Shown: positions 1 to 64,000 of the stretch, one piece after another | Position numbering within the stretch: position 1 is the stretch's first letter | How the letters are laid out: each line of letters starts with the position of its first letter | Assembly: GCF_003751305.1 (NCBI RefSeq) | Contig: NZ_RJKV01000002.1 | Span: forward strand, 1,302,001-1,366,000 | Source of the DNA: Stenotrophomonas rhizophila | GTDB taxonomy: Bacteria > Pseudomonadota > Gammaproteobacteria > Xanthomonadales > Xanthomonadaceae | DNA length: 64,000 nucleotides | Direction of reading: 5' to 3' | Notes under the pieces: generated by a model | Told to the model about the DNA's origin: nothing | Seen by the model: only the letters and a program-made list of their open reading frames with translations | The model's database searches: none | Position numbers and translations under genes: made by a program

Positions 1-2
1 CC

Positions 3-314
3 GCCAGCGGCATGGACCCGCAACAGCAGCAGATGATGATGTCGGCGATGGGCTACGGCTACCTGCTGCCGTACGCGCGCAGCCATGAGACCCAGGCCGA
101 TGAAGTAGGCCTGATGCTGGCCGCGGCGGCCTGTTTCGATCCGCAGGAAGCGATTCCGCTGTGGGAGCGGATGGGGCAGGCCAGTGGTGGGCAATCGACC
201 TCGGAATTCGCGTCCACGCATCCCAACCCGGGCACGCGCATCCAGAACCTGCAGGCGTTGATGCCCAAGGCGATGGAGTACCGGCAGAAGTTCTGCGAAA
301 GCGCAGGGCGTTGA
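3..314 (+). CDS. M48 family metallopeptidase, C-terminal part (5' end outside window)
   Basis: The reading frame is open to the left edge, so only the last 103 or so residues are seen. The segment SHETQADEVGLMLAAAA matches the M48 region where a glutamate of an E-x-x-x-D motif supplies the third zinc ligand. It is followed by the usual helical tail ending with the THPNPGTRIQNL pattern of LoiP/YcaL-like and BepA-like peptidases. The HExxH motif and any signal peptide lie upstream of the window. Members of the family are periplasmic or outer-membrane-associated zinc proteases in envelope quality control. It converges on xseA with about 30 nt between the stops. Confidence 0.8.
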   Translation, partial: ASGMDPQQQQMMMSAMGYGYLLPYARSHETQADEVGLMLAAAACFDPQEAIPLWERMGQASGGQSTSEFASTHPNPGTRIQNLQALMPKAMEYRQKFCESAGR

Positions 315-345
315 AGGCGAACCGCAGCGGCCTGGGCGCGCCGGA

Positions 346-1686
346 TCAGCGCGACGGCTCGTTGACCGTTACGTCGATCACGCCGTCCTGCACGCGTGCC
401 TTGAGCGTGTCGCCCGGGCGCACCTGCAACGGCGAACGCACCAGACTGCCATCGTCCTCGCGGGTCAGAATCGCGTAACCACGCGCGACGGTGGCCAGCG
501 GGCTGACCGCTTCCATCGAACGGGCGAGCGCACGCAGGCGCAGGGCGTCGCGCTGCAGCTGGCGACCGATCGCACTGTCCGCACGCGGCTGCAGGCGTTG
601 CAGGCGCTCACGCAGGGCATCCAGCCGGCGCTGCGGATGACCGCTGCGCAGCACGGCGGCCGCGTGGCGCAGGTGGGCCAGACGGCCCTGATGCTGTGTC
701 GTCCACGCCGCGTGCAGACGGCGCGCGACGTCCTGCTGGCGACGCTGCAGCAGCTGCAGGCGTGATTGCGGGCTCTGCGCGTTGAGGCGGAGCAGGGCAC
801 GGTCCGCGCGCTGCATGGCCTGCCCCAGGCTGTGCCGCTGCAACTGCGCCAGACGCGCATCCAGGCGACGCACACGCAGCAGCAGGTCACGCTGATCAGG
901 CACCAGCAGTTCGGCCGCGACCGACGGCGTCGGCGCGCGCAGATCGGCGGCGAAGTCGGCCAGGCTGAAGTCGGTTTCGTGACCCACGGCAGATACCACC
1001 GGGGTCTGGCTGGCCGCGATCGCGCGGGTCAACTGCTCATCGTTGAAGGCCCAGAGATCCTCCATCGAGCCGCCACCGCGGGTCAGCAGGATCACGTCAT
1101 AGCGGCCGCTGGCATCGGCACCACGCAACAGCGAGGTGATCTGCGCGGCAGCGCTGTCGCCCTGCACCAGGCTGGGCAGCAGATCGACCTCGAGCATCGG
1201 GAAACGCCGTTCAAGCACGCTGAGCACGTCGCGCACCGCCGCGCCGGTGCGCGAGGTGATCACCGCCAGACGACGCACATGCGCGGGCAGCGGTCGCTTG
1301 CGCTCCGGCGCGAACAGGCCCTCGGCCTCCAGGCGCGCCTTGAGCTGCTCGAAAGCGCGGCGCAGAGCGCCTTCGCCGGCTTCTTCCATGTGGTCGAGCA
1401 CCATCTGGTACTCACCGCGTGCTTCGTACAGCGTCAACCGGCCACGGGCGAGCACGCGCATGCCTTCGCGCGGCACGAACGTCAGCCACTGGCTCTTGGG
1501 CTTGAACAACGCGGCTCGGATCTGCGAGCGCGCGTCCTTCAGCGTGAAATAGAGATGGCCCGAGGCAGGGCGCGTCACGCTGCCCAGTTCGGCCTCCACC
1601 CAGATCAACGGAAACGCGCCTTCCAGCAGGTCGCGGGCCAGGATGTTGAGCTGGCTGGGCGTGAGAATCTGCGCGCTGCGGTCCAT
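346..1686 (-). CDS. xseA: exodeoxyribonuclease VII large subunit
   Basis: This 446-residue protein is the catalytic subunit of exonuclease VII, which degrades single-stranded DNA to acid-insoluble oligonucleotides with XseB. The N-terminal OB fold (about 1-110) begins with [15 protein letters not shown]. The exonuclease domain contains [13 protein letters not shown] and the signature [15 protein letters not shown] near residue 220, then a long arginine/glutamine-rich helical region, as is usual. The frame is open 15 codons further upstream, but family alignments begin at [14 protein letters not shown], so ATG at 1686 is chosen. xseB is not in the window. Confidence 0.95.
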
Positions 1687-1746
1687 GGAGGGATCAGGCC
1701 AAACGGTACGAACGGGGGGCCATGGTCGCACGTCGGCGGCGATGCT

Positions 1747-2835
1747 TCATCCCGCAGCAGTGCGGTCGGCGTGCTGCTGCAGTGCCCAGGCCACATGCTC
1801 GCGCACGATCGCCGAAGGATGCTCGCGTCGTGCCTGCAGCGCGGCCAGCGTCTCGGCGTGGGTGGGGGCATTGCCCAACGCCACGGCGATGTTGCGCAGC
1901 CAGCGTTCATGCCCGCTGCGGCGGATCGGGCTGCCCTCGGTGCGGCGCAGGAACTCGTCTTCTTCCCAGGCGAACAGCTGGGCGAGCGAGGCGGTGTCCA
2001 GATCGTTGCGCGCGCGGAAATCCGGCTCGTCGGTGCGCTTGGCGAACTTGTTCCAGGGGCAGACCAGCTGGCAGTCGTCGCAGCCGTAGATGCGGTTGCC
2101 CATCGCCGTGCGCATGTCCTCGGGAATCGCACCGTCGTGTTCGATGGTGAGGTAGGAGATGCAGCGGCGTGCATCCAGGCGGTGCGGGGCGATGATCGCC
2201 TGGGTCGGGCAGACATCGATGCAGCGCGTGCAGGTGCCGCAGTGTGCGGTGGCCGGTGTATCCACCGGCAGTGGCAGGTCGACGTAGATTTCGCCGATGA
2301 AGAACCACGAGCCGCCCTGTCTGTCGATCAGGCAGGTGTGCTTGCCGATCCAGCCCAGCCCGGCATTACGGGCGAGCGCGCGCTCCAGCACCGGGGCCGA
2401 ATCAACGAACACGCGGTAGCCGAACGGCCCGATCTCGGCGGCGATGCTGTCGGCAAACTTCTGCAACCGGTTGCGCATCAGCTTGTGGTAATCGCGGCCC
2501 AGCGCATAGCGCGCCACGTAGGCGCGGTCGCCATCGTGCAGGGTGGCCCAGGCTTCGGCGTCGTCCTTGTGGCCGTAATCCATGCCGACTGAGATCACCC
2601 GCACCGTGCCCGGCAGCAGTTCATCCGGCCGCGCACGCAGCGTGCCGTGGCGCGCCATCCACTCCATCGTGCCGTACAGGCCCTTGCCCAGCCAATCGGC
2701 CAGGTGCGCCTCGTCTTCGCGCAGATCGATGCCGGACACCCCGCAGCGCTGGAAGCCGTGCACGCCCGCGATCGCACGGATGCGTTCGGCGGCACGGGCC
2801 AGATGGACGGGGGCGGGCAGGGGGACGGCGGACAT
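1747..2835 (-). CDS. queG: epoxyqueuosine reductase QueG
   Basis: A 362-residue, cobalamin- and iron-sulfur-dependent enzyme that reduces epoxyqueuosine to queuosine in tRNA, the last step of Q synthesis. The protein has the N-terminal DUF1730 region and two 4Fe-4S motifs, CGTCTRCIDVCP and CDDCQLVCPWN, followed by a HEAT-like C-terminus (GNAPTHAETLAALQ). The same frame stays open far upstream, through the antisense of nnr, which is only a high-GC shadow. ATG at 2835 (MSAVPLPAPV) gives the normal family length. It is divergent from nnr with 72 nt between the starts. Confidence 0.95.
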   Translation of the reverse strand: MSAVPLPAPVHLARAAERIRAIAGVHGFQRCGVSGIDLREDEAHLADWLGKGLYGTMEWMARHGTLRARPDELLPGTVRVISVGMDYGHKDDAEAWATLHDGDRAYVARYALGRDYHKLMRNRLQKFADSIAAEIGPFGYRVFVDSAPVLERALARNAGLGWIGKHTCLIDRQGGSWFFIGEIYVDLPLPVDTPATAHCGTCTRCIDVCPTQAIIAPHRLDARRCISYLTIEHDGAIPEDMRTAMGNRIYGCDDCQLVCPWNKFAKRTDEPDFRARNDLDTASLAQLFAWEEDEFLRRTEGSPIRRSGHERWLRNIAVALGNAPTHAETLAALQARREHPSAIVREHVAWALQQHADRTAAG

Positions 2836-2907
2836 GGCCTGGGCGGAAACGGAGCCTGGGAAGGGCGCGGCAAGGCTGCGCCTGGGCGACAAGTATAGAA
2901 TCCCGGC

Positions 2908-4386
2908 ATGCCCGAGCTTGCTGAACTGTTCGATATCACCGCTGCGCGCCGCCTGGATGCGCAGGCCAGCACCCTGCTGGGCGATGGCGGTGCCTCGCTG
3001 ATGGAACAGGCCGGCCAGGCCGCCTGGCATTGCCTGCTGGAGCGCTGGCCGCAGGCGCAGCGCATCGGCGTGGTGGTGGGAGCCGGCAACAACGGCGGCG
3101 ATGGCTACGCGCTGGCCCGTCTGGCCCGTGAAGCCGGCCGCCGGGTGACGGTGCTGCGGCTGGACAGCGATGCGCCGGCCACGACGTTGGCGCAGCGGGC
3201 AGAGCAGGCGTTCATCGCCGCCGGCGGTGTGGTGGCGCGCTACGATGGCGTTCTGCCGCCGGGAGACCTGCTGGTGGACGCGCTGTTCGGCATCGGCCTG
3301 AACCGCGCGCCGGCCGGTGCCGCGGTGGATCTGATCACGGCCATCAACGGCGCTGGGGTGCCGGTGCTGGCGCTGGACGTGCCCAGCGGCGTGGATGCAC
3401 GCACCGGTCACGTGCCGGGCGTTGCCATCCGTGCCACGGTCACCCTGCAGTTCATCGTGCGCCACCAGGGGCTGTATACCGGCGCAGCGCTGGAGCATGT
3501 CGGCGGTCGCCGCCTGGCCGCGCTGGATCTGCCTGCGGACGCAGGCGAAGGCGTGCAGCACAGCGCCGAGTGCTGGCAGCAACCGCGCCTGCGCGCGCAG
3601 CTGCCGGCGCGCCGCGCCAATACCCACAAGGGCGAATCCGGCCACGTGCTGTGCGTGGGCGGCAACCTCGGCAGCGGCGGCGCGGTGATGCTGGCCAGTG
3701 AATCGGCGTTGCGCGCGGGCGCAGGGCTGGTCAGTGTGGCGACCCAGTCGCCGCATGTCGCACCGCTGCTGGCGCGCCTGCCCGAAGCGATGGTGCATGC
3801 CGTGCAGGACGCGCAGGAACTGCAGGCCCTGCTCCCACGTGCCGGTGTGATCGCGATCGGGCCTGGCCTGGGCCAGGACGACTGGGCGCACGAACTGTGG
3901 CGGCAGGTGCTGGCCAGCGGCAAGCCGCTGGTGATCGATGCCGATGCCCTGAACCTGCTGGCCAAGGCGCCGCAGCCGCTCCATGACGCGATCCTGACCC
4001 CACACCCGGGCGAGGCCGCGCGCCTGCTCGGGCTGAGCACCGCGCAGGTGCAGGCCGACCGCTTCACGGCGGCCAAAGCGCTGGCCGAGCGTTTCCACGC
4101 GGTGGTGGTGCTCAAGGGCGCCGGCACCGTAGTCGCTGCGCCCGACGCGGTGCCGCGGGTGATCGCTGCCGGCAATCCCGGCATGGCCGTGGGTGGCATG
4201 GGCGATCTGCTCACCGGCATTATTGCCGCCCTGCGTGCGCAGGGCCTGGGCGCCTTCGATGCCGCCAGCACCGGCGCATTGCTGCACAGCCTGGCCGGCG
4301 ATGCCGCCGCCAGTGACGGCCAGCGGGGCCTGCTTCCCACCGATCTGCTGGCGCCGCTGCGCCGGCTGGTCAATCCGGACGTTTGA
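2908..4386 (+). CDS. nnr: bifunctional NAD(P)H-hydrate epimerase / ADP-dependent dehydratase
   Basis: A metabolite-repair enzyme of 492 residues. The N-terminal YjeF/NnrE domain (about 1-215) epimerises R- and S-NAD(P)HX and shows VVGAGNNGGDGYALARLA. The C-terminal NnrD ribokinase-fold domain (about 230-490) dehydrates S-NAD(P)HX with ADP and shows LTPHPGEAARLLG and GNPGMAVGGMGDLLTG. No Shine-Dalgarno sequence is evident. A TATAGA box at 2894-2899 lies only 8 nt before ATG, so the transcript may be nearly leaderless. The stop abuts tsaE, as in many proteobacteria where nnr-tsaE-amiC-mutL form one operon. Confidence 0.96.
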   Translation: MPELAELFDITAARRLDAQASTLLGDGGASLMEQAGQAAWHCLLERWPQAQRIGVVVGAGNNGGDGYALARLAREAGRRVTVLRLDSDAPATTLAQRAEQAFIAAGGVVARYDGVLPPGDLLVDALFGIGLNRAPAGAAVDLITAINGAGVPVLALDVPSGVDARTGHVPGVAIRATVTLQFIVRHQGLYTGAALEHVGGRRLAALDLPADAGEGVQHSAECWQQPRLRAQLPARRANTHKGESGHVLCVGGNLGSGGAVMLASESALRAGAGLVSVATQSPHVAPLLARLPEAMVHAVQDAQELQALLPRAGVIAIGPGLGQDDWAHELWRQVLASGKPLVIDADALNLLAKAPQPLHDAILTPHPGEAARLLGLSTAQVQADRFTAAKALAERFHAVVVLKGAGTVVAAPDAVPRVIAAGNPGMAVGGMGDLLTGIIAALRAQGLGAFDAASTGALLHSLAGDAAASDGQRGLLPTDLLAPLRRLVNPDV

Positions 4387-4388
4387 AC

Positions 4389-4871
4389 ATGATCGAGTTT
4401 TTCCTCGCGCAGACTGAAGACACTGACCTGCTCGGGCAATGGCTGGCCGCGACCCGGCCGCCGCAGGCGGTGATGCAGCTGCAGGGCGACCTGGGTGCCG
4501 GTAAATCCACGCTGGCCCGCGCACTGCTGCGCGCGCTGGGCGTGCAGGGGGCGATCCGCAGCCCGACCTACACCCTGGTCGAGCGCTACCCGCTGGCCGA
4601 CGGCCACGAGGCCTGGCACCTGGATCTGTACCGGATCGGCAACGCGCAGGAGCTGGATTTCCTCGGGCTGGACGAAGGCAGCGCCTCGCTGTGGCTGGTC
4701 GAATGGCCCGAGCGCGGTGCCGGTGCATTGCCGCCGACCGACCTCGAAGTGGCGCTGGATATCCAGGGCCAGGGGCGTCGTGCCCGGCTCACCGCCGCCA
4801 GTCCGGCCGGTCGTGAATGGCTCGCACGGCTGCCCCAAGGGGGCGACTTGCAGGCTCTTTCTGTCGGCTGA
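4389..4871 (+). CDS. tsaE: tRNA threonylcarbamoyladenosine biosynthesis ATPase TsaE
   Basis: A 160-residue P-loop ATPase required for t6A37 modification of ANN-decoding tRNAs, working with TsaB and TsaD. Walker A reads GDLGAGKSTLARALL, followed by SPTYTLVERYPL, the YRI region (HLDLYRIGNAQELDFLGLDE) and the WPERG motif, all diagnostic. Two starts are possible: TTG at 4383, overlapping the nnr stop by 4 nt, or ATG at 4389. ATG is preferred because it gives the usual MIxFFLA-like start. It is translated right behind nnr and likely co-transcribed with amiC. Confidence 0.95.
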   Translation: MIEFFLAQTEDTDLLGQWLAATRPPQAVMQLQGDLGAGKSTLARALLRALGVQGAIRSPTYTLVERYPLADGHEAWHLDLYRIGNAQELDFLGLDEGSASLWLVEWPERGAGALPPTDLEVALDIQGQGRRARLTAASPAGREWLARLPQGGDLQALSVG

Positions 4872-4953
4872 CACTAGGAAACACCGGCAGGTTACGGATT
4901 ATTAAGGGAAAAGGAGTTGCATTTCATTCAGCACGGTGATTGAATCCAGACCC

Positions 4954-6552
4954 ATGCCAATGGGGAAATCACTCACCGCCCTCTGCACTGCCGTCGGACT
5001 CTGTCTGGCGAGCGCGCTGTCGTGGGCGGGGGAAGTCCGCCAGGTGGCCGTGGAGACTGGTGCGACCGGGACCCGTGCGGAGATTTCGCTGGCCGGCAGC
5101 GGGGGCTACAAGACCCTGTCGCTGGCCGGTCCGAACCGCCTGGTGGTGGATTTCCCGGATTCCAGCGCGATCCGCAACCTCAAACTGCCTGCGCCAAAGG
5201 GCGTGGTCACCGCTGTCCGTACCGGGCAGCCGGTGCCAGGTACGTTCCGCGTGGTGTTCGACCTGGCCGAATCGGTCGCGCCGTTCCGCCCGCAGATGAT
5301 CAAGCAGGGCGATGCGTCGCGCTTGGTGATCGAGTGGCCGGGCGATGCGCCGGCCGCGGCCACCGTTGCCAGTGCGCCCGCGCCCACCCCGGCCGCAGCA
5401 TCTTCGGCCACGCCAGCGGCTTCGACGCCGGCCGCCGCGCCGGCACCGACCCCTGCACCGACCGCCGCCCAGACGGCACAGGCACGCAGCGATGCAGCGC
5501 GCGCCACCGCCTTGCTGACCGCGTCGGTGCGCCAGCAGGCCAGCGCCACGGTCGCCACCTCGGCGCCGGGCCAGGCTGCCGCGACGGCCACCACTGTCAA
5601 CGTCGCTGCCGCAGGGACCGCCAACGCGGCCAGCAACAGTGCGTCGCCGGCCGCGATCCTGGCCGGTCAGTCGACCCCGGCGGTCGTGGCCAGTGCGCCG
5701 GTTCCGACGCCCGCGCCGACCCCGGCGCTGCAGGACAACCCGCGTCCGGCCATGCCCAGCGACGCCTCGCGCGTGAAGATGCGCGCCGGCATGCGTCCAC
5801 TGGTGATCGCGATCGATCCCGGCCATGGCGGCCAGGATCCCGGCGCGGTCGGCCCGACCGGCAAGCGCGAAAAAGACATCACTCTGGCGGTGGCACGCGA
5901 ACTGGCCCGCCAGATCAACGCAACGCCCGGCCTGAAGGCCTACCTGACCCGCGACAGCGACGTGTTCATTCCGCTGCCGATGCGCGCGCAGAAGGCGCGT
6001 GCGGCCAAGGCCGACATGTTCATCTCGATCCATGCCGATGCCGCCGAGAACCGGGCAGCAACCGGCTCGTCGGTGTACGTGCTCTCCACCAAGGGCGCCT
6101 CCTCGCAACGTGCGCGCTGGCTGGCCGACAAGGAAAACGCCGCCGATCTGGTGGGTGGCGTGCGCCTGCAGCAGACCGAAGGCACGCTGGCCAACGTGCT
6201 GCTGGATCTGGCCCAGAGCGGTTACATGAAGGCTTCTGAGGACGCGGCCGGACATGTGCTGGGCGGCCTGAAGCGGATCGGCAAGAACCACAAGCCCAAT
6301 ATCGAACGTGCGAACTTCGCGGTGCTGCGCACCTCGGACATGCCGGCGATGCTGGTCGAAACCGCCTTCATCTCCAATCCGGATGAAGAGCGCCGCCTGA
6401 TCGATCCGGCCTACCAGCGCCAGATCGCCGGCGCAGTGCTGGACGGTGTGCATACCTTCTTCAGCCGTCAGCCGCCGCCGGGCACCCTGTACGCCGCGCG
6501 CGCCCAAGCTGAAATCGATGGCGCCAGCACCGTGGCCGGCGGCAGCAAGTAA
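4954..6552 (+). CDS. amiC: N-acetylmuramoyl-L-alanine amidase with AMIN domain (AmiC type)
   Basis: A periplasmic amidase that cleaves septal peptidoglycan stem peptides during daughter-cell separation. A signal peptide ([20 protein letters not shown]) leads to an AMIN domain that targets the septum (about 25-130). A long Ala/Pro/Thr-rich linker (about 135-265) precedes the zinc Amidase_3 domain. That domain has [12 protein letters not shown], the Glu of [16 protein letters not shown] and the catalytic [10 protein letters not shown]. The alanine-rich linker makes the protein longer (532 aa) than E. coli AmiC. The start is uncertain: an AAGGAG lies at 4911-4916, far from both GTG 4936 and ATG 4954. 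ATG gives the family-like [10 protein letters not shown] start. Confidence 0.92.
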
Positions 6553-6659
6553 CCCCTCCGGGCTGCACCGCCCGGCGCACGCTATCATCACGGGATGACG
6601 TCCGTTTCCCGAATTCCCTACGCTGCCACGCCTGCCACCTCCCTTGCCCGGAGGTGCGC

Positions 6660-8531
6660 ATGAGCATCCGCCAACTCCCCGAGATCCTGATCAACCAGAT
6701 CGCCGCCGGCGAAGTGGTCGAACGCCCTGCGTCCGTGGTCAAGGAACTGGTCGAAAATGCGCTGGACGCCGGTGCCACCCGCGTGGATATCGACCTGGAA
6801 GAGGGCGGTGTGCGGCTGATCCGCATCCGCGACGACGGCGGTGGCATCGCCCCGGAAGAGCTGCCGCTGGCGGTATCGCGGCATGCAACCAGCAAGATCG
6901 CCAGCCTGGACGATCTGGAATCGGTGGCGACGCTCGGCTTCCGCGGCGAAGCGCTGCCGTCGATCGCCTCGGTCAGCCGCTTCACCCTGAGCTCGCGCCG
7001 CGCCATCGACGAGCACGGTTCGGCCCTGCAGATCGAGGGCGGCCGGCTGGGCGAAGTCACCCCGCGCGCGCATGCGCCCGGCACCACGGTGGAAGTGCGC
7101 GAGCTGTTCTACAACGTGCCAGCGCGTCGCAAGTTCCTGCGCGCCGAGCGCACCGAGCTGGGCCATATCGAAGAGTGGCTGCGCTCGCTCGCGCTGGCGC
7201 GCCCGGATGTCGAGCTGCGCGTCTCGCACAACGGCAAACCCTCGCGCCGCTACAAGCCCGGGGATCTGTACTCGGATGCGCGCCTGGGCGAAACACTGGG
7301 CGAAGACTTCGCCAACCAGGCGCTGCGCGTGGACCACAGCGGGGCCGGCCTGCGCCTGCACGGCTGGATTGCGCAGCCGCACTATTCGCGGGCCAGCACC
7401 GATCAGCAGTACCTGTACGTCAACGGCCGTTCGGTACGCGATCGCAGTGTTGCCCATGCGGTGAAGATGGCCTACGGCGACGTGCTGTTCCACGGTCGTC
7501 AGCCCGCGTACGTGCTGTTCCTGGAACTCGACCCGACCCGCGTCGATGTCAACGTGCATCCGGCCAAGCACGAGGTTCGCTTCCGCGACTCGCGCCTGAT
7601 CCACGATTTCGTCTACCGCACGCTCAAGGAAGCGCTGGCCGAAACCCGTGCCGGCATGACCGCGGCCGGCGCCCAGGTGCATGCCACCGAGAGTGTCGCT
7701 ACCGCAGCGCCGGCCTACGGTCTGCCGTCCGCCGGCAGCACCGGCTATGCGCTCGCCGGCAACGGAGCAGGCGGCGGCATGGGCGGCGATTGGCGCCCGC
7801 AGCAATCACCGTTGGGGCTGCGGGTGGCCGATGCGCCGTCCGCCTATGCAGCGCTGTATGGCGCGCCGGGCGGCACCGCAGCGGCCAGCAGCCTGCCGCC
7901 GATGCCGACCGACAACGGCCTGCCGGTGACCGCAGCCGACAGTGGCGTACCGCCGCTGGGCTATGCGATCGCACAGCTGCATGGCATCTACATCCTGGCC
8001 GAAAACGCCGAAGGCCTGATCGTGGTGGACATGCACGCCGCGCACGAGCGCATCGGTTACGAGCGCCTGAAAACCGCGCACGATGGCATGGGCCTGCATG
8101 CGCAGCCGCTGCTGGTGCCGATCACCCTGGCGGTGGGCGAACGCGATGCCGACACCGCCGAGCGCGAGGCCGAGACCTTGACCTCGCTGGGCTTTGAGAT
8201 CACCCGCGCCGGGCCGGGCTCACTGCATGTGCGCAGCATTCCGGCATTGCTGGCCAATGCCGAACCCGAGGCGCTGCTGCGCGACGTGCTGACCGACCTG
8301 CGCGAGCATGGCCAGAGCCGGCGCATCGCCAGTGCCCGCGACGAACTGCTGTCGACCATGGCCTGCCACGGCGCGGTGCGCGCCAACCGGCGCCTGACCG
8401 TGCCGGAAATGAACGGCCTGCTGCGCGACATGGAAATCACCGAACGCTCGGGTCAGTGCAATCACGGCCGACCGACCTGGGCCCGTTTTTCGCTGGCGGA
8501 AATCGACCGCTGGTTCCTGCGTGGACGCTGA
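6660..8531 (+). CDS. mutL: DNA mismatch repair protein MutL
   Basis: A 623-residue mismatch-repair coordinator. The N-terminal GHKL ATPase (about 1-330) carries [27 protein letters not shown] and [14 protein letters not shown] glycine/alanine-rich linker (about 335-425) separates the C-terminal dimerisation domain. That domain holds [20 protein letters not shown] and [10 protein letters not shown], which fit the metal-binding motifs of endonuclease-type MutL with Gln of DQHA replaced by Met. A GGAGG at 6650-6654 is correctly spaced from ATG 6660, so the upstream GTG at 6654 is rejected. It follows amiC by about 100 nt. Confidence 0.97.
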
Positions 8532-8541
8532 GAGGAAGGTC

Positions 8542-9483
8542 ATGGGGAAGCGCTGGGGAGTGTGGGCGACTGCGTTGCTGCTGGCAGTGAGCATCTCGGG
8601 GTGTGGCGAAAAGAACGAGGCCGCACCGGCGAAGGTGGCGATCGATCCGGCCTTCGAGGCCGAACAACAGCAGTGGCGCCAACAGCGCTACGAAGCGCTG
8701 CACGCCGCCGATGGCTGGACCAGCCTGGTCGGTCTGCACTGGCTGGAGTACAAGGCGCACTACATCGGGCATGGGCCGGGCAGCGGCATCCGCTTGGCGG
8801 TCGGCCCGGACAAGCTCGGCATGGTCGCGCGCGAGGGCAGCACCGTCTGGTTCACGCCGGAGCGTGGCGTGCCGGTGCGCGTGGAGGGCAAGCCGGTCAC
8901 CGGCCGCATCCGCTTCTTCAGTGATCGCGATCCCACCCCGACGATCATCGCCTTCGATGACGACAAAGGCCGGCTCAGCCTGATCCATCGCGGTGAGCGC
9001 TTCGCGCTGCGGGTCAAGCACGCCGATGCCCCCTCACGGACGAACTTCACCGGCCTGACGTACTGGCCGGGTGGTCCGGCCTGGCGCATCACCGCGCGCT
9101 TCGTGCCACATCCGGCCGGCAAGACGCTGCCGATCGTGGACATCACCGGCCTGACCACGAACATGCCCAATGCCGGCACGCTGGAATTCGAGCGCGATGG
9201 CCGCACCTGGCGGCTGGAGGCGATCGGCGAGCTTGGGCGCGAGCTGTTCGTGATCTTTGGTGATCGCACCAGCGGCCACGGCAGCTATCCGGCCGGCCGC
9301 TATCTCGATCTGCCCGCGCCCGACGCGCAGGGCAGGGTGGTGATCGATTTCAATCACGCCTACAACCCCCCATGCGCGTTCACCCCGTTCGCGACGTGTC
9401 CGCTGACACCCCCTGAAAACCGCCTGGACCTGCGTGTGGACGCAGGCGAGCAGGCGTACCACGCCCCTGAAGGAGAGGCTTGA
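8542..9483 (+). CDS. DUF1684 family lipoprotein
   Basis: A 313-residue predicted lipoprotein. The signal peptide ends in the lipobox VSISGCGEK, with the lipidated Cys near residue 21. The body shows DUF1684 hallmarks: a WxxxRxxxLxxxDGWxSLVGLHWL-type start, the TNFTGLTYWP segment, and the C-terminal block DFNHAYNPPCAFTPFATCP with two conserved cysteines followed by PPENRLDL. The function of the family is unknown. A GTG at 8521 inside the end of mutL is an alternative start, but ATG 8542 has AGAGGAAGG just upstream. It overlaps the next gene by one base, so the two are probably translated together. Confidence 0.85.
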   Translation: MGKRWGVWATALLLAVSISGCGEKNEAAPAKVAIDPAFEAEQQQWRQQRYEALHAADGWTSLVGLHWLEYKAHYIGHGPGSGIRLAVGPDKLGMVAREGSTVWFTPERGVPVRVEGKPVTGRIRFFSDRDPTPTIIAFDDDKGRLSLIHRGERFALRVKHADAPSRTNFTGLTYWPGGPAWRITARFVPHPAGKTLPIVDITGLTTNMPNAGTLEFERDGRTWRLEAIGELGRELFVIFGDRTSGHGSYPAGRYLDLPAPDAQGRVVIDFNHAYNPPCAFTPFATCPLTPPENRLDLRVDAGEQAYHAPEGEA

Positions 9484-10448
9484 TGATCTCGATGTTGTCG
9501 CGTGTCGTGTCCCCGTTGCTGATCGCTGCGAGCCTGTGGGTCGGTACGGGCAGCGCCGAAGCGCGCCCGGTGGCGCCGAGCGCGCCGACAGCGGCCAAGG
9601 CCACCCCGCCGGTGCCGCTGCTGTGGAAGGTCACCGGCCCGGGCGACAGTCGCCTGTACCTGCTGGGTTCGTTCCATCTCCTGCAGCCCACCGATTACCC
9701 GCTGTCGCCGGACATCGACCAGGCCTTTGCGGCCTCGCAGCGGGTGGTGTTCGAGCTGTCGCCGCAGGATATGGAATCGCCGCAGCTGGCGCAGAAAATG
9801 GTGCAGGCCGCGATGCGCACCGATGGCTCGGAGCTGAAACGCGACCTGGACGCCGCGACCTGGACCAAACTGCAGGCCTATGCGCAGGAGAACAAGCTGC
9901 CGCTGGCCCAGTTGCAGGGCATGAAGCCGTGGTTCGTCGGCCTGACCATCACCCTGAGCCAGTTCACCAAGATGGGCCTGGACCCGGCGCTTGGGCTGGA
10001 TCGTCATTTCATGACACGCGCGGCCAGCGCCGGCAAGGCCACCGCCGGGCTGGAAGATATCGACACCCAGATCGCCGTGCTGTCGGGGATGTCGGCCAAG
10101 GAGCAGCAGCAGATGGTCGCCGAGGCGCTTGAGCAGGCCGGCAAGGGCGACGAGATGGGCCGCAAGCTGCATGACGCCTGGCGCCGCGGCGACGACAAGC
10201 TGCTGTGGACCTCGATGGCCACCGAAATGCGCGGCCAGTATCCGCAGCTGTACAAGCGCATCAACACCGACCGCAACGATGCCTGGGTGCCCAAGCTGCA
10301 GCAGCATCTGCAGGCGGGGCAGGGCGGCACGATGGTGGTGGTGGGCACGTTGCACCTGCTCGGCAACGACGGTGTGGTCGAAAAGCTGCGTGCCAAGGGC
10401 TACAAGGTGGAGCGCGTCTGCACCGGCTGCGCCAAGCCCAAGCGCTGA
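9483..10448 (+). CDS. TraB/GumN family protein
   Basis: A 321-residue secreted protein of the TraB/GumN family. In Xanthomonas, gumN lies beside the xanthan cluster, but its activity is not established; eukaryotic relatives (TIKI) are metalloproteases. The N-terminus is a signal peptide (LLIAASLWVGTGSAEA). Family motifs are LYLLGSFHLLQPTDYPL near the start, with the GxxH motif, and VVVGTLHLLGNDGVVEKL near the end, the second GxLH repeat that supplies the paired metal site. AAGGAGAGG at 9470-9478 precedes ATG 9483, which overlaps the previous stop by one base. A bidirectional terminator follows. Confidence 0.85.
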   Translation: MISMLSRVVSPLLIAASLWVGTGSAEARPVAPSAPTAAKATPPVPLLWKVTGPGDSRLYLLGSFHLLQPTDYPLSPDIDQAFAASQRVVFELSPQDMESPQLAQKMVQAAMRTDGSELKRDLDAATWTKLQAYAQENKLPLAQLQGMKPWFVGLTITLSQFTKMGLDPALGLDRHFMTRAASAGKATAGLEDIDTQIAVLSGMSAKEQQQMVAEALEQAGKGDEMGRKLHDAWRRGDDKLLWTSMATEMRGQYPQLYKRINTDRNDAWVPKLQQHLQAGQGGTMVVVGTLHLLGNDGVVEKLRAKGYKVERVCTGCAKPKR

Positions 10449-10514
10449 TGCGCGCGCCAGGAGGGCGATAGGGTCGACCGGAGGGCGTCGACGACGTCGC
10501 CGGAGCCTGAAACG

Positions 10515-10549
10515 AGAAAAGGCGCGGCCCGAGGGCTGCGCCTTTTTCT
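10515..10549. terminator. bidirectional rho-independent terminator
   Basis: An inverted repeat AAAAGGCGC(G)GCCC / GGGC(T)GCGCCTTTT with a GAG loop is flanked by A-runs on the left and T-runs on the right. It can therefore stop both the GumN-like gene (+) and phaR (-), which converge here. Confidence 0.8.
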
Positions 10550-10569
10550 TTACTGCGCCGAGCGTGGGC

Positions 10570-11115
10570 TCAGCGGCGGGTCTTGCCTGCGCCCGGTGCC
10601 GGCGTTTCCGGCTTCTTGCCGGTACCCGCACCCGTGCCCGTGCCGGTACCCGTCCCAGTGCCACCCGGACGGCCACCGAAGCCGCCGCCCATGTTGCGCT
10701 GGAAGTCCTGCCACATCTCCATGTTGCGCTCGGTCAGCTGGTTCATCATCGCCCAGGGGGTCTGGCCGAGGAGATTGCCCATCTGCTGGCGGAACTGCTG
10801 CTGCTGGTCCAGGAAGACCTGCATGCTGCGCTCCAGATAGTTGCCCATGAAGCCCTGCAGCGAGTCGCCATAGAAGCGGATCAGCTGGCTGAGCAGCTGG
10901 GTGGACAGCATCGGTTCGCCGTCCTGCTCCTGGTCGGCGATGATCTGCAGCAGCACCGAGCGGGTCAGGTCATCGCCGCTCTTGGCGTCACGCACCTCGA
11001 AGTCCTCACCGTCCAGGATCAGCTGGCGCACATCCTCTATGGTGATGTAGCTGGAGATTTCCGTGTCGTAGAGCCGGCGGTTCGGGTACTTCTTGATAAT
11101 GCGGGTCGCAGCCAT
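10570..11115 (-). CDS. phaR: polyhydroxyalkanoate synthesis repressor PhaR
   Basis: A 181-residue DNA- and PHA-granule-binding regulator of phasin/PHB genes. The N-terminal PHB accumulation domain is clear: RIIKKYPNRRLYDTEISSYI, then DGEDFEVRDAKSGDDLTRSVL. A central region with QLIRFYGDSLQGFMGNYLE matches the PHB_acc repeat. The C-terminus is a low-complexity Gly/Thr run (GGTGTGTGTGTGAGTG) coded by a degenerate hexanucleotide repeat at about 10619-10664, a likely length-variable tail. The longer frame to 11199 is rejected because homology begins at MAATRIIKKYPNRR. It lies downstream of phaB on the same strand. Confidence 0.93.
   Translation of the reverse strand: MAATRIIKKYPNRRLYDTEISSYITIEDVRQLILDGEDFEVRDAKSGDDLTRSVLLQIIADQEQDGEPMLSTQLLSQLIRFYGDSLQGFMGNYLERSMQVFLDQQQQFRQQMGNLLGQTPWAMMNQLTERNMEMWQDFQRNMGGGFGGRPGGTGTGTGTGTGAGTGKKPETPAPGAGKTRR
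10619..10664. repeat. degenerate hexanucleotide repeat inside phaR
   Basis: Alternating Gly-Thr codons (GGT/GGC/GGA with ACC/ACG) form an imperfect 6-bp tandem repeat at the 3' end of phaR. Copy number could change by slippage without changing the frame. Confidence 0.6.
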
Positions 11116-11201
11116 GAAGCAGTCACTCATCACAGTAGGCGCGCAGCATGGCGCAGTGCAGCAGCCTATGCAACCGCCATAGGTAGCAAGGGGCCGCATT
11201 T

Positions 11202-11215
11202 ATGTTGCGCAACAT
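11202..11215. promoter_or_regulatory. 14-bp perfect palindrome ATGTTGCGCAACAT between phaB and phaR (candidate PhaR operator)
   Basis: The palindrome lies in the 121-bp gap upstream of phaR and just after phaB. PhaR proteins are known to bind TGC/GCA-rich inverted repeats and to autoregulate. The site's position fits autoregulation, but the assignment is inference only. Confidence 0.4.
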
Positions 11216-11236
11216 GGAGTGCAGCATTTTTGGCGC

Positions 11237-11977
11237 TTACCACCCCATGTGGTGGCCGCCGTTGATGTCCAGGTTGGAGCCGGTGATCCAGGACGCTTCC
11301 TCGTTGACCAGGAAGGCCACTGCGTAGGCGATTTCCTCCGGCTTGCCGAGGCGGCCGGTGGGGATGTCGGCGATGATCTTGGCGCGCACTTCATCCGGCA
11401 CGGCCATCACCATGTCGGTGGCCACATAGCCCGGCGAAATGGTGTTAACGGTGATGCCGAAGCCGGCATTCTCACGCGCCAGCGAAATGGTGAAGCCGTG
11501 CATGCCGGCTTTGGCGGCGGCGTAGTTGGCCTGGCCGTACTGGCCCTTAAGGCCGTTGATGGAGCTGATCTGGATGACCCGGCCCCAGCCGCGGCGGCGC
11601 ATGCCCTCGATGACCGGACGGGTGACGTTGAACACCGAATTGAGGTTGGTGTTGATCACGTCGTGCCACTGGTCCGCGCGCATGCGGTGGAAGGTGGTAT
11701 CGCGGGTGATGCCCGCGTTGTTGACCAGGATCTCGACCGGCCCCAGCGCCGCTTCAACGGCCTGCACCATGCTTTCGGCGGTGCCGGGGTCGGACACATC
11801 GCCCGGGAAAATCGCTACGTCGCAGCCGCGCGCCAGCATTTTCTCGCGCCAGGCCCTGGCTTTGGCTTCGTCACGGTAGTTGGTGGCGACCCGATGGCCC
11901 TGGTCGGCCAGGCGTTGGCAGATGGCAGTACCGATACCGCCGGTACCACCGGTGACCAGTGCGACGCGAGATGTCAT
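11237..11977 (-). CDS. phaB: acetoacetyl-CoA reductase (NADPH)
   Basis: A 246-residue short-chain dehydrogenase that reduces acetoacetyl-CoA to (R)-3-hydroxybutyryl-CoA for PHB synthesis. The Rossmann motif TGGTGGIGTAIC replaces the usual TGxxxGIG pattern in PhaB fashion. NNAGITRDTTFHRM and the catalytic set Ser (ISSINGLKGQYGQ), Tyr and Lys (YAAAKAG) are present, and the protein ends with the PhaB-typical INGGHHMGW. It sits directly upstream of phaR on the same strand. No PHA synthase (phaC) is in this window. FabG is the alternative, but the GLKGQYGQANYAAAKAG segment and the ending favour PhaB. Confidence 0.9.
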   Translation of the reverse strand: MTSRVALVTGGTGGIGTAICQRLADQGHRVATNYRDEAKARAWREKMLARGCDVAIFPGDVSDPGTAESMVQAVEAALGPVEILVNNAGITRDTTFHRMRADQWHDVINTNLNSVFNVTRPVIEGMRRRGWGRVIQISSINGLKGQYGQANYAAAKAGMHGFTISLARENAGFGITVNTISPGYVATDMVMAVPDEVRAKIIADIPTGRLGKPEEIAYAVAFLVNEEASWITGSNLDINGGHHMGW

Positions 11978-12030
11978 GAGCAGCTACTCCGAAAGGCAGG
12001 GCCAACAAGGGGGAAAGCGATTCTGCAACA

Positions 12031-12936
12031 TCAGGGGGCAAAAGGGGCAGCCTCGCCAGCGGCGTGCAGGGTGGAAATGTCGCCCGGTGGCAACCGGGCC
12101 GGATCGAAGCCGGCGGCGGCCTGCTGAAGCCACCGGCCCACGTCATCGGCCCCTGCACCGATCGATGGCTCCTGGCCCAGCTGCGCCCATGCCCGGCGCA
12201 GGGCCGGCAGCGGCCGGGCCGGATCCACTGGCAGCGCCGCCTCGGACTTGGAGAGCTTGCGCCCTTCCGGGCCGAGCAGCAGCGGCAGATGCAGGTAGCG
12301 CGGTGTCGGCAAACCCAGGGCCTGCTGCAGCAGGATCTGGCGCGGTGTGGAATCGAGCAGGTCCGCCCCACGCACCACATCGGTCACCTGCTGCGCGCCA
12401 TCGTCGACCACGACCGCCAGCTGGTAGGCCCAATAGCCGTCGGCGCGGCGCAGCACGAAGTCGCCAACCTCGGCGTGCACGTCCTGCACGATGCGGCCCT
12501 GCAATCCGTCATCGAACCCCACGACGCTGCCGGTCGGCACCCGCAGCCGCACGGCAGGCTGCGCACGCGCGGCGCGGGCCACGCAGTGGTGATGGATGCC
12601 GCCCTGCGCGGCCAGCTCGCTGCGGCTGCAATGGCACGCAAACGCCTTACCCTCGCGCAGCAGCCGGTCCAGCGCCGCCTGATACAGCGCATCGCGCTGG
12701 CTCTGATGCACGACCGGCCCATCACTGTTCAGGCCGAAGGCGGCCAATGCGGCCAGTTGGCCGCTGACCGCGCCGGGCACCGTTCGAGGAGGATCGACGT
12801 CCTCCACCCGCACCAGCCACTGGCCGCCGGCGTGGCGGGCGAGCAGCCAACTGCCGAGCGCCGCCAGCAGCGAGCCGGGGTGCAGGGGGCCGGTAGGCGA
12901 GGGCGCAAATCGGCCGCAGTAGGGGAGCATGGACAT
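12031..12936 (-). CDS. gluQ: glutamyl-Q tRNA(Asp) synthetase
   Basis: A 301-residue truncated GluRS paralogue that attaches glutamate to the queuosine base of tRNA-Asp instead of to the 3' end. It keeps the class I catalytic core with the HIGH-like motif FAPSPTGPLHPGSL, a zinc-binding CHCSRSE segment and the KMSKS-like KLSKSEAALP. It lacks the anticodon-binding domain of GluRS, which fits its length. A second in-frame ATG at 12930 is possible. Together with queG in the same window it reflects use of queuosine-modified tRNA. It is divergent from htpX. Confidence 0.93.
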   Translation of the reverse strand: MSMLPYCGRFAPSPTGPLHPGSLLAALGSWLLARHAGGQWLVRVEDVDPPRTVPGAVSGQLAALAAFGLNSDGPVVHQSQRDALYQAALDRLLREGKAFACHCSRSELAAQGGIHHHCVARAARAQPAVRLRVPTGSVVGFDDGLQGRIVQDVHAEVGDFVLRRADGYWAYQLAVVVDDGAQQVTDVVRGADLLDSTPRQILLQQALGLPTPRYLHLPLLLGPEGRKLSKSEAALPVDPARPLPALRRAWAQLGQEPSIGAGADDVGRWLQQAAAGFDPARLPPGDISTLHAAGEAAPFAP

Positions 12937-12964
12937 GAACTATGAATCGTCGGTCAGTTTGCGA

Positions 12965-12994
12965 CTTGAATTCAAGCTGAAGTCACCGCAGATT
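12965..12994 (+). promoter_or_regulatory. candidate heat-shock (sigma-32) promoter of htpX
   Basis: CTTGAA (12965-12970) is followed after 15 nt by CCGCAGATT (12986-12994). This resembles the sigma-32 consensus CTTGAA, 12-15 nt, CCCCATnT. It ends 35 nt before the htpX ATG. HtpX is a heat-shock protein in E. coli, so position and gene fit; the -10 match is imperfect. Confidence 0.45.
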
Positions 12995-13029
12995 TGCATT
13001 CATCAACCTCCCATGAGCGTCCTTTTCCC

Positions 13030-13902
13030 ATGTTCAGTCGCATTGCTCTCTTCCTGCTGACCAACTTTGCGGTGCTGATCCTGGCCGGCATCGTGATGTC
13101 GGTACTGGGCGTCAATCCCAACCAGATGAGCGGCCTGCTGGTCTTCGCGGCCATCTTCGGTTTCGGCGGCTCGTTCATCTCGCTGCTGCTGTCCAAGTTC
13201 ATGGCCAAGCGCTCGACCGGCGCCGTCGTGATCACCGAGCCGCGCAACCCGACCGAACGCTGGCTGCTGGCCACCGTTGAACGCCAGGCCCGCGAAGCCG
13301 GCATCGGCATGCCCGAAGTGGCGGTGTACGAAGGCCCGGAAATCAACGCCTTCGCCACCGGCGCCAACCGCAACAAGGCCCTGGTCGCCGTCTCCACCGG
13401 CCTGCTGCACAACATGAGCGAAGACGAAGCCGAAGCCGTGCTCGGCCATGAAATCGCCCACGTCGCCAACGGTGACATGATCACCATGGCCCTGCTGCAG
13501 GGCGTGCTCAACACCTTCGTGATCGTCCTGGCCCGCATCGTCGGCGGCTTCATCGACAGCGCCCTGTCCGGCAACCGCGAAGGCGGCGGCCGCGGCTTTG
13601 CCTACTACATCATCGTGTTCGTCCTGGAAATGGTGTTCGGCCTGTTCGCCACCATGATCTCCATGTGGTTCTCCCGTCACCGCGAGTTCCGCGCCGACGC
13701 CGGTGGCGCCCACCTGGCCGGCCGCCAGAAGATGATCGCCGCCCTCGAGCGCCTCAAGGTCAACCACGGCCAGAGCACCCTGCCGACCCAGATCGCCGCC
13801 TTCGGCATCGCCGGCGGCGCCGCCAAGAAGCTGTTCATGAGCCATCCCCCGCTGGACGAGCGCATCGCCGCCCTGCGCGCCGCCAACAACACCGTGGTGT
13901 AA
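13030..13902 (+). CDS. htpX: protease HtpX
   Basis: An integral inner-membrane M48 zinc metalloprotease that degrades misfolded membrane proteins together with FtsH. The 290-residue protein starts with two membrane helices ([20 protein letters not shown] and the [19 protein letters not shown] segment). HEIAH is at residues 140-144 with the third zinc ligand in [15 protein letters not shown]. Two more hydrophobic helices lie after the active site. It ends with the family [14 protein letters not shown]. The 12-codon upstream extension of the frame is rejected because homology starts at [10 protein letters not shown]. Confidence 0.97.
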
Positions 13903-13926
13903 CCCACACCGCAGTGCGCAGAACAG

Positions 13927-13954
13927 AACGCCCGGCTTCCGCCGGGCGTTTTTT
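13927..13954 (+). terminator. rho-independent terminator of htpX
   Basis: AACGCCCGGC-TTCC-GCCGGGCGTT is a 10-bp perfect stem followed by a T-run, 25 nt after the htpX stop. Confidence 0.9.
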
Positions 13955-14048
13955 GTTGGGCGAGCGCCCGCGATCAAAAAATGTCAGTGCCGTCCAATAG
14001 ATGTCAGGAGCGTTGAGTTCTTCCATCCGCCACGCCAAGGTCTGTCGA

Positions 14049-14158
14049 GAGGTCGGCGGATAGCCCGGGCCAAGACCGTCAAGCGGCATGGATGCCGCTT
14101 GTCGAGCCCCCATGGACGGGTTTACGGCGTGTCTTGGCCCGGGCTATCCGCCGGCCTC
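14049..14158. repeat. composite stem / two-hairpin element, copy 1
   Basis: 28-bp outer arms at 14049-14076 and 14131-14158 are complementary, with a single T-G (wobble) pair. They enclose a CAAGCGGCAT-GG-ATGCCGCTTG hairpin (14080-14101) and the conserved GAGCCCCCATGGACGGGTTT core. The core is shared with copies at 28772-28883 and 29308-29412, while the outer-arm sequences differ. It lies between convergent htpX and suhB. No ORF is inside. Confidence 0.8.
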
Positions 14159-14180
14159 AGCGCCTCAGCAATGGAAGCGC

Positions 14181-14226
14181 TGCCGCTGCCGTTGCCGCTG
14201 CCGTTGCCGTTACCGTTACCGTTGCC
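14181..14226. repeat. hexanucleotide tandem repeat (TGCCGY/TACCGT)
   Basis: Seven and two-thirds units of a 6-bp repeat read TGCCGC, TGCCGT, TGCCGC, TGCCGT, TGCCGT, TACCGT, TACCGT, TGCC. It is in the htpX-suhB gap and non-coding as far as can be seen. Confidence 0.75.
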
Positions 14227-14240
14227 AGCATTCAACAGCA

Positions 14241-14262
14241 GCCGACCAGCGGTCGGCACTAC
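14241..14262. repeat. SMAG-like REP (GTAG-headed palindrome)
   Basis: GCCGACC-AGC-GGTCGGC followed by ACTAC. On the minus strand it reads GTAGTGCCGACC..., the layout of S. maltophilia SMAG repeats. With the composite element, the hexamer repeat and the suhB terminator it accounts for the 475-nt htpX-suhB gap. Confidence 0.7.
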
Positions 14263-14317
14263 CGAAGCACGACGAGCCAGGCTCGCTATGACGCGTCCAG
14301 CACGTCGCACGATGACA

Positions 14318-14351
14318 GCCCACAAACAACAACGGCGCCCGAAGGCGCCGT
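14318..14351 (-). terminator. rho-independent terminator of suhB
   Basis: On the minus strand, ACGGCGCC-TTCG-GGCGCCGT is followed by TGTTGTTTG, 26 nt past the suhB stop. The 8-bp stem has a stable TTCG loop. Confidence 0.8.
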
Positions 14352-14377
14352 CATGGTGCAGATCAGACCCAGCCCGA

Positions 14378-15205
14378 TCAGAACTTCGCGTCGAACTCCG
14401 CCGCGTAGCCCGTATTGACGAGCACCTTCTGCAGCGCATCGCTGATCTTCACATTGCCAGCCACGATCTGCTGCGTCTCCGGACCACGGCTGTCCATACG
14501 GGCCGGCGTAGCACCCTTGAAATCACAGACCCGGCCACCGGCCTCACGGACCAGCAGCACACCGGCGGCGATGTCCCAGGCCTTCACACCGGCCTCGAAG
14601 TACGCATCGGCACGGCCACAGGCCACATAGGCCAGATCCAGCGCCGCCGACCCCGTGCGGCGCACGTCTTCGGCCTGCACCAGCAGCGCATCCACCGCCT
14701 TCAGCTGCGCGCTCGTGCGCTGACGCTCACGCGGTGCAAAACCGGTATGGATCATCGCGCCGCCCAGATCCTTGCGCTCGGCAATACGGATACGGCGGTC
14801 ATTGAACACGGCGCCCGCACCACGGCTGGCGGTGAACAACTCATTGCGGAGCGGATCGAAGATCACCGCGTCGATCGGCTCACCGTTCTCGACCAGGGCG
14901 ATGGACACGCAGTAATGCGGGAAGCCGCGCAGGTAGTTGCTGGTGCCGTCCAGCGGATCGATGACCCACATGTAACGGTTCACCGACTGCACGCCACCTT
15001 CCTCACCCATGATCCCGTACTCGGGATAGGCGCGCTTGAGTTCCTTGACGATGACCTTTTCCGCATCTGCATCGACTTCACTGGCATAGTCCATGCGGCC
15101 CTTCTGCACGACGTTCAACGCCTCGAGCTTGTTGATGTTGCGCAACAGGACGTTGCCGGCGAGGCGGGCGGCCTTGACCATGACGGTGACGGCGGGTTTC
15201 TGCAT
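14378..15205 (-). CDS. suhB: inositol-1-monophosphatase SuhB
   Basis: A 275-residue Mg-dependent phosphatase. In gammaproteobacteria SuhB also joins the rRNA antitermination complex with NusA/NusB. Motifs are GEEGG for the first metal ligand, [19 protein letters not shown] for the phosphatase signature, and [17 protein letters not shown] near the C-terminus. A 36-codon upstream extension is rejected; ATG at 15205 ([14 protein letters not shown]) is the family start. It is divergent from trmJ with a 119-nt shared upstream region. Confidence 0.95.
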
Positions 15206-15324
15206 GGCGAAAAGCTCCCGTAAAGGCAGAGTAGGGGTTTGGCGGGGGAAAAGAGCGGTCCCGGCGCAGAGGCCGGTCGCACAGTTTACCATTTGTCGCT
15301 GTCCTGCTCGCATTTGGCCTGTTC

Positions 15325-16098
15325 ATGTCCGTTCAAACCGCTCCCGCCCGCATCCGCTTCGTCCTGGTCGGCACCCAGCACCCCGGAAACATGGGGGCGG
15401 CCGCTCGTGCCATGAAAACCATGGGGCTGGGCCGCCTGGTCCTGGTCGCCCCGGAAAAACCGCTGGATGAAGAGGCCTTCCGCCGCTCGGCCGGCGCCGA
15501 AGACGTCCTCGGCGACGCGCCGGTCGTGGCGACCCTGGCCGAGGCCGTGGCCGACTGCCGCTTCGTGCTGGGCTGTACCGCCCGCTCGCGCCGGGTCCAG
15601 CTGGAAGAACTGCTGCCGGCCGTGGCCGCCCAGCGCGTACTGGCCAAGGCTGCCGAGCCGGCCGAAGTGGCCTTCGTATTCGGACGTGAGCGCACCGGCC
15701 TGACCAATGAAGAGCTGCAGCTCTGCCACGCCGCCGTGCATATTCCGTCCAATCCGGACTTCAGTTCCTTGAACCTGGCCGCCGCCGTCCAGGTGCTGGC
15801 CTATGAAGTGCGCATGGCCATCCTCGGGGCGGGCGATGCCCCCGTCGCCGCCCCGGCCGACCCCGGCTTCGGTGAAGCGCCGGCCAGCCATGCCCAGGTG
15901 GAAGGCCTGTTCGGCCAGCTCGGCGACACCTTGGATGAGATCGATTTCCACAAGGGCCGCGCGCCCGAGTCGGCCATGCGCAAGCTGCGCCGCCTGTTCC
16001 TGCGCACCGAGCTGAGCGAGCAGGAAGTGCGGCTGCTGCGCGGCATTCTGTCCGATGCACAGCGCATGGCGAGATTGGCGACAAATAAGCCCCTGTAA
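15325..16098 (+). CDS. trmJ: tRNA (cytidine/uridine-2'-O-)-methyltransferase TrmJ
   Basis: A 257-residue SPOUT-class methyltransferase that 2'-O-methylates position 32 of several tRNAs using AdoMet. The N-terminal SpoU domain has FVLVGTQHPGNMGAAARAMK, GCTARSRR, AFVFGRERTGLTNEEL and SSLNLAAAVQV, the trefoil-knot motifs 1-3. The C-terminal helical extension (FHKGRAPESAMRKLRRLFLR) is specific to TrmJ as opposed to TrmL. suhB beside trmJ is a common gammaproteobacterial arrangement, with both genes bearing on stable RNA. Confidence 0.94.
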   Translation: MSVQTAPARIRFVLVGTQHPGNMGAAARAMKTMGLGRLVLVAPEKPLDEEAFRRSAGAEDVLGDAPVVATLAEAVADCRFVLGCTARSRRVQLEELLPAVAAQRVLAKAAEPAEVAFVFGRERTGLTNEELQLCHAAVHIPSNPDFSSLNLAAAVQVLAYEVRMAILGAGDAPVAAPADPGFGEAPASHAQVEGLFGQLGDTLDEIDFHKGRAPESAMRKLRRLFLRTELSEQEVRLLRGILSDAQRMARLATNKPL

Positions 16099-16153
16099 GC
16101 CGACGCAGTTCTCACTTTTTCGGGTAGTCTGTCTTGATTCCTTGGGGGGAGTG

Positions 16154-17083
16154 ATGGGCTTGTCGGGACTGCGAAGGCTGCTGCAGAGCGTATTGCTGTG
16201 TTTGGCCATCGCCGCGACGACGGGGTCGGCGTGGGCCGGTCCCGCCCACGAACTGGTGCTGGGAAGGATCAGCGACGACCCGAAGTCTCACTATGCACAG
16301 CTGCAGCCCCTGCTGGATTACGTGATCCCGCGCATGCGCGATGTCGGCATTACCGAAGGCCGCATCCTGATGGCGCGGGACGCCCAGCAGATGGGCAGCT
16401 ATCTGCGCCGCGGCCGGGTCGACTGGGTCACTGAAACCTCCGGCACCGCCGTCGCGCTGGGCCTGCGCAGCGGCGCCAGGCCGCTGCTGCTGACCGAACG
16501 CAGTGGCGTGCGGGAGTACCACACGGTGTTCTTCGTGCGCCGCGACAGCCCCATCCAGACCCTGGAAGATCTGCGCGGGCATACGCTGGCGCTGCAGAAC
16601 GTGGCCTCCACCAGCGCCTACCTGGTGCCGGTGATGACGTTGTTGCAGCATGGCGAAACCCCGGAAATTCTGGCGTCGCTGGGCGACACGGCGGCACCGG
16701 ACAGCGTGGGCTATGTGTTCGCGCGGTCCGAATCCAACATCGCCACCTTCGTCCACAAGGGCCTGGTCGATGCCGGGGCGGTGAGCAGCGTGGACTGGGC
16801 CGACGGCAAGCGTATCCCGGCCAACTTCGTGCGTGACTTCCGGGTCATCCACCGCACCGAGCCGTATCCACGCGCTGTGGAAATGGTGCGCGAAGGGCTC
16901 GACCCGCGGGTGCGTGACCGCCTGCAGGAGGTGCTGCTGGAGGCCGCCTCGGACCCGCAGGGACGCAGTGCATTGAACGTGTTTTTTGGTACCTCCGGGT
17001 TCCACCGGGTGGATGCACAGATGCAGCACCGGCTGGATGAATTGAAACAGGGCTTGACGCGCGTGCGGATGGAAGTGGAATGA
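16154..17083 (+). CDS. PhnD-like periplasmic substrate-binding protein
   Basis: A 309-residue secreted protein with signal peptide (LLCLAIAATTGSAWAG). The fold is that of phosphate/phosphite/phosphonate-binding PhnD/PtxB: LVLGRISDDPKSHYAQLQPL, RGRVDWVTETSG, RRDSPIQTLEDLRGHTLAL, then a lobe ending in FFGTSGFHRVD. No ABC permease or ATPase is adjacent. The gene overlaps the GGDEF/EAL gene by 4 nt (ATGA). This suggests it is a periplasmic sensor subunit for that enzyme rather than a transporter component. A longer frame begins at 16055 inside trmJ, but the signal peptide places the start at ATG 16154 (GTG 16151 is also possible). Confidence 0.8.
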   Translation: MGLSGLRRLLQSVLLCLAIAATTGSAWAGPAHELVLGRISDDPKSHYAQLQPLLDYVIPRMRDVGITEGRILMARDAQQMGSYLRRGRVDWVTETSGTAVALGLRSGARPLLLTERSGVREYHTVFFVRRDSPIQTLEDLRGHTLALQNVASTSAYLVPVMTLLQHGETPEILASLGDTAAPDSVGYVFARSESNIATFVHKGLVDAGAVSSVDWADGKRIPANFVRDFRVIHRTEPYPRAVEMVREGLDPRVRDRLQEVLLEAASDPQGRSALNVFFGTSGFHRVDAQMQHRLDELKQGLTRVRMEVE

Positions 17084-19206
17084 GTCGGTTGGGTTCCGGA
17101 ATGCAGGCAAAGTTCGTGCTGGCGATGAGCGGCGCGATGCTGGTGGTGGTGGCCATCGTGGCGGTGGTGCTGGGGCGTCAGGCGACGATGCAGGGCGAGG
17201 TCCAGCACCTCAGCGGCAACGTCATCCATGACCTGTTCGACCGCAGCGTGCGCAGCCGGGGTGAGGCCTTGGCGCGCGAGCTGTCCGATGCGCTGGCCAA
17301 TCCGCTGTACTACAACGACCTGGAGCAGGTCGGCGCGCTGGTGCGCAACACCTCGCGGCAGCAGGTGGTGCGCTATGTGCTGGTGTTCGACGAGAACGGC
17401 CGGCTGATCCACGATGGCTCGGTGGACGTGCTCGAGTTCGGTCAGCCGATGCGCGATCCGCTGGCGAACGGTGCGGTCGGTGCGCGCGAGCTGGTCGTCC
17501 AGCAGTCGCCCAAGGTGCTCGACAACGCGATGCCGATCATGATCGGCAACCAGCGCATCGGCGGCGTCCGCGTGGGCATGGCGCTGGATGATGTCCAGGC
17601 GATGGAAAAGAAAGCCAACCAGACCCTGGGCGAGCGGCTGCAGCAGGTCGGCAAGCGGCATCTGGGCTGGCTGCTGCTGATGCTGGGACTGCTGGTCGGC
17701 ATTGGCGCAGTGGTGATCATCTATGTGCAGCGCACGCTGGTCACCCCGATCCGCTGGCTGGCCGGTGCCGCCCGCCAGATCGAGGCGGGCGACTACAACC
17801 TGCAGATGCGCCAGAGTCATCGCCAGGATGAAGTCGGCGAGCTGGTGCGGGCGTTCGGCCGGATGAGCCAGGCCATCGCCCGGCATGACCGTGAAGTGCG
17901 GCACATGGCCTATACCGACGCGCTGACCGGTCTTACCAACCGTCTGGCCTTCCGTGAGGCGCTGGATCACCGGCTGATGGCCGCGCGTGCGTCCGGGCAT
18001 CGCCTGGGGCTGCTGTTCGCCGACATGGATGACTTCAAGCGCGTCAATGACACGCTCGGCCATGAAGCCGGCGATGAAGCCCTGCTGCAGTTCGCCCAGC
18101 GCATCAGCGCCGCCGTCGCGCAGGCCGGAGGCGATGAGGCCTTGCTGGCGCGCTTCGGTGGCGATGAATTCGTGATCCTGATCGGTGAAGGTGATGTGGC
18201 CGCCCGCGCCCGCGAACTTGCCGAACTCCTGGTGCGCGAGCTGGGGCAGCCGCTGGTCGTGCAGGGCAGGGAGCTGTTCCTGGGCACCTCGATCGGTGTG
18301 ACCCTGTTCCCGGACGATGCCGCCGATGCCACCACGCTGCTCAAGAACGGCGACATCGCGATGTACCAGGCCAAGATGGCCGGTAAAAACTGTTACCGCT
18401 ACTACAGCCGCGCCATGGATCACGCCGTCGAGCGCCGCGTGCACATGGAGCAGGAGCTGCGCGGCGCCTGGGAGCGCGGCGAGCTGCGGCTGGCCTATCA
18501 GCCGATCTACCGGACCCGCGACCGTCGCATGGTTGGCGTGGAGGTGCTGCTGCGCTGGCAGCACCCGACCCTGGGCACGATTCCGCCTTCGGTGTTCATC
18601 GAAGTGGCCGAGCAGAGCGGCCTGATCGAAGTGATCGGTCCCAAGGTGCTGCGCGCCGCCTGTACCGAGGCGGTGCAGTGGCCGTCAGGTGCCGACGGCG
18701 AAGGCCTGTTCGTCTCGGTCAACGTGTCACCGCGCCAGCTGCGCGGTGGCGAACTGCCGACCCTGGTCGCCGACTGCCTGCGCGACACCGGGCTGCCGGC
18801 GTCGCGCCTGCATCTGGAGCTGACCGAAACGGCGGTGATCGGCGATGAAATGCTGGCCGCCGCATTGCTGGACAAGCTGCACCGGACGGGCGTGAAGGTC
18901 TGGCTGGATGATTTCGGCACCGGCTTCTCCGGCCTGAGCCACCTGCGCCAGGTGCCGGTGGACGGGGTCAAGATCGACAAGAGCTTCGTGGCCGACATGC
19001 AGCGTGACCCGGACGATCTGGCGTTGACCACGGCGATCATCGCCATGGCCCATGCGCTGGGGATCACCGTGGTGGCCGAAGGCATCGAGCAGGAAGTGCA
19101 GTTCGATCTGCTGGCCCAGCGCGGCTGCGACCTGGCCCAGGGCTACTGGTTGAGCCACCCGGTCAGCGCCACGGACGTGGTGCAGCTGCTCGAGGCCGGC
19201 AGCTGA
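17080..19206 (+). CDS. membrane GGDEF/EAL protein (c-di-GMP synthase/phosphodiesterase) with HAMP
   Basis: A 708-residue inner-membrane enzyme. TM1 ([21 protein letters not shown]) is followed by a periplasmic sensor region of about 160 residues, TM2 ([19 protein letters not shown]), a HAMP linker ([20 protein letters not shown]), GGDEF and EAL domains. The GGDEF motif is intact (RFGGDEFVI, near residue 360), with no RxxD inhibitory site before it. The EAL signature is EVL ([10 protein letters not shown], Glu near 488). The other EAL catalytic residues are kept: NVSPRQL, ELTET, DDFGTG, KIDKSF, EGIE and QGYW. Phosphodiesterase activity is therefore possible. It is coupled to the PhnD-like gene, recalling binding-protein/c-di-GMP pairs such as NspS-MbaA. 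Confidence 0.92.
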
Positions 19207-19208
19207 CG

Positions 19209-20237
19209 CTAGACCGGGCGCTTACTGCTGTCGCCGGAGATCTCGCGGACCAGCTTGGGGACCAGGTAGCCGGACAGGCGTGCGGTCAGCTGTGCATGCA
19301 GGTCCTTGGCGGTGTCGTCGGCCACTTCGAAATGGGCGACACCTTCGACCCGGTCCACCTGATACAGGTAATAGGGCAGTACGCCCGCCGCGAAACTGCG
19401 CTCGCTCAACGCCTGCAGCGCCTCGATCGAATCGTTGACCCCGCGCAGCAGCACGGCCTGGTTGAGCAGGGTGGCGCCGGCCGCGCGCAGGCGCGCCATC
19501 GCAGCGTCCACGGTCGCATCGAATTCGTTGGCGTGGTTGGCATGGATCACGAACGCCACCGGCCACGGCAGCAAGGCGATCCACTGCACCAGCTCCTCAT
19601 CCACGCGCTCGGGCAGGACCACGGGCAGACGGCTGTGGATGCGCAGGCGGCGCAGGTGCGGAATCTGCTTGAGGGCCTGGGTCAGCTCCACCAGCTTGTG
19701 GGTCGCCAGCGACAGCGGGTCGCCGCCGGACAGGATCACCTCGTCGATGTCCGGGTCCTGCGCGATCGCATCGACCGCATCGCGCCAGCCTTCGCGGGCC
19801 GCGTTCTCGGTGCCGTAGTCGAAATGGCGGCGGAAACAGTACCGGCAGTTGATCGCGCAGCTGCCGGTGGTGACCAGCAGGGCACGGCCACGGTACTTCT
19901 GGATGACCCCGGTGGCCTTCTTGGCCGCGCCATCGCCGACCGCGTCCAGGCTGAAGCCGGGCACGACCTTCAGCTCGTCGGTGATCGGCAGGACCTGGCG
20001 GAGCAGGGGATCATGCCGGTCGCCATGGCGCATCCGCGCCGCGAAGCCCTGCGGCACGCGCACTGCGAACTGGCTGGCCGCCTCGTCAGAGACCCCCAGT
20101 GCCACCGGATCCAGCCCCAGCTGCCGAAGCAGCTCGCGGGGGTCGCGGATCGCCTCGCGCCACCGTTGCTGCCAGCGGACGGGGGCGGCCAGGGGCGTGG
20201 CGGAAAGCTGCATGGAATGGGGGCCTGCGGTTATCAT
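19209..20237 (-). CDS. epmB: EF-P beta-lysylation protein EpmB (lysine 2,3-aminomutase type)
   Basis: A 342-residue radical-SAM, PLP-dependent aminomutase that converts lysine to (R)-beta-lysine for modification of elongation factor P. The SAM cluster motif reads [12 protein letters not shown] (CxxxCxxC). The GGDPL motif ([14 protein letters not shown]) and the PLP-lysine region near the C-terminus are present. It is divergent from efp, the classical pairing; EpmA, the ligase, is not in the window. An alternative start is ATG 20213 ([10 protein letters not shown]). The stop is 2 nt from the stop of the convergent GGDEF/EAL gene. Confidence 0.93.
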
Positions 20238-20339
20238 GTGGGTCAGAAATATCGAGTCACCCCACCGGTGTCGGTGGGATTTCCCATTCTATCCGGCTCG
20301 CCGCGCCTGCGCGGCGTTTGCCCATTCAGGAGTTTCAGC

Positions 20340-20909
20340 ATGGCCACTGTTGGCATGAACGATGTCAAGAACGGGATGAAGATCCTGATCAACAACGAAC
20401 CGGCCGTCATCACTGAGACCGAGTACGTCAAGCCGGGCAAGGGCCAGGCCTTCACCCGCATGAAGTACCGCTTCATCAAGTCGGGCCGCGTGGTCGAAAT
20501 GACCATGAAGGCGACCGATGACGTGGAGAAGGCCGATGTTGTCGATACCAACATGGACTTCATGTACAGCGATGGCGAGTTCTGGCACTTCATGGACCCG
20601 GAAACCTTCGAGCAGGTCCAGGCCACCAAGGCCGGCATGGGCGGTGCTGACAAGTGGCTGAAGGGCGAGGAAGTCTGCATCGTGACGCTGTGGAACGGCG
20701 AGCCGATCTTCGTGCAGCCGCCGAACTTCGTGGAACTGAAGATCACCGAAACCGATCCGGGCGTCCGTGGCGACACCTCGGGCGGCGGCGGCAAGCCGGC
20801 CACCCTGGAAACCGGCGCCGTGGTCCGCGTGCCGCTGTTCGTCAACCAGGATGAAATCATCAAGGTCGACACCCGCTCGGGCGAATACTCCGCACGCGCA
20901 GGCAAGTAA
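20340..20909 (+). CDS. efp: elongation factor P
   Basis: A 189-residue translation factor that relieves ribosome stalling at polyproline. It has three beta-barrel domains. The modification site is Lys34 in VKPGKGQAF, the same position as the beta-lysylated residue of E. coli EF-P, which matches the presence of epmB next door. The C-terminal signature [25 protein letters not shown] is complete. A much longer open frame upstream (from 19296) is an antisense shadow of epmB; AGGAG at 20328-20332 supports ATG 20340. Confidence 0.97.
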
Positions 20910-20943
20910 TCCGGGTGCGCGGCAGCGCATTCGCGCTGGCGCT

Positions 20944-20970
20944 CCCACGATCCGCGCCGCGGATCGTGGG
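20944..20970. repeat. 27-bp near-perfect palindrome (13-bp arms, 1-nt centre)
   Basis: CCCACGATCCGCG-C-CGCGGATCGTGGG lies 35 nt after efp. A smaller CCCCTGA-C-TCAGGGG palindrome follows at 21011-21025, with GCCGC-TTC-GCGGC before it. There is no T-tract, so it is more likely a REP-type element or transcript-end stabiliser than a simple terminator. Confidence 0.7.
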
Positions 20971-21135
20971 CCCAACTCACCAGCATCCACACCCCGCCGC
21001 TTCGCGGCCGCCCCTGACTCAGGGGCCAGTCCTCCAGAAGCATCGCGGTAGCCGTCCAGCATGGGACCGGTCTTCTGAAGGTTCGAGGTAGGCCCTGCCG
21101 TAGGCTGACCTGTTTCTCCAGCAAAGTGAGCCCGC

Positions 21136-22479
21136 ATGACCGACACCGCCCGCATTCCCGAAGCCTGTGACCTGTTGATCGAAGCCGGTTACGTGGTCCC
21201 GATTGAACCGCATGCGGTGGTGCTGGAAGACCATGCCGTGGCCGTGCGTGGCAGTGAGATCATCGCGATCCTGCCGCGTGCGCAAGCGCGGGAGCGCTTT
21301 GCGCCCAAGCAGACCGTGTCCCGCCCGGACGCGGCACTGATGCCGGGTCTGGTCAACGCGCATACGCACAATCCCATGACCCTGCTGCGGGGCGTCGCCG
21401 ACGACCTGCCGCTGATGGTCTGGCTGCAGCAGCACATCTGGCCGGTGGAAGCGGCGGTGATCGGCCCGGAGTTCGTGGCCGACGGCACCACCCTGGCGAT
21501 CGCCGAGATGCTGCGCGGCGGTACCACCTGCGCCAACGAAAACTACTTCTTCTCCGACGTCCAGGCCGCCGTCTACAAGCAGCACGGGTTCCGTGCGCTG
21601 GTCGGTGCGGTGATCATCGATTTCCCGACCGCCTGGGCCAAGACCGATGACGAGTACTTCGCCAAGGCCGGCGAGCTTCACGACCAGTGGCGCAACGATC
21701 CGCTGATCGGCACCTCGTTCGCCCCGCACGCGCCGTACACCGTCAACGACGCGAACTTCGAACGCGTGCGCATGCTGTCCGACCAGCTGGACATGCAGGT
21801 GCACCTGCACACGCATGAAACCGCGCAGGAAATCAGCGACTCGATAAAGCTGCATGGCCAGCGTCCGCTGGCGCGTCTGGACCGGCTCGGCCTGGTCAAC
21901 GACCGCCTGATCGCGGTGCACATGACCCAGCTGACCGAAGCCGAAATCCACCTGTGCGCCGAGCGCGGCGTCAGCGTGGTGCACTGCCCGGAATCCAACC
22001 TCAAGCTGGCCTCCGGGTTCTGCCCGGCCTGCGCGCTGCAGCGCGCAGGTGTGAACCTGGCGATCGGCACGGACGGCTGCGCCAGCAACAACGACCTGGA
22101 CATGTTCAGCGAGAACCGCACCGCGGCGATCCTGGCCAAGGCCGTGGCCAACGACGCCACCGCGCTGGACGCGGCCACCACGCTGCGTGCGGCCACCCTG
22201 GGCGGCGCACGCGCGCTGGGTTTCGGTGACCGTATCGGCTCGATCGAGGTCGGCAAGCAGGCCGATCTGGTCTGCGTGGATCTCTCCGCGCTGGAAACCC
22301 AACCGCTGCACCATGTGCTCTCGCAGCTTGTCTACGCCGCCGGCCGCCACCAGGTCAGCGATGTCTGGATCGCCGGCCAGCCCAAGCTGGTCCAGCGCGA
22401 ACTGGTCGGCATGGACACCGCCGCGATCGTCGCCAACGCCCGCCAGTGGCGCGAGCGTATCCGACACATCCGTGCTTGA
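21136..22479 (+). CDS. mtaD: TRZ/ATZ family amidohydrolase, probable 5'-methylthioadenosine/S-adenosylhomocysteine deaminase
   Basis: A 447-residue amidohydrolase that probably deaminates methylthioadenosine or S-adenosylhomocysteine. Metal-binding motifs are [10 protein letters not shown] near the N-terminus, [31 protein letters not shown] and [14 protein letters not shown]. They form the mononuclear metal site of the ATZ/MTA deaminase branch. The gene precedes ubiG and the gph/mupP-type phosphatase, the same order as in pseudomonads. The exact substrate cannot be read from sequence; guanine deaminase-like or chlorohydrolase-like activities are alternatives. Confidence 0.85.
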
Positions 22480-22495
22480 TGCATCAAGGATCCCC

Positions 22496-23227
22496 ATGAA
22501 CACCCCCCATGCTTCCACCAATTTCGATCAGGCCGAACTGGACAAGTTCGCCGCGCTCGCCAACCGCTGGTGGGACGTCGATGGCCCGCAGAAGCCGCTG
22601 CATGCGTTGAACCCGGTGCGCCTGCAGTACGTCGCCCAGCGCGTCACCCTGCGCGGCGCCCGCGTACTTGATATCGGCTGCGGTGGCGGCCTGCTCAGCG
22701 AAGCGCTGGCCAAGGAAGGCGCGGACGTCACCGCGATCGACCTGGCCCCGGAACTGGTCAAGGTCGCCCGCCTGCACGGGCTGGAGTCGGGCGTCACGGT
22801 CGACTACCGCGTGCAGGCCGCGGAAGACCTGGCCGCCGAACAGCCGGGCAGCTTCGATGTGGTGACCTGCATGGAAATGCTCGAGCATGTGCCGGACCCG
22901 GGCGCGATCATCGCCGCCTGCCACCGTCTGCTCAAGCCGGGCGGCCAGCTGTTCCTGTCGACCGTGAACCGCACCCCGGCCGCGTTCGCCGTGGCGATCG
23001 TCGGTGCCGAATACGTGGCGCGGCTGCTGCCCAAGGGCACGCACCACTACCAGGATTTCATCAAGCCGGCCGAGCTGGGCAAGTGGCTGCGTGAGGCTGA
23101 TTTCAACCTGCGCGATGTCAGTGGCATGGCCTATGAGCCGTGGCGCAACCGTGCCCGCCTGAGCACGCGCACCGACATCAATTACCTGGCCCACGCGGTC
23201 AAGCCGGACGACGCGGCACGTGTCTGA
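22496..23227 (+). CDS. ubiG: ubiquinone biosynthesis O-methyltransferase UbiG
   Basis: A 243-residue AdoMet-dependent enzyme that performs both O-methylations in ubiquinone synthesis. UbiG hallmarks: [18 protein letters not shown] at the N-terminus, the motif [30 protein letters not shown], and [13 protein letters not shown]. The membrane-association region [15 protein letters not shown] is also present. The true start is ATG 22496; the frame extending into mtaD is a shadow. The last 8 nt overlap the start of the phosphatase gene. Confidence 0.96.
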
Positions 23228-23903
23228 GTTCAGTTTCCCGCCGGCGGTGCTGTTCGATCTGGACGGCACCCTGCTGGACAGCGCACCGGACATGCTGGCC
23301 ACCGCCAACGCGATGCTGGCCGCGCGCGGGCGCGCGCCGATCACCCTGGGCGCGCTGCGCCCGGTGGTCTCCAAAGGCTCGCGTGCGATGGTCTCGGTAG
23401 CGTTTCCCGAGTTGGGGCAGGCCGAGCGTGATGCGCTGGTGCCGGAGTTCCTGGCGCGCTACGAAGGCCTGATCGGCCAGCATGCCGTGCTGTTCGATGG
23501 CATCGCCGGCATGCTCGACGCGCTCGATGCGGCCGGCTGCGCGTGGGGCATCGTCACCAACAAGCCCGAGTATCTGGCCCGGCTGATCGTGCCGCAGCTG
23601 GGCTGGGAACAGCGCTGCAAGGTGCTGATCGGCGGCGACACCCTGGCCCAGCGCAAGCCGCATCCACTGCCGCTGTTGGCCGCCGCCGAGCGCATGGGGA
23701 TCGCCCCGGGCACCTGCATCTACGTGGGCGATGACGAGCGCGACATCGTCGCCGCCAACGCCGCGGGCATGGCCTCGGTCGCCGCGCTGTGGGGCTATCG
23801 GCTCGATGCCGACGATCCCATGGCCTGGGGCGCCGATACGCTGACCGCACGTCCCGAACACCTGCAACATGCCAAGGCGTGGCCGCTTCCGCGCACGCTC
23901 TAG
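23220..23903 (+). CDS. gph: HAD-family phosphatase (Gph/MupP-like)
   Basis: A 227-residue HAD hydrolase with motif [16 protein letters not shown], motif [13 protein letters not shown], the motif III lysine ([11 protein letters not shown]) and motif [18 protein letters not shown]. Sequence alone would give phosphoglycolate phosphatase. However, the position directly after ubiG, with mtaD before it, is that of MupP in Pseudomonas, the N-acetylmuramic acid 6-phosphate phosphatase of the peptidoglycan-recycling (AmgK-MurU) bypass. The GTG start at 23220 overlaps ubiG by 8 nt, implying translational coupling. Confidence 0.88.
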
Positions 23904-23921
23904 CCTTTCAAGGAATACACC

Positions 23922-24629
23922 GTGAGTACTCCCAGCGCCCTGGACAGTTTCCTGGACAAGTGGCGGACCCGTTGGCCCGAGTGGCAGGTGGCCGAACGCT
24001 TCGTGCCCGAGAACCAGCGCACCCTGGTGGTGGCGTGGTTCTCGCTGCTGCAGGAGTTCGACGACATCCTCAATACTGCCGGCGACCCGATGCCCTCCGA
24101 TGCCAAACTGGCGTGGTGGGGCGAAGAGCTGCGCAGCTGGTCCGCACAGCGCTCGCGCCATCCGCTGGGCCGCGTGCTCGAGCCGGTGCGCGCGCCGTGG
24201 GCGCAGCTGGCCGAGACGCTGCCGGATCTGATCGAAGCGCGTGCGGTGCCGGTCGATCCGGCGCAGGCGCTGCGCTCGCTGCAGGCGTATGCGGCCGCTG
24301 TGGCCGCGGTCGAGGCGGTGATGTTCGATACCCCGGCGCGTGGCGATGTCGCCACCCCGGTGCTGGTGCAGACCCTGGCCCAGCGCCTGCATGAGAGTGG
24401 CGTCGCGGCGATTCCGCGTTCGCTGCTGGCCGAGGATGACACTGCCGCGCCGGGCCGGTGGGCGCAGCAGCTGCTGGCCAAGTGGCCGGCCCGGGTTGCC
24501 GGCCCGCGTCCGCGCCGCCTGTACGCTGCGCTGGCCCGTGCCCGCCAGCAGACCTGGGCTCAGGACCGCCAGTACCAGGCCACGCCGATGCGGACGCTGT
24601 GGCTTACCTGGTGGGCTGCGCGAGGCTGA
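23922..24629 (+). CDS. squalene/phytoene synthase-fold protein (divergent)
   Basis: A 235-residue, tryptophan-rich, all-alpha protein. The segment LLQEFDDILNTAGDPMPSDAKLAWWGEELRSW resembles helix C and the following helix of the squalene/phytoene synthase family, in which DDI and LxWWxxEL recur. The second aspartate-rich motif for prenyl-diphosphate binding is not apparent. Catalysis of head-to-head prenyl condensation is therefore doubtful, and it may be an NDUFAF6-like non-catalytic relative. It follows the phosphatase by 18 nt on the same strand. Confidence 0.6.
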   Translation: MSTPSALDSFLDKWRTRWPEWQVAERFVPENQRTLVVAWFSLLQEFDDILNTAGDPMPSDAKLAWWGEELRSWSAQRSRHPLGRVLEPVRAPWAQLAETLPDLIEARAVPVDPAQALRSLQAYAAAVAAVEAVMFDTPARGDVATPVLVQTLAQRLHESGVAAIPRSLLAEDDTAAPGRWAQQLLAKWPARVAGPRPRRLYAALARARQQTWAQDRQYQATPMRTLWLTWWAARG

Positions 24630-24635
24630 GCGTGC

Positions 24636-24656
24636 GTGCCGGCCAGCGGCCGGCAC
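24636..24656. repeat. SMAG-like palindrome between convergent genes
   Basis: GTGCCGGCC-AGC-GGCCGGCAC is a 9-bp perfect stem. It fills the 31-nt gap between two convergent genes, so it probably serves as their transcript 3' end. The GTAG head is degenerate (GGAG on the minus strand). Confidence 0.7.
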
Positions 24657-24660
24657 TCCG

Positions 24661-25506
24661 TTACTTGCCGCGTTCCAGCACCAGCAGCGGGTCGATGCGG
24701 GTATCGAACCAGTTCATGCCCCAGTGCAGATGCGGGCCGGTCGCGCGACCGGTCGCCCCGACAGCGGCGATCACCTGACCCTGCTCGACGCGGTCGCCGA
24801 CGTTCACGTCGATGCGCGACAGGTGCAGGAAATTCGAACTGATCCCGAAGCCGTGATCCAGCAGCAGCGTGCCGCCGGTCAGATACAGGTCCGGGCCCGC
24901 GAAGGTGACCACCCCTGCCGCCGGTGCCTTCACCGGGGTGCCGGTGGGCACCGCGATGTCCATGCCGGAGTGGCCCGAACCGGGTTGGCCGTTATAGACG
25001 CGCGCATTGCCGAAGCGTCCGCTGATGCGGCCCTGCACCGGCCAGATGAAGGCCTGTGCGAAGTCGGCGCGATTGTCATCGCGGGCACGCGCGGCGGTGA
25101 CCTGCGCCTGCTCACGCTTGATCCGCTCGGCAATCGCCGGCGGCGGATTGACCGTCTTCGGCGGCACGCCGTTGACGCGCTCGGTCGGCCAGTCGCGCGG
25201 GGTGACCGCGACACTGACCGTTTCACTGCCGCCGTCCGGGCGCGTCACCTGCACCTGCAGCGGACCTTTCTCATCGCGGCCGATACCGAACACCACGCTG
25301 CCGTACCCGCTCACGCGCAGGGTGCGGCCGCCGTACTTCACGACGCTGCCGGCCGGCACCTTGCCGATCACCATCGCGCCCTGCGAGGCGCTGGCCGGAA
25401 ACACCACGCGCGCATCGGCCTGGGCCACGGCGGGCGAGGGCAGTAGACTGCCCATCGCCACGACGCCTGCGGCCGCCAGGGCCGCGCTCAACACCCGTGC
25501 CCGCAT
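24661..25506 (-). CDS. M23 (LytM) family metallopeptidase
   Basis: A 281-residue secreted peptidoglycan endopeptidase. A signal peptide (VLSAALAAAGVVAMGSLLPSPAVAQ) is followed by an N-terminal beta-rich region (about 30-115) and a lysine/arginine-rich connector. The C-terminal LytM domain has GHSGMDIAVPTGTPV (HxxxD), LLLDHGFGISSNFLHLS and TGPHLHWGM (HxH), so all zinc ligands are present and the enzyme should be active. ATG at 25506 overlaps the pyrC stop by one base; the frame upstream of it is not signal-like. Confidence 0.9.
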   Translation of the reverse strand: MRARVLSAALAAAGVVAMGSLLPSPAVAQADARVVFPASASQGAMVIGKVPAGSVVKYGGRTLRVSGYGSVVFGIGRDEKGPLQVQVTRPDGGSETVSVAVTPRDWPTERVNGVPPKTVNPPPAIAERIKREQAQVTAARARDDNRADFAQAFIWPVQGRISGRFGNARVYNGQPGSGHSGMDIAVPTGTPVKAPAAGVVTFAGPDLYLTGGTLLLDHGFGISSNFLHLSRIDVNVGDRVEQGQVIAAVGATGRATGPHLHWGMNWFDTRIDPLLVLERGK

Positions 25507-26852
25507 CAGCGGTCGAAGCTCATGCGCTGGCCGTTCGGCGAACCCACCAGCTTCTCGCCATCCCACGCCAGCTGCCCGTTGACCCAGGTCGAGGCGATGC
25601 GCGAACGGAAGGTGGTGCCCTCAAACGGCGACCAGCCGCACTTGGACAGCACGTCTTCGCGCTTGACGGTGAAGGGCACATCTTCGACCAGCACCAGATC
25701 GGCGAAGTAGCCTTCGCGCAGGTAGCCACGCTGACTGACGTCGAACAGCTGCGCCGGCGCGTGCGCGAACTTCTGCACGACCTGGGTGATCTCCAGCTTG
25801 CCTTCGTGCACCAGTTCCAGCGCGGCGACCAGCGCGTACTGCACCAGCGGCAGGCCGGACGGCGCCTGTGCATAGGGCTTCTGTTTTTCTTCCCAGGTGT
25901 GCGGCGCATGATCGGTGGCGAGTACGTCGATCACGTCATCGGCCACGGCGCGGGTCAGCGCTTCGCGGTCGCTGGCTTCCTTGATCGCCGGGTTGCACTT
26001 GATCAGGTTGCCCAACCGCGCGTAATCGCTGCGGTCGAAACGCAGGAAGTGGATGCAGGTCTCGGCGGTGATCTGCTTGCGGCTGCCATCGGCGCGGATC
26101 AGCGGGCCGCGCTCGAACAGGGCCAGCTCATCGGCGGTGGAGATGTGCAGCACATGCAGGCGGGTCCCGTGCTTCTTCGCCAGCGAGACGGCCAGCTCGG
26201 ACGACTTCAGGCAGGCCTCGCGCGAGCGGATGTCCGGGTGCTGTTCGGCACTCAGGGAATCGCCGTACTTTTCGGCGTACTCCTTGGCCTTGGCATCGAT
26301 CATCGGCGTGTCTTCGCAGTGCGTGATGATCGGCGTGGGCGCGTCGCGGAAGATCGCGTCGAGCGTTTCCGGGTTGTCGACCAGCATGTTGCCGGTGGAG
26401 GCACCCATGAACACCTTGATGCCCGGCGCGGTCTTGGGATCCAGCGACTGGATGTGGGCCAGGTTGTCGTTGCTGGCGCCCATGTAGAAGCCGTAGTTGG
26501 CGCGTGCGCGGCCGGCGGCGGCATCGTATTTGGACTGCAGGATCTCGGCGTTGAGCGTGGGCGGGTTGGTGTTGGGCATGTCCATGAAGCTGGTCAGGCC
26601 CCCGGCGACGGCCGCGGCCGATTCGGTCGCGATGTCGCCCTTGTGGGTCAAGCCGGGCTCACGGAAATGGACCTGGTCGTCGATCATGCCCGGCAGCAGC
26701 CAGCGGCCGGCGGCGTCGACCACGGTTTCGCCGGGGCGGGCCTCCAGGCCGGGACCGATCTGCGCGATGCGGCCATCTTCGATGCGCAGGTCACCCTGGG
26801 TGATGATGCCTTCGTTGACCAGGCGGGCGTTGACGATGAGCGTGGAGGACAT
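25506..26852 (-). CDS. pyrC: dihydroorotase
   Basis: A 448-residue zinc amidohydrolase that interconverts carbamoyl aspartate and dihydroorotate in pyrimidine synthesis. The motif IDDQVHFREPGLTHKGD carries the HxR metal site. MDMPNTNPPTL, THCEDTPMI, LHVLHISTADELALF and LATDHAPHTWEEK follow. Length and motifs fit the long class I/allantoinase-like dihydroorotases used by xanthomonads rather than the 350-residue E. coli PyrC. yidD is immediately upstream and the M23 peptidase immediately downstream, on the same strand. Confidence 0.93.
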   Translation of the reverse strand: MSSTLIVNARLVNEGIITQGDLRIEDGRIAQIGPGLEARPGETVVDAAGRWLLPGMIDDQVHFREPGLTHKGDIATESAAAVAGGLTSFMDMPNTNPPTLNAEILQSKYDAAAGRARANYGFYMGASNDNLAHIQSLDPKTAPGIKVFMGASTGNMLVDNPETLDAIFRDAPTPIITHCEDTPMIDAKAKEYAEKYGDSLSAEQHPDIRSREACLKSSELAVSLAKKHGTRLHVLHISTADELALFERGPLIRADGSRKQITAETCIHFLRFDRSDYARLGNLIKCNPAIKEASDREALTRAVADDVIDVLATDHAPHTWEEKQKPYAQAPSGLPLVQYALVAALELVHEGKLEITQVVQKFAHAPAQLFDVSQRGYLREGYFADLVLVEDVPFTVKREDVLSKCGWSPFEGTTFRSRIASTWVNGQLAWDGEKLVGSPNGQRMSFDR

Positions 26853-27110
26853 TCAGTGTTTTCCTGTGCAGCGGCAGGTGGCGTCGTGCGCGGCGCGCGG
26901 TGGCACCTCGTCGATGCCACCGGGATGGAAGGGATGGCAGCGGCCCAGCCGGCGCGCGGCCAGCCAGCTGCCGCGCGCGGGGCCATGGGTGGCGATGGCT
27001 TGCATGGCGTATTCAGAACAGCTGGGCATGAAGCGGCAACGCGGCCCCAGCAGCGGGCTGATGAAGCGCTTGTAGAAGCGCAGCAGGGCGATGAGCAGGC
27101 GTGAGATCAC
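26853..27110 (-). CDS. yidD: membrane protein insertion efficiency factor YidD
   Basis: An 85-residue, membrane-associated, cysteine-containing protein that assists YidC-dependent insertion. The signature [32 protein letters not shown] is typical, followed by [17 protein letters not shown]. In most bacteria yidD sits between rnpA and yidC. Here it abuts pyrC directly, its stop codon adjoining the pyrC ATG. Confidence 0.94.
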
Positions 27111-27241
27111 CCCCCGATCTTATTCCAGTTGGCATGAAGGGCGCATTTGTCGCAGGATGGGGCGTTGGACCCGTCCGCACCCACGCGCGCGACGGGCCGC
27201 CCCGGCGGTGTCGCCGGGTCAGGTACCGAACTGCGCACGTT

Positions 27242-27262
27242 GGCCCGCCTGCCAGGCGGGCC
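27242..27262. repeat. 10-bp inverted repeat GGCCCGCCTG-C-CAGGCGGGCC
   Basis: A perfect 21-bp palindrome lies in the 272-nt divergent region between yidD and the DksA-like gene. It has no T-run, and is upstream of the promoter at 27310-27338, so it may be a REP or a protein-binding dyad. Confidence 0.6.
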
Positions 27263-27309
27263 GGTCGCACGCCTTGCGACTCCGGGGCTGAACGGAGTAG
27301 GCGGTGTGG

Positions 27310-27338
27310 TTGCTGCTGCTGGTCGGGTAGGCTATAAA
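27310..27338 (+). promoter_or_regulatory. sigma-70-type promoter of the DksA-like gene
   Basis: TTGCTG (27310-27315), a 17-nt spacer and TATAAA (27333-27338) match the housekeeping consensus well. The expected start point is near 27345, giving a leader of about 38 nt before GTG 27383 with GGAAGA at 27370-27375 as ribosome site. Confidence 0.6.
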
Positions 27339-27382
27339 GGCCCGCTTTCCCGGGCCCCGGGGAATCCAAGGAAGAGCGTTTC

Positions 27383-28654
27383 GTGGCTGCTAAAAAAACT
27401 GCAAAGAAGGCCGTCAAGGCCGCCAAGAAAACCGCCAAGCCTGTTGTAAAGAAGTTGGCGGCCAAGTCCGTTGCCAAAAAGCCGGCCGCCAAGCCGGCTG
27501 GCAAGCCTGCATCCAAACAACCGGCGGCCAGGACGGCACCCGTTAAAAAGGCGGCCAGCACGTCGCCGGCCAAGACCGTCAAGAAGGCTGTCGCCAAGAA
27601 GCCTGCTGCCAAGACGGTGGTGGCCAAGAAGACCGTCGCCAAGAAGGTCGTTGCCAAGAAGTCGACGGTCGCCAAGCCGGTTGCCACGCCCGCCAAGCGC
27701 GCGGCAGGCAAGCCGGTGAGCAAGGCGCCCGTCAGGAAAGCCGCTGCCAGCAAGACGGCAGCCAAGAAGACCGTGACGCCTGCTGTCGCCAAACCGGCGG
27801 CCAAGCCGGCACCGGCGAAGAAGACCGCAGTCAAGCAGGCACCGGCCACGCCGGCCAAGGCCAGCAAGACCGCCAGCAAGCCCGTGGCACCCAAGCCGGC
27901 CACCAAGCCGGTTGCAGCACCTGTAGTGAAGTCCGCACCGAAGCCGGCATCGCCGGCCCCGGCCAAGTCTGTCCCGGCCAAGAGCGCGGCCAAACCTGTT
28001 ACCTCTCCGGCCTCCGCGCCGGCGCCGGTCGCAGCGGCCCCCGCCTCCAAGGCCCCGCAAAACAAGAATCCCGTGCCCGTTTCGAAATCGCCTGCAAAAA
28101 CCCCCGCCAAGTCCGAGTCCGCCCCCAAGCCCGTGTCGCGTCCGGTCGGCAAGGTCGCCGTTGCCGTGGCAGCGCGCTCGTCCGCCCCGGCACCGCGCAC
28201 CAAGGTCAAGGTGGTGGAATACAAGACTGACGAAGCCACCGGTCGTCCGATCCTGCCCGACGGTTACAAGCCGAGCGCGGAAGAGGAATACATGAGCCCG
28301 CTGCAGCTGGAGTATTTCCGCCAGCGCCTGCAGCACTGGCGCAATGATCTGGTGGAGGAATCCAAGCAGACCATCGCGAATCTGCAGGAAGAAGTGCGTG
28401 ATATCGGCGATGAGGCCGAGCGCGCCACCCGCGAGACCGAGAACTCGCTGGAACTGCGTACCCGCGATCGTTATCGCAAGCTGATCGGCAAGATCAACAG
28501 CACGCTGAAGCGTCTGGAAGATGGCGATTACGGTTTCTGTGTGGATACGGGCGAAGAGATTGGCCTGGATCGTCTGGAAGCCCGCCTGACCGCTGAGCGC
28601 ACGATCGATGCGCAGGAGCGTTGGGAGCATCTGCAGAAGCAGCAGGGCGACTGA
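27383..28654 (+). CDS. DksA/TraR-type protein with long histone H1-like Lys/Ala/Pro-rich N-terminus
   Basis: A 423-residue two-part protein. Residues 1 to about 270 are low-complexity Lys-Ala-Pro-Val-Thr repeats (AAKKTAKKAVKAAKK type, later SPAPAKSVPAKSA) like bacterial histone H1-like proteins. The C-terminal 120 residues form a DksA domain: coiled-coil tips (SPLQLEYFRQRLQHWRNDLV) then FCVDTGEEIGLDRLEARLTAERTIDAQERWE. Only one of the four zinc cysteines remains (C-T-T-A pattern). In DksA the coiled coil enters the RNA polymerase secondary channel; the tail could bind DNA, which is inference. The GTG start has GGAAGA upstream and a good promoter. Confidence 0.88.
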   Translation: MAAKKTAKKAVKAAKKTAKPVVKKLAAKSVAKKPAAKPAGKPASKQPAARTAPVKKAASTSPAKTVKKAVAKKPAAKTVVAKKTVAKKVVAKKSTVAKPVATPAKRAAGKPVSKAPVRKAAASKTAAKKTVTPAVAKPAAKPAPAKKTAVKQAPATPAKASKTASKPVAPKPATKPVAAPVVKSAPKPASPAPAKSVPAKSAAKPVTSPASAPAPVAAAPASKAPQNKNPVPVSKSPAKTPAKSESAPKPVSRPVGKVAVAVAARSSAPAPRTKVKVVEYKTDEATGRPILPDGYKPSAEEEYMSPLQLEYFRQRLQHWRNDLVEESKQTIANLQEEVRDIGDEAERATRETENSLELRTRDRYRKLIGKINSTLKRLEDGDYGFCVDTGEEIGLDRLEARLTAERTIDAQERWEHLQKQQGD

Positions 28655-28682
28655 TCGCGCTGTTGCTTGTGCTGTTCTACGA

Positions 28683-28710
28683 AAAATCCGGCTTCGGCCG
28701 GGTTTTTTTT
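28683..28710 (+). terminator. rho-independent terminator of the DksA-like gene
   Basis: A-run, TCCGGC-TTCG-GCCGGG stem, then eight T residues, 29 nt after the stop codon. Confidence 0.9.
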
Positions 28711-28771
28711 GGCTGTTCGCTTTTGGTTTGGTCGTTCGTGCAGGGCGCTGGCGCCTTGATGCCTCGTGCTT

Positions 28772-28883
28772 GGAGTGGGTCGGGCAGCCCTGTCCGGGAC
28801 CCGCCGTGAACCCATCCATGGGGGCTCGTAGTGCGCCATCCATGGCGCACTACGGTCCCGGCCAGGGCTGCCCGACCCACTCC
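28772..28883. repeat. composite stem / two-hairpin element, copy 2 (reverse orientation)
   Basis: Outer arms at 28772-28800 and 28855-28883 are 29 nt with one mismatch. The inside contains the perfect hairpin CGTAGTGCGCCAT-CC-ATGGCGCACTACG (28827-28854) and the conserved block ACCCATCCATGGGGGCTC. Read on the minus strand it aligns with the cores of copies 1 and 3, while the outer arms are different sequence. Confidence 0.85.
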
Positions 28884-29020
28884 TGACAGGTTCATGGGTG
28901 GGCGGTTGGAAGGGCTGGCACTCCCGCTTCTGATACTATTTCGGCCGGCTGCAAGCGCTGGCTGGATCGTCGGGACATGCCGGGTGCTGGTCCGGATACG
29001 TGTCCCGCGCTTTGCGCGGC

Positions 29021-29043
29021 ATCCACGCATGGCGTGGATCTAC
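29021..29043. repeat. SMAG-like REP
   Basis: ATCCACGC-ATG-GCGTGGAT followed by CTAC; on the minus strand it reads GTAGATCCACGCC.... This is one of the commonest SMAG-type layouts in Stenotrophomonas. Confidence 0.75.
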
Positions 29044-29090
29044 AGGCGTGCCGGGCACGCCACAAATTGTGCGGTCCGCAGTCCGCAGTC

Positions 29091-29300
29091 CATTTTCAGC
29101 CGACGCCGTAAACCGACACCGACGCCGTAGCACTGCCGAAGTCATAAGCGGCAACCGGTATGCCGTACGCCACCGGCCAGAAGCCAATAGCCAACAACCG
29201 GCGCCGTACGCCGTGAGTGATAAGCCGTGAGACGTCAGCTATCTGCTGTTCGCTGTTCGCCGTTTGCTCTTCGCCGTTAATCCCGCGCAAGCAACTCACT
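29091..29300. other. gene-free low-complexity stretch
   Basis: Part of the 0.9-kb gap between convergent genes. It contains many imperfect copies of short words such as GCCGTA, GCCGTTT, CTGTTCGC and GCCGTGAG, and no convincing ORF on either strand. At 29476-29541 a second such patch repeats GGCCAAAC and the palindrome CTGATCAG up to the MFS stop. Confidence 0.5.
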
Positions 29301-29307
29301 GTCCATG

Positions 29308-29412
29308 GGCGGACGGGTAGCGCAGTGAAGGACCGTGTGCGGCATGGATGCCGCACTACGAGCCCCCATGGATGGGTTCACGGCGGGTCCTGCACTGCGC
29401 TGCCCGGCCGCC
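29308..29412. repeat. composite stem / two-hairpin element, copy 3
   Basis: Outer arms at 29308-29333 and 29387-29412 are 26 nt with three mismatches. Inside are the hairpin GTGCGGCAT-GG-ATGCCGCAC (29337-29356) followed by TAC, then GAGCCCCCATGGATGGGTTC. The core matches copy 2 almost exactly, but the outer stems share only the last few bases (GAC/GTC). Confidence 0.8.
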
Positions 29413-29553
29413 CAACCCCAGGCATAAGCAGGCGCCGACTCACAGCCCCGGCAACCCAACCGCGCAGCGCCAGCCAATCGGCCAACGGGCCAAACGGCCA
29501 AACGGCCAACCAACTGATCAGCTGATCAGCCGATCAGCCAGGCAGGAAATCCA

Positions 29554-30807
29554 TCAATGCAGATCGCGCAGATTCAACCGCCGCAGCGTCGGATTCTTCC
29601 AGGCCGTAATGCCCGCCACGCTCAACACCGCAAAGCCACCCAGCACCACCGCCGGGACCAGCCCCAACAGCTTGGCCATCGTGCCCGCATAGAACGCACC
29701 CAGCTCATTGGACGAACTGATGAAAATGCCATTGATCGACGACACCCGACCACGCATCTCCTCCGGCGTCGCCAACTGCAGAATCGTCGAACGCACCACC
29801 ACCGACACACCGTCGAACGCACCGTAGAACAACAGGATTGCCGCCGACAGCCAGAAATTCGACGACAGCCCGAAACCGATCACGCACAGACCAAACCCGG
29901 CCACCGCGAACAACAGCACACGCCCCGCATTGCGCTGCAGCGGCCGACGCGCCAACCACAGCCCCACGCACACCGAGCCCAGCGCCGGCGCCGCGCGCAG
30001 CACGCCCAGCCCCTCCGGCCCATGGTGCAGGATTTCGTGCAGGAAGGCCGGCAGCATCGCCACCACCCCGCCGAGCAACACCGAGAACATGTCCAGCGCC
30101 ATCGCCCCGACCATGATCCTGTTGCCCAGCACGAAACGGCCACCCTCGGCGATGCTCTTGAAGATCGGCGCCGCCGGACCGGTGTGCACCGGCTCGGAGA
30201 CGCGCAGCGCCGCCAGGCAACCCAGCGCGATGAGCGACACGCCTACCGCCACGCCATAGGCCACGCCCTTGCCGCCCCACGCCACCAGTGCGCCGCCCAG
30301 TGCCGGGCCGACCACCATGCCGGTCTGGAAGACCACCGCGCCCAGTCCCGCGCCACGCGCGTACTGCGTGCGCTCCAGCACGCGGGCGAACAGTGCGTTG
30401 TAGATCGGCGAGAGGAACGCGCGGACCATGCCGGTCAGTGCGATCGCCGCATAGATCGGCCACACCCCGTGGAACGGCAGCCAGCCCTGGGCGACGGCGG
30501 TCAGCACCAATGCGGTCATCACCAGCCCGCTGCAGGCGACCATGCCCAGCCGGCGGCGGGGCAGGTGGTCGACCAGATAGCCGGCGAACGGCGCCACGCA
30601 GAAGAACGGGAGCACCTCGGCCAGGCCGACCAGGCCCAGCGAGAACGGATTGCGGGTGACTTCGTAGATATGCCAGCCGACCGTCACCGCAACGATCTGG
30701 TAGGAGAGCATCGCGAAGATGCGGTACGCCAGCACCAGCGAAAAGCCCGGGCGGGCCAGCAGCTGCAGGGCGCTGTCCGGCTCCTGCGGATCGGCGGAGA
30801 GCGTCAC
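29554..30807 (-). CDS. MFS transporter (MFS_3/EntS-like)
   Basis: A 417-residue inner-membrane protein with about 12 hydrophobic helices. It has the loop-2 motif GYLVDHLPRRRLGM, a form of the MFS GxLaDrxGrkxxl signature, and PEEMRGRVSSINGIF, a segment typical of the MFS_3/enterobactin-exporter branch. A short charged N-terminal leader (TLSADPQEPDSAL) precedes the first helix. The substrate is not predictable. The start overlaps the sufE-like stop by 4 nt (ATGA), so the two are cotranscribed. Confidence 0.85.
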   Translation of the reverse strand: MTLSADPQEPDSALQLLARPGFSLVLAYRIFAMLSYQIVAVTVGWHIYEVTRNPFSLGLVGLAEVLPFFCVAPFAGYLVDHLPRRRLGMVACSGLVMTALVLTAVAQGWLPFHGVWPIYAAIALTGMVRAFLSPIYNALFARVLERTQYARGAGLGAVVFQTGMVVGPALGGALVAWGGKGVAYGVAVGVSLIALGCLAALRVSEPVHTGPAAPIFKSIAEGGRFVLGNRIMVGAMALDMFSVLLGGVVAMLPAFLHEILHHGPEGLGVLRAAPALGSVCVGLWLARRPLQRNAGRVLLFAVAGFGLCVIGFGLSSNFWLSAAILLFYGAFDGVSVVVRSTILQLATPEEMRGRVSSINGIFISSSNELGAFYAGTMAKLLGLVPAVVLGGFAVLSVAGITAWKNPTLRRLNLRDLH

Positions 30808-31244
30808 GACTGCGCTTGGGCGGTGTCGCGGATGAAGGCCAGCATCGCCGCCACGCCGTTGCTGCGGGTCGGCGAAAGGTGGCGCGACAGCCCGATGTCC
30901 TGGATGTAGCTCGGCTCGGTGCCCAGGATCTCGGCCGCCGAACGGCCCGAGTACACGCGCAGGGCCAGGTAGATCAGCCCGGAGACGATCGCCGAATCAC
31001 TGATGGCGTGGAAACGCAGCGCCTCGGCATTGCCGTCCGGCACGATCCAGACCATGGACTGGCAGCCGAGCAGGCGGTGCTCCTCGGTTTTCCACTCCTC
31101 CGGGAAGGTGGGCAGTTTGCGGCCGAGGTCGATCAGGTACTGGTAGCGCTCGGACCAGTCACCGAAGAAGGCGAATTCCTCGGCGATGGCGGCCTGGGCT
31201 TCAGCAGCGGTGGGTTCGAGCGGGAACGGGGAGGTGGGGGTCAT
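30804..31244 (-). CDS. SufE family sulfur-acceptor protein
   Basis: A 146-residue SufE/CsdE-type protein that accepts persulfide from a cysteine desulfurase. The active-site region is RLLGCQSMVWIVP with Cys near residue 60, preceded by RYQYLIDLGRKLPTFPEEWKTEE. The C-terminal SPTRSNGVAAMLAFIRD helix is also family-typical. No suf operon is adjacent. It is the first gene of a pair with the MFS transporter, and whether they are functionally linked is unknown. Confidence 0.9.
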   Translation of the reverse strand: MTPTSPFPLEPTAAEAQAAIAEEFAFFGDWSERYQYLIDLGRKLPTFPEEWKTEEHRLLGCQSMVWIVPDGNAEALRFHAISDSAIVSGLIYLALRVYSGRSAAEILGTEPSYIQDIGLSRHLSPTRSNGVAAMLAFIRDTAQAQS

Positions 31245-31393
31245 GGGGGCTCCGGGTCGGTGTTCGCCGTCCGTGGGTGACCGTGCAATTGCGGGGGAGG
31301 CAGCCTGGCCGTCCGTGGCCGGGGCGATGTCATGGCAATGCCCAGTGGATCGGGCGGTGTCGGGTAGCGCCCGACGGTCAGCCGGGCGGTCTT

Positions 31394-32761
31394 TCAGCGC
31401 TTGCGCGACCAGCGCACGCCTTGAGCGGTGTCTTCCAGCACGATGCCCTCGGCGGCCAACTGGTCGCGGATCGCATCGGCGCGGGCGAAGTCGCGGGCCT
31501 GCTTGGCAGCGGCGCGTTCGTCGATCAGGGCCTGGATGGCCGCATCGTCGTCGTTGCCGCCTGCGGTGCCAAACCAGGCCGCGGGATCCTGTTGCAGCAG
31601 GCCCAGCGCCAGGCCGGCACCGAGCAGCGCGGACTTCCAGTGCGCCTTGTCGGCGTCGGCAGCCTTGCGTGCCTCACCGGCGATACGGGCCAGTTCGGCC
31701 AGCGCCTGCGGCGTATTGAGGTCGTCATCCAGCGCGGCCTCGATCTCGGCCGGAATCAGGGCGGTGGCCTCCACCTCGACCAGGTCGCGCAGGGTGCCGT
31801 ACAGCCGGTCCAGGGTGCGTACCGACTGCTCGATCAGCGCATCGGACCAGTCCAGCGGCTGCCGGTAGTGGGCCGACAGCAGCGCATAGCGCAGCGCCTC
31901 GGGGGCATGCTGGCGGACCAGATCGTGCACGCGCTCGATGTTGCCGATCGACTTGCTCATCTTGGCGCCGCCGAAGTTGAGCATGCCGTTGTGCAGCCAG
32001 AACCGGGCGAAGGTCTGCCCGCCATGTGCGCACTCGCTCTGGGCGATCTCGTTCTCGTGGTGCGGGAACTGCAGGTCCACGCCACCGGCATGGATATCGA
32101 TGGTCGGCCCCAGGTGCGCGGCAGCCATCGCCGAGCACTCGATGTGCCAGCCCGGGCGGCCACGGCCCCAGGGCGATGCCCAGCCCGGCAGATCGTCGCT
32201 GGACGGCTTCCACAGCACGAAATCGCCCGGGTCGCGCTTGTACGGGGCGACATCCACGCGCGCACCGGCCAGCATCTCGTCCGGGTCACGGCGCGAGAGC
32301 TTGCCGTAGTCGGCGTAGGAGCTCACCGAGAACATCACGTGGCCTTCGGCCGCATAGGCGTGCCCGTTGGCGATCAGCTGCTCGATCATGGTGACGATGT
32401 GCGGGATGTGCGCGGTGGCTTCCGGCTCGATATCCGGCGGCACCACGCCCAGCGCGGCCATATCCTCGCGGTAGGCGGCGGCGAAGCGGTCGGTGATGGT
32501 GCTGATCGGGACCTGCTGCTCGCGTGCGGCCGTGTTGATCTTGTCATCCACGTCGGTGATGTTGCGGGCATAGCGCAGGCCGCCGAAGCGGCGCCGCAGC
32601 AGATCGGCCAAGACCCCGAACACCACCGGCCCACGGGCATTGCCGATGTGGACGTAGTTGTAGACCGTGGGGCCACACACATACAGGGTCGGACAGGTCG
32701 GATCGAGCGGAGTGAACGGTTCGAGCTGGCGTGTCAGGTTGTTGTGCAGGCGCAGGGTCAT
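31394..32761 (-). CDS. cysS: cysteinyl-tRNA synthetase
   Basis: A 455-residue class I synthetase. The zinc site uses Cys in [19 protein letters not shown] (with the HIGN version of HIGH), GWHIECSAM and [20 protein letters not shown] is the second signature. The DALR-type helical domain and C-terminal SRKR end are complete. The frame extends 35 codons upstream, but [14 protein letters not shown] is the family start (ATG 32761). The 265-nt divergent region to the next gene shows no T-box or other structured leader that I can recognise. Confidence 0.96.
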
Positions 32762-33026
32762 GAGGGTCTGGGGCGGGGATAAGCGGTCGATTTTAGAACG
32801 TGTCGGGGGCTTTGGGGGGATGTGGCCGGGGCGGGGCTGTCGGCGGGTATCTGACTGAAACGACACCGGTACACCTGTGGCGCTCGGGGCAACAGGCCCG
32901 CCGTTGCGGGCTTCCGGCCGGCGGCCCGGTCCGGACTATGGGCAGAAACGTCACGGACGGGTAATGTTCAGCCCCTTGTGCCTGCCACTGCCTACACTAT
33001 CCCCCTTGTCCTTTTCCCTGTTGCCA

Positions 33027-33599
33027 ATGAAATCCGCTTCGTTGTTGACGCTGGTCTGCGTGCTCGGAAGTGCCGCCTTCGGGGCGTGCGCCCAGGACAG
33101 TGAGGTGCGCAACCGGGTCGTGATCGTGGAGAACGTGAAGTTCGACTACGCCCAGGTGCTCAACGTGGAACCCATCTTCCAGACCCTGCGGGCGACCCGC
33201 ACCGAGGAACACTGCGAGCCGGTCTCCACCCGCACCCTGGCACCGGTTAACGTCACCGGCGAGGAGCCGCAGGAAGACAAAGGCCGCTTCGGCCGTTTCA
33301 TGGATTCGGTGCGCTCGATCTTCCGCCGGGAGGATGGCAGCACCGACGAGAGCGCCTATCAGGAGACCGTCGTGGTCGAGAAGCCGCCGGCCAACACCGG
33401 GCCGCTGCTGACCCGCGATTGCAAGATCATCCCGGTCGGCCGCGAGTTCCGCCGCCCGATCGCTTATGACGTGGACTATGTCTACAAGGGCACCAAGTAC
33501 CGCTCCCGCCTGCCGGAAGACCCGGGCAACCGGCTCAAGATCCGGGTCTCGATCACCCCTTGGGTGGGCAACGAGCAGGCCGGTGGCGCCAACCCGTGA
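33027..33599 (+). CDS. secreted xanthomonad protein related to YcfJ-type proteins but without glycine zipper
   Basis: A 190-residue protein with signal peptide (LLTLVCVLGSAAFGACAQ). The first part, FDYAQVLNVEPIFQTLRAT with a conserved CEP, and the C-terminal block RRPIAYDVDYVYKGTKYRSRLPEDPGNRLKIRVSITP resemble the two ends of glycine-zipper 2TM (YcfJ) proteins. The zipper that normally lies between them is absent, replaced by a charged stretch (EEPQEDKGRFGRFMDSVRSIFRRED). It is probably periplasmic; function unknown. ATG 33027 is chosen over the 50-codon extension because the signal peptide starts there. Confidence 0.75.
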   Translation: MKSASLLTLVCVLGSAAFGACAQDSEVRNRVVIVENVKFDYAQVLNVEPIFQTLRATRTEEHCEPVSTRTLAPVNVTGEEPQEDKGRFGRFMDSVRSIFRREDGSTDESAYQETVVVEKPPANTGPLLTRDCKIIPVGREFRRPIAYDVDYVYKGTKYRSRLPEDPGNRLKIRVSITPWVGNEQAGGANP

Positions 33600-33632
33600 C
33601 ACCTTCCGTCGCCTCGCGGGCGACGCCTTGAA

Positions 33633-33650
33633 CCTGAATTTCCATTCAGG
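33633..33650 (+). promoter_or_regulatory. candidate ARG box (ArgR operator)
   Basis: CCTGAAT-TTCC-ATTCAGG is a perfect 7-bp dyad containing TGAAT-N4-ATTCA, the core of the ArgR consensus. It lies directly upstream of a possible promoter (TTGCAC 33653-33658, 17 nt, AAAGAT 33676-33681 with a TG extension) and 310 nt before argF'. Confidence 0.6.
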
Positions 33651-33689
33651 CCTTGCACCCACCCCGGGTGCATGCAAAGATGGGCGGCC

Positions 33690-33791
33690 ATGAAACTCAC
33701 CGACTTCCAGCACGACACCAGCGCCGCCCGTATGGCTACGGGCATGACGTCGCGTGCCCGCCGACCGGAACCCCACATTTTCGCTGGGTAA
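33690..33791 (+). CDS. candidate 33-residue leader peptide of the arginine operon
   Basis: The reading frame runs from ATG 33690 to TAA 33789-33791 and encodes MKLTDFQHDTSAARMATG then MTSRARRPEPHIFAG. Arg codons CGT, CGC and CGA lie at 33753, 33759 and 33762, within four codons, with one more at 33729. The stop codon overlaps GCTGGGT (33783-33789), which duplicates the 3' arm of the terminator at 33817-33845. A ribosome at the stop would mask that sequence, and a ribosome stalled at the Arg codons would free it. The Shine-Dalgarno sequence is weak. Coding status is inferred from this architecture. Confidence 0.45.
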   Translation: MKLTDFQHDTSAARMATGMTSRARRPEPHIFAG

Positions 33792-33816
33792 CCGGAGCTT
33801 CGTGCTGTCTGTTCGG

Positions 33817-33845
33817 AAAACCCAGCCCCCGCGCTGGGTTTTTTC
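33817..33845 (+). terminator. attenuator-type terminator before argF'
   Basis: AAAACCCAGC-CCCCGC-GCTGGGTTTTTT is a strong rho-independent hairpin. It sits 115 nt before the argF' start and after the leader peptide. Its 5' arm ACCCAGC (33820-33826) can pair either with GCTGGGT at 33833-33839 (terminator) or with GCTGGGT at 33783-33789 (antiterminator). Confidence 0.85.
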
Positions 33846-33959
33846 GTTTCTACGATCTGAAAAGTTTCATCTGTATACGTTTTGTTGAGCCCTGAACGCG
33901 CCCCGGCGCCCCCAACCTCCGCCGGAAACGGTGGAAAACCAGCCGCAAAGGATCGATCG

Positions 33960-34970
33960 ATGTCCCTGAAGCACTTCCTGAACACCCAGGATTGGAGCCG
34001 CACCGACCTGGATGCCCTGTTGACCCAGGCCGCGTTGTTCAAGCGCAACAAACTGGGCGACGAGCTCAAGGGCAAGTCGATTGCCCTGGTGTTCTTCAAC
34101 CCCTCCATGCGTACCCGCACCAGCTTCGAGCTGGGCGCGTTCCAGCTGGGTGGCCACGCGATCGTGCTGCAGCCGGGCAAAGACGCCTGGCCGATCGAGT
34201 TCAACCTGGGCTCGGTGATGGACGGGGACACCGAGGAGCACATCGCCGAAGTGGCCAAGGTGCTGGGCCGCTATGTGGACCTGATCGGCGTGCGTGCCTT
34301 CCCGAAGTTCATCGACTGGACCAAAGACCGCGAAGACGAGGTGCTCAAGAGCTTCGCCAAGTACTCGCCGGTGCCGGTGATCAACATGGAAACCATCACC
34401 CACCCGTGCCAGGAGCTGGCCCATGTGATGGCGCTGCAGGAACACTTCGGTACCCAGGACCTGCGCGGCAAGAAGTACGTGCTGACCTGGACCTACCATC
34501 CCAAGCCGCTGAACACCGCCGTGGCCAACTCGGCACTGACCATCGCCACCCGCATGGGCATGGACGTGACCCTGCTGTGCCCGACCCCGGATTACATCCT
34601 GGATGAGCGCTACATGGGCTGGGCCGAGCAGAACGTCGCCGAGAGCGGCGGTTCGCTGCAGGTCAGCCATGACATCGCCAGCGCCTACGCCGGCGCGGAC
34701 GTGGTGTACGCCAAGAGCTGGGGCGCGCTGCCGTTCTTCGGCAACTGGGAGCCGGAGAAGCCGATCCGCGACCAGTACAAGCACTTCATCGTCGACGAAG
34801 CCAAGATGGCGCTCACCAACAACGGTGTCTTCAGCCACTGCCTGCCGCTGCGCCGCAACGTGAAGGCGACCGACGGCGTGATGGATTCGGCGCAGTGCAT
34901 CGCGATCGACGAAGCTGAAAACCGCCTGCACGTGCAGAAGGCGATCATGTCGGCGCTGATCGGCCGCTAA
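33960..34970 (+). CDS. argF': N-acetylornithine carbamoyltransferase
   Basis: A 336-residue transcarbamylase that acts on N-acetylornithine to give N-acetylcitrulline, the arginine route found in Xanthomonas. The carbamoyl-phosphate loop reads [17 protein letters not shown]. The insert [27 protein letters not shown] holds the Glu and Trp residues that define the acetylornithine-specific enzyme, and THPCQELAH and [13 protein letters not shown] complete the site. ATG 33960 is chosen because the upstream extension would cross the leader. It is the first structural gene of the arginine cluster. Confidence 0.96.
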
Positions 34971-34990
34971 TCGAACGAATCCAACGGTGC

Positions 34991-35013
34991 AGCCACGCAT
35001 GGCGTGGCTCTAC
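34991..35013. repeat. SMAG-like REP inside the arg operon
   Basis: AGCCACGC-ATG-GCGTGGCT followed by CTAC lies between argF' and argG. It may cut or stabilise the message between the two genes. Confidence 0.75.
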
Positions 35014-35062
35014 CGGCTCCAGAACGCAATCAATACCGCATTTCCAATTGGACCTGACCCCC

Positions 35063-36256
35063 ATGAGCAAGAAAGACATCGTCCTGGCCTTCTCCGGCGG
35101 ACTCGACACCAGCTTCTGCGTGCCCTACCTGCAGGAGCGCGGCTACAACGTGCACACCGTGTTCGCCGATACCGGCGGCGTGGATGACGAAGAGCGCGAT
35201 TTCATCGAGCAGCGTGCCGCCGAGCTGGGCGTCACCACCCATGTCACCGTCGATGGTGGCCCGGCGATCTGGAGTGGCTTCGTCAAGCCGTTCGTGTGGG
35301 CCGGCGAAGGCTACCAGGGCCAGTACCCGCTGCTGGTCTCCGATCGCTACCTGATCGTGGATGCCGCGCTCAAGCGCGCCGCCGAACTGGGCACCAACAT
35401 CATCGCCCACGGCTGCACCGGCATGGGCAACGACCAGGTCCGTTTCGATCTGGCCGTGAAGGCATTGGGCGATTACCAGATCGTCGCGCCGATCCGTGAA
35501 ATCCAGAAGGAACACACCCAGACCCGCGCCTACGAGCAGAAGTACCTGGAAGAGCGTGGCTTCGGCGTGCGTGCCAAGCAGCAGGCCTACACGATCAACG
35601 AGAACCTGCTCGGCCTGACCATGTCCGGCGGCGAGATCGACCGTTGGGAAGCGCCGGGCGAGGGTGCCCGCGGCTGGTGCGCCCCGCGCAGCGAATGGCC
35701 AGTCGAGCCGCTCACCGTCACCCTGAAGTTCGTCGAAGGCGAAGCCGTCGAGCTGGACGGCAAAGCGCTGCCGGGTGAGCAGATCCTGGCCAAGCTCAAC
35801 AAGCTGTTCGCCCCGTACGGCGTCGGCCGTGGCGTCTACACCGGTGACACCGTGATCGGCCTGAAGGGCCGCATCGTGTTCGAAGCCCCCGGCCTGGTCT
35901 CGCTGCTGGCCGCACACCGCGCGCTAGAAGATGCGGTGCTGACCAAGCAGCAGAACCGCTTCAAGCCGGACGTGGCACGCAAGTGGGTGGAGCTGGTGTA
36001 CGAAGGCTTCTACCACGACCCGCTCAAGACCGACATCGAAGCCTTCCTGAAGTCCTCGCAGACCAAGGTCAACGGCGAAGTGGTGCTGGAAACCCGCGGT
36101 GGCCGTGTGGATGCCGTGGCCGTGAAGTCGCCGCACCTGCTCAATGCCAAGGGCGCCACCTATGCACAGTCGGCGGACTGGGGCGTGGAAGAAGCCGAAG
36201 GGTTCATCAAGCTGTTCGGCATGAGCTCGACGTTGTATGCGCAGGTGAATCGCTGA
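35063..36256 (+). CDS. argG: argininosuccinate synthase
   Basis: A 397-residue ATP-dependent ligase that joins citrulline and aspartate. The N-type ATP pyrophosphatase loop is [32 protein letters not shown] and the citrulline/aspartate-binding segment [17 protein letters not shown] are present. ATG 35063 ([13 protein letters not shown]) is preferred to TTG 35048. In this pathway citrulline arises after deacetylation of acetylcitrulline by the ArgE-like enzyme encoded 0.5 kb downstream. A GC-rich hairpin (36274-36298) without T-run follows the gene. Confidence 0.96.
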
Positions 36257-36319
36257 TCGATTGATCGACGTGTCCGGCGGGTGCGCGCTACCCGCCGGGC
36301 GTTGAACCGGACCGAGACC

Positions 36320-36769
36320 ATGAACCTGCACGTCTGCACCGATAAACAGCGGCTCGATGTCGCGCTGATTCACCAGTATCTGTCGACCCAGGCGTCTTGG
36401 AGCGAAGGGATTCCACGGGAAACGGTGCAGCGGGCGATCGACGGCTCCTTGTGCGTCGGCGGCTATCTGGACGATGGCAGCCAAGTGGCCTTTGCCCGGG
36501 TGATCACCGACGGTGCGACCTTCGGCTACCTGGCCGATGTGTTCGTGTTGGCCGACCACCGCGGGCGCGGCTACAGCACGGCGTTGATCGAGGCGTTGCT
36601 GGCGGAGCCGGCGCTGCAGGGTCTGCGCCGTTTCATGCTCGCCACCCGCGACGCGCATGGCCTGTACGCGCGTTTCGGGTTCGCTGCTCCGGCGCGCCCG
36701 GAGCTGCTCATGGAAATAGCACGACCCACGATCTACCAGGATGCGGCCGCTGCCGCAGTGAAGGACTGA
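36320..36769 (+). CDS. GNAT family N-acetyltransferase
   Basis: A 149-residue acetyltransferase. The acetyl-CoA site is VFVLADHRGRGYSTALIEALL (motif A, RxxGxG/A form), with LARVI-like strand FARVITDGATFGYLADVFV before it and HGLYARFGF after it. It is placed between argG and argE, 5 nt before the latter. Small GNATs of this type are often amino-acid or antibiotic acetylases, but the substrate cannot be read here. It is unlikely to be the committed NAGS, because a NAGS domain is fused to ArgB below. Confidence 0.85.
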   Translation: MNLHVCTDKQRLDVALIHQYLSTQASWSEGIPRETVQRAIDGSLCVGGYLDDGSQVAFARVITDGATFGYLADVFVLADHRGRGYSTALIEALLAEPALQGLRRFMLATRDAHGLYARFGFAAPARPELLMEIARPTIYQDAAAAAVKD

Positions 36770-36774
36770 CCCGC

Positions 36775-37863
36775 ATGCTCGAAAACACCCTTACCCATCT
36801 GCAGGCCCTGGTTTCGTTCGACACGCGCAATCCGCCGCGTGCGATCACCACCGGCGGCATCTTCGATTACCTGCGTGCGAACCTGCCCGGGTTCAACGTG
36901 GAGGTGATCGACCATGGCGACGGTGCAGTCAGCCTGTATGCGGTGCGTGGCACCCCGAAGTACCTGTTCAACGTGCACCTGGATACCGTGCCGGATTCGC
37001 CGCATTGGACGGCCGACCCGCATGTGATGCGGCGCGCCGAGGACCGCGTGATCGGCCTGGGCGTGTGTGACATCAAGGGCGCCGCGGCTGCGTTGGTGGC
37101 GGCTGCGAACGCCAGCGATGGCGACGCCGCGTTTCTGTTCTCCAGCGACGAGGAGGCCAACGACCCGCGCTGCATCGCCGCCTTCCTCGCCCGTGGCATT
37201 GCGTATGAAGCGGTGCTGGTGGCCGAGCCGACGATGAGCGAAGCGGTACTCGCGCACCGTGGCATCAGCTCGGTGCTGATGCAGTTCACGGGTCGCGCCG
37301 GGCATGCCTCGGGCAAGCAGGATGCGGCCGCCAGCGCACTGCACCAGGCGATGCGCTGGGGCAACCGCGCGCTGGACCATGTGGAGTCGCTGTCGCATGC
37401 ACGCTTTGGCGGGCTGACCGGCCTGCGCTTCAACATCGGGCGCGTGGAAGGCGGCATCAAGGCCAACATGATCGCGCCCGCGGCCGAGGTGCGGTTCGGC
37501 TTCCGCCCGCTGCCCTCGATGGACATCGATGCGCTGCTGGCCACCTTCGCCGGGTTCGCCGAGCCGGCCGCCGCGGTGTTCACCGAGACCTTCCGCGGCC
37601 CGAGTTTCCCGGCCGGCGACATTGCCGAAGCAGAAAACCGCCGCCTGGCCGCGCGCGACGTGGCCGATGCGCTGGATATCCCGATCGGCAATGCGGTGGA
37701 TTTCTGGACCGAGGCTTCGCTGTTCTCGGCCGGGGGTTACACCACGCTGGTATACGGCCCGGGCGACATCGCCCAGGCCCATACCGCCGATGAGTTCGTG
37801 ACGCTGGAGCAGCTGCAGCGTTACGCCGAGTCCGTGCACCGCATCATTGCGCACGGCGCCTGA
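36775..37863 (+). CDS. argE: acetylornithine/acetylcitrulline deacetylase (M20 family)
   Basis: A 362-residue di-zinc M20 hydrolase. Metal and catalytic motifs: [14 protein letters not shown] (His/Asp), [15 protein letters not shown] (Asp), SSDEEANDP (catalytic Glu and ligand Glu), AEPT, and QAHTADEFV near the C-terminus (His). Annotated as ArgE, but with an acetylornithine carbamoyltransferase in the same cluster its natural substrate is probably N-acetylcitrulline, as shown for the X. campestris enzyme. ATG 36775 follows the GNAT stop by 5 nt. Confidence 0.92.
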
Positions 37864-37936
37864 TCGAATGACGCCGTCGTGGTCCCCCACTGACGGAACT
37901 CCCATCGCGGCCCCGGCCGCCTGCGACGATATCGAA

Positions 37937-39262
37937 ATGCCTTCTTCCCAGCCCCACCGCCAGACCCGTCAGACCATCGTGCGCCTGCTCTCGAGCATGG
38001 CCAGCGCGAAGGAGATCAGCCAGTACCTCAAGCGTTTCTCGCAGCTGGACGCCAAGCGCTTCGCCGTGGTCAAAGTCGGCGGCGCGGTGCTGCGCGATGA
38101 CCTGGAGGCGCTGACCTCCTCGCTGTCGTTCCTGCAGGAAGTCGGCCTGACCCCGATCGTGCTGCATGGCGCCGGCCCGCAGCTGGACGCCGAACTGTCG
38201 GCGGCCGGCATCGAGAAGCAGACCGTGAACGGCCTGCGCGTGACCTCGGCCGAAGGCCTGGCGATCGTGCGCCGGGTGTTCCAGGCCTCCAATCTGCAAC
38301 TGGTCGAAGCGCTGCAGCAGAACGGTGCGCGCGCGACCTCGATTACCGGCGGCGTGTTCGAAGCCGAGTATCTGGATCAGGCCACCTACGGCCTGGTCGG
38401 TGAAGTCAAGAAGGTCAACCTGGCCCCGATCGAAGCCAGTCTGCGCGCCGGCTCGATCCCGGTGATCACCAGCCTGGGCGAAACCCGCTGCGGGCAGATC
38501 CTCAACGTCAACGCCGATTTCGCCGCCAACGAGCTGGTGCAGGAACTGCAGCCGTACAAGATCATCTTCCTGACCGGTACCGGTGGTCTGCTCGATGAAG
38601 AGGGCAAGGTGATCGACTCGATCAACCTCTCCACCGAGTACGACCAGCTGATGCAGCAGCCGTGGATCCATGGCGGCATGCGGGTCAAGATCGAACAGAT
38701 CAAGGACCTGCTGGATCGGCTGCCACTGGAGTCCTCGGTGTCGATCACGCGGCCGGCGGACCTGGCCAAGGAACTGTTCACCCACAAGGGCTCCGGCACG
38801 CTGGTGCGCAAGGGTGAGAAAGTGCTGCGCGCTACCGCATGGGATGCGCTCGATCTGCCGCGCCTGAAGCAGCTGATCGAATCCAGCTTCGGCCGTACCC
38901 TGGTGCCGGATTATTTCCAGAAGACCAAGCTGCTGCGCGCCTACGTGAGCGAGAACTATCGCACCGCAGTGATCCTCACCGACGAGCCCGAAGGCGTCTA
39001 CCTGGACAAGTTCGCGGTGCTCGACGACGCGCAGGGCGAAGGCCTGGGCCGCGCGGTCTGGAATGTCATGCTGGACGAAACCCCGCAGCTGTTCTGGCGC
39101 TCGCGCAACGGCAACCCGATCAACCACTTCTACTACGCGCAATCCGACGGGTGCTACAAGCAGGGCACCTGGAAGGTGTTCTGGTTCGGCGCCGATGGCT
39201 TCGACCGCATCAAAGCGTACGTCGAGCATTGCGCCGCTCGCACCCCCAGCCTGGAGGGCTGA
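37937..39262 (+). CDS. argB: bifunctional N-acetylglutamate synthase/kinase (NAGS/NAGK fusion)
   Basis: A 441-residue fusion. The N-terminal amino-acid kinase domain (about 1-285) phosphorylates N-acetylglutamate: [48 protein letters not shown]. The C-terminal GNAT-like DUF619 domain (about 295-440) makes N-acetylglutamate, with [35 protein letters not shown] and [14 protein letters not shown]. This vertebrate-like architecture is known from Xanthomonas and Maricaulis. It explains why no separate argA or argJ is in the cluster. ATG 37937 is chosen; ATG 37868 is an in-frame alternative. Confidence 0.94.
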
Positions 39263-39267
39263 ACCTC

Positions 39268-39863
39268 ATGAATCTCGCCGATTGGACCAAGGTCCCCACA
39301 CTGGCCGGCACACACGCCCGGCTGGAGCCGCTGCAGATGGCGCACATCGATGGCCTGCGCGGTGCACTGGGGGATGGCACCTTGTCCAGGCTCTGGTACA
39401 CCCAGGTGCCCAGTGCGAAGACCATGACGGCCTATGTCCAGGCCGCGCTGCAGGCGCAGGCCGAGGGCAAGGTGTTGCCGTTCGTGGTCCTCAACGAGGC
39501 CGATGAAGTGGTCGGCACCACCCGCTACTACGATCTGGACGCCGAGGTGCCGCGCCTGAGCATCGGCTACACCTGGTATGGCGAGGCCGCCCAACGCACC
39601 GGCATCAACACCGAAACCAAGCTGATGCTGCTCACCCACGCCTTCGAGCGGCTGGAGTGCCTGAGCGTGGTGTTCGAGACCAGCTGGTTCAACCTCACCT
39701 CGCGCACCGCGATCGCGCGGTTGGGGGCCAAGCAGGACGGCGTGCTGCGCAACCACAAGCGCCACCCGGATGGCACCCCGCGCGACACCGTCATCTTCTC
39801 CATCATCGATGCGGAATGGCAGGGGGTGAAACGCCACCTGCAGCACCGCCTGGACGCACACGC

Positions 39864-39867
<4 letters not shown>
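39268..39867 (+). CDS. RimJ/RimL-type GNAT N-acetyltransferase in the arg cluster
   Basis: A 199-residue acetyltransferase of the RimJ/RimL branch. It has an N-terminal [14 protein letters not shown] strand-helix, [23 protein letters not shown] with the family WxG pattern, the acetyl-CoA region [17 protein letters not shown], and [23 protein letters not shown]. It lies 5 nt after argB and overlaps argC by 4 nt (ATGA), so it is translationally locked into the operon. The substrate is unknown; a role with acetylated arginine intermediates is possible but not shown. Confidence 0.87.
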
Positions 39868-40817
<950 letters not shown>

Positions 40818-40892
40818 ATTCCCACGGCGCAGCGCGGCCCCCTGCGCGCGCCCTGACAACCCGGCGGAGCGAATCCGCCTACGGAGCAAGAC

Positions 40893-42188
40893 ATGGCAGA
40901 CCTTCTGTGGCAGAAGCCCGGCGTGGCGGTAGACGCCAAGATCCAGACCTTCCTGGCCGGCGATGATGTGATCCTGGACCGCGAGTTCTTCCTGTACGAC
41001 GTGGCGGCCAGCAAGGCGCATGCGCAGGGCCTGGAGAACATCGGCATCCTTGGCGACGACGAGCGCATCGGCCTGCAGCGCGAGCTGGATGTGTTGGCCG
41101 AGGATTTCCGCAGTGGTGCGTTCGTGCTGGATGAGCGCTTCGAGGATTGCCACTCGGCGATCGAAGCGCGCCTGACCGAGCGCCTCGGCGATGCCGGCCG
41201 CAAGATCCACACCGGCCGCAGCCGCAACGACCAGATCCTGGTGGCGACCCGGCTGTGGCTGAAGGACAAGCTGCTGCGCGTGGCCGAGCTGAGCCGCGAA
41301 ATCGCCAAGGTCGCGCTGGATCGCGCCGAGGCCGAAAAAGACCTGCCGGTGCCGGGCTACACCCACATCCAGCGCGCCGTGGTGTCCTCGGCGGGCATGT
41401 GGTGGGCCGGCTGGGCCGAGGCCTTCATCGACAACGCGATCCGCGCGCACGACACCTTCAACCTGGTCGATGCCAATCCGCTCGGCACGGCCGCCGGTTA
41501 TGGCGTGAACCTGCCGCTGGACCGCGCGCACACCACCGAGGCACTCGGTTTCGCACGGATGCAGATCTCGCCGATCTACGCGCAGCTCTCGCGCGGCAAG
41601 TTCGAGCTGGCCGCCCTGGAAGCGCTTGGCGGCGCTACGCTGGATCTGCGTCGCATCGCGTGGGACCTGTCGTTGTTCACCAGCGGCGAGTTCGGCTTTG
41701 TCGCGCTGCCGGCGCAATACACCACCGGCAGTTCGATCATGCCGAACAAGCGCAACCCGGACGTGATCGAACTGATGCGCGCGACCCACGCCAGCGTGGC
41801 CGCGGCCCGCACCGAGATCGAGCAGCTGCTGTCGCTGCCGTCGGGCTATCACCGCGATCTGCAGAGCAGCAAGGGCGCGATCTTCCATGGCTTCGGCCGC
41901 GGCCTGGCCGCGCTGGAACTGCTGCCGGCGCTGCTGGCCAATCTGGAATGGCGCGACGACAAGCTGCGTGCGGCGATCGATTCGGGCATGTACGCCACCG
42001 ATGTCGCCGTGGAAGCGGCGGTGGCCGGTGTACCGTTCCGCGAGGCCTACAAGGCCGCCGCGGCGGCGGCGGATACGGCCGGGCAGGGGCGTACCCCCGA
42101 AGGCAGCCTGGCCGCGCGCGTGTCGCCCGGCGCGGCGGCCGACCTGCGGCTGGATGAACTGCGCGCCCGCTGGGCCGCACTGGTGTAA
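40893..42188 (+). CDS. argH: argininosuccinate lyase
   Basis: A 431-residue fumarase-superfamily lyase that releases arginine and fumarate. The superfamily signature is [19 protein letters not shown]; the substrate-site motifs [11 protein letters not shown] and [10 protein letters not shown] are both intact. The protein is somewhat shorter than the E. coli enzyme, as in other xanthomonads. A terminator follows, which makes argH the probable end of the arginine transcript. Confidence 0.95.
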
Positions 42189-42193
42189 TCACG

Positions 42194-42219
42194 ACGGCGG
42201 CCGCAAGGTCGCCGTTTTT
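42194..42219 (+). terminator. rho-independent terminator after argH
   Basis: ACGGCGGCC-GCAA-GGTCGCCGT is a 9-bp stem with one G-U pair, followed by TTTTTG, 6 nt past the argH stop. Confidence 0.8.
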
Positions 42220-42257
42220 GTAACGTCTTGCCGGGTGCGCCCGGGAAAAGGACTCAC

Positions 42258-42518
42258 ATGAAAACCTGTTATCTGGTGATGGTCACCCGCACGCCGGACT
42301 TCCGCGATGAGGTCGGTGCCGAGCACGTGCGCTTTCTCGATGAGGTGCGGGCCCGCGGGCAGCTGCTGCTGACCGGTGGCTTCACCGACAAGAGCGGTGG
42401 AGCCTACGTGCTGCAGGATATTGCCGATCTGGACGCCGCGCAGGCGCTGGTCGACACTGATCCGCTGCTGGTGCACGGCAGTGCCACCGCCCGTATCCAC
42501 GAATGGAGCACGCGCTGA
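42258..42518 (+). CDS. YciI family protein
   Basis: An 86-residue dimeric alpha-beta barrel protein. The N-terminal CYLVMVTRTPDFRDEVGAEHVRFLDEV contains the conserved His of YciI proteins; GGFTDKSGGAYVLQDIADLDAAQALVDTDPLL is the second half of the fold. The family's role is not firmly known. AAAGGA at 42247-42252 sets the start at ATG 42258. It lies between argH and proB, 13 nt before proB. Confidence 0.88.
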   Translation: MKTCYLVMVTRTPDFRDEVGAEHVRFLDEVRARGQLLLTGGFTDKSGGAYVLQDIADLDAAQALVDTDPLLVHGSATARIHEWSTR

Positions 42519-42531
42519 GCGCGCCGATCAC

Positions 42532-43680
42532 ATGAACCACTCCGTGCCTTCGCCGTTCACCGAACAAGCCGTTCCGCAGTGGAAACGTGCCGTCCTCAAA
42601 GTAGGCAGCAGCCTGCTGGCGGCTGACGGCGGCGGTCTCTCGCCACGCCACGCACTGGGTCTGGCCCAGTTCGTCTCGGCCAATGTCCTGGCGGGGCGTG
42701 AAGTAGTGATCGTGTCTTCCGGAGCGGTGGCGGCGGGCCGGGCGATCGTGCCGCGCGCGCTGGAAGCCGGGGCAGCGATGGCCGCGCGGCAGGCACTGGC
42801 CGCTCTCGGCCAGGCGCAGCTGATCGGGTTGTGGCAGCGCTTCTTCGAGCGCCCGGTGGCGCAGGTGCTGCTGACCCATGACGACCTGCGTAACCGCCGC
42901 CGCTATCTCAACGCACGCGCCACGCTCAACGAGCTGCTGCGGCTCGGTGCGCTGCCGGTGGTGAACGAGAACGACACGGTCTCGGTGGATGAGCTCAAGC
43001 TCGGCGACAACGACAATCTGGCCGCGACTGTGGCCGCGTTGATCGACGCCGATGTACTGTTCATCGCGACCGATATCGACGGCCTGTACAGCGCCGATCC
43101 GCGGCGTGATCCGCAGGCACGGCCGATCCACGATGTGCCCGAGTTGACCGTCGAGGTGCTGGCGATGGCTGGGGGGGCCGGCAGCGGCGCGGGCACCGGC
43201 GGCATGCATACCAAGCTGGAGGCCGCGGCCAAGGCCGGGCGTGTGGGCATCGAGACCTGCCTGTTCAACGGGCGCAGCGCCGAGGTGGTGCGCGCGCTCA
43301 GCCAGGGCCGCCTCTTCGGCACCCGCATCCACGCCGCGCAGACCCGAGTGGCCGCGCGCAAGTACTGGCTGCGGCACGCACCGCTGGAACCGGGCGCGAT
43401 CCTGGTCGATAGCGGCGCGGCCGATGCGCTGCGTGGCAAGGGCGCCTCGCTGCTGCCCGGCGGCGTGGTCGGCGCGCAGGGGGACTTCCGCCGCGGCGAC
43501 ATGATCGAGATCCGGCAACGCACCGAGGCCGGCGAGGTCTGCCTGGCCCGTGGCGTCAGCCAGTACTCGGCCAGCGACATCCGCCGCGTCGCCGGGCGCC
43601 ACTCGCGCGACATCGAAAGCGTGCTCGGCTACAACTACGGTGGCAACGTCATCCACCGTGACGATCTGGTGCTGTTGTGA
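42532..43680 (+). CDS. proB: glutamate 5-kinase
   Basis: A 382-residue kinase for the first step of proline synthesis. It has an N-terminal amino-acid kinase domain (about 15-270: [64 protein letters not shown]) and a C-terminal PUA domain (about 285-375: [21 protein letters not shown]). ATG 42532 is family-like. The 4-nt stretch at its stop overlaps a GTG of the proA frame, but proA likely starts later. Confidence 0.95.
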
Positions 43681-43715
43681 TCGCGTCCCCACCGTGTTTT
43701 TCCAAGGATATTGAG

Positions 43716-44978
43716 ATGGTCGCCAGCTCCACTACCGACGTCCGCACCCAGGCGCTGGCCTGCCGTGAGGCTGCCCAGCAACTCGCGCAGCTGTCCTCCG
43801 CCGCGAAGGCCGGACTGCTGGAGGCCATGGCCACCGCGCTGGACGCCGATACCGAGGCGATTCTCGCCGCCAACGCCCGCGATCTTGCGGCGGCCACGGA
43901 GAAGGGCGTCGGCACGGCGATGCTGGATCGCCTGGCCTTGAACCCGCAGCGTCTGGCCGGTATCGCCGCCGCCTTGCGCGAGGTCGCCGCATTGCCCGAT
44001 CCGGTCGGCCAGGTGACCCGTGATGACGTGCGTCCCAATGGCATCCGCGTGCAGAAGGTGCGCGTGCCGCTGGGCGTCATCGCGATGATCTACGAGGCGC
44101 GCCCGAACGTCACCGCCGATGCCGCCGCGCTGTGCATCAAGGCCGGCAACGGCGTCATCCTGCGCGGAGGCTCGGAGGCGATCCATTCCAATACCGCGAT
44201 TGCCGCGTCGCTCAAGCGTGCCCTGCGCGAGGCCGGCATTGCCGATGCGGCGTTGACGCTGGTCGAGGATCTGCGCCGCGAGACCATGCTGGCGCTGCTG
44301 CAGCTCAACGACCTGATCGATCTGGCGATTCCGCGCGGCGGGGAAGGGCTGATCCGCTTCGTGGCCGAGCATGCCCGCGTACCGGTGATCAAGCATTACA
44401 AGGGCGTCTGCCATCTGTACGTAGACCGTGCCGCCGATCCAGCACTGGCGCTGCGCCTGCTGATAGACGGCAAGTGCAGCCGGCCGTCGGCCTGCAACTC
44501 GCTGGAGACGCTGCTGGTCCATGCCGACCTCGCACCGACCTTCCTGCCCCTGGCAGCGAAAGCACTGGCCGAGCGTGGCGTGCAGCTACGCGCCGATGCG
44601 GTGGCACGCCAGTGGTTGCCCGACGCCGAGGCGGCCAGCGACGATGATTACGCCGCCGAGTATCTGGATCTGATCATCGCCGTGCGCGTGGTGGCTGACC
44701 TGGAGGACGCCCTCGCGCATATCCAGCAGTACAGTTCGGACCACACCGAAGTGATCGCGACCGAGGATGCCGCGGCGGCGGAGCGCTTCGTGCACGCGTT
44801 GCGTTCGGCGGTGGTGATGGTGAACGCCTCCTCGCGTTTCTCCGATGGTGGCGAGCTCGGCCTGGGTGCGGAGATCGGCATCTCCACCACCCGTCTGCAT
44901 GCCTACGGCCCGATGGGACTGGAAGCGCTCACCGTAGAGCGCTTCGTCGTCCGCGGCGAAGGCCAGACGCGCACGTAG
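43716..44978 (+). CDS. proA: gamma-glutamyl phosphate reductase
   Basis: A 420-residue aldehyde-dehydrogenase-fold enzyme, the second step of proline synthesis. [26 protein letters not shown] is the N-terminal signature. The catalytic Cys lies in [24 protein letters not shown] and [23 protein letters not shown] complete the pattern. AAGGA at 43704-43708 is well spaced from ATG 43716, so GTG 43677 (overlapping proB) is less likely. A SMAG-like palindrome separates it from the convergent pga operon. Confidence 0.95.
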
Positions 44979-44985
44979 TCGGTGA

Positions 44986-45004
44986 TGCCGGCCAGCGGCC
45001 GGCA
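44986..45004. repeat. SMAG-like palindrome between proA and pgaD
   Basis: TGCCGGCC-AGC-GGCCGGCA fills the 32-nt gap between convergent proA and pgaD, the same arrangement as at 24636-24656. It probably marks the transcript ends. Confidence 0.7.
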
Positions 45005-45010
45005 CCACCC

Positions 45011-45487
45011 TCAACCGGCCAGCGCCTGCGCGGTCACCCGCACCGGCCGCGCGTGGTCATCCATGTGCAGGGTCACGGCCTTGCCGTCAGCCAGCGAGGC
45101 CGCCACGCCGGCACTCGCGCCAAGGTCATGCGCCATTTCTTCGCGGGTCACATCGTCATGTGGCAGCCGACGTTCCTTGCCCGAAAACCGCATGCGGTTG
45201 TACTCGGCCCAGGCGATCAGCAGCGCCGCGCAGCAGACCAGCATCACCGGCAGTGCGATCACCACGAACGGATCGACCGTCTGCTTCTGCTCATACAGCT
45301 GGGTCCAGGCCATCTGCCCGCCCAGCAGCCAGGAGACCAGCGTCACCAGCGGCGCCCACAGGTAGAAGTAGAACGCCCAGAAGGCGATGGTCACAAAGCC
45401 CCAGGCGGTACGCTGCAGCCGCGGCTGCTTGCGCGGTTTCTGGATCAGCCGCGAGTCGAAGCGGCGGGTGGATTTGACAGTGTTCAT
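45011..45487 (-). CDS. pgaD: poly-N-acetylglucosamine synthesis protein PgaD
   Basis: A 158-residue inner-membrane partner of the PgaC synthase. Two hydrophobic helices (TIAFWAFYFYLWAPLVTLVSWLL and VVIALPVMLVCCAALLIAWAEYNR) are preceded by a basic cytoplasmic leader. The RFSGKERR segment after TM2 is characteristic of PgaD. In E. coli PgaD and PgaC together bind c-di-GMP to activate polymer synthesis. The start overlaps the pgaC stop by 4 nt, and it is the last gene of pgaABCD. Confidence 0.88.
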   Translation of the reverse strand: MNTVKSTRRFDSRLIQKPRKQPRLQRTAWGFVTIAFWAFYFYLWAPLVTLVSWLLGGQMAWTQLYEQKQTVDPFVVIALPVMLVCCAALLIAWAEYNRMRFSGKERRLPHDDVTREEMAHDLGASAGVAASLADGKAVTLHMDDHARPVRVTAQALAG

Positions 45488-46731
45488 CGGATACCCCGGT
45501 CAGGACTGACCCAGACCGCGCGCTTGCCACGACGTTTGAAGATCGTCTTGGGGAACGCCACCAGGGTCGTGAACAGACTGATGAGCCAGTACGCCATCGG
45601 GTACCAGATCACCCAGAAGTAATTACGTCCAATATGCGTCTCGTAACGGCGGTCGATGATCAGGCTGCTGGCGAACTGCAGCAGACAGACCAGGGCCAGG
45701 ATCACGCCATGCCACTGCGGCAGCAGCGTGGCGATGTACAACTCCGGTGGCAGCACCATGAACTTGCCCAGCGCCCAGAGCACGATGATGGCCAGCATCG
45801 TGTACGCCCAGAGCACGCTGAGGATGTACTCCAGCAGCACGCCCCACATCCGCCGCTTGCGCCAGTGGAACAGCGAGCCGCCATGCCGCAGCAGCACTTC
45901 CACGCCGCCTTGCGCCCAGCGCAGCCGCTGCCGCCACAGCCCCTTCAGCGTTTCCGGCATCAGGATGAAACACAGCGCGTTGGGCTCGTAGCGGATGTCC
46001 CAATGATCCAGCTGCAGGCGCCAGCTGATGTCGATGTCTTCGGTCACCATGTCATCGGCCCAGTAGCCGATCCGGTGCAGCGCGGTGCGACGGAACGCGG
46101 CGATCACGCCGGAGATGGTGAAGATGCGCCCGTATACCCGCTGCGCACGTTTGATCATGCCGATGATCGAGGAGAACTCGGCCACCTGCAGCCGGCCCAG
46201 CAGGGTGGAGCGGTTGCGGATGCGCGGGTTGCCGGTCACCGCACCCACGCGCGGGCCGGAGGTCAGGTGCCAGACCATCCAGTGCGTGGCGTATTCCTCC
46301 AGCATCGCATCGCCATCGATGCACACCAGGAACTCCGAGCGAGCGGCGAGCGCGCCCATGCGCAGCGCATTGGCCTTGCCCAGGTTGCGGTCCAGATGCA
46401 CCACGCGCAGGCGTGGGTGCAGGGCGGCCAGGGCATCCAGCCGTGCCCCGGTATCGTCGCTGCTGCCATCGTTGATGGCGATCACTTCGAAATCCGGGTA
46501 GTTCTGCTTGAGCGCCGAGCCGAGCGTGTCGTCCAGATTCTCCGCCTCGTTGTGGCAGGGAATCAGGATCGACGCGAACGGGTACTCGTCCATCGGCGGC
46601 GGATCATCGCGGTCGCGTGCCTTGCGTTCGCGCCGGAAGAAGTAATACAGGCCGCCGGACATCCAGAAGAAGGCCATCACCATCGGGTAGAAGAAGGCGA
46701 ACTGGAACAGGGTATAGAGAAGAGGATGCAT
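45484..46731 (-). CDS. pgaC: poly-beta-1,6-N-acetylglucosamine synthase PgaC
   Basis: A 415-residue family 2 glycosyltransferase that polymerises and exports PNAG from UDP-GlcNAc. N-terminal helices (LLYTLFQFAFFYPMVMAFFW) are followed by the GT2 core: ILIPCHNEAENL, INDGSSDD, VCIDGDAML, MVTEDIDISWR, and QRLRWAQGGVEVLL, i.e. all D, DxD, TED and Q(R/Q)xRW motifs. C-terminal membrane helices follow. ATG 46731 gives the family start MHPLLYTLFQ; the 30-codon extension upstream is rejected. Confidence 0.95.
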   Translation of the reverse strand: MHPLLYTLFQFAFFYPMVMAFFWMSGGLYYFFRRERKARDRDDPPPMDEYPFASILIPCHNEAENLDDTLGSALKQNYPDFEVIAINDGSSDDTGARLDALAALHPRLRVVHLDRNLGKANALRMGALAARSEFLVCIDGDAMLEEYATHWMVWHLTSGPRVGAVTGNPRIRNRSTLLGRLQVAEFSSIIGMIKRAQRVYGRIFTISGVIAAFRRTALHRIGYWADDMVTEDIDISWRLQLDHWDIRYEPNALCFILMPETLKGLWRQRLRWAQGGVEVLLRHGGSLFHWRKRRMWGVLLEYILSVLWAYTMLAIIVLWALGKFMVLPPELYIATLLPQWHGVILALVCLLQFASSLIIDRRYETHIGRNYFWVIWYPMAYWLISLFTTLVAFPKTIFKRRGKRAVWVSPDRGIR

Positions 46732-46738
46732 GGCGACC

Positions 46739-48643
46739 TCACTTTTCCTCGTACGGGAAGCTGCGGGCCGACATGGCCGCGCGGGCGTCATACGTGGAGG
46801 GACGTCCGGCGATGAAGTCATCCGGATACCAGGCGAAATGACGCACGCCCTGCGCCTGTAGACGACGGATCTGCGCGCGCAGGCGGTCGCCGGGGATCGG
46901 CTTGCCGGTGCGCCAGTCCAGCGTCTGCAGCTCGAACATCGTCTGCGACAACTGCGGATCGTGTTGCTTCACCGCCACCACCAGCCGGTCCAGCCAGCGT
47001 TCCGGGCTGCGGCTGCCTTCCATCCACGGCATCGCCATCAGGGCGGTGTGGTCGTAGGCCTTGTTGAACAGGTCCAGGCGCTGGGCGAACCAGCTCGCGC
47101 TCTGCGGTTCCAGCACGGGCTGGGCATACAGGTTGCGCACGGTGCCCAGCTTGGGCCGCCAGCGCTGCGCGGCGGTGCGCAGTTCCAGCGTGAAGTCGAT
47201 CAGGGCCTGGGTACGTGCACCGTCATCGCCTTCCTGCGGCAACTGGGTCAGCTCGGTGTCGCGCAGGTAGGCATCATCGTGGAAGAGCAGGCCCTCGAAG
47301 TACGAGTTGATCGCCAGGTCTTCGTAGATGTCGTCGATGATCTTGCGGACCTCTGGCCGGGTGAAGTCCAACCGGAAGATGCCGTCGCTTTCCGGGCTCT
47401 CGATGGCCAGCGCCTTGCGGATGGCCGGGTCCTTGAGCTCGTACCCCAGCACCGGCAGCCACGCGAACACCTTCACCCCGGCACGCGTCTTGAGCTGCCA
47501 CGCCACGCGGTTGAACAGGTCCGCACGCATCGGCAGATGGCGGTTGGGGAAGTACAGCGCATCGGCCGAGCCGTTGCCGTCCGGATCGGCGAAGGCCTGC
47601 AGGAACACGTGGGTCGGGCCGATCTTCTTGACCCGGTCGATCAGCGCATCCAGGTTCTTGCCCTGTTGCACCGGGTCGGCATCGTAGACCGCATCCAGGT
47701 CGATCTGCAGGGCCCGCATGCCATCGCGTTCAACATCGCGGCGCAGTTCATAGGCCAGCTGCACCACGGTGGGGTTGTTGGTCACCAGCAACCGGGCCAG
47801 ACCGTGCAGATCACGCTTGACCGGCGTGCTGCGCCCTTCCAGATCGAACGAGACCGGCATGCCCAGCTGCTCGGCGATAGTGTTGCTCAGCGCGTTGTAG
47901 GCCGCGTAGGGCCACACGATCGCCTTGGGGCTGACGCCGACATTGCGCTGGATGCGCTCCACGCTGCGGCCCAGGTCGGCGCGCAGGCGGGCCTCGTACT
48001 CGGCCGCGGTTTCGTAGGTCTTCCGGGCCGGATCGTAGGTCCGGGTGATCACCGCCGGGGTGGAGTTGCCCTGTGGGTTGGACTGCACGCCATGGTGCAG
48101 GTTGTCGGTGTGGCTGGCCAGTTCGATCAGCCCACTTTTCTGCATCTCGCGCAGCTGCGCCCAGGTCAGGAAATCATCGCGGGTGAAGGGGCGGTAGCCG
48201 TAGTCGATCTGGCGCCCGGCCGGCATGTCCACGTAGTCGGTGATCACCGCGACCAGCGCCGGATAGTTGTAGGCGCGCAGCAGCGGGAAGACCTTGCTGT
48301 ACACGCTGCGCAGGCCGTCATCGAAGGTCAGCAGTACCGGCTTGGGGGGCAGCGGCGTGCCGCCCTTCGAGGCGGTGATCAGCTGCGACAGCGACACCGG
48401 GTGATACCCATGTGCGGACAGCCAGTCCAGGTGTGCGGCGAAGTTCTGCGTGCTCACGGCATACGCGTCCGGGTCGCCGCGGGCGGCAACCTCGTCGCGG
48501 ATGTCGTGGTAGCTGAGCACCAGCAGTCCGTTGTCGGCGGCATCAAGTACGGCCGGTGGTTGCTGTGCCTGTGCCGGCAGCACCGCAGTTAGCAGGGCCA
48601 GCAACAGCCAGCGGGTCCAGCGCTTCAAGTCCATGTGCCGCAT
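46739..48643 (-). CDS. pgaB: PNAG N-deacetylase PgaB
   Basis: A 634-residue two-domain protein that partially deacetylates PNAG for export. The N-terminal CE4 domain (about 40-290) has LLTFDDGLRSVYSKVFPLL with the catalytic Asp, and SHTDNLHHG with the two metal His. The C-terminal domain (about 320-620; VFLQAFADPDGNG, LYFPNRHLPMR, GVKVFAWLPV, LLFHDDAYL) matches the GH153-like hydrolase part. The signal peptide is LLLALLTAVLPAQAQ. E. coli PgaB is a lipoprotein, but no lipobox cysteine is visible here. ATG 48643 lies 1 nt past the pgaA stop. Confidence 0.94.
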   Translation of the reverse strand: MRHMDLKRWTRWLLLALLTAVLPAQAQQPPAVLDAADNGLLVLSYHDIRDEVAARGDPDAYAVSTQNFAAHLDWLSAHGYHPVSLSQLITASKGGTPLPPKPVLLTFDDGLRSVYSKVFPLLRAYNYPALVAVITDYVDMPAGRQIDYGYRPFTRDDFLTWAQLREMQKSGLIELASHTDNLHHGVQSNPQGNSTPAVITRTYDPARKTYETAAEYEARLRADLGRSVERIQRNVGVSPKAIVWPYAAYNALSNTIAEQLGMPVSFDLEGRSTPVKRDLHGLARLLVTNNPTVVQLAYELRRDVERDGMRALQIDLDAVYDADPVQQGKNLDALIDRVKKIGPTHVFLQAFADPDGNGSADALYFPNRHLPMRADLFNRVAWQLKTRAGVKVFAWLPVLGYELKDPAIRKALAIESPESDGIFRLDFTRPEVRKIIDDIYEDLAINSYFEGLLFHDDAYLRDTELTQLPQEGDDGARTQALIDFTLELRTAAQRWRPKLGTVRNLYAQPVLEPQSASWFAQRLDLFNKAYDHTALMAMPWMEGSRSPERWLDRLVVAVKQHDPQLSQTMFELQTLDWRTGKPIPGDRLRAQIRRLQAQGVRHFAWYPDDFIAGRPSTYDARAAMSARSFPYEEK

Positions 48644-48644
48644 G

Positions 48645-50681
48645 TCATTCTCCCCACCGCAGGCCGGCATCCAAGCCGATGTGTCGTTCACGCTGTCCGT
48701 CATAGACCGGTCGCGACCAGCGGATGCCGTACTCGAAAATGCGGCCTTCGCCGAGCTGCCACTCATGGCGGTACTCGGCCGAGGGCACGATCGCGCTGCC
48801 ATAGCCCTGCTGCCAGTACTGCCCCACGGAGACGGTCAGGCGGTGCCGGAAGTGGCGTTCGTAGTGGCGCCACAGCTGCTGGTCCACGCGCAGGCCGATC
48901 TCCACCGAGTGATCCTCGGAGGGGTTGAAGTAGGGCACGTCATCGCGGCTGCCGCGGCTGGCATACACGCTGCCCAGACCGTCCAGGAACACCGTCGGCC
49001 GGGTCATCAGGCGCTGCTCGATGGCGGTGCTGACGGTATCGCGACGGTTGCCGTCGTCGTAGCGGAACTGGCTGGCCCCCACGCTCCAGTGGGTGCGCTC
49101 GTCGCGCCGATAGTCGGCCGCCAGTGCGATGCTGTCGGCGGTGATGCCCGACACCCGCGCCTGCATCGAGGCATCCGGGTCGTTGCGTGCGGCGGTGATG
49201 CCGGCATGCCATTGATCACTGAACTGCCAGCCGAACCCGGCGCTGAGGCCGGTATCGCCGATGTGGTCGTTGGCGCGGTTGACGAAGGCTTCGGCATCGG
49301 CGCGGCCGTAGCGGTAGCGCGTACCCGCACCGATCCGCAACGGGTCGATGGTCTGGTCCTGGAAATCCACGCTGCGCCGATCGGCGAACGCGACCAGGCG
49401 CCAGCGGTCGTCCAGCACCGGTGACTGCACTTCCACGCCGTAGCGGCCGTCATCGTTGCCCAGCGGTGAGGTGCCGCCACCGCCCGAGCTGCGCCCACCT
49501 TCGGCGTAGGCATGCCACTGCCAGCCACGGTGCGCCCGCCAACTGCGGTCCATGCGCTGCACGGAGGGCTGGTTCGGATAGGCGGCGAGCAGGGTGTCAC
49601 GAACCGGCCGAGCCAGGTCATCGCGTTGCAGCTGCACGTAGGCATCGTACTGACCGAGACGCGCCGGTACGTCGCGCGGGTCCAGCGTGTTGGCCATGCT
49701 GTAGCGCTCCAGCGCTCGTCGCGGCCAGCCACGCATGAGATAGATGTTGCCCAGCGAGGATTGCGTGCCGGTGTTGCCCGGGCCGATGTCGACCATCTTC
49801 TCCAGATCGCGCTGGGCGGTGGGCAGGTCGCCACTGTAGGCACGCACCATGGCCAGGTTGAGGTCGGCTTCGTAGCGCGGCCAGTTCGGATACGGCGCCT
49901 TGGCACCATTGGCCCAGCGCCACGCGGGCTCATCGGTCTGCCACTTCTTCAGCAGGGCGATCGCGGTGTCGGCCTGCTCGTCCTCCAGATACGCATAAGC
50001 CAGTTCCGAGCGCGCCTGCGGCAGCGACGGATCGGCGTTGAGTGCGGCTTCCAGCACCGGGATCGCCTCGGCCGGATGCTGTGTGGCCATCAGCGAATCG
50101 CCGACGGCGGCCAGCAGATAGTTCGGTACCGGGTGGCCCTCGGCGAGCAGCGTGCGGTACTCCTCGCGCACCTGTGCATGGCGGCCCAGTCGATTGAGCA
50201 GGATCAGGCGGTCATAGCGGATCCGCAGTGGCGCCTGATGCACCGTGGTGCCATCGCGCTCGAGGTACTGCTGCATCTGCACCAGCGCGGCATCGGCTTC
50301 ATCCAGGCGGGTGTCCTCGCTGGGGCCATAGGCCAGGCTCCAGCCCACCAGCTTGGCCAGGTAATTGCCTTCCAGCCGTTCTTTCTGTGCCGCATCGAAC
50401 AGGGTGGGGCGCGCCAGGTACAGCTGCCAGGCGCGGTGCGCGTTGCCGATGTCCGCCAGGGTCAGCACCTGCAGGCGATACAGCAGTTCGTCGTCGGGCG
50501 ACCGGACCCGTGCACGCTCGATCGCCGCCAGTGCATCCAGCCATTGGGCGTGGTCCCGGAACTGGCCGATCTCGGCCAATGCGTTGTCCCGCGCAGTGGC
50601 TGCAGCGGCCGCCGGAGCGGAAAAAGCGAGTGTGGCGCATGCCAGGCCGACGCAGAGCGCCAGCGGCCGATGGTCGTACAT
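48645..50681 (-). CDS. pgaA: PNAG outer-membrane porin PgaA
   Basis: A 678-residue exporter. A signal peptide (LALCVGLACATLAFSAPAAAA) is followed by a TPR superhelix (about 40-370: repeated ALAAIERARVRSPDDELLYRL and AIPVLEAALNADPSLPQAR types) that guides the polymer in the periplasm. A C-terminal beta barrel (about 400-678) is rich in aromatic strands and ends in LDAGLRWGE, without a C-terminal aromatic residue. AAGGGGG precedes ATG 50681, so the 9-codon extension is not used. It is the first gene of pgaABCD; a CRP/Clp site lies 47 nt upstream. Confidence 0.93.
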   Translation of the reverse strand: MYDHRPLALCVGLACATLAFSAPAAAAATARDNALAEIGQFRDHAQWLDALAAIERARVRSPDDELLYRLQVLTLADIGNAHRAWQLYLARPTLFDAAQKERLEGNYLAKLVGWSLAYGPSEDTRLDEADAALVQMQQYLERDGTTVHQAPLRIRYDRLILLNRLGRHAQVREEYRTLLAEGHPVPNYLLAAVGDSLMATQHPAEAIPVLEAALNADPSLPQARSELAYAYLEDEQADTAIALLKKWQTDEPAWRWANGAKAPYPNWPRYEADLNLAMVRAYSGDLPTAQRDLEKMVDIGPGNTGTQSSLGNIYLMRGWPRRALERYSMANTLDPRDVPARLGQYDAYVQLQRDDLARPVRDTLLAAYPNQPSVQRMDRSWRAHRGWQWHAYAEGGRSSGGGGTSPLGNDDGRYGVEVQSPVLDDRWRLVAFADRRSVDFQDQTIDPLRIGAGTRYRYGRADAEAFVNRANDHIGDTGLSAGFGWQFSDQWHAGITAARNDPDASMQARVSGITADSIALAADYRRDERTHWSVGASQFRYDDGNRRDTVSTAIEQRLMTRPTVFLDGLGSVYASRGSRDDVPYFNPSEDHSVEIGLRVDQQLWRHYERHFRHRLTVSVGQYWQQGYGSAIVPSAEYRHEWQLGEGRIFEYGIRWSRPVYDGQRERHIGLDAGLRWGE

Positions 50682-50727
50682 GGAACCCCCCTTGGAGCAT
50701 CCTTTCAAAGGTGTGTTGCGTCAAAAG

Positions 50728-50743
50728 TGTGACGCACATCACA
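50728..50743. promoter_or_regulatory. CRP/Clp-type site upstream of pgaABCD
   Basis: TGTGA-CGCACA-TCACA is a perfect match to the TGTGA-N6-TCACA consensus of CRP and of its Xanthomonas relative Clp. It is centred about 55 nt upstream of the pgaA ATG. It partly overlaps another dyad, TGCGTCA-N6-TGACGCA (50717-50736). Confidence 0.6.
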
Positions 50744-51027
50744 TGCCAACCGTGCCTGACTGCGCAGTTGTTGCCAAATCGTTATGGGCCGGGTACGGCC
50801 GATCAGCCCCCGGGCGGAACCCGGAGGAGAGGGGCAAGTCATTGAATTGCTACAGATTCAGACCATGTCGCCAACATGGGAAAGCGCACTCCGTCGCCAT
50901 GAAGCTGTTCAGCCACCTGGCGGTGCCAGGGGCTCCGAACACCGCCCGATGTCTGGCATCGGGTCAGTTAGCGACACGCTACGTCAGCAGTTGCGCACAG
51001 CGCGTGTAGATGGACGCGCCGGGGCGA
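50744..51027. other. rest of the pgaA upstream gap
   Basis: The gap between pgaA and the MFS gene spans 50682-51027. Besides the Clp-type site I see only a hairpin CCCGATG-TCTGG-CATCGGG at 50945-50963, about 65 nt past the MFS stop. It has no T-run on the minus strand and is a possible 3' end of that gene. No convincing small ORF. Confidence 0.4.
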
Positions 51028-52245
51028 TCACCACTGGTCTTCGAGCTTCTGCGGTTTGCAGGCGACCCAGGAGGCGCTGAGCAGCACTACCGCGCACAGC
51101 ACCAGGAAGGCGAACGGCAGGTGCCAGCCACCGCTGACCGCGTGCAGCCAGCCGAACAGGAACGGCCCCAGGCAGCTGAAGGCATAGCCCACGCCCTGCA
51201 TGAAGCCGGACAATGCCGCCGAGCCGGCCGGCGTACGCGTGCGCAGGTTGATCAGGGTCAACGCCAACGGGAACGTGGACGGGCCGATGCCAAGCAGCAC
51301 CGCCCACAGCCAGGGAGCCTTCATCGGTGCGTACAGCAGGCCGGCGAAAGCGATCAGGAAGGCACTGAAACCGATCAGCACCAGCGGGAAGGGATTGCGC
51401 AGACGCACGGCCAGGGCCGGCATGGTCAGCGACGGCAGCAGGCCGCAGGCGGCGAAGATGGCGACCATGATGCCGCCGAAGGCCGGCGTGGCACCGGCTT
51501 CGACCACGATGCGCGGCAACCAGGTGAACATCGAATAGGTCATCAACGAGGTCATGCCGAACATCAGGGTCATGCCCCAGGCCAGCGGCGTCTTCCAGAC
51601 CTTGCCGTGCGGCGCGCTGGCAGGATCGTTTGCGGCGCTGATCGTGTCCGGGTGCGGGCGGGCACGGGAGAGCATGAGCCACGGCAGCGCCGCCGCCAGC
51701 GACATCAGTGCCCAGATGCCCAGCGATACGCGCCAGCCCGCCTGCTGCGCGACGGGTACCGCCAGCAGGGCCGGCATCATCGTGCCGATCTGCAGCACGG
51801 TGATGTAGAGCGTGCTCATGGTGCCCACGCGGTTGGCGAAGTAACGCTTCACCAGCGGCGGTACCACCACGTTGCCGATGCCCATGCCGGCCAGCGCCAC
51901 CACCGAGCCGAACAGCAGGCTGCCCACGCCGCCTGCCATCGAGCGCAGCAGCAGGCCTACGGTGGCCAGGCTCATCGCCAGCAAGGCGGTGCGCTCCAGG
52001 CCCAGCCGGCGCGCCACTGCCGGGGTGGTCACGCCGAACAGCGCGAAGGCGGCCGTCGGCAGCATGCCGAGCACGCCGGTCATGGTGGTGCCGAAGCCGA
52101 AGGTCTGGCCGAGCACATCCAACAGCGGGGTCAGCGAGGTGACCGCGGTGCGCAGGTTCAAGGCGGCCAGCAGGATCGCGGCAAAGGCCAGCAGGCGCCC
52201 GTGAAGCAGGGACTGGGACGGTGAGGTGGGGTGAGTCATCAGCAT
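51028..52245 (-). CDS. MFS transporter, CynX/NimT family
   Basis: A 405-residue inner-membrane permease with about 12 helices. The first helix reads LLAFAAILLAALNLRTAVTSLTPLL, the NLRxAVTSxxPLL pattern of the CynX/NimT (cyanate/2-nitroimidazole) family. GLLPSLTMPALAVRLRNPFPLVL and LGIGPSTFPLALTLINLRTRTP also fit that family. AGGA is spaced for ATG 52245 (MLMTHPTSPSQ); ATG 52239 is the alternative. The substrate is not predictable from sequence. The upstream extension to 52401 has no signal-like or membrane character. Confidence 0.85.
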   Translation of the reverse strand: MLMTHPTSPSQSLLHGRLLAFAAILLAALNLRTAVTSLTPLLDVLGQTFGFGTTMTGVLGMLPTAAFALFGVTTPAVARRLGLERTALLAMSLATVGLLLRSMAGGVGSLLFGSVVALAGMGIGNVVVPPLVKRYFANRVGTMSTLYITVLQIGTMMPALLAVPVAQQAGWRVSLGIWALMSLAAALPWLMLSRARPHPDTISAANDPASAPHGKVWKTPLAWGMTLMFGMTSLMTYSMFTWLPRIVVEAGATPAFGGIMVAIFAACGLLPSLTMPALAVRLRNPFPLVLIGFSAFLIAFAGLLYAPMKAPWLWAVLLGIGPSTFPLALTLINLRTRTPAGSAALSGFMQGVGYAFSCLGPFLFGWLHAVSGGWHLPFAFLVLCAVVLLSASWVACKPQKLEDQW

Positions 52246-52300
52246 GTTTCCTGACAGGTGGCGCACCGCGGCCTCAGGCACGCGGGTGCAACGGCAGAGA

Positions 52301-52315
52301 CCGGCCAGCGGCCGG
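52301..52315. repeat. SMAG-like palindrome remnant
   Basis: CCGGCC-AGC-GGCCGG, the same core as at 24636 and 44986 with shorter arms. It lies 56 nt upstream of the MFS start, within the divergent region. Confidence 0.55.
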
Positions 52316-52495
52316 CATCTGCGGGGTAGGGGACTGGGCCGTCGCCGGAGGCGGGGCCAGGACCGGCCATTGTACGGGTTCGATCCCGGCAGGTCCCTCA
52401 TCGAGCCCTTCGGCAGGCGCTACGTGTGAAAACGTGTTCACAACAAGGGTCGCGCGGTCCCCTCCCATGTGAGCTGCGTCAAAAAAATGACTATT

Positions 52496-52577
52496 TAGGA
52501 AAATACCTACATGCAGGTGGGTGGTTGTCCTACCCGACGAGTGGGGTTTTTGACGGTTTTCATGTCGCGAATAGCTC
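52496..52577 (+). promoter_or_regulatory. AT-rich promoter region of the two-partner secretion locus
   Basis: The region 52478-52580 is clearly more AT-rich than its surroundings. It holds the imperfect dyad TAGGAA-AA-TACCTA (52496-52509) and a possible promoter TTGACG (52550-52555), 16 nt, TAGCTC (52572-52577). The dyad resembles sites of response-regulator type (e.g. RcsB-like) but no regulator gene is nearby. Confidence 0.35.
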
Positions 52578-52651
52578 TTAAATTGGCGGGCCTCCATAGG
52601 GGCGGTCTATAGCGAACGATGGTTCGTGCCAGCCCACGTTCGAGATCCTGC

Positions 52652-54400
52652 ATGCCAAACCACGTACTACCCACCCCGGCTCGCGCCGGTTCTCATGGCG
52701 CTTCCCGGCGCACCCTCCTTCTGGCCCCGCTGGCGGCCGCGCTGGCCCTGATCTGTCTGCCGGCCAGTGCCCAGCAGCTGCCGGCCCCTGATCAGGAACT
52801 GCTCCGCCAGCAGGAGCGCGAACGCGCGCTGCGCGAGCAGCTTGAAACACGGCCCGATGCGCGCCTGCAGGACGCCCCGGTGGCGGCCCCGGAGCGGCTG
52901 CCCCAGGATGAGGCACCGTGTTTCGTGATCGAGCGCATCACCTTGGGCGGCGAGCAGGCCGAACGCTTCCAGTGGGCGTTGGCTGCGGCCAACGTCAACG
53001 GCGATCCGGCGCTTGGCCGTTGCCTGGGCACCACCGGGATCAACGTGGTGATGTCGCGCGTGCAGAACGCCATCGTGGAGCGCGGCTTCGTCACCACGCG
53101 CGTGCTGGCCCAGCCGCAGGACCTGACCACCGGCGCGCTGGAACTGACGCTGGTGCCCGGCACGCTGCGTCAGATCCGCTTCGCCGAAGGCACCCACCGC
53201 GATGCCACGATGTGGAACGCGATCCCGGCGCGCAGCGGCGACCTGCTCAACCTGCGTGACATCGAACAGGGGCTGGAGAACTTCAAGCGGGTGCCGACCG
53301 CCGAGGCCGACATCCAGATCAGCCCGGCCGAAGGCGCCGATGCCGCGCCCGGGCAGAGCGACCTGGTCGTGCAGTGGTCGCAGCAGCGGCTGGTGCGCTT
53401 CAACCTGAGCCTGGATGATTCCGGCAGCAAGGCCACCGGCAAGACCCAGGCCGGCGCGACGATGTCGCTGGACCACGCGCTGCGCCAGAACGACCTGTTC
53501 TACGTCAACCTCAACCACGACGTGTTCAGTGGCGGCAAGCGCGGCACCAAGGGCTTCACCTTCCACTACTCCGTGCCCGTCGGTTACTGGCTGTTCGGCG
53601 CCACCCGCAGCGGCTACGAGTACGAGCAGACCGTGGCCGGCAACCAGCAGTCGTATCTGTACAGCGGCGAGAGTTACAACGCCGAAGTACGGGCCACGCG
53701 CCTGCTGTTCCGCACTGCGAGCAGCAAGACCAGCATGTACCTGCGTGCATGGGAGCGCGACTCGCGCAACTTCATCGACGATACCGAAATCCTGGTGCAG
53801 CGCCGGCGCATGGGCGGCTGGGAACTCGGCCTGAACCACCGTCATTTCATTGGCCAGGCGACGCTGGATGGCACGTTCGGCTTCCGCCGCGGCACCGGGG
53901 CATTCGGCTCGATCGCAGCGCCCGAGGAGCTGTTCGGTGAAGCCACTTCGCACCCGAAGATCTACTTCGCCGATGCGCAGCTGAGCGTCCCGTTCCAGCT
54001 TGGCCAGCAGCGCCTGCGCTACACCGGCAGCTGGCGCGCGCAGTGGAACCGTGGAGGCCTGGTGCCGCAGGACCGCTTCGCGATCGGTGGCCGCTACACC
54101 GTGCGCGGCTTCGATGGCGAGATGTCGCTGATGGGCGAGCGCGGTTGGCTCATCCGCAACGACATCGGCCTGGCACTCGGCGGTGGCCAGGAGTTCTACG
54201 TCGGCGCCGATTACGGTCATGTCGGCGGCAGCGCCACGCAATGGCAGCTGGGCAAAGACCTGGCAGGCACCGTGATCGGCCTGCGCGGGTCCTATCGCGG
54301 CCTTTACTGGGACGGCTTCGTCGGCGCCCCGTTGAACAAGCCCTCTGGTTTCCAGAATGCGTACACCGTCACCGGATTCACCCTGAGCTGGTCGTTCTGA
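52652..54400 (+). CDS. ShlB/FhaC/HecB-type two-partner secretion transporter (TpsB)
   Basis: A 582-residue outer-membrane Omp85-family transporter. A signal peptide (LLLAPLAAALALICLPASAQQ) is followed by a Gln/Glu/Arg-rich plug helix and linker (PAPDQELLRQQERERALREQ). Two POTRA-like regions follow (CFVIERITLGGEQAERF; then ALELTLVPGTLRQIRFAEG). The 16-strand barrel carries the conserved VRGFDGEMSLMGERGW (VRGF loop-6 motif) and ends in FTLSWSF, with the C-terminal Phe. ATG 52619 is an in-frame alternative 11 codons upstream. It is followed by its secreted partner after 55 nt. Confidence 0.93.
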   Translation: MPNHVLPTPARAGSHGASRRTLLLAPLAAALALICLPASAQQLPAPDQELLRQQERERALREQLETRPDARLQDAPVAAPERLPQDEAPCFVIERITLGGEQAERFQWALAAANVNGDPALGRCLGTTGINVVMSRVQNAIVERGFVTTRVLAQPQDLTTGALELTLVPGTLRQIRFAEGTHRDATMWNAIPARSGDLLNLRDIEQGLENFKRVPTAEADIQISPAEGADAAPGQSDLVVQWSQQRLVRFNLSLDDSGSKATGKTQAGATMSLDHALRQNDLFYVNLNHDVFSGGKRGTKGFTFHYSVPVGYWLFGATRSGYEYEQTVAGNQQSYLYSGESYNAEVRATRLLFRTASSKTSMYLRAWERDSRNFIDDTEILVQRRRMGGWELGLNHRHFIGQATLDGTFGFRRGTGAFGSIAAPEELFGEATSHPKIYFADAQLSVPFQLGQQRLRYTGSWRAQWNRGGLVPQDRFAIGGRYTVRGFDGEMSLMGERGWLIRNDIGLALGGGQEFYVGADYGHVGGSATQWQLGKDLAGTVIGLRGSYRGLYWDGFVGAPLNKPSGFQNAYTVTGFTLSWSF

Positions 54401-54455
54401 TTCCAGCGCTGGCGCCTGCGCGCCGCGCCGACCGCACGCACACAAAGGAACTGTC

Positions 54456-57400
54456 ATGAACAAGCATCTGTACCGCCTCGTGTTCAACCACGCCCTCAAG
54501 CTCTGGCAGGTCGCCGCGGAGATCACCCCGCGCCCCGGCGGGCTTGGTACCGGACAGGGCGGTGACCGCACGGCGGCACTGCGCCCGATGGCCTTCGCGT
54601 TGTGGGTGATGCTCGGCTGGGTCGGGGTGACCGGCATGGCCGCGGCGCAGGTAGCGGCCGATCCGAATGCGCCGGGCAACCAGCGGCCCACGGTGCTGGA
54701 AACGGCGAACGGCACGCCGCAGATCAACATCCAGACCCCGAGTGCGGCCGGTGTCTCGCGCAACACCTACCAGCGATTCGATGTCGACCAGCAGGGCGCC
54801 ATCCTCAACAATTCGCGCGGCAACACGCAGTCCCAGCTCGGCGGCTGGGTACAGGGCAATCCGTGGCTGGCCGGTGGCACCGCGCGGGTGATCCTCAACG
54901 AGGTCAACGGAGCGAACCCGAGCCAGCTGCGCGGCTACGTGGAAGTGGCCGGCGATCGCGCGCAGGTGGTGATCGCCAACCCCGCCGGCATCGATTGCGA
55001 CGGCTGCGGCTTCATCAACGCCAACCGCATCACTCTGACCACCGGCACGCCGATGTTCAACGGCGGTGCGCTGGAGGGATACCGCGTGCAGGGCGGTGCC
55101 ATCCGTATCTTCGGCGCCGGCATGGATGCCAGCCGGGTCGACTACACCGATCTGATCGCGCGCTCGGTGCAGCTCAACGCAGGCCTGTGGGCACAGCAAC
55201 TGCAGCTCACCACTGGCGCCAACACGGTCAGTGCCGATCTGAGCCGCGTGCAGGCGCAGGCCGCGGAAGGCAGTGCGCCGCAGTACGCGCTGGACGTCGC
55301 GCAGCTCGGCGGCATGTATGCCAACAAGATTCTGCTGATGGGCACCGAGCATGGCGTGGGCGTGCGAAACGCCGGCAATCTCGGCGCGCAGACCGGTGAG
55401 CTGGTGGTCACCGTCGATGGCCGGCTGGAAAACACCGGCAAACTGCAGGCGCGCGACGACACCCGCATCGCGGCCAGCGGCGGTGTGCGCAATGAAGGTC
55501 TGGTCAGCGCAGGTCGCGAGTTGAACCTGCGCACCGGCCAGGATCTGGACAACACGGGGGGCCAGCTCAACGGCACCCGTCTGGATGTGGAAGCCGCCTC
55601 GCTGGTCAACCGGGATGGGCGCATCGAGCAGGCGGGTGTGCAGGCGTTGGCGGTAGAGAGTGGGCAGTTGAAGAACCGCGACAAGGGCAGTATCGGCGCG
55701 CTGGCCCAGCAGGATGGGACCGCACCGACGACGCCAGGCACAGGGGAAGGCACGGGCATCCCAGGCACGCCGGGCACCGGCAACGGCGGCACCGACGGCA
55801 GCGCGCCGGGCGTGATTCCGCCGACCACCGCGCCGCTCGCGCAGGGGCGCGTGATGATTGCCGGCCTGCTCGACAACGATGCCGGCGCGGTGACGGCCGG
55901 TGGCGATATCGATCTGCGTGCCAGTGCGTTGGACAACGACCGCGGCAGCATCGGCGTGCGCGACCTGAGCGTGAACGGTGGCGCGCTGTCCAATCGGCGG
56001 GGCGAGCTGACCACCCAGCGCGACCTGCGCGTGCAGGGTCAGGCACTGTACAACGACGCCGGCGCATTGAACGTGGGCGGCGCCCTTGATGTAAGCACCA
56101 CGCAGCTGTCCAACCGCAGTGGCACGATCACCCACAGCGGCACTGCACCCGCCCAGCTGCGGGTGCAAGGCACGCTCGACAACACCGACGGCAGTCTCGC
56201 CAGCAATGCCACCTCACTGGCGCTGACCAGTGCAGAGCTGGTCAACGCCGACGGCACGCTGATGCATGCCGGCAGCGATGGCCTGCAGCTCACCACCGGC
56301 ACGCTGGACGGCCAGCGCGGCGAGATCGCCACGGCAGGCACGCTCAGCCTGCGCGCGGGGCAGGTCGATCATCGCCAGGCGGAACTGCAGGCCGGCACGC
56401 TCGATCTCCAGGTCGATACGTTCGACAACCGTGGCGGCCAGCTGCTGGCGACCGGCAGCCAGGCCAACCGCATCGAGGCGGCGGCCGCGCTGGACAACAG
56501 CGGTGGCACGCTCGCCAGCAACGGCGATCTGGCCATCGGCACAGCGCTGTTCAACAACGCCGGCGGGCAGGTGCAGCAGGCCGGCAGCGGCCGCCTGGAC
56601 ATCACCGCAGCGACGCTGGCCGGGGCAGGCGGCAAGCTGCTCAGCAACGGCGCGCTGCACCTGCAGGGACAGCGCATCGACGTCTCCGGCGGTATCACCT
56701 CGGCGGTGCGCATGGAGATCGATGCCGGGCAGCTGGACAACCGCCGTGGCGAGTTGATCGCCACCGGTACCGATACGCTTGGCCTGCGTGTGACCCACGG
56801 GCTGCTCAACGACAACGGCCAGATCATCGGCAACGGTGCGCTCGCCGTGCAGGCGGGCAGCCTCTCCAACCGCGACGGCAAACTGCTGGCGGCAGGCGAT
56901 GCGGCTTCCACGCTGCAGGTGACCGGCGCGTTCGACAACCAGCGCGGTACGCTGGCCAGCGCTGGCGATCTGATGCTGCGGGCTGGTCAGCTGGACAACC
57001 AGGCTGGCACGCTCCAGGCGGCCGGCGACAGGGCGCTGCAGCTCACCGTGGACGGCCTGCTCGATAACCGCCAGGGCGGCATGATCGCCTCCGGTGGTGC
57101 GCAGCAGCTGCGCGTCGGCAGCCTCGACAACCGCGGTGGCAGCGTCAACGCAGGCGATACGCTGGACGCGGCGGTCGGCCAGACCCTCGACAACAGCGCC
57201 GGCACCCTCGCCGCGAACGACACGCTGCAGGTGCAGGCCGGGCGCATCATCAACCGTGACGCGGGCACGCTGGCGTCGGTCGACGGCAACGTCTCGCTCG
57301 ACAGTGCGAGCGAGATCGACAACACCGCCGGGGTGATCCAGGCCGAGCGTGCGCTGTCGGTGACCAGCCAAGGGCTGACCAACGTGGGTGGCACGCTGGC

Positions 57401-60400
57401 CGGCGCCTCCGTCGCCTTGGATACGGGTCTGGGCGGCGTGGACAACAGTGAAGGCATCATCGCCGCCACCGCCGGCACGCTGGATATCCGCAGTGGTGCG
57501 CTGGAGAACCGCGCTGGCCTGCTGCAGTCCAGTGGCGGGATGAGCATCGATACGCACGGCCAGCGGCTGGGCAATACCGACGCGGGCGCGCGCGGCGGCA
57601 TCGTCAGCGGTGCCGGGCTGACCCTGCGTGCCGGTGAGCTGGACAACCGTGCCGGCCTTGTCCAGGCGCAGACGGCGCTGGACGCGCGGCTGGCCTCGCT
57701 GGACAACCGCAGCGGCGGGCAGGTCGGCAGCGGCACCTCGCTGCTGCTGCAGGCGCAGCGCGTGGACAACAGCGGTGGCCGTCTCCAGGCCGCCCAGAAT
57801 CTGACCCTCGATCTGAGCGGTGAGCTGGTCAACCAGGCCGGGCTGGCCGTGGCCGGTGGCGATCTGGTTGCCCAGGCCGCGCGCATCGACAACCGCGCCA
57901 CGAGCGGTGGCAGCACCGCGCTCGGCCTGCAGGGCCGCAGCGTGGACCTCACTGCCGCGCAGATCGACAACAGCAGCGGCATGATCGCTGCCGACCAGCG
58001 CATTGCGCTGCAGGCGACCGATGCACTGCTCAACCAGCAGGGACTGGTGTCCTCGGCGGGCAGTCTGGACGTGCGCGCCGGTCAGGTCGGCAACACCGAC
58101 GGCACGCTGCTGTCGGCGGGCAACCAGACGCTGCATGCCAACGCGCTCAACGGCACGGGCCGGGTGCTGTCGCAGGGCGATCTGGTGCTGGCCCTGCAGC
58201 AGGACTACCGCAACGATGGCCAGATCACCGCCAATGGCAAGGCCACCGTTTCCACGCAGGGGCTGTGGACCAATGCAGGCAAGGTGCAGGCCGGCGATCT
58301 GAACCTGCATGCACGCCAGATCGACAACCTCGCCACGGGTGAGATCAGCGGCCTAAGCACCCAGGTGCGCGCCGATGGCGTACTCGGCAACCGGGGCCTG
58401 ATCGACGGCGTGGATACCCGCGTCGATGCCGATGTGATCCTCAACGTAGGCACCGGTCGCATCTATGGCGACCGCCTGTCGATCGGTGCCACCACCCTGG
58501 TCAACAGCGACGAAACGCTGGAGGGCGTTACCCGCGCCGCCACCATTGCCGCGCGTGAGCGCCTGGACATCGGCGCCGGCACCGTGGTCAACCGCGAGCA
58601 GGCGCTGATCTTCAGTGCCGGCGGTGGCGACAATGCGCTCAACATCGGCGGTGCGCTGGATGCGCAGGGGCATGCAGTCGGTCGCGCCGGCTCGGTGCAC
58701 AATGCCAGCGCGACCATCGAATCGCTGGGCGGCTTGAGCATCGACGCCACGCGCCTGCTCAACAGCAACGAGCATTTTGCCACCACTGAAGTCATGGTGG
58801 TCGGGCCGACCAAGAAGCTGTACATCCAGCCCAAGGGCACGCCGGGCATGCACGATGCCAGCGAGTTCACCTGGTCCAGCTGGAGCCGCGCCGGCAAGTA
58901 CTGGTGGAAGAACGGCAGCGGCGACGTCAAGGCATGGACCCAGTACGACGTGACCCATACCGAGTACGAAACCCAGGTCACCTCCAGCGCGCCGGGCCGG
59001 ATCATCTCGGGCGGCAACATGACCCTGCGTGGGGATGAGCTGATCAACGACAAGAGCCAGATACTGGCCGGCGGCGCGTTGCTGGGCGACCTTGGCAACC
59101 TGCGCAACATCGATGCATTCGGCGAGTACCGTGTGCACGAGGAAGGCACCAGCCAGTACACCTACAGCCGCTGGCGCGGTGGCTTCAAGCGCTATCACGA
59201 ACGCAAGTGGGACGGGAAGATCGCCTATCGCCCGGCCGATGAAGTGCGCACCATCAATCTGGGCGTGACCCGCACCGAACAGAACACCCGCGATGGTGGC
59301 AGCGGCTACCAGGTGGGCGGCGTCAGTACCGGTACCGTCGGTGGGCAGGTCGGCGGCGCAGCCGACGCCGGCGCCATGGCTGGGCAGCGCCAGGTGACCG
59401 AGGTCAGCGCGAGCGTCGCCTCGCTGGCGGGCCCGGGCAGCAACACCGGCACCGGCGCGCAGGGCGCGGCGGGCAACCAGCCGACGGTGATCCGCACCAT
59501 CGGCGTGGATGCCGAACTGCCGCAGAGCAGCCTGTTCCAGAGCGGCCCAGGTGCCGGCCAGTACCTGGTCGAGACCGATCCACGCTTTGCCGACTACCGC
59601 AGTTGGCTCGGTTCGGAGTACCTGCTGCAGAAGATGGGCGTGGACCCGGCCAACGTACAGAAGCGGTTGGGCGATGGGTTCTACGAACAGACGCTGGTCC
59701 GCGATCAGGTCGCCCAGCTCACCGGCCGCCGCTTCCTGGACGGCTTCGCCGACGATGAAGCGCAGTACCGCGCGCTGCTCGACAACGCGGCCACCATCGC
59801 CGACGCATGGGGCCTGCGCCCCGGCGTGGCGCTGACCGCGGCGCAGATGGCCCAGCTCACCAGCGACATCGTCTGGCTGGTCGAGCAGCGCGTCACCCTG
59901 GCCGATGGCAGCACCACCACCGCGCTGGTCCCGCAGGTGTATGTCCGCGTACGCCCCGGTGATATCGACGGCACCGGCACGCTGCTGGCCGGTCGCTCGG
60001 TGGAGCTGAATCTGCGCGGCGACCTGGTCAACAGTGGCACCATCGCCGGCCGCACCGCGGTCAAGATCGACGCGCAGAACCTGCGCAACCTCGACGGCCG
60101 CATCAGTGGCGACACGGTCAGTGCCAACGCGCGTACCGATCTGGACAACCTCGGCGGCCTGATCGATGCGCACAGCGTGCTGGTGGCCAGCGCCGGCCGT
60201 GATCTCAACATGGTCACCACCACCCGCAGCGGTCAGAACACGGCGGGACTGAGCGACTTCAGCCGGACCAATATCGATCGCGTGGCCGGGTTGTTCGTGA
60301 GTGACCAGGGCGCCACGTTGCTGGCCAAGGCCGGCCGCGATCTGCGCATGGACGGCGCGCAGGTGGTCAACACCGGTGCACAGGGCCAGACCCTGCTCGC

Positions 60401-63400
60401 GGCGGGTCGGGATCTCTCCCTGGGCACGGTCACCGAGGCGCGCCAGGAAAACAATGTCCGCAACAACGACAACTACCTGCGCCAAGGCTACGAGCGCGAG
60501 GTCGGCACTACCATCGATACCGCCGGGGCGGTACAGCTGCAGGCCGGGCATGACGTGAACCTGCGTGCAGCGCAGGTCTACAGCAGCGATGGCGCGGTCT
60601 CGGTGATGGCCGACAACGACGTCAGCATCGCCAGCGGCGAACAGAGCAACAACTGGAGCGAGGGCCGCAAGCACACCCATCGCGGGCTGTTGAAGTCCAC
60701 CACCAACACCACGCGCGACAGCCTGGAGGAAACCCAGGCCATCGCCAGCACGCTGAGCGGGCACCAGGTGGCGGTACGTGGCAACAACATCACCGTGACC
60801 GGCAGCAACGTGGTCTCCGATGCGGGCACCGTGTTGCTGGCCGACAACGATCTGACCGTGCAGGCCGCGACCAACACCCGTGGTGAGAGTCACTTCAAGC
60901 GTAAGGATGAAAGCGGCTTCCTCTACAACGGCGGCGTCGCGTTCACGGTCGGTACGCAGATGCAGAGCCGCGATGCCAAGGACGTGAGTACCAGTGCTGC
61001 GGCGTCTACCATCGGCTCCACCGCGGGCAACGTGGTGATGGTGGCGGGCAACAACTACCGGCAGGTCGGCAGCCACGTCGTCGCGCCCGTGGGCGATGTC
61101 GACATCCACGCGCGCAAGGTCGATATCGTCGAAGCCCGCGAGACCGGCGTGGCCACCCAGGAAGACAAATTCCGCCAGGCCGGCCTGACGGTGGCGTTGA
61201 CCGCGCCGGTGATCTCGGCGATCCAGAGCGCCGAGCAGATGAAGAAGGCGGCCAGCCAGACCGACGACAGCCGCATGAAGACCTTGGCGGCAGCGACCAC
61301 CGTGCTCAACACGGCGGCAGCGGTCGGTGCGGTGCAGGCTGATCCAGGCGCGGCGGGTGGCATCAATATTTCCATCACCGTGGGCGGCGCACGCAGCGAC
61401 AGCAAGACCACCACCACGCACGACAACGCGGCCGGTTCCAGCATCACCGCCGGCGGCGACGTGCGCATCAGCGCCACCGGTGCGGGCAAGGACTCGGATC
61501 TGACCGTGGTTGGCAGCGACATCAACGCCGGCAACAATGCTTACCTGCGGGCCGATGGCGATATCGCCCTGCTGGCGGCGAAGAACACGCTGGAGACCGA
61601 TCGCAAGAGCAGTGCGGCCAGTGGCGGTGTCGGCGTGGCGATCAGCATCGGCTCCGGGGGTGCCAGCGCCGGCATCACCGCCAATGCCAGTGGCTCCAAG
61701 GGCAAGGGCGAGGGCACCGACGTGAACTGGACCAACAGCCACGTCAACGCCGGCAACACGCTGGTCCTGCAATCCGGCGGCGACACCACCCTGCGTGGCG
61801 CAGTGGCCAGTGGTCGCCAGGTGATCGGCGATATCGGCGGTGACCTCAACATCGAGAGCCTGCAGGACACCTCCACCTTCCACAGCAAGGACACCAGTGT
61901 CGGCGGCAGTGTCACGGTCGGCTTGGGCTTCTCCGGCAGCGCCAGCTACGGCAACACCAAAGTCGATGGTGACTACGCCAGTGTTGTCGAGCAGAGCGGG
62001 ATCAAGGCGGGCGACGGTGGCTACCAGGTGCGCGTAGGCGGCAATACCGATCTGATCGGTGGCGTGATCGCCTCCAGCGAGCAGGCCATCGCCGACGGTC
62101 GCAACCAGCTGATCACCAGCACATTGAGCGTGCGCGATCTGGACAACCGCAGCGACTACAAGGCCAGCAGCCTGAGCCTGTCCGGCGGCTTCAGCAAGAG
62201 CGGCACAGGCGGCCCGTCCAGTGGCGGCAACAGCGGCCGTGGCAACGACGGCACGCCCGGGTCCACCGGTGCAGCCGGGCAGGGCAGCAGCTGGTCGTGG
62301 CAGAACTATGGCAACGATGCCAGCGCCGCCGCACCCGGCTATGCCAGCGACAAGGGCAGCGATGCCAGCACCACCCGCAGCGGCATCAGCGCAGGCGCGC
62401 TGACCATCACCGATGGCAACGCGCAGCTGGCCAGGACCGGCAAGAGCATCGACGACACCCTGGCCAGCCTCAACCGCGGTGTGCTCAGTGGCGACGATGC
62501 CAACGGGCTGATCCGCAACTGGGATCCGGTGGAACTGGCGCAGAAGGTGCAGGCCGAAGCGCAGATCAGCGCGGCCTTCACCCAGCAGGCCCACAGTGCG
62601 GTGGGCAGCTATGTGGCCAGCCGCGGCGCCAGCATCAAGGAGCGTTACGAGGACGCCGACACGCCGGAGCAGAAGGCGGCGCTGCAGGCTGAAGCCGATG
62701 AACTGCGCACGCAGGAGAAGATGCTCAACATCCTGATCGGCGCAGTGACCGGCTCGGCGACCAGTGCGGTATCCAAGGAGGCGCTGGCCAGTGCGGCGGA
62801 CTGGATGCGGCAGGAGATGGTCAAGAATTCCAGCATCTTTGCCGGCGTGGTGGACCCTGCCAATCCCGAGGTCGACCCGACCTCGAAGGACCCCACGGTG
62901 CTCAACAACATCAACGGGATCAGCGTGGGTGTTGACGGCGATGGGATCAAGCTGGGCGGCACGCGCGTTGACCTGGATCAGCTGTGTGGGGAGAGCAACG
63001 AGCGCTGCATGACGCTGCCGGGGAGCAAGACACTCGCCCTGGACGACAAGGGGCGCGTGCAGTGGGATTCGGCCAAGGCGAAGATGACGCTGTCGGAGTT
63101 TCTGCAGAGCCCGGCAGGCAAGGGCATGGGCGGGCTGACCGGTGGCATCCAGGGCATCGAGGGCACCTTGAAGGGTACGCCGTATGCGTCTGGTGCGTGG
63201 CAGGACAGGCTGATCGAGTACTTCGCCGGCCCGCACGACATGATCGGCGGCCAATGGGGTGGCCTGTACGATGAGCAGGGCAATGCGACCCGCGATCGCC
63301 CGTCGCCACTGAAGATGGTGCACGAAGGGTGGAGCGTGGTGGCCATTCCGGTGGCTGCGCCGTTCGCGATGGCCAAGGCACTTCCGCCGCAGGTATGGGA

Positions 63401-63434
63401 AGCGATCTCCATCCTTGCACGCGCTTCGCGGTGA
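54456..63434 (+). CDS. filamentous haemagglutinin-family TpsA exoprotein
   Basis: A 2992-residue secreted adhesin/exoprotein. The extended signal peptide begins MNKHLYRLVFNHALKLWQV and ends near GMAAAQ. The TPS domain (about 80-330) has YQRFDVDQQGAILNNS and VIANPAGIDCDGCGF, the NPNG-like motif. Long beta-helix repeats (LDNRGG, LDNSGGTLASN types) run to about residue 1430. They are interrupted by a Gly/Thr/Pro linker near 420-450. Haemagglutinin repeats (GHDVNLRAAQVYSSDG type) fill about 1870-2560. After a Gly/Ser-rich segment the C-terminus (about 2680-2992) contains VDLDQLCGES and AGPHDMIGGQWGGLYDEQGN. No VENN-type CDI boundary motif was found. Confidence 0.92.
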   Translation: MNKHLYRLVFNHALKLWQVAAEITPRPGGLGTGQGGDRTAALRPMAFALWVMLGWVGVTGMAAAQVAADPNAPGNQRPTVLETANGTPQINIQTPSAAGVSRNTYQRFDVDQQGAILNNSRGNTQSQLGGWVQGNPWLAGGTARVILNEVNGANPSQLRGYVEVAGDRAQVVIANPAGIDCDGCGFINANRITLTTGTPMFNGGALEGYRVQGGAIRIFGAGMDASRVDYTDLIARSVQLNAGLWAQQLQLTTGANTVSADLSRVQAQAAEGSAPQYALDVAQLGGMYANKILLMGTEHGVGVRNAGNLGAQTGELVVTVDGRLENTGKLQARDDTRIAASGGVRNEGLVSAGRELNLRTGQDLDNTGGQLNGTRLDVEAASLVNRDGRIEQAGVQALAVESGQLKNRDKGSIGALAQQDGTAPTTPGTGEGTGIPGTPGTGNGGTDGSAPGVIPPTTAPLAQGRVMIAGLLDNDAGAVTAGGDIDLRASALDNDRGSIGVRDLSVNGGALSNRRGELTTQRDLRVQGQALYNDAGALNVGGALDVSTTQLSNRSGTITHSGTAPAQLRVQGTLDNTDGSLASNATSLALTSAELVNADGTLMHAGSDGLQLTTGTLDGQRGEIATAGTLSLRAGQVDHRQAELQAGTLDLQVDTFDNRGGQLLATGSQANRIEAAAALDNSGGTLASNGDLAIGTALFNNAGGQVQQAGSGRLDITAATLAGAGGKLLSNGALHLQGQRIDVSGGITSAVRMEIDAGQLDNRRGELIATGTDTLGLRVTHGLLNDNGQIIGNGALAVQAGSLSNRDGKLLAAGDAASTLQVTGAFDNQRGTLASAGDLMLRAGQLDNQAGTLQAAGDRALQLTVDGLLDNRQGGMIASGGAQQLRVGSLDNRGGSVNAGDTLDAAVGQTLDNSAGTLAANDTLQVQAGRIINRDAGTLASVDGNVSLDSASEIDNTAGVIQAERALSVTSQGLTNVGGTLAGASVALDTGLGGVDNSEGIIAATAGTLDIRSGALENRAGLLQSSGGMSIDTHGQRLGNTDAGARGGIVSGAGLTLRAGELDNRAGLVQAQTALDARLASLDNRSGGQVGSGTSLLLQAQRVDNSGGRLQAAQNLTLDLSGELVNQAGLAVAGGDLVAQAARIDNRATSGGSTALGLQGRSVDLTAAQIDNSSGMIAADQRIALQATDALLNQQGLVSSAGSLDVRAGQVGNTDGTLLSAGNQTLHANALNGTGRVLSQGDLVLALQQDYRNDGQITANGKATVSTQGLWTNAGKVQAGDLNLHARQIDNLATGEISGLSTQVRADGVLGNRGLIDGVDTRVDADVILNVGTGRIYGDRLSIGATTLVNSDETLEGVTRAATIAARERLDIGAGTVVNREQALIFSAGGGDNALNIGGALDAQGHAVGRAGSVHNASATIESLGGLSIDATRLLNSNEHFATTEVMVVGPTKKLYIQPKGTPGMHDASEFTWSSWSRAGKYWWKNGSGDVKAWTQYDVTHTEYETQVTSSAPGRIISGGNMTLRGDELINDKSQILAGGALLGDLGNLRNIDAFGEYRVHEEGTSQYTYSRWRGGFKRYHERKWDGKIAYRPADEVRTINLGVTRTEQNTRDGGSGYQVGGVSTGTVGGQVGGAADAGAMAGQRQVTEVSASVASLAGPGSNTGTGAQGAAGNQPTVIRTIGVDAELPQSSLFQSGPGAGQYLVETDPRFADYRSWLGSEYLLQKMGVDPANVQKRLGDGFYEQTLVRDQVAQLTGRRFLDGFADDEAQYRALLDNAATIADAWGLRPGVALTAAQMAQLTSDIVWLVEQRVTLADGSTTTALVPQVYVRVRPGDIDGTGTLLAGRSVELNLRGDLVNSGTIAGRTAVKIDAQNLRNLDGRISGDTVSANARTDLDNLGGLIDAHSVLVASAGRDLNMVTTTRSGQNTAGLSDFSRTNIDRVAGLFVSDQGATLLAKAGRDLRMDGAQVVNTGAQGQTLLAAGRDLSLGTVTEARQENNVRNNDNYLRQGYEREVGTTIDTAGAVQLQAGHDVNLRAAQVYSSDGAVSVMADNDVSIASGEQSNNWSEGRKHTHRGLLKSTTNTTRDSLEETQAIASTLSGHQVAVRGNNITVTGSNVVSDAGTVLLADNDLTVQAATNTRGESHFKRKDESGFLYNGGVAFTVGTQMQSRDAKDVSTSAAASTIGSTAGNVVMVAGNNYRQVGSHVVAPVGDVDIHARKVDIVEARETGVATQEDKFRQAGLTVALTAPVISAIQSAEQMKKAASQTDDSRMKTLAAATTVLNTAAAVGAVQADPGAAGGINISITVGGARSDSKTTTTHDNAAGSSITAGGDVRISATGAGKDSDLTVVGSDINAGNNAYLRADGDIALLAAKNTLETDRKSSAASGGVGVAISIGSGGASAGITANASGSKGKGEGTDVNWTNSHVNAGNTLVLQSGGDTTLRGAVASGRQVIGDIGGDLNIESLQDTSTFHSKDTSVGGSVTVGLGFSGSASYGNTKVDGDYASVVEQSGIKAGDGGYQVRVGGNTDLIGGVIASSEQAIADGRNQLITSTLSVRDLDNRSDYKASSLSLSGGFSKSGTGGPSSGGNSGRGNDGTPGSTGAAGQGSSWSWQNYGNDASAAAPGYASDKGSDASTTRSGISAGALTITDGNAQLARTGKSIDDTLASLNRGVLSGDDANGLIRNWDPVELAQKVQAEAQISAAFTQQAHSAVGSYVASRGASIKERYEDADTPEQKAALQAEADELRTQEKMLNILIGAVTGSATSAVSKEALASAADWMRQEMVKNSSIFAGVVDPANPEVDPTSKDPTVLNNINGISVGVDGDGIKLGGTRVDLDQLCGESNERCMTLPGSKTLALDDKGRVQWDSAKAKMTLSEFLQSPAGKGMGGLTGGIQGIEGTLKGTPYASGAWQDRLIEYFAGPHDMIGGQWGGLYDEQGNATRDRPSPLKMVHEGWSVVAIPVAAPFAMAKALPPQVWEAISILARASR

Positions 63435-63474
63435 GGATGGCACGCTGTCCATGGACGATTTTCAGGAGGTGGTA

Positions 63475-63852
63475 ATGAAAGGCAAGCAGGTTTTTCGCGT
63501 CGTGTTGGGGGTGTGCCTGGCCACGGGTCTCACCGCTTGTGGTATCGGCGGCATGTGGATGAATGGAAATCCCAATGCGACCTCGCACCTGGTTCCGCCG
63601 GGCCATGACTGGAGCAAGCCGGACGCCGGCGCCTCGGCGCGTGACACGGATTGGCAGGCGTGCGGCGGGCAGCGCAGTGGGAACATCTCGCCCGACCGGC
63701 AAGGTGCTACGGGCAAGGAAACGGCGGATCTCTCCCGCGACAAGCTCTATGCGGCACAGCGCTGCATGCTGGGGAAGGGCTACCGTTATACCGGCACCTG
63801 CGAAGGTGACATTCCGAGCCGCTATCCGGCCTGCCAGTCCTCGTCGCGCTGA
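63475..63852 (+). CDS. small lipoprotein downstream of TpsA
   Basis: A 125-residue lipoprotein. The signal peptide ends at the lipobox ATGLTACGIGG (Cys near residue 22). The mature part has four more cysteines, in DTDWQACGGQRSGN, AAQRCMLGKGYRYTGTCEGD and YPACQSSSR, suggesting two disulfides. AGGAGGT at 63464-63470 is ideally spaced from ATG 63475, so the longer frame from 63415 is rejected. The gene begins 40 nt after the tpsA stop. Its position resembles that of immunity or accessory genes of exoprotein loci, but its function is unknown. Confidence 0.8.
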   Translation: MKGKQVFRVVLGVCLATGLTACGIGGMWMNGNPNATSHLVPPGHDWSKPDAGASARDTDWQACGGQRSGNISPDRQGATGKETADLSRDKLYAAQRCMLGKGYRYTGTCEGDIPSRYPACQSSSR

Positions 63853-63857
63853 ACGCG

Positions 63858-64000
63858 ATGAGCCCGATGAGAAGCGCTGCTGCGGCGCTTGCCATGGCGC
63901 TTCTCTCTGGTTGCATGATCGGCAACGGTCATATCTGTGGCCCGCAGACACCGATGGTCTACTGCAACAAAGCGGCGTATCAGCGGCTGGCCAATCCGCC
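63858..64000 (+). CDS. second small lipoprotein, 3' end outside window
   Basis: The frame starts at ATG 63858 (or 63867), 5 nt after the previous stop, and is open to the right edge. The 47 or so visible residues have a short signal with lipobox AMALLSGCMIGNG, then HICGPQTPMVYCNKAAYQRL with two further cysteines. It is evidently the next gene of the same unit. It is not followed far enough here to compare with its neighbour. Confidence 0.65.
   Translation, partial: MSPMRSAAAALAMALLSGCMIGNGHICGPQTPMVYCNKAAYQRLANP

Follow-up and report, generated by a model that had tools for sequence, protein, structure and literature searches.

A candidate arginine attenuator with a conserved leader peptide precedes argF' in Stenotrophomonas rhizophila and its relatives, and matches the small RNA Xoo5

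The window analysed here is a 64,000-nucleotide stretch of the Stenotrophomonas rhizophila genome (contig NZ_RJKV01000002.1, positions 1,302,001 to 1,366,000). The region of interest lies upstream of argF', and contains the following features:

33653..33681, + strand: promoter, with the -35 element TTGCAC at 33653-33658, a 17-nt spacer carrying TG, and the -10 element AAAGAT at 33676-33681
33688..33811, + strand: match to RF02242, "Xanthomonadaceae sRNA Xoo5" (115.1 bits, gathering score 50; model positions 1-124 of 124)
33690..33791, + strand: leader peptide ORF of 33 codons, stop TAA at 33789-33791, frame retained in relatives
33726..33764, + strand: conserved peptide core (from residue and codon counts in 166 leaders)
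33753..33764, + strand: regulatory Arg codons CGT GCC CGC CGA; CGA at 33762-33764 is the presumed stall codon
33783..33789, + strand: segment 2, GCTGGGT, the 5' strand of the antiterminator (from its fixed distance to CGA, covariation and folds)
33817..33826, + strand: segment 3, AAAACCCAGC, common to antiterminator and terminator (from covariation and folds)
33833..33845, + strand: segment 4 and T run, the 3' strand of the terminator, with the second GCTGGGT copy at 33833-33839
33960..34970, + strand: argF', N-acetylornithine carbamoyltransferase (641.4 bits to NCBIfam PRK04523.1, whose cut-off is 288)
35066..42188, + strand: arginine cluster on the same strand, argG, GNAT, argE, acetylglutamate kinase, GNAT, argC and argH (NCBIfam)

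Read directly from the window, the ORF at 33690-33791 encodes MKLTDFQHDTSAARMATGMTSRARRPEPHIFAG followed by the stop. Its core at 33726-33764 is AARMATGMTSRARR without its first A, and the consensus is A-x-M-A-A/S-G-M-T-S-R-A-R-R. The final T of GCTGGGT at 33783-33789 is also the first base of the TAA stop, and ACCCAGC, at 33820-33826, falls within segment 3. The terminator hairpin reads AAAACCCAGC-CCCCGC-GCTGGGTTTT, and is followed by T. The original prediction had placed an attenuator here on the strength of the ORF, its Arg codons, the terminator, both GCTGGGT copies and ACCCAGC, and we found every one of these at its coordinates. The Rfam identity, a probable transcription start beside the ATG, and the conservation of the peptide outside the Arg residues are additional to that prediction.

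We propose argF' (33960-34970) as the gene under the control of the leader, and the cluster at 35066-42188 may be co-regulated. The products of argG, argE, the acetylglutamate kinase gene, argC and argH were above their NCBIfam cut-offs. The two acetyltransferase-like (GNAT) genes inside the cluster, at 36323-36769 and 39268-39867, reached none. Immediately 5' of the leader is a gene (32877-33599) whose product had no NCBIfam match over the cut-off; its C-terminus, of the form DPGNRL.IRVS.TP, also precedes the leader in several relatives.

Of 149 genomes of the family, 108 gave an RF02242 hit at E ≤ 0.001, 59 of them over the cut-off. The 14 control genomes gave none. We read the loci of 110 of these hits (30 + 80), and observed that 106 were directly upstream of argF', with MTSRARR in frame in all 106. 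The other four were weak hits away from argF' (L105, L107, L109, L110) and were left out; one of these genomes has a true leader at L150. A hit at a contig end (G135) and L169 (87 nt before argF') were also left out. There were 42 genomes without an argF'-linked hit, and argF' was present in 37 of them. Thirty of these 37 argF' loci were read, and the leader was seen in 29, the remaining one being cut by a contig end. In the full set of 167 argF' loci, an upstream MTSRARR ORF was present in 166 (165 distinct), and the other one was cut by a contig end. It should be mentioned that 31 of the 167 loci were retrieved via the DNA motif itself, the others coming through RF02242 or the ArgF' protein. 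Two loci of the family were missed by the motif search, L207 with MASRARR and L208 with MTSRARR after SS, and these are outside the 166.

The motif GGNATGACNTCNCGNGCNCGNCGN was found in 161 of 299 genomes of the order (the reversed control gave 0 among the rows), and in 5 of 369 genomes of the class, all five from the same order. A scan of genome_contigs (84,980 species) yielded at least 119 stretches. Among the 80 matches listed, argF' lay within 600 nt in 76, three were cut off, and one (Mycobacterium) was without argF'. The genera among the matches listed were Xanthomonas, Stenotrophomonas, Lysobacter, Luteimonas, Pseudoxanthomonas, Dyella, Rhodanobacter, Frateuria and Dokdonella. An alignment of relatives had been named in the original prediction as its check; the frame, the Arg codons, CGA and the GCTGGGT duplicate all proved to be conserved, and the three strands covary.

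We further compared codon choice in the 166 leaders with the argF' genes at the same loci (3359 Arg codons). CGA fills the third and last Arg place in 162 of 166 leaders, against 1.4% of the background Arg codons. CGA was one codon off in three of the four exceptions, and missing in one (L057). At the three Arg places together CGC, CGT or CGA was used in 497 of 498 cases, and CGG once, against 11.6% in the background. CGG was frequent (37/106) at a variable Arg five codons ahead of the motif. CGC, CGT and CGA are decoded by the tRNA with the anticodon ACG, the A being converted to inosine, and this genome carries the gene for tRNA-Arg(acg) three times in tandem. A leader-peptide assay in Salmonella, as far as its account covers these codons, reports slower translation of CGA than of CGC and CGT (PMC4046918).

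We next consider the alternative stems. A terminator was found by rule in 164 of 166 leaders, and the remaining two have a hairpin with a weaker T run. The three strands were assigned in 152 leaders; 14 were left out, several because the hairpin finder chose another stem, and seven of these 14 were re-found for the fold analysis. The middle bases of segments 2-3-4 (n=152) were U-A-U in 95, C-G-C in 28, U-G-C in 20, C-A-U in 8 and G-G-C in 1. These bases can pair in 3:4 in 152/152 leaders and in 2:3 in 143/152, with a 2:3 mismatch in 9/152. C-G-C occurs in 24/24 leaders of family f12; independent covariation events are few, since related genomes repeat the same change. The GCYGGGT copy of segment 2 begins 39 nt from the M codon in 126 of the 152, which places it 21 nt downstream of the first base in CGA.

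The folds were calculated with the ribosome edge assumed to lie 14 nt past CGA. With the ribosome on CGA and the RNA made through segment 3, at least seven of the last eight bases of the terminator 5' arm paired upstream in 148 of 166 leaders, as compared with 14% of shuffles. A looser cut of 5 paired bases gave 166/166 against 54% of shuffles, a poorer separation. With the ribosome at the stop, the terminator formed in 166/166 folds. In full-length folds the terminator was the minimum in 155/166 leaders when the ribosome occupied CGA, and in 154 when no ribosome was placed. As the terminator wins these full-length folds, the attenuation model needs 2:3 to be formed first. Together, the covariation and the folds indicate an antiterminator that excludes the terminator and stands at a fixed distance from the Arg codons.

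A shuffle test on the best duplex anywhere before the terminator was also tried and rejected. It performed poorly (115/166 leaders with five or fewer of 100 shuffles as stable), since the C-rich arm finds a partner in any stretch rich in G. Fixed position, covariation and folding were used as evidence in its place. Some f3 leaders end their ORF well ahead of segment 2, and a ribosome at such a stop would cover this segment only in part.

RF02242 is the sole Rfam match in the window at gathering thresholds. In its sections on Xoo5, the source paper describes a non-coding sRNA known from Northern blots and without an assigned function, with bands of ~130 and ~100 nt, the ~130 nt band being confined to early growth (PMC3039613). 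The 5' end was obtained by RACE, and the length of 124 nt by RACE and cloning; the gene 3' of Xoo5, PXO_00353, is an N-acetylornithine carbamoyltransferase in Table 4 of that paper, i.e. argF' (PMC3039613). Since both lengths equal 124, we infer that position 1 of the RF02242 model (33688, two bases 5' of the ATG) is the reported RACE end. The leader RNA matches Xoo5, so far catalogued as an sRNA only, and it may now be read as a coding leader of argF'.

The promoter at 33653-33681 was not found by a generic sigma-70 scan. Using a pattern that was devised after viewing the sequences, the layout TTGC-(15-19 nt)-xAxx[AC]T-start codon was seen in 130 of 165 leaders (L065 was left out of this count), with a spacer of 17 in 124, against 0.1% of shuffles. 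The 35 leaders without this layout comprise 24 of f12, 7 of f3 and 4 of f1. A Shine-Dalgarno-like string was present ahead of the start in 29 of the 130. Position 33688 is the probable transcription start. The distance from the -10 element to the start codon is 5-10 nt, which agrees with the RACE end, and the leader is therefore nearly leaderless, at least in family f1.

When we examined the other families of the order, we observed that argF' in f4, f6, f7, f8, f9 and f10 was preceded by different Arg-cluster peptides and a terminator. Examples are ...NPRRRRVLQSTAG followed by the stop, ...LLRRRSRRPMS..., and ...VVRRRRPEKTMELFG followed by the stop. A rule for an Arg-rich leader with terminator, drawn up after viewing the sequences, was passed by 37 of 54 loci of f4-f11 and by 9 of 1080 dinucleotide shuffles. 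The passes were 16/16 in f7, 6/7 in f8, 9/15 in f9, 3/7 in f4, 2/2 in f6, 1/1 in f10, 0/1 in f5 and 0/5 in f11. The f4 and f8 failures were fragments or distant paralogues, and for L212 of f6 the rule chose another frame. Cluster codons in the 37 leaders were CGC 69, CGA 51, CGT 31, CGG 4 and AGA 3 (n=158). CGC, CGA and CGT thus make up 151/158, against 64% in the same argF' genes (642 Arg codons: CGC 38.5%, CGG 22.4%, CGT 17%, CGA 8.3%), and CGA is present in 31/37 leaders. The 2:3 duplex in these leaders beat shuffles at 5% in 9/37 (median 0.24), a weak type of test.

In three f8 leaders (L255, L257, L260), CUCUUUGG near the leader stop is complementary to CCAAAGAG, which lies in the terminator loop and 3' arm. 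The presumed antiterminator of these three leaders seems to employ another sequence, as supported by the duplex test for L260 and by eye for L255 and L257.

In a tree of 83 ArgF' proteins, the two leader types were largely separate. On this tree, 4 changes are required for the fixed motif; the starred branches alone require 1, and a single change is enough in 2% of the bootstrap trees. The rows L209 and L222 were assigned the fixed motif from their family, their upstream sequence being unreadable.

Bacterial arginine synthesis is usually explained by the repressor ArgR. The search for ArgR (PF01316), positive in 9 of the 14 control genomes, gave a hit in one of 41 relatives and, across the order, in 8 of 121 genomes. 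These hits all came from family f11. By the rule, the five loci read from f11 (L226-L230) lack an Arg-rich leader. Their carbamoyltransferase is 38-43% identical to ArgF', and an ArgR gene lies within about 1.5 kb. Across the order, the leaders share an Arg cluster decoded by a single tRNA, a terminator, and their position before argF'. In sequence terms this is the signature of attenuation by Arg-tRNA charging, and in one clade the peptide itself has become fixed.

The observations to be explained are the conserved frame, the Arg codons, the isoacceptor choice, the geometry, the strand covariation, the linkage to argF' and the scarcity of ArgR. We propose, with a probability of roughly 0.87, that the leader controls the arginine gene cluster by ribosome-mediated transcription attenuation and senses Arg-tRNA charging. 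Transcription would start about 2 nt ahead of the leader ATG. At low charging of the tRNA-Arg for CGC, CGT and CGA, the leading ribosome would stall with CGA (33762) in the A site, leaving segment 2 free to pair with segment 3 before segment 4 is synthesized. The 2:3 pairing would block the terminator, and argF' would be transcribed. With plentiful arginine, the ribosome would reach the stop codon and cover segment 2, the 3:4 terminator would form, and a short RNA, the Xoo5 of Xanthomonas, would be released. The stalling, its arginine dependence and termination in vivo are thus predictions of this scheme. The attenuation originally predicted is supported by conservation, by covariation, and by the Arg clusters in the different leaders of distant families. 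Against an attenuator stand the terminator as the minimum in most full-length folds, the 2:3 mismatches in 9/152 leaders, L152 (see below), the f3 stops and the 9/37 duplex result. In addition, no leader test was passed by the single f5 locus or by six of the 15 from f9.

The trp, his and leu operons are controlled by leader-peptide transcription attenuators. The argF' leader is like these in having end-product codons in a leader ORF, an antiterminator opposed to a terminator, and a biosynthetic gene 3' of it; a his leader was used in the assay cited above (PMC4046918). Unlike these, it uses arginine, has almost no 5' UTR, and relies on a small number of regulatory codons, among them a single fixed and rare CGA, the peptide being conserved beyond these in one clade. 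The Salmonella speF leader (ORF34/SpeFL) also has consecutive Arg codons in a conserved peptide and senses low arginine, but the outcome described there is RNase G cleavage and speF translation, with Rho, no intrinsic terminator and another gene (PMC6386406, in its account of this leader). Our leader peptide gave no Pfam match up to E = 1, to the SpeFL/ORF34 family PF10940 or to any other. In Sinorhizobium meliloti trpL (rnTrpL, peTrpL), too, the RNA starts at the leader ATG and the terminated leader is a detectable sRNA; the amino acid there is tryptophan, however, and trans action is the S. meliloti feature, according to the parts of the paper on trpL (PMC7298713). Among the openly licensed papers searched, we recognised no description of an arginine attenuator before argF' and found no arginine-dependent read-through of the argF' leader.

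With ArgR found in one family of the order only, the attenuator offers a directly testable answer for the control in the remaining families, and it may cover the whole arginine cluster. Xoo5 of Rfam gains a candidate cis function. Further, the two leader types in one order, Arg runs in one and a fixed peptide with one rare codon in the other, form a natural series, useful for asking how codon speed and the nascent chain jointly time the ribosome.

Classical attenuation alone leaves the near-invariant MA(A/S)GMTS ahead of the Arg codons unaccounted for. Ala(-3) is present in 166/166 leaders, Ala or Ser at -2 in 165/166 (A, S or T at -2 overall), Gly(-1) in 164/166 and Thr(+1) in 166/166. The effective codon numbers at Ala(-3), -2, Gly(-1) and Thr(+1) were 2.31, 2.88, 1.79 and 1.90, against 2.26, 2.26, 1.52 and 1.80 in argF' (the second value being for the 105 Ala at -2). 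As the residues are kept while their third bases are about as free as in argF', selection must act on the peptide. The N-terminal part and most residues after CGA vary. A riboswitch without translation was also considered, and was rejected on the coding-like variation of third positions at several conserved residues.

Third bases were constrained elsewhere. The Ser before the Arg codons (33750-33752) is TCG in 160/166 leaders against 40% in the background, Ala(-6) is GCC in 158/166, and the Ala between the Arg codons is GCG in 140/166 against 45% expected. Part of the constraint may therefore be on the RNA; the TCG and GCG preference may reflect RNA or decoding.

In one clade, MA(A/S)GMTSRARR has become fixed at the peptide level as well, which suggests that the nascent chain MA(A/S)GMTSRAR strengthens the pause. 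This leads to a tentative extension of the attenuation model, which we consider possible but rather less than an even bet: a codon-based arginine attenuator that has acquired a nascent-chain arrest module in the fixed-core clade. By priming the ribosome, MA(A/S)GMTSRAR would turn a small delay at the wobble-decoded CGA into a long stall. Three Arg codons would then replace the longer Arg runs of the sister families, and tuning by a pathway metabolite would be possible.

A stronger role for the peptide appears unlikely. Here, MA(A/S)GMTSRAR together with arginine, ornithine or N-acetylornithine (the ArgF' substrate) would itself stall the ribosome, with tRNA charging secondary. SpeFL stalls the ribosome with ornithine. 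Macrolide-dependent stalling at R-x-R was also considered. Conservation of the ~12 residues before CGA at the amino-acid level, their third bases varying about as much as in argF', would suit a ligand-sensing peptide. So would the Arg-Ala pair that occupies -2/-1 relative to the presumed P site, a placement shared with the RAP|P and RAG|P motifs of SecM/RAPP-type arrest peptides in the published account of that class (PMC10951233). However, a purely peptide-level sensor needs neither the CGA stall codon nor the avoidance of CGG; the peptides of the sister families are unrelated, Arg clusters being their sole common feature; and a stall under abundant arginine would turn the genes on, opposite to feedback. 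The leader has R-A-R-R at the stall site, not RAP(P/G) or RAG/P. It differs from the SecM/RAPP type in having Arg for Pro/Gly in the P site and the presumed A site and no protein-export gene, and since the Pro of those motifs is missing, we kept it out of that arrest class (PMC10951233, for the motifs it describes). Pro follows the presumed A-site codon in 141/166 leaders.

It is still less probable that the main role is in trans, with the Xoo5 sRNA or its peptide acting like rnTrpL/peTrpL of S. meliloti and the position before argF' secondary. Xoo5 RNA is detectable (PMC3039613), and a leaderless attenuator RNA and its peptide work in trans in S. meliloti (PMC7298713), as those papers report for these RNAs. 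But 106 of 110 RF02242 loci and 76 of the 80 motif matches listed are just upstream of argF', and the three strands and Arg codons suit cis control. In addition, the passages on Xoo5 report that Hfq loss left it unchanged and that its deletion gave normal growth on rich and minimal medium, flanking genes being unaffected according to the authors (PMC3039613). A trans-acting sRNA as the main function was rejected on these grounds. The predicted RNA ending at the terminator is ~158 nt, and the reported bands (~130, ~100) and cloned 3' end (124 nt) are shorter (PMC3039613). This size mismatch counts against the attenuator. So does the deletion without a growth phenotype, yet the loss of an attenuator need not slow growth.

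The least probable alternative, a constant partial terminator behind a translated but non-sensing leader, agrees with the terminator being the minimum in most full-length folds regardless of the ribosome, but leaves the Arg codons, CGA, the 21-nt spacing, the covarying segment 2 and the different Arg-rich leaders of other families unexplained.

In L152, where the locus has 54% G+C, the peptide is retained. CGA has moved one codon upstream, however, the last Arg codon is CGG, and there is no clear segment 2. L152 is perhaps a decaying attenuator.
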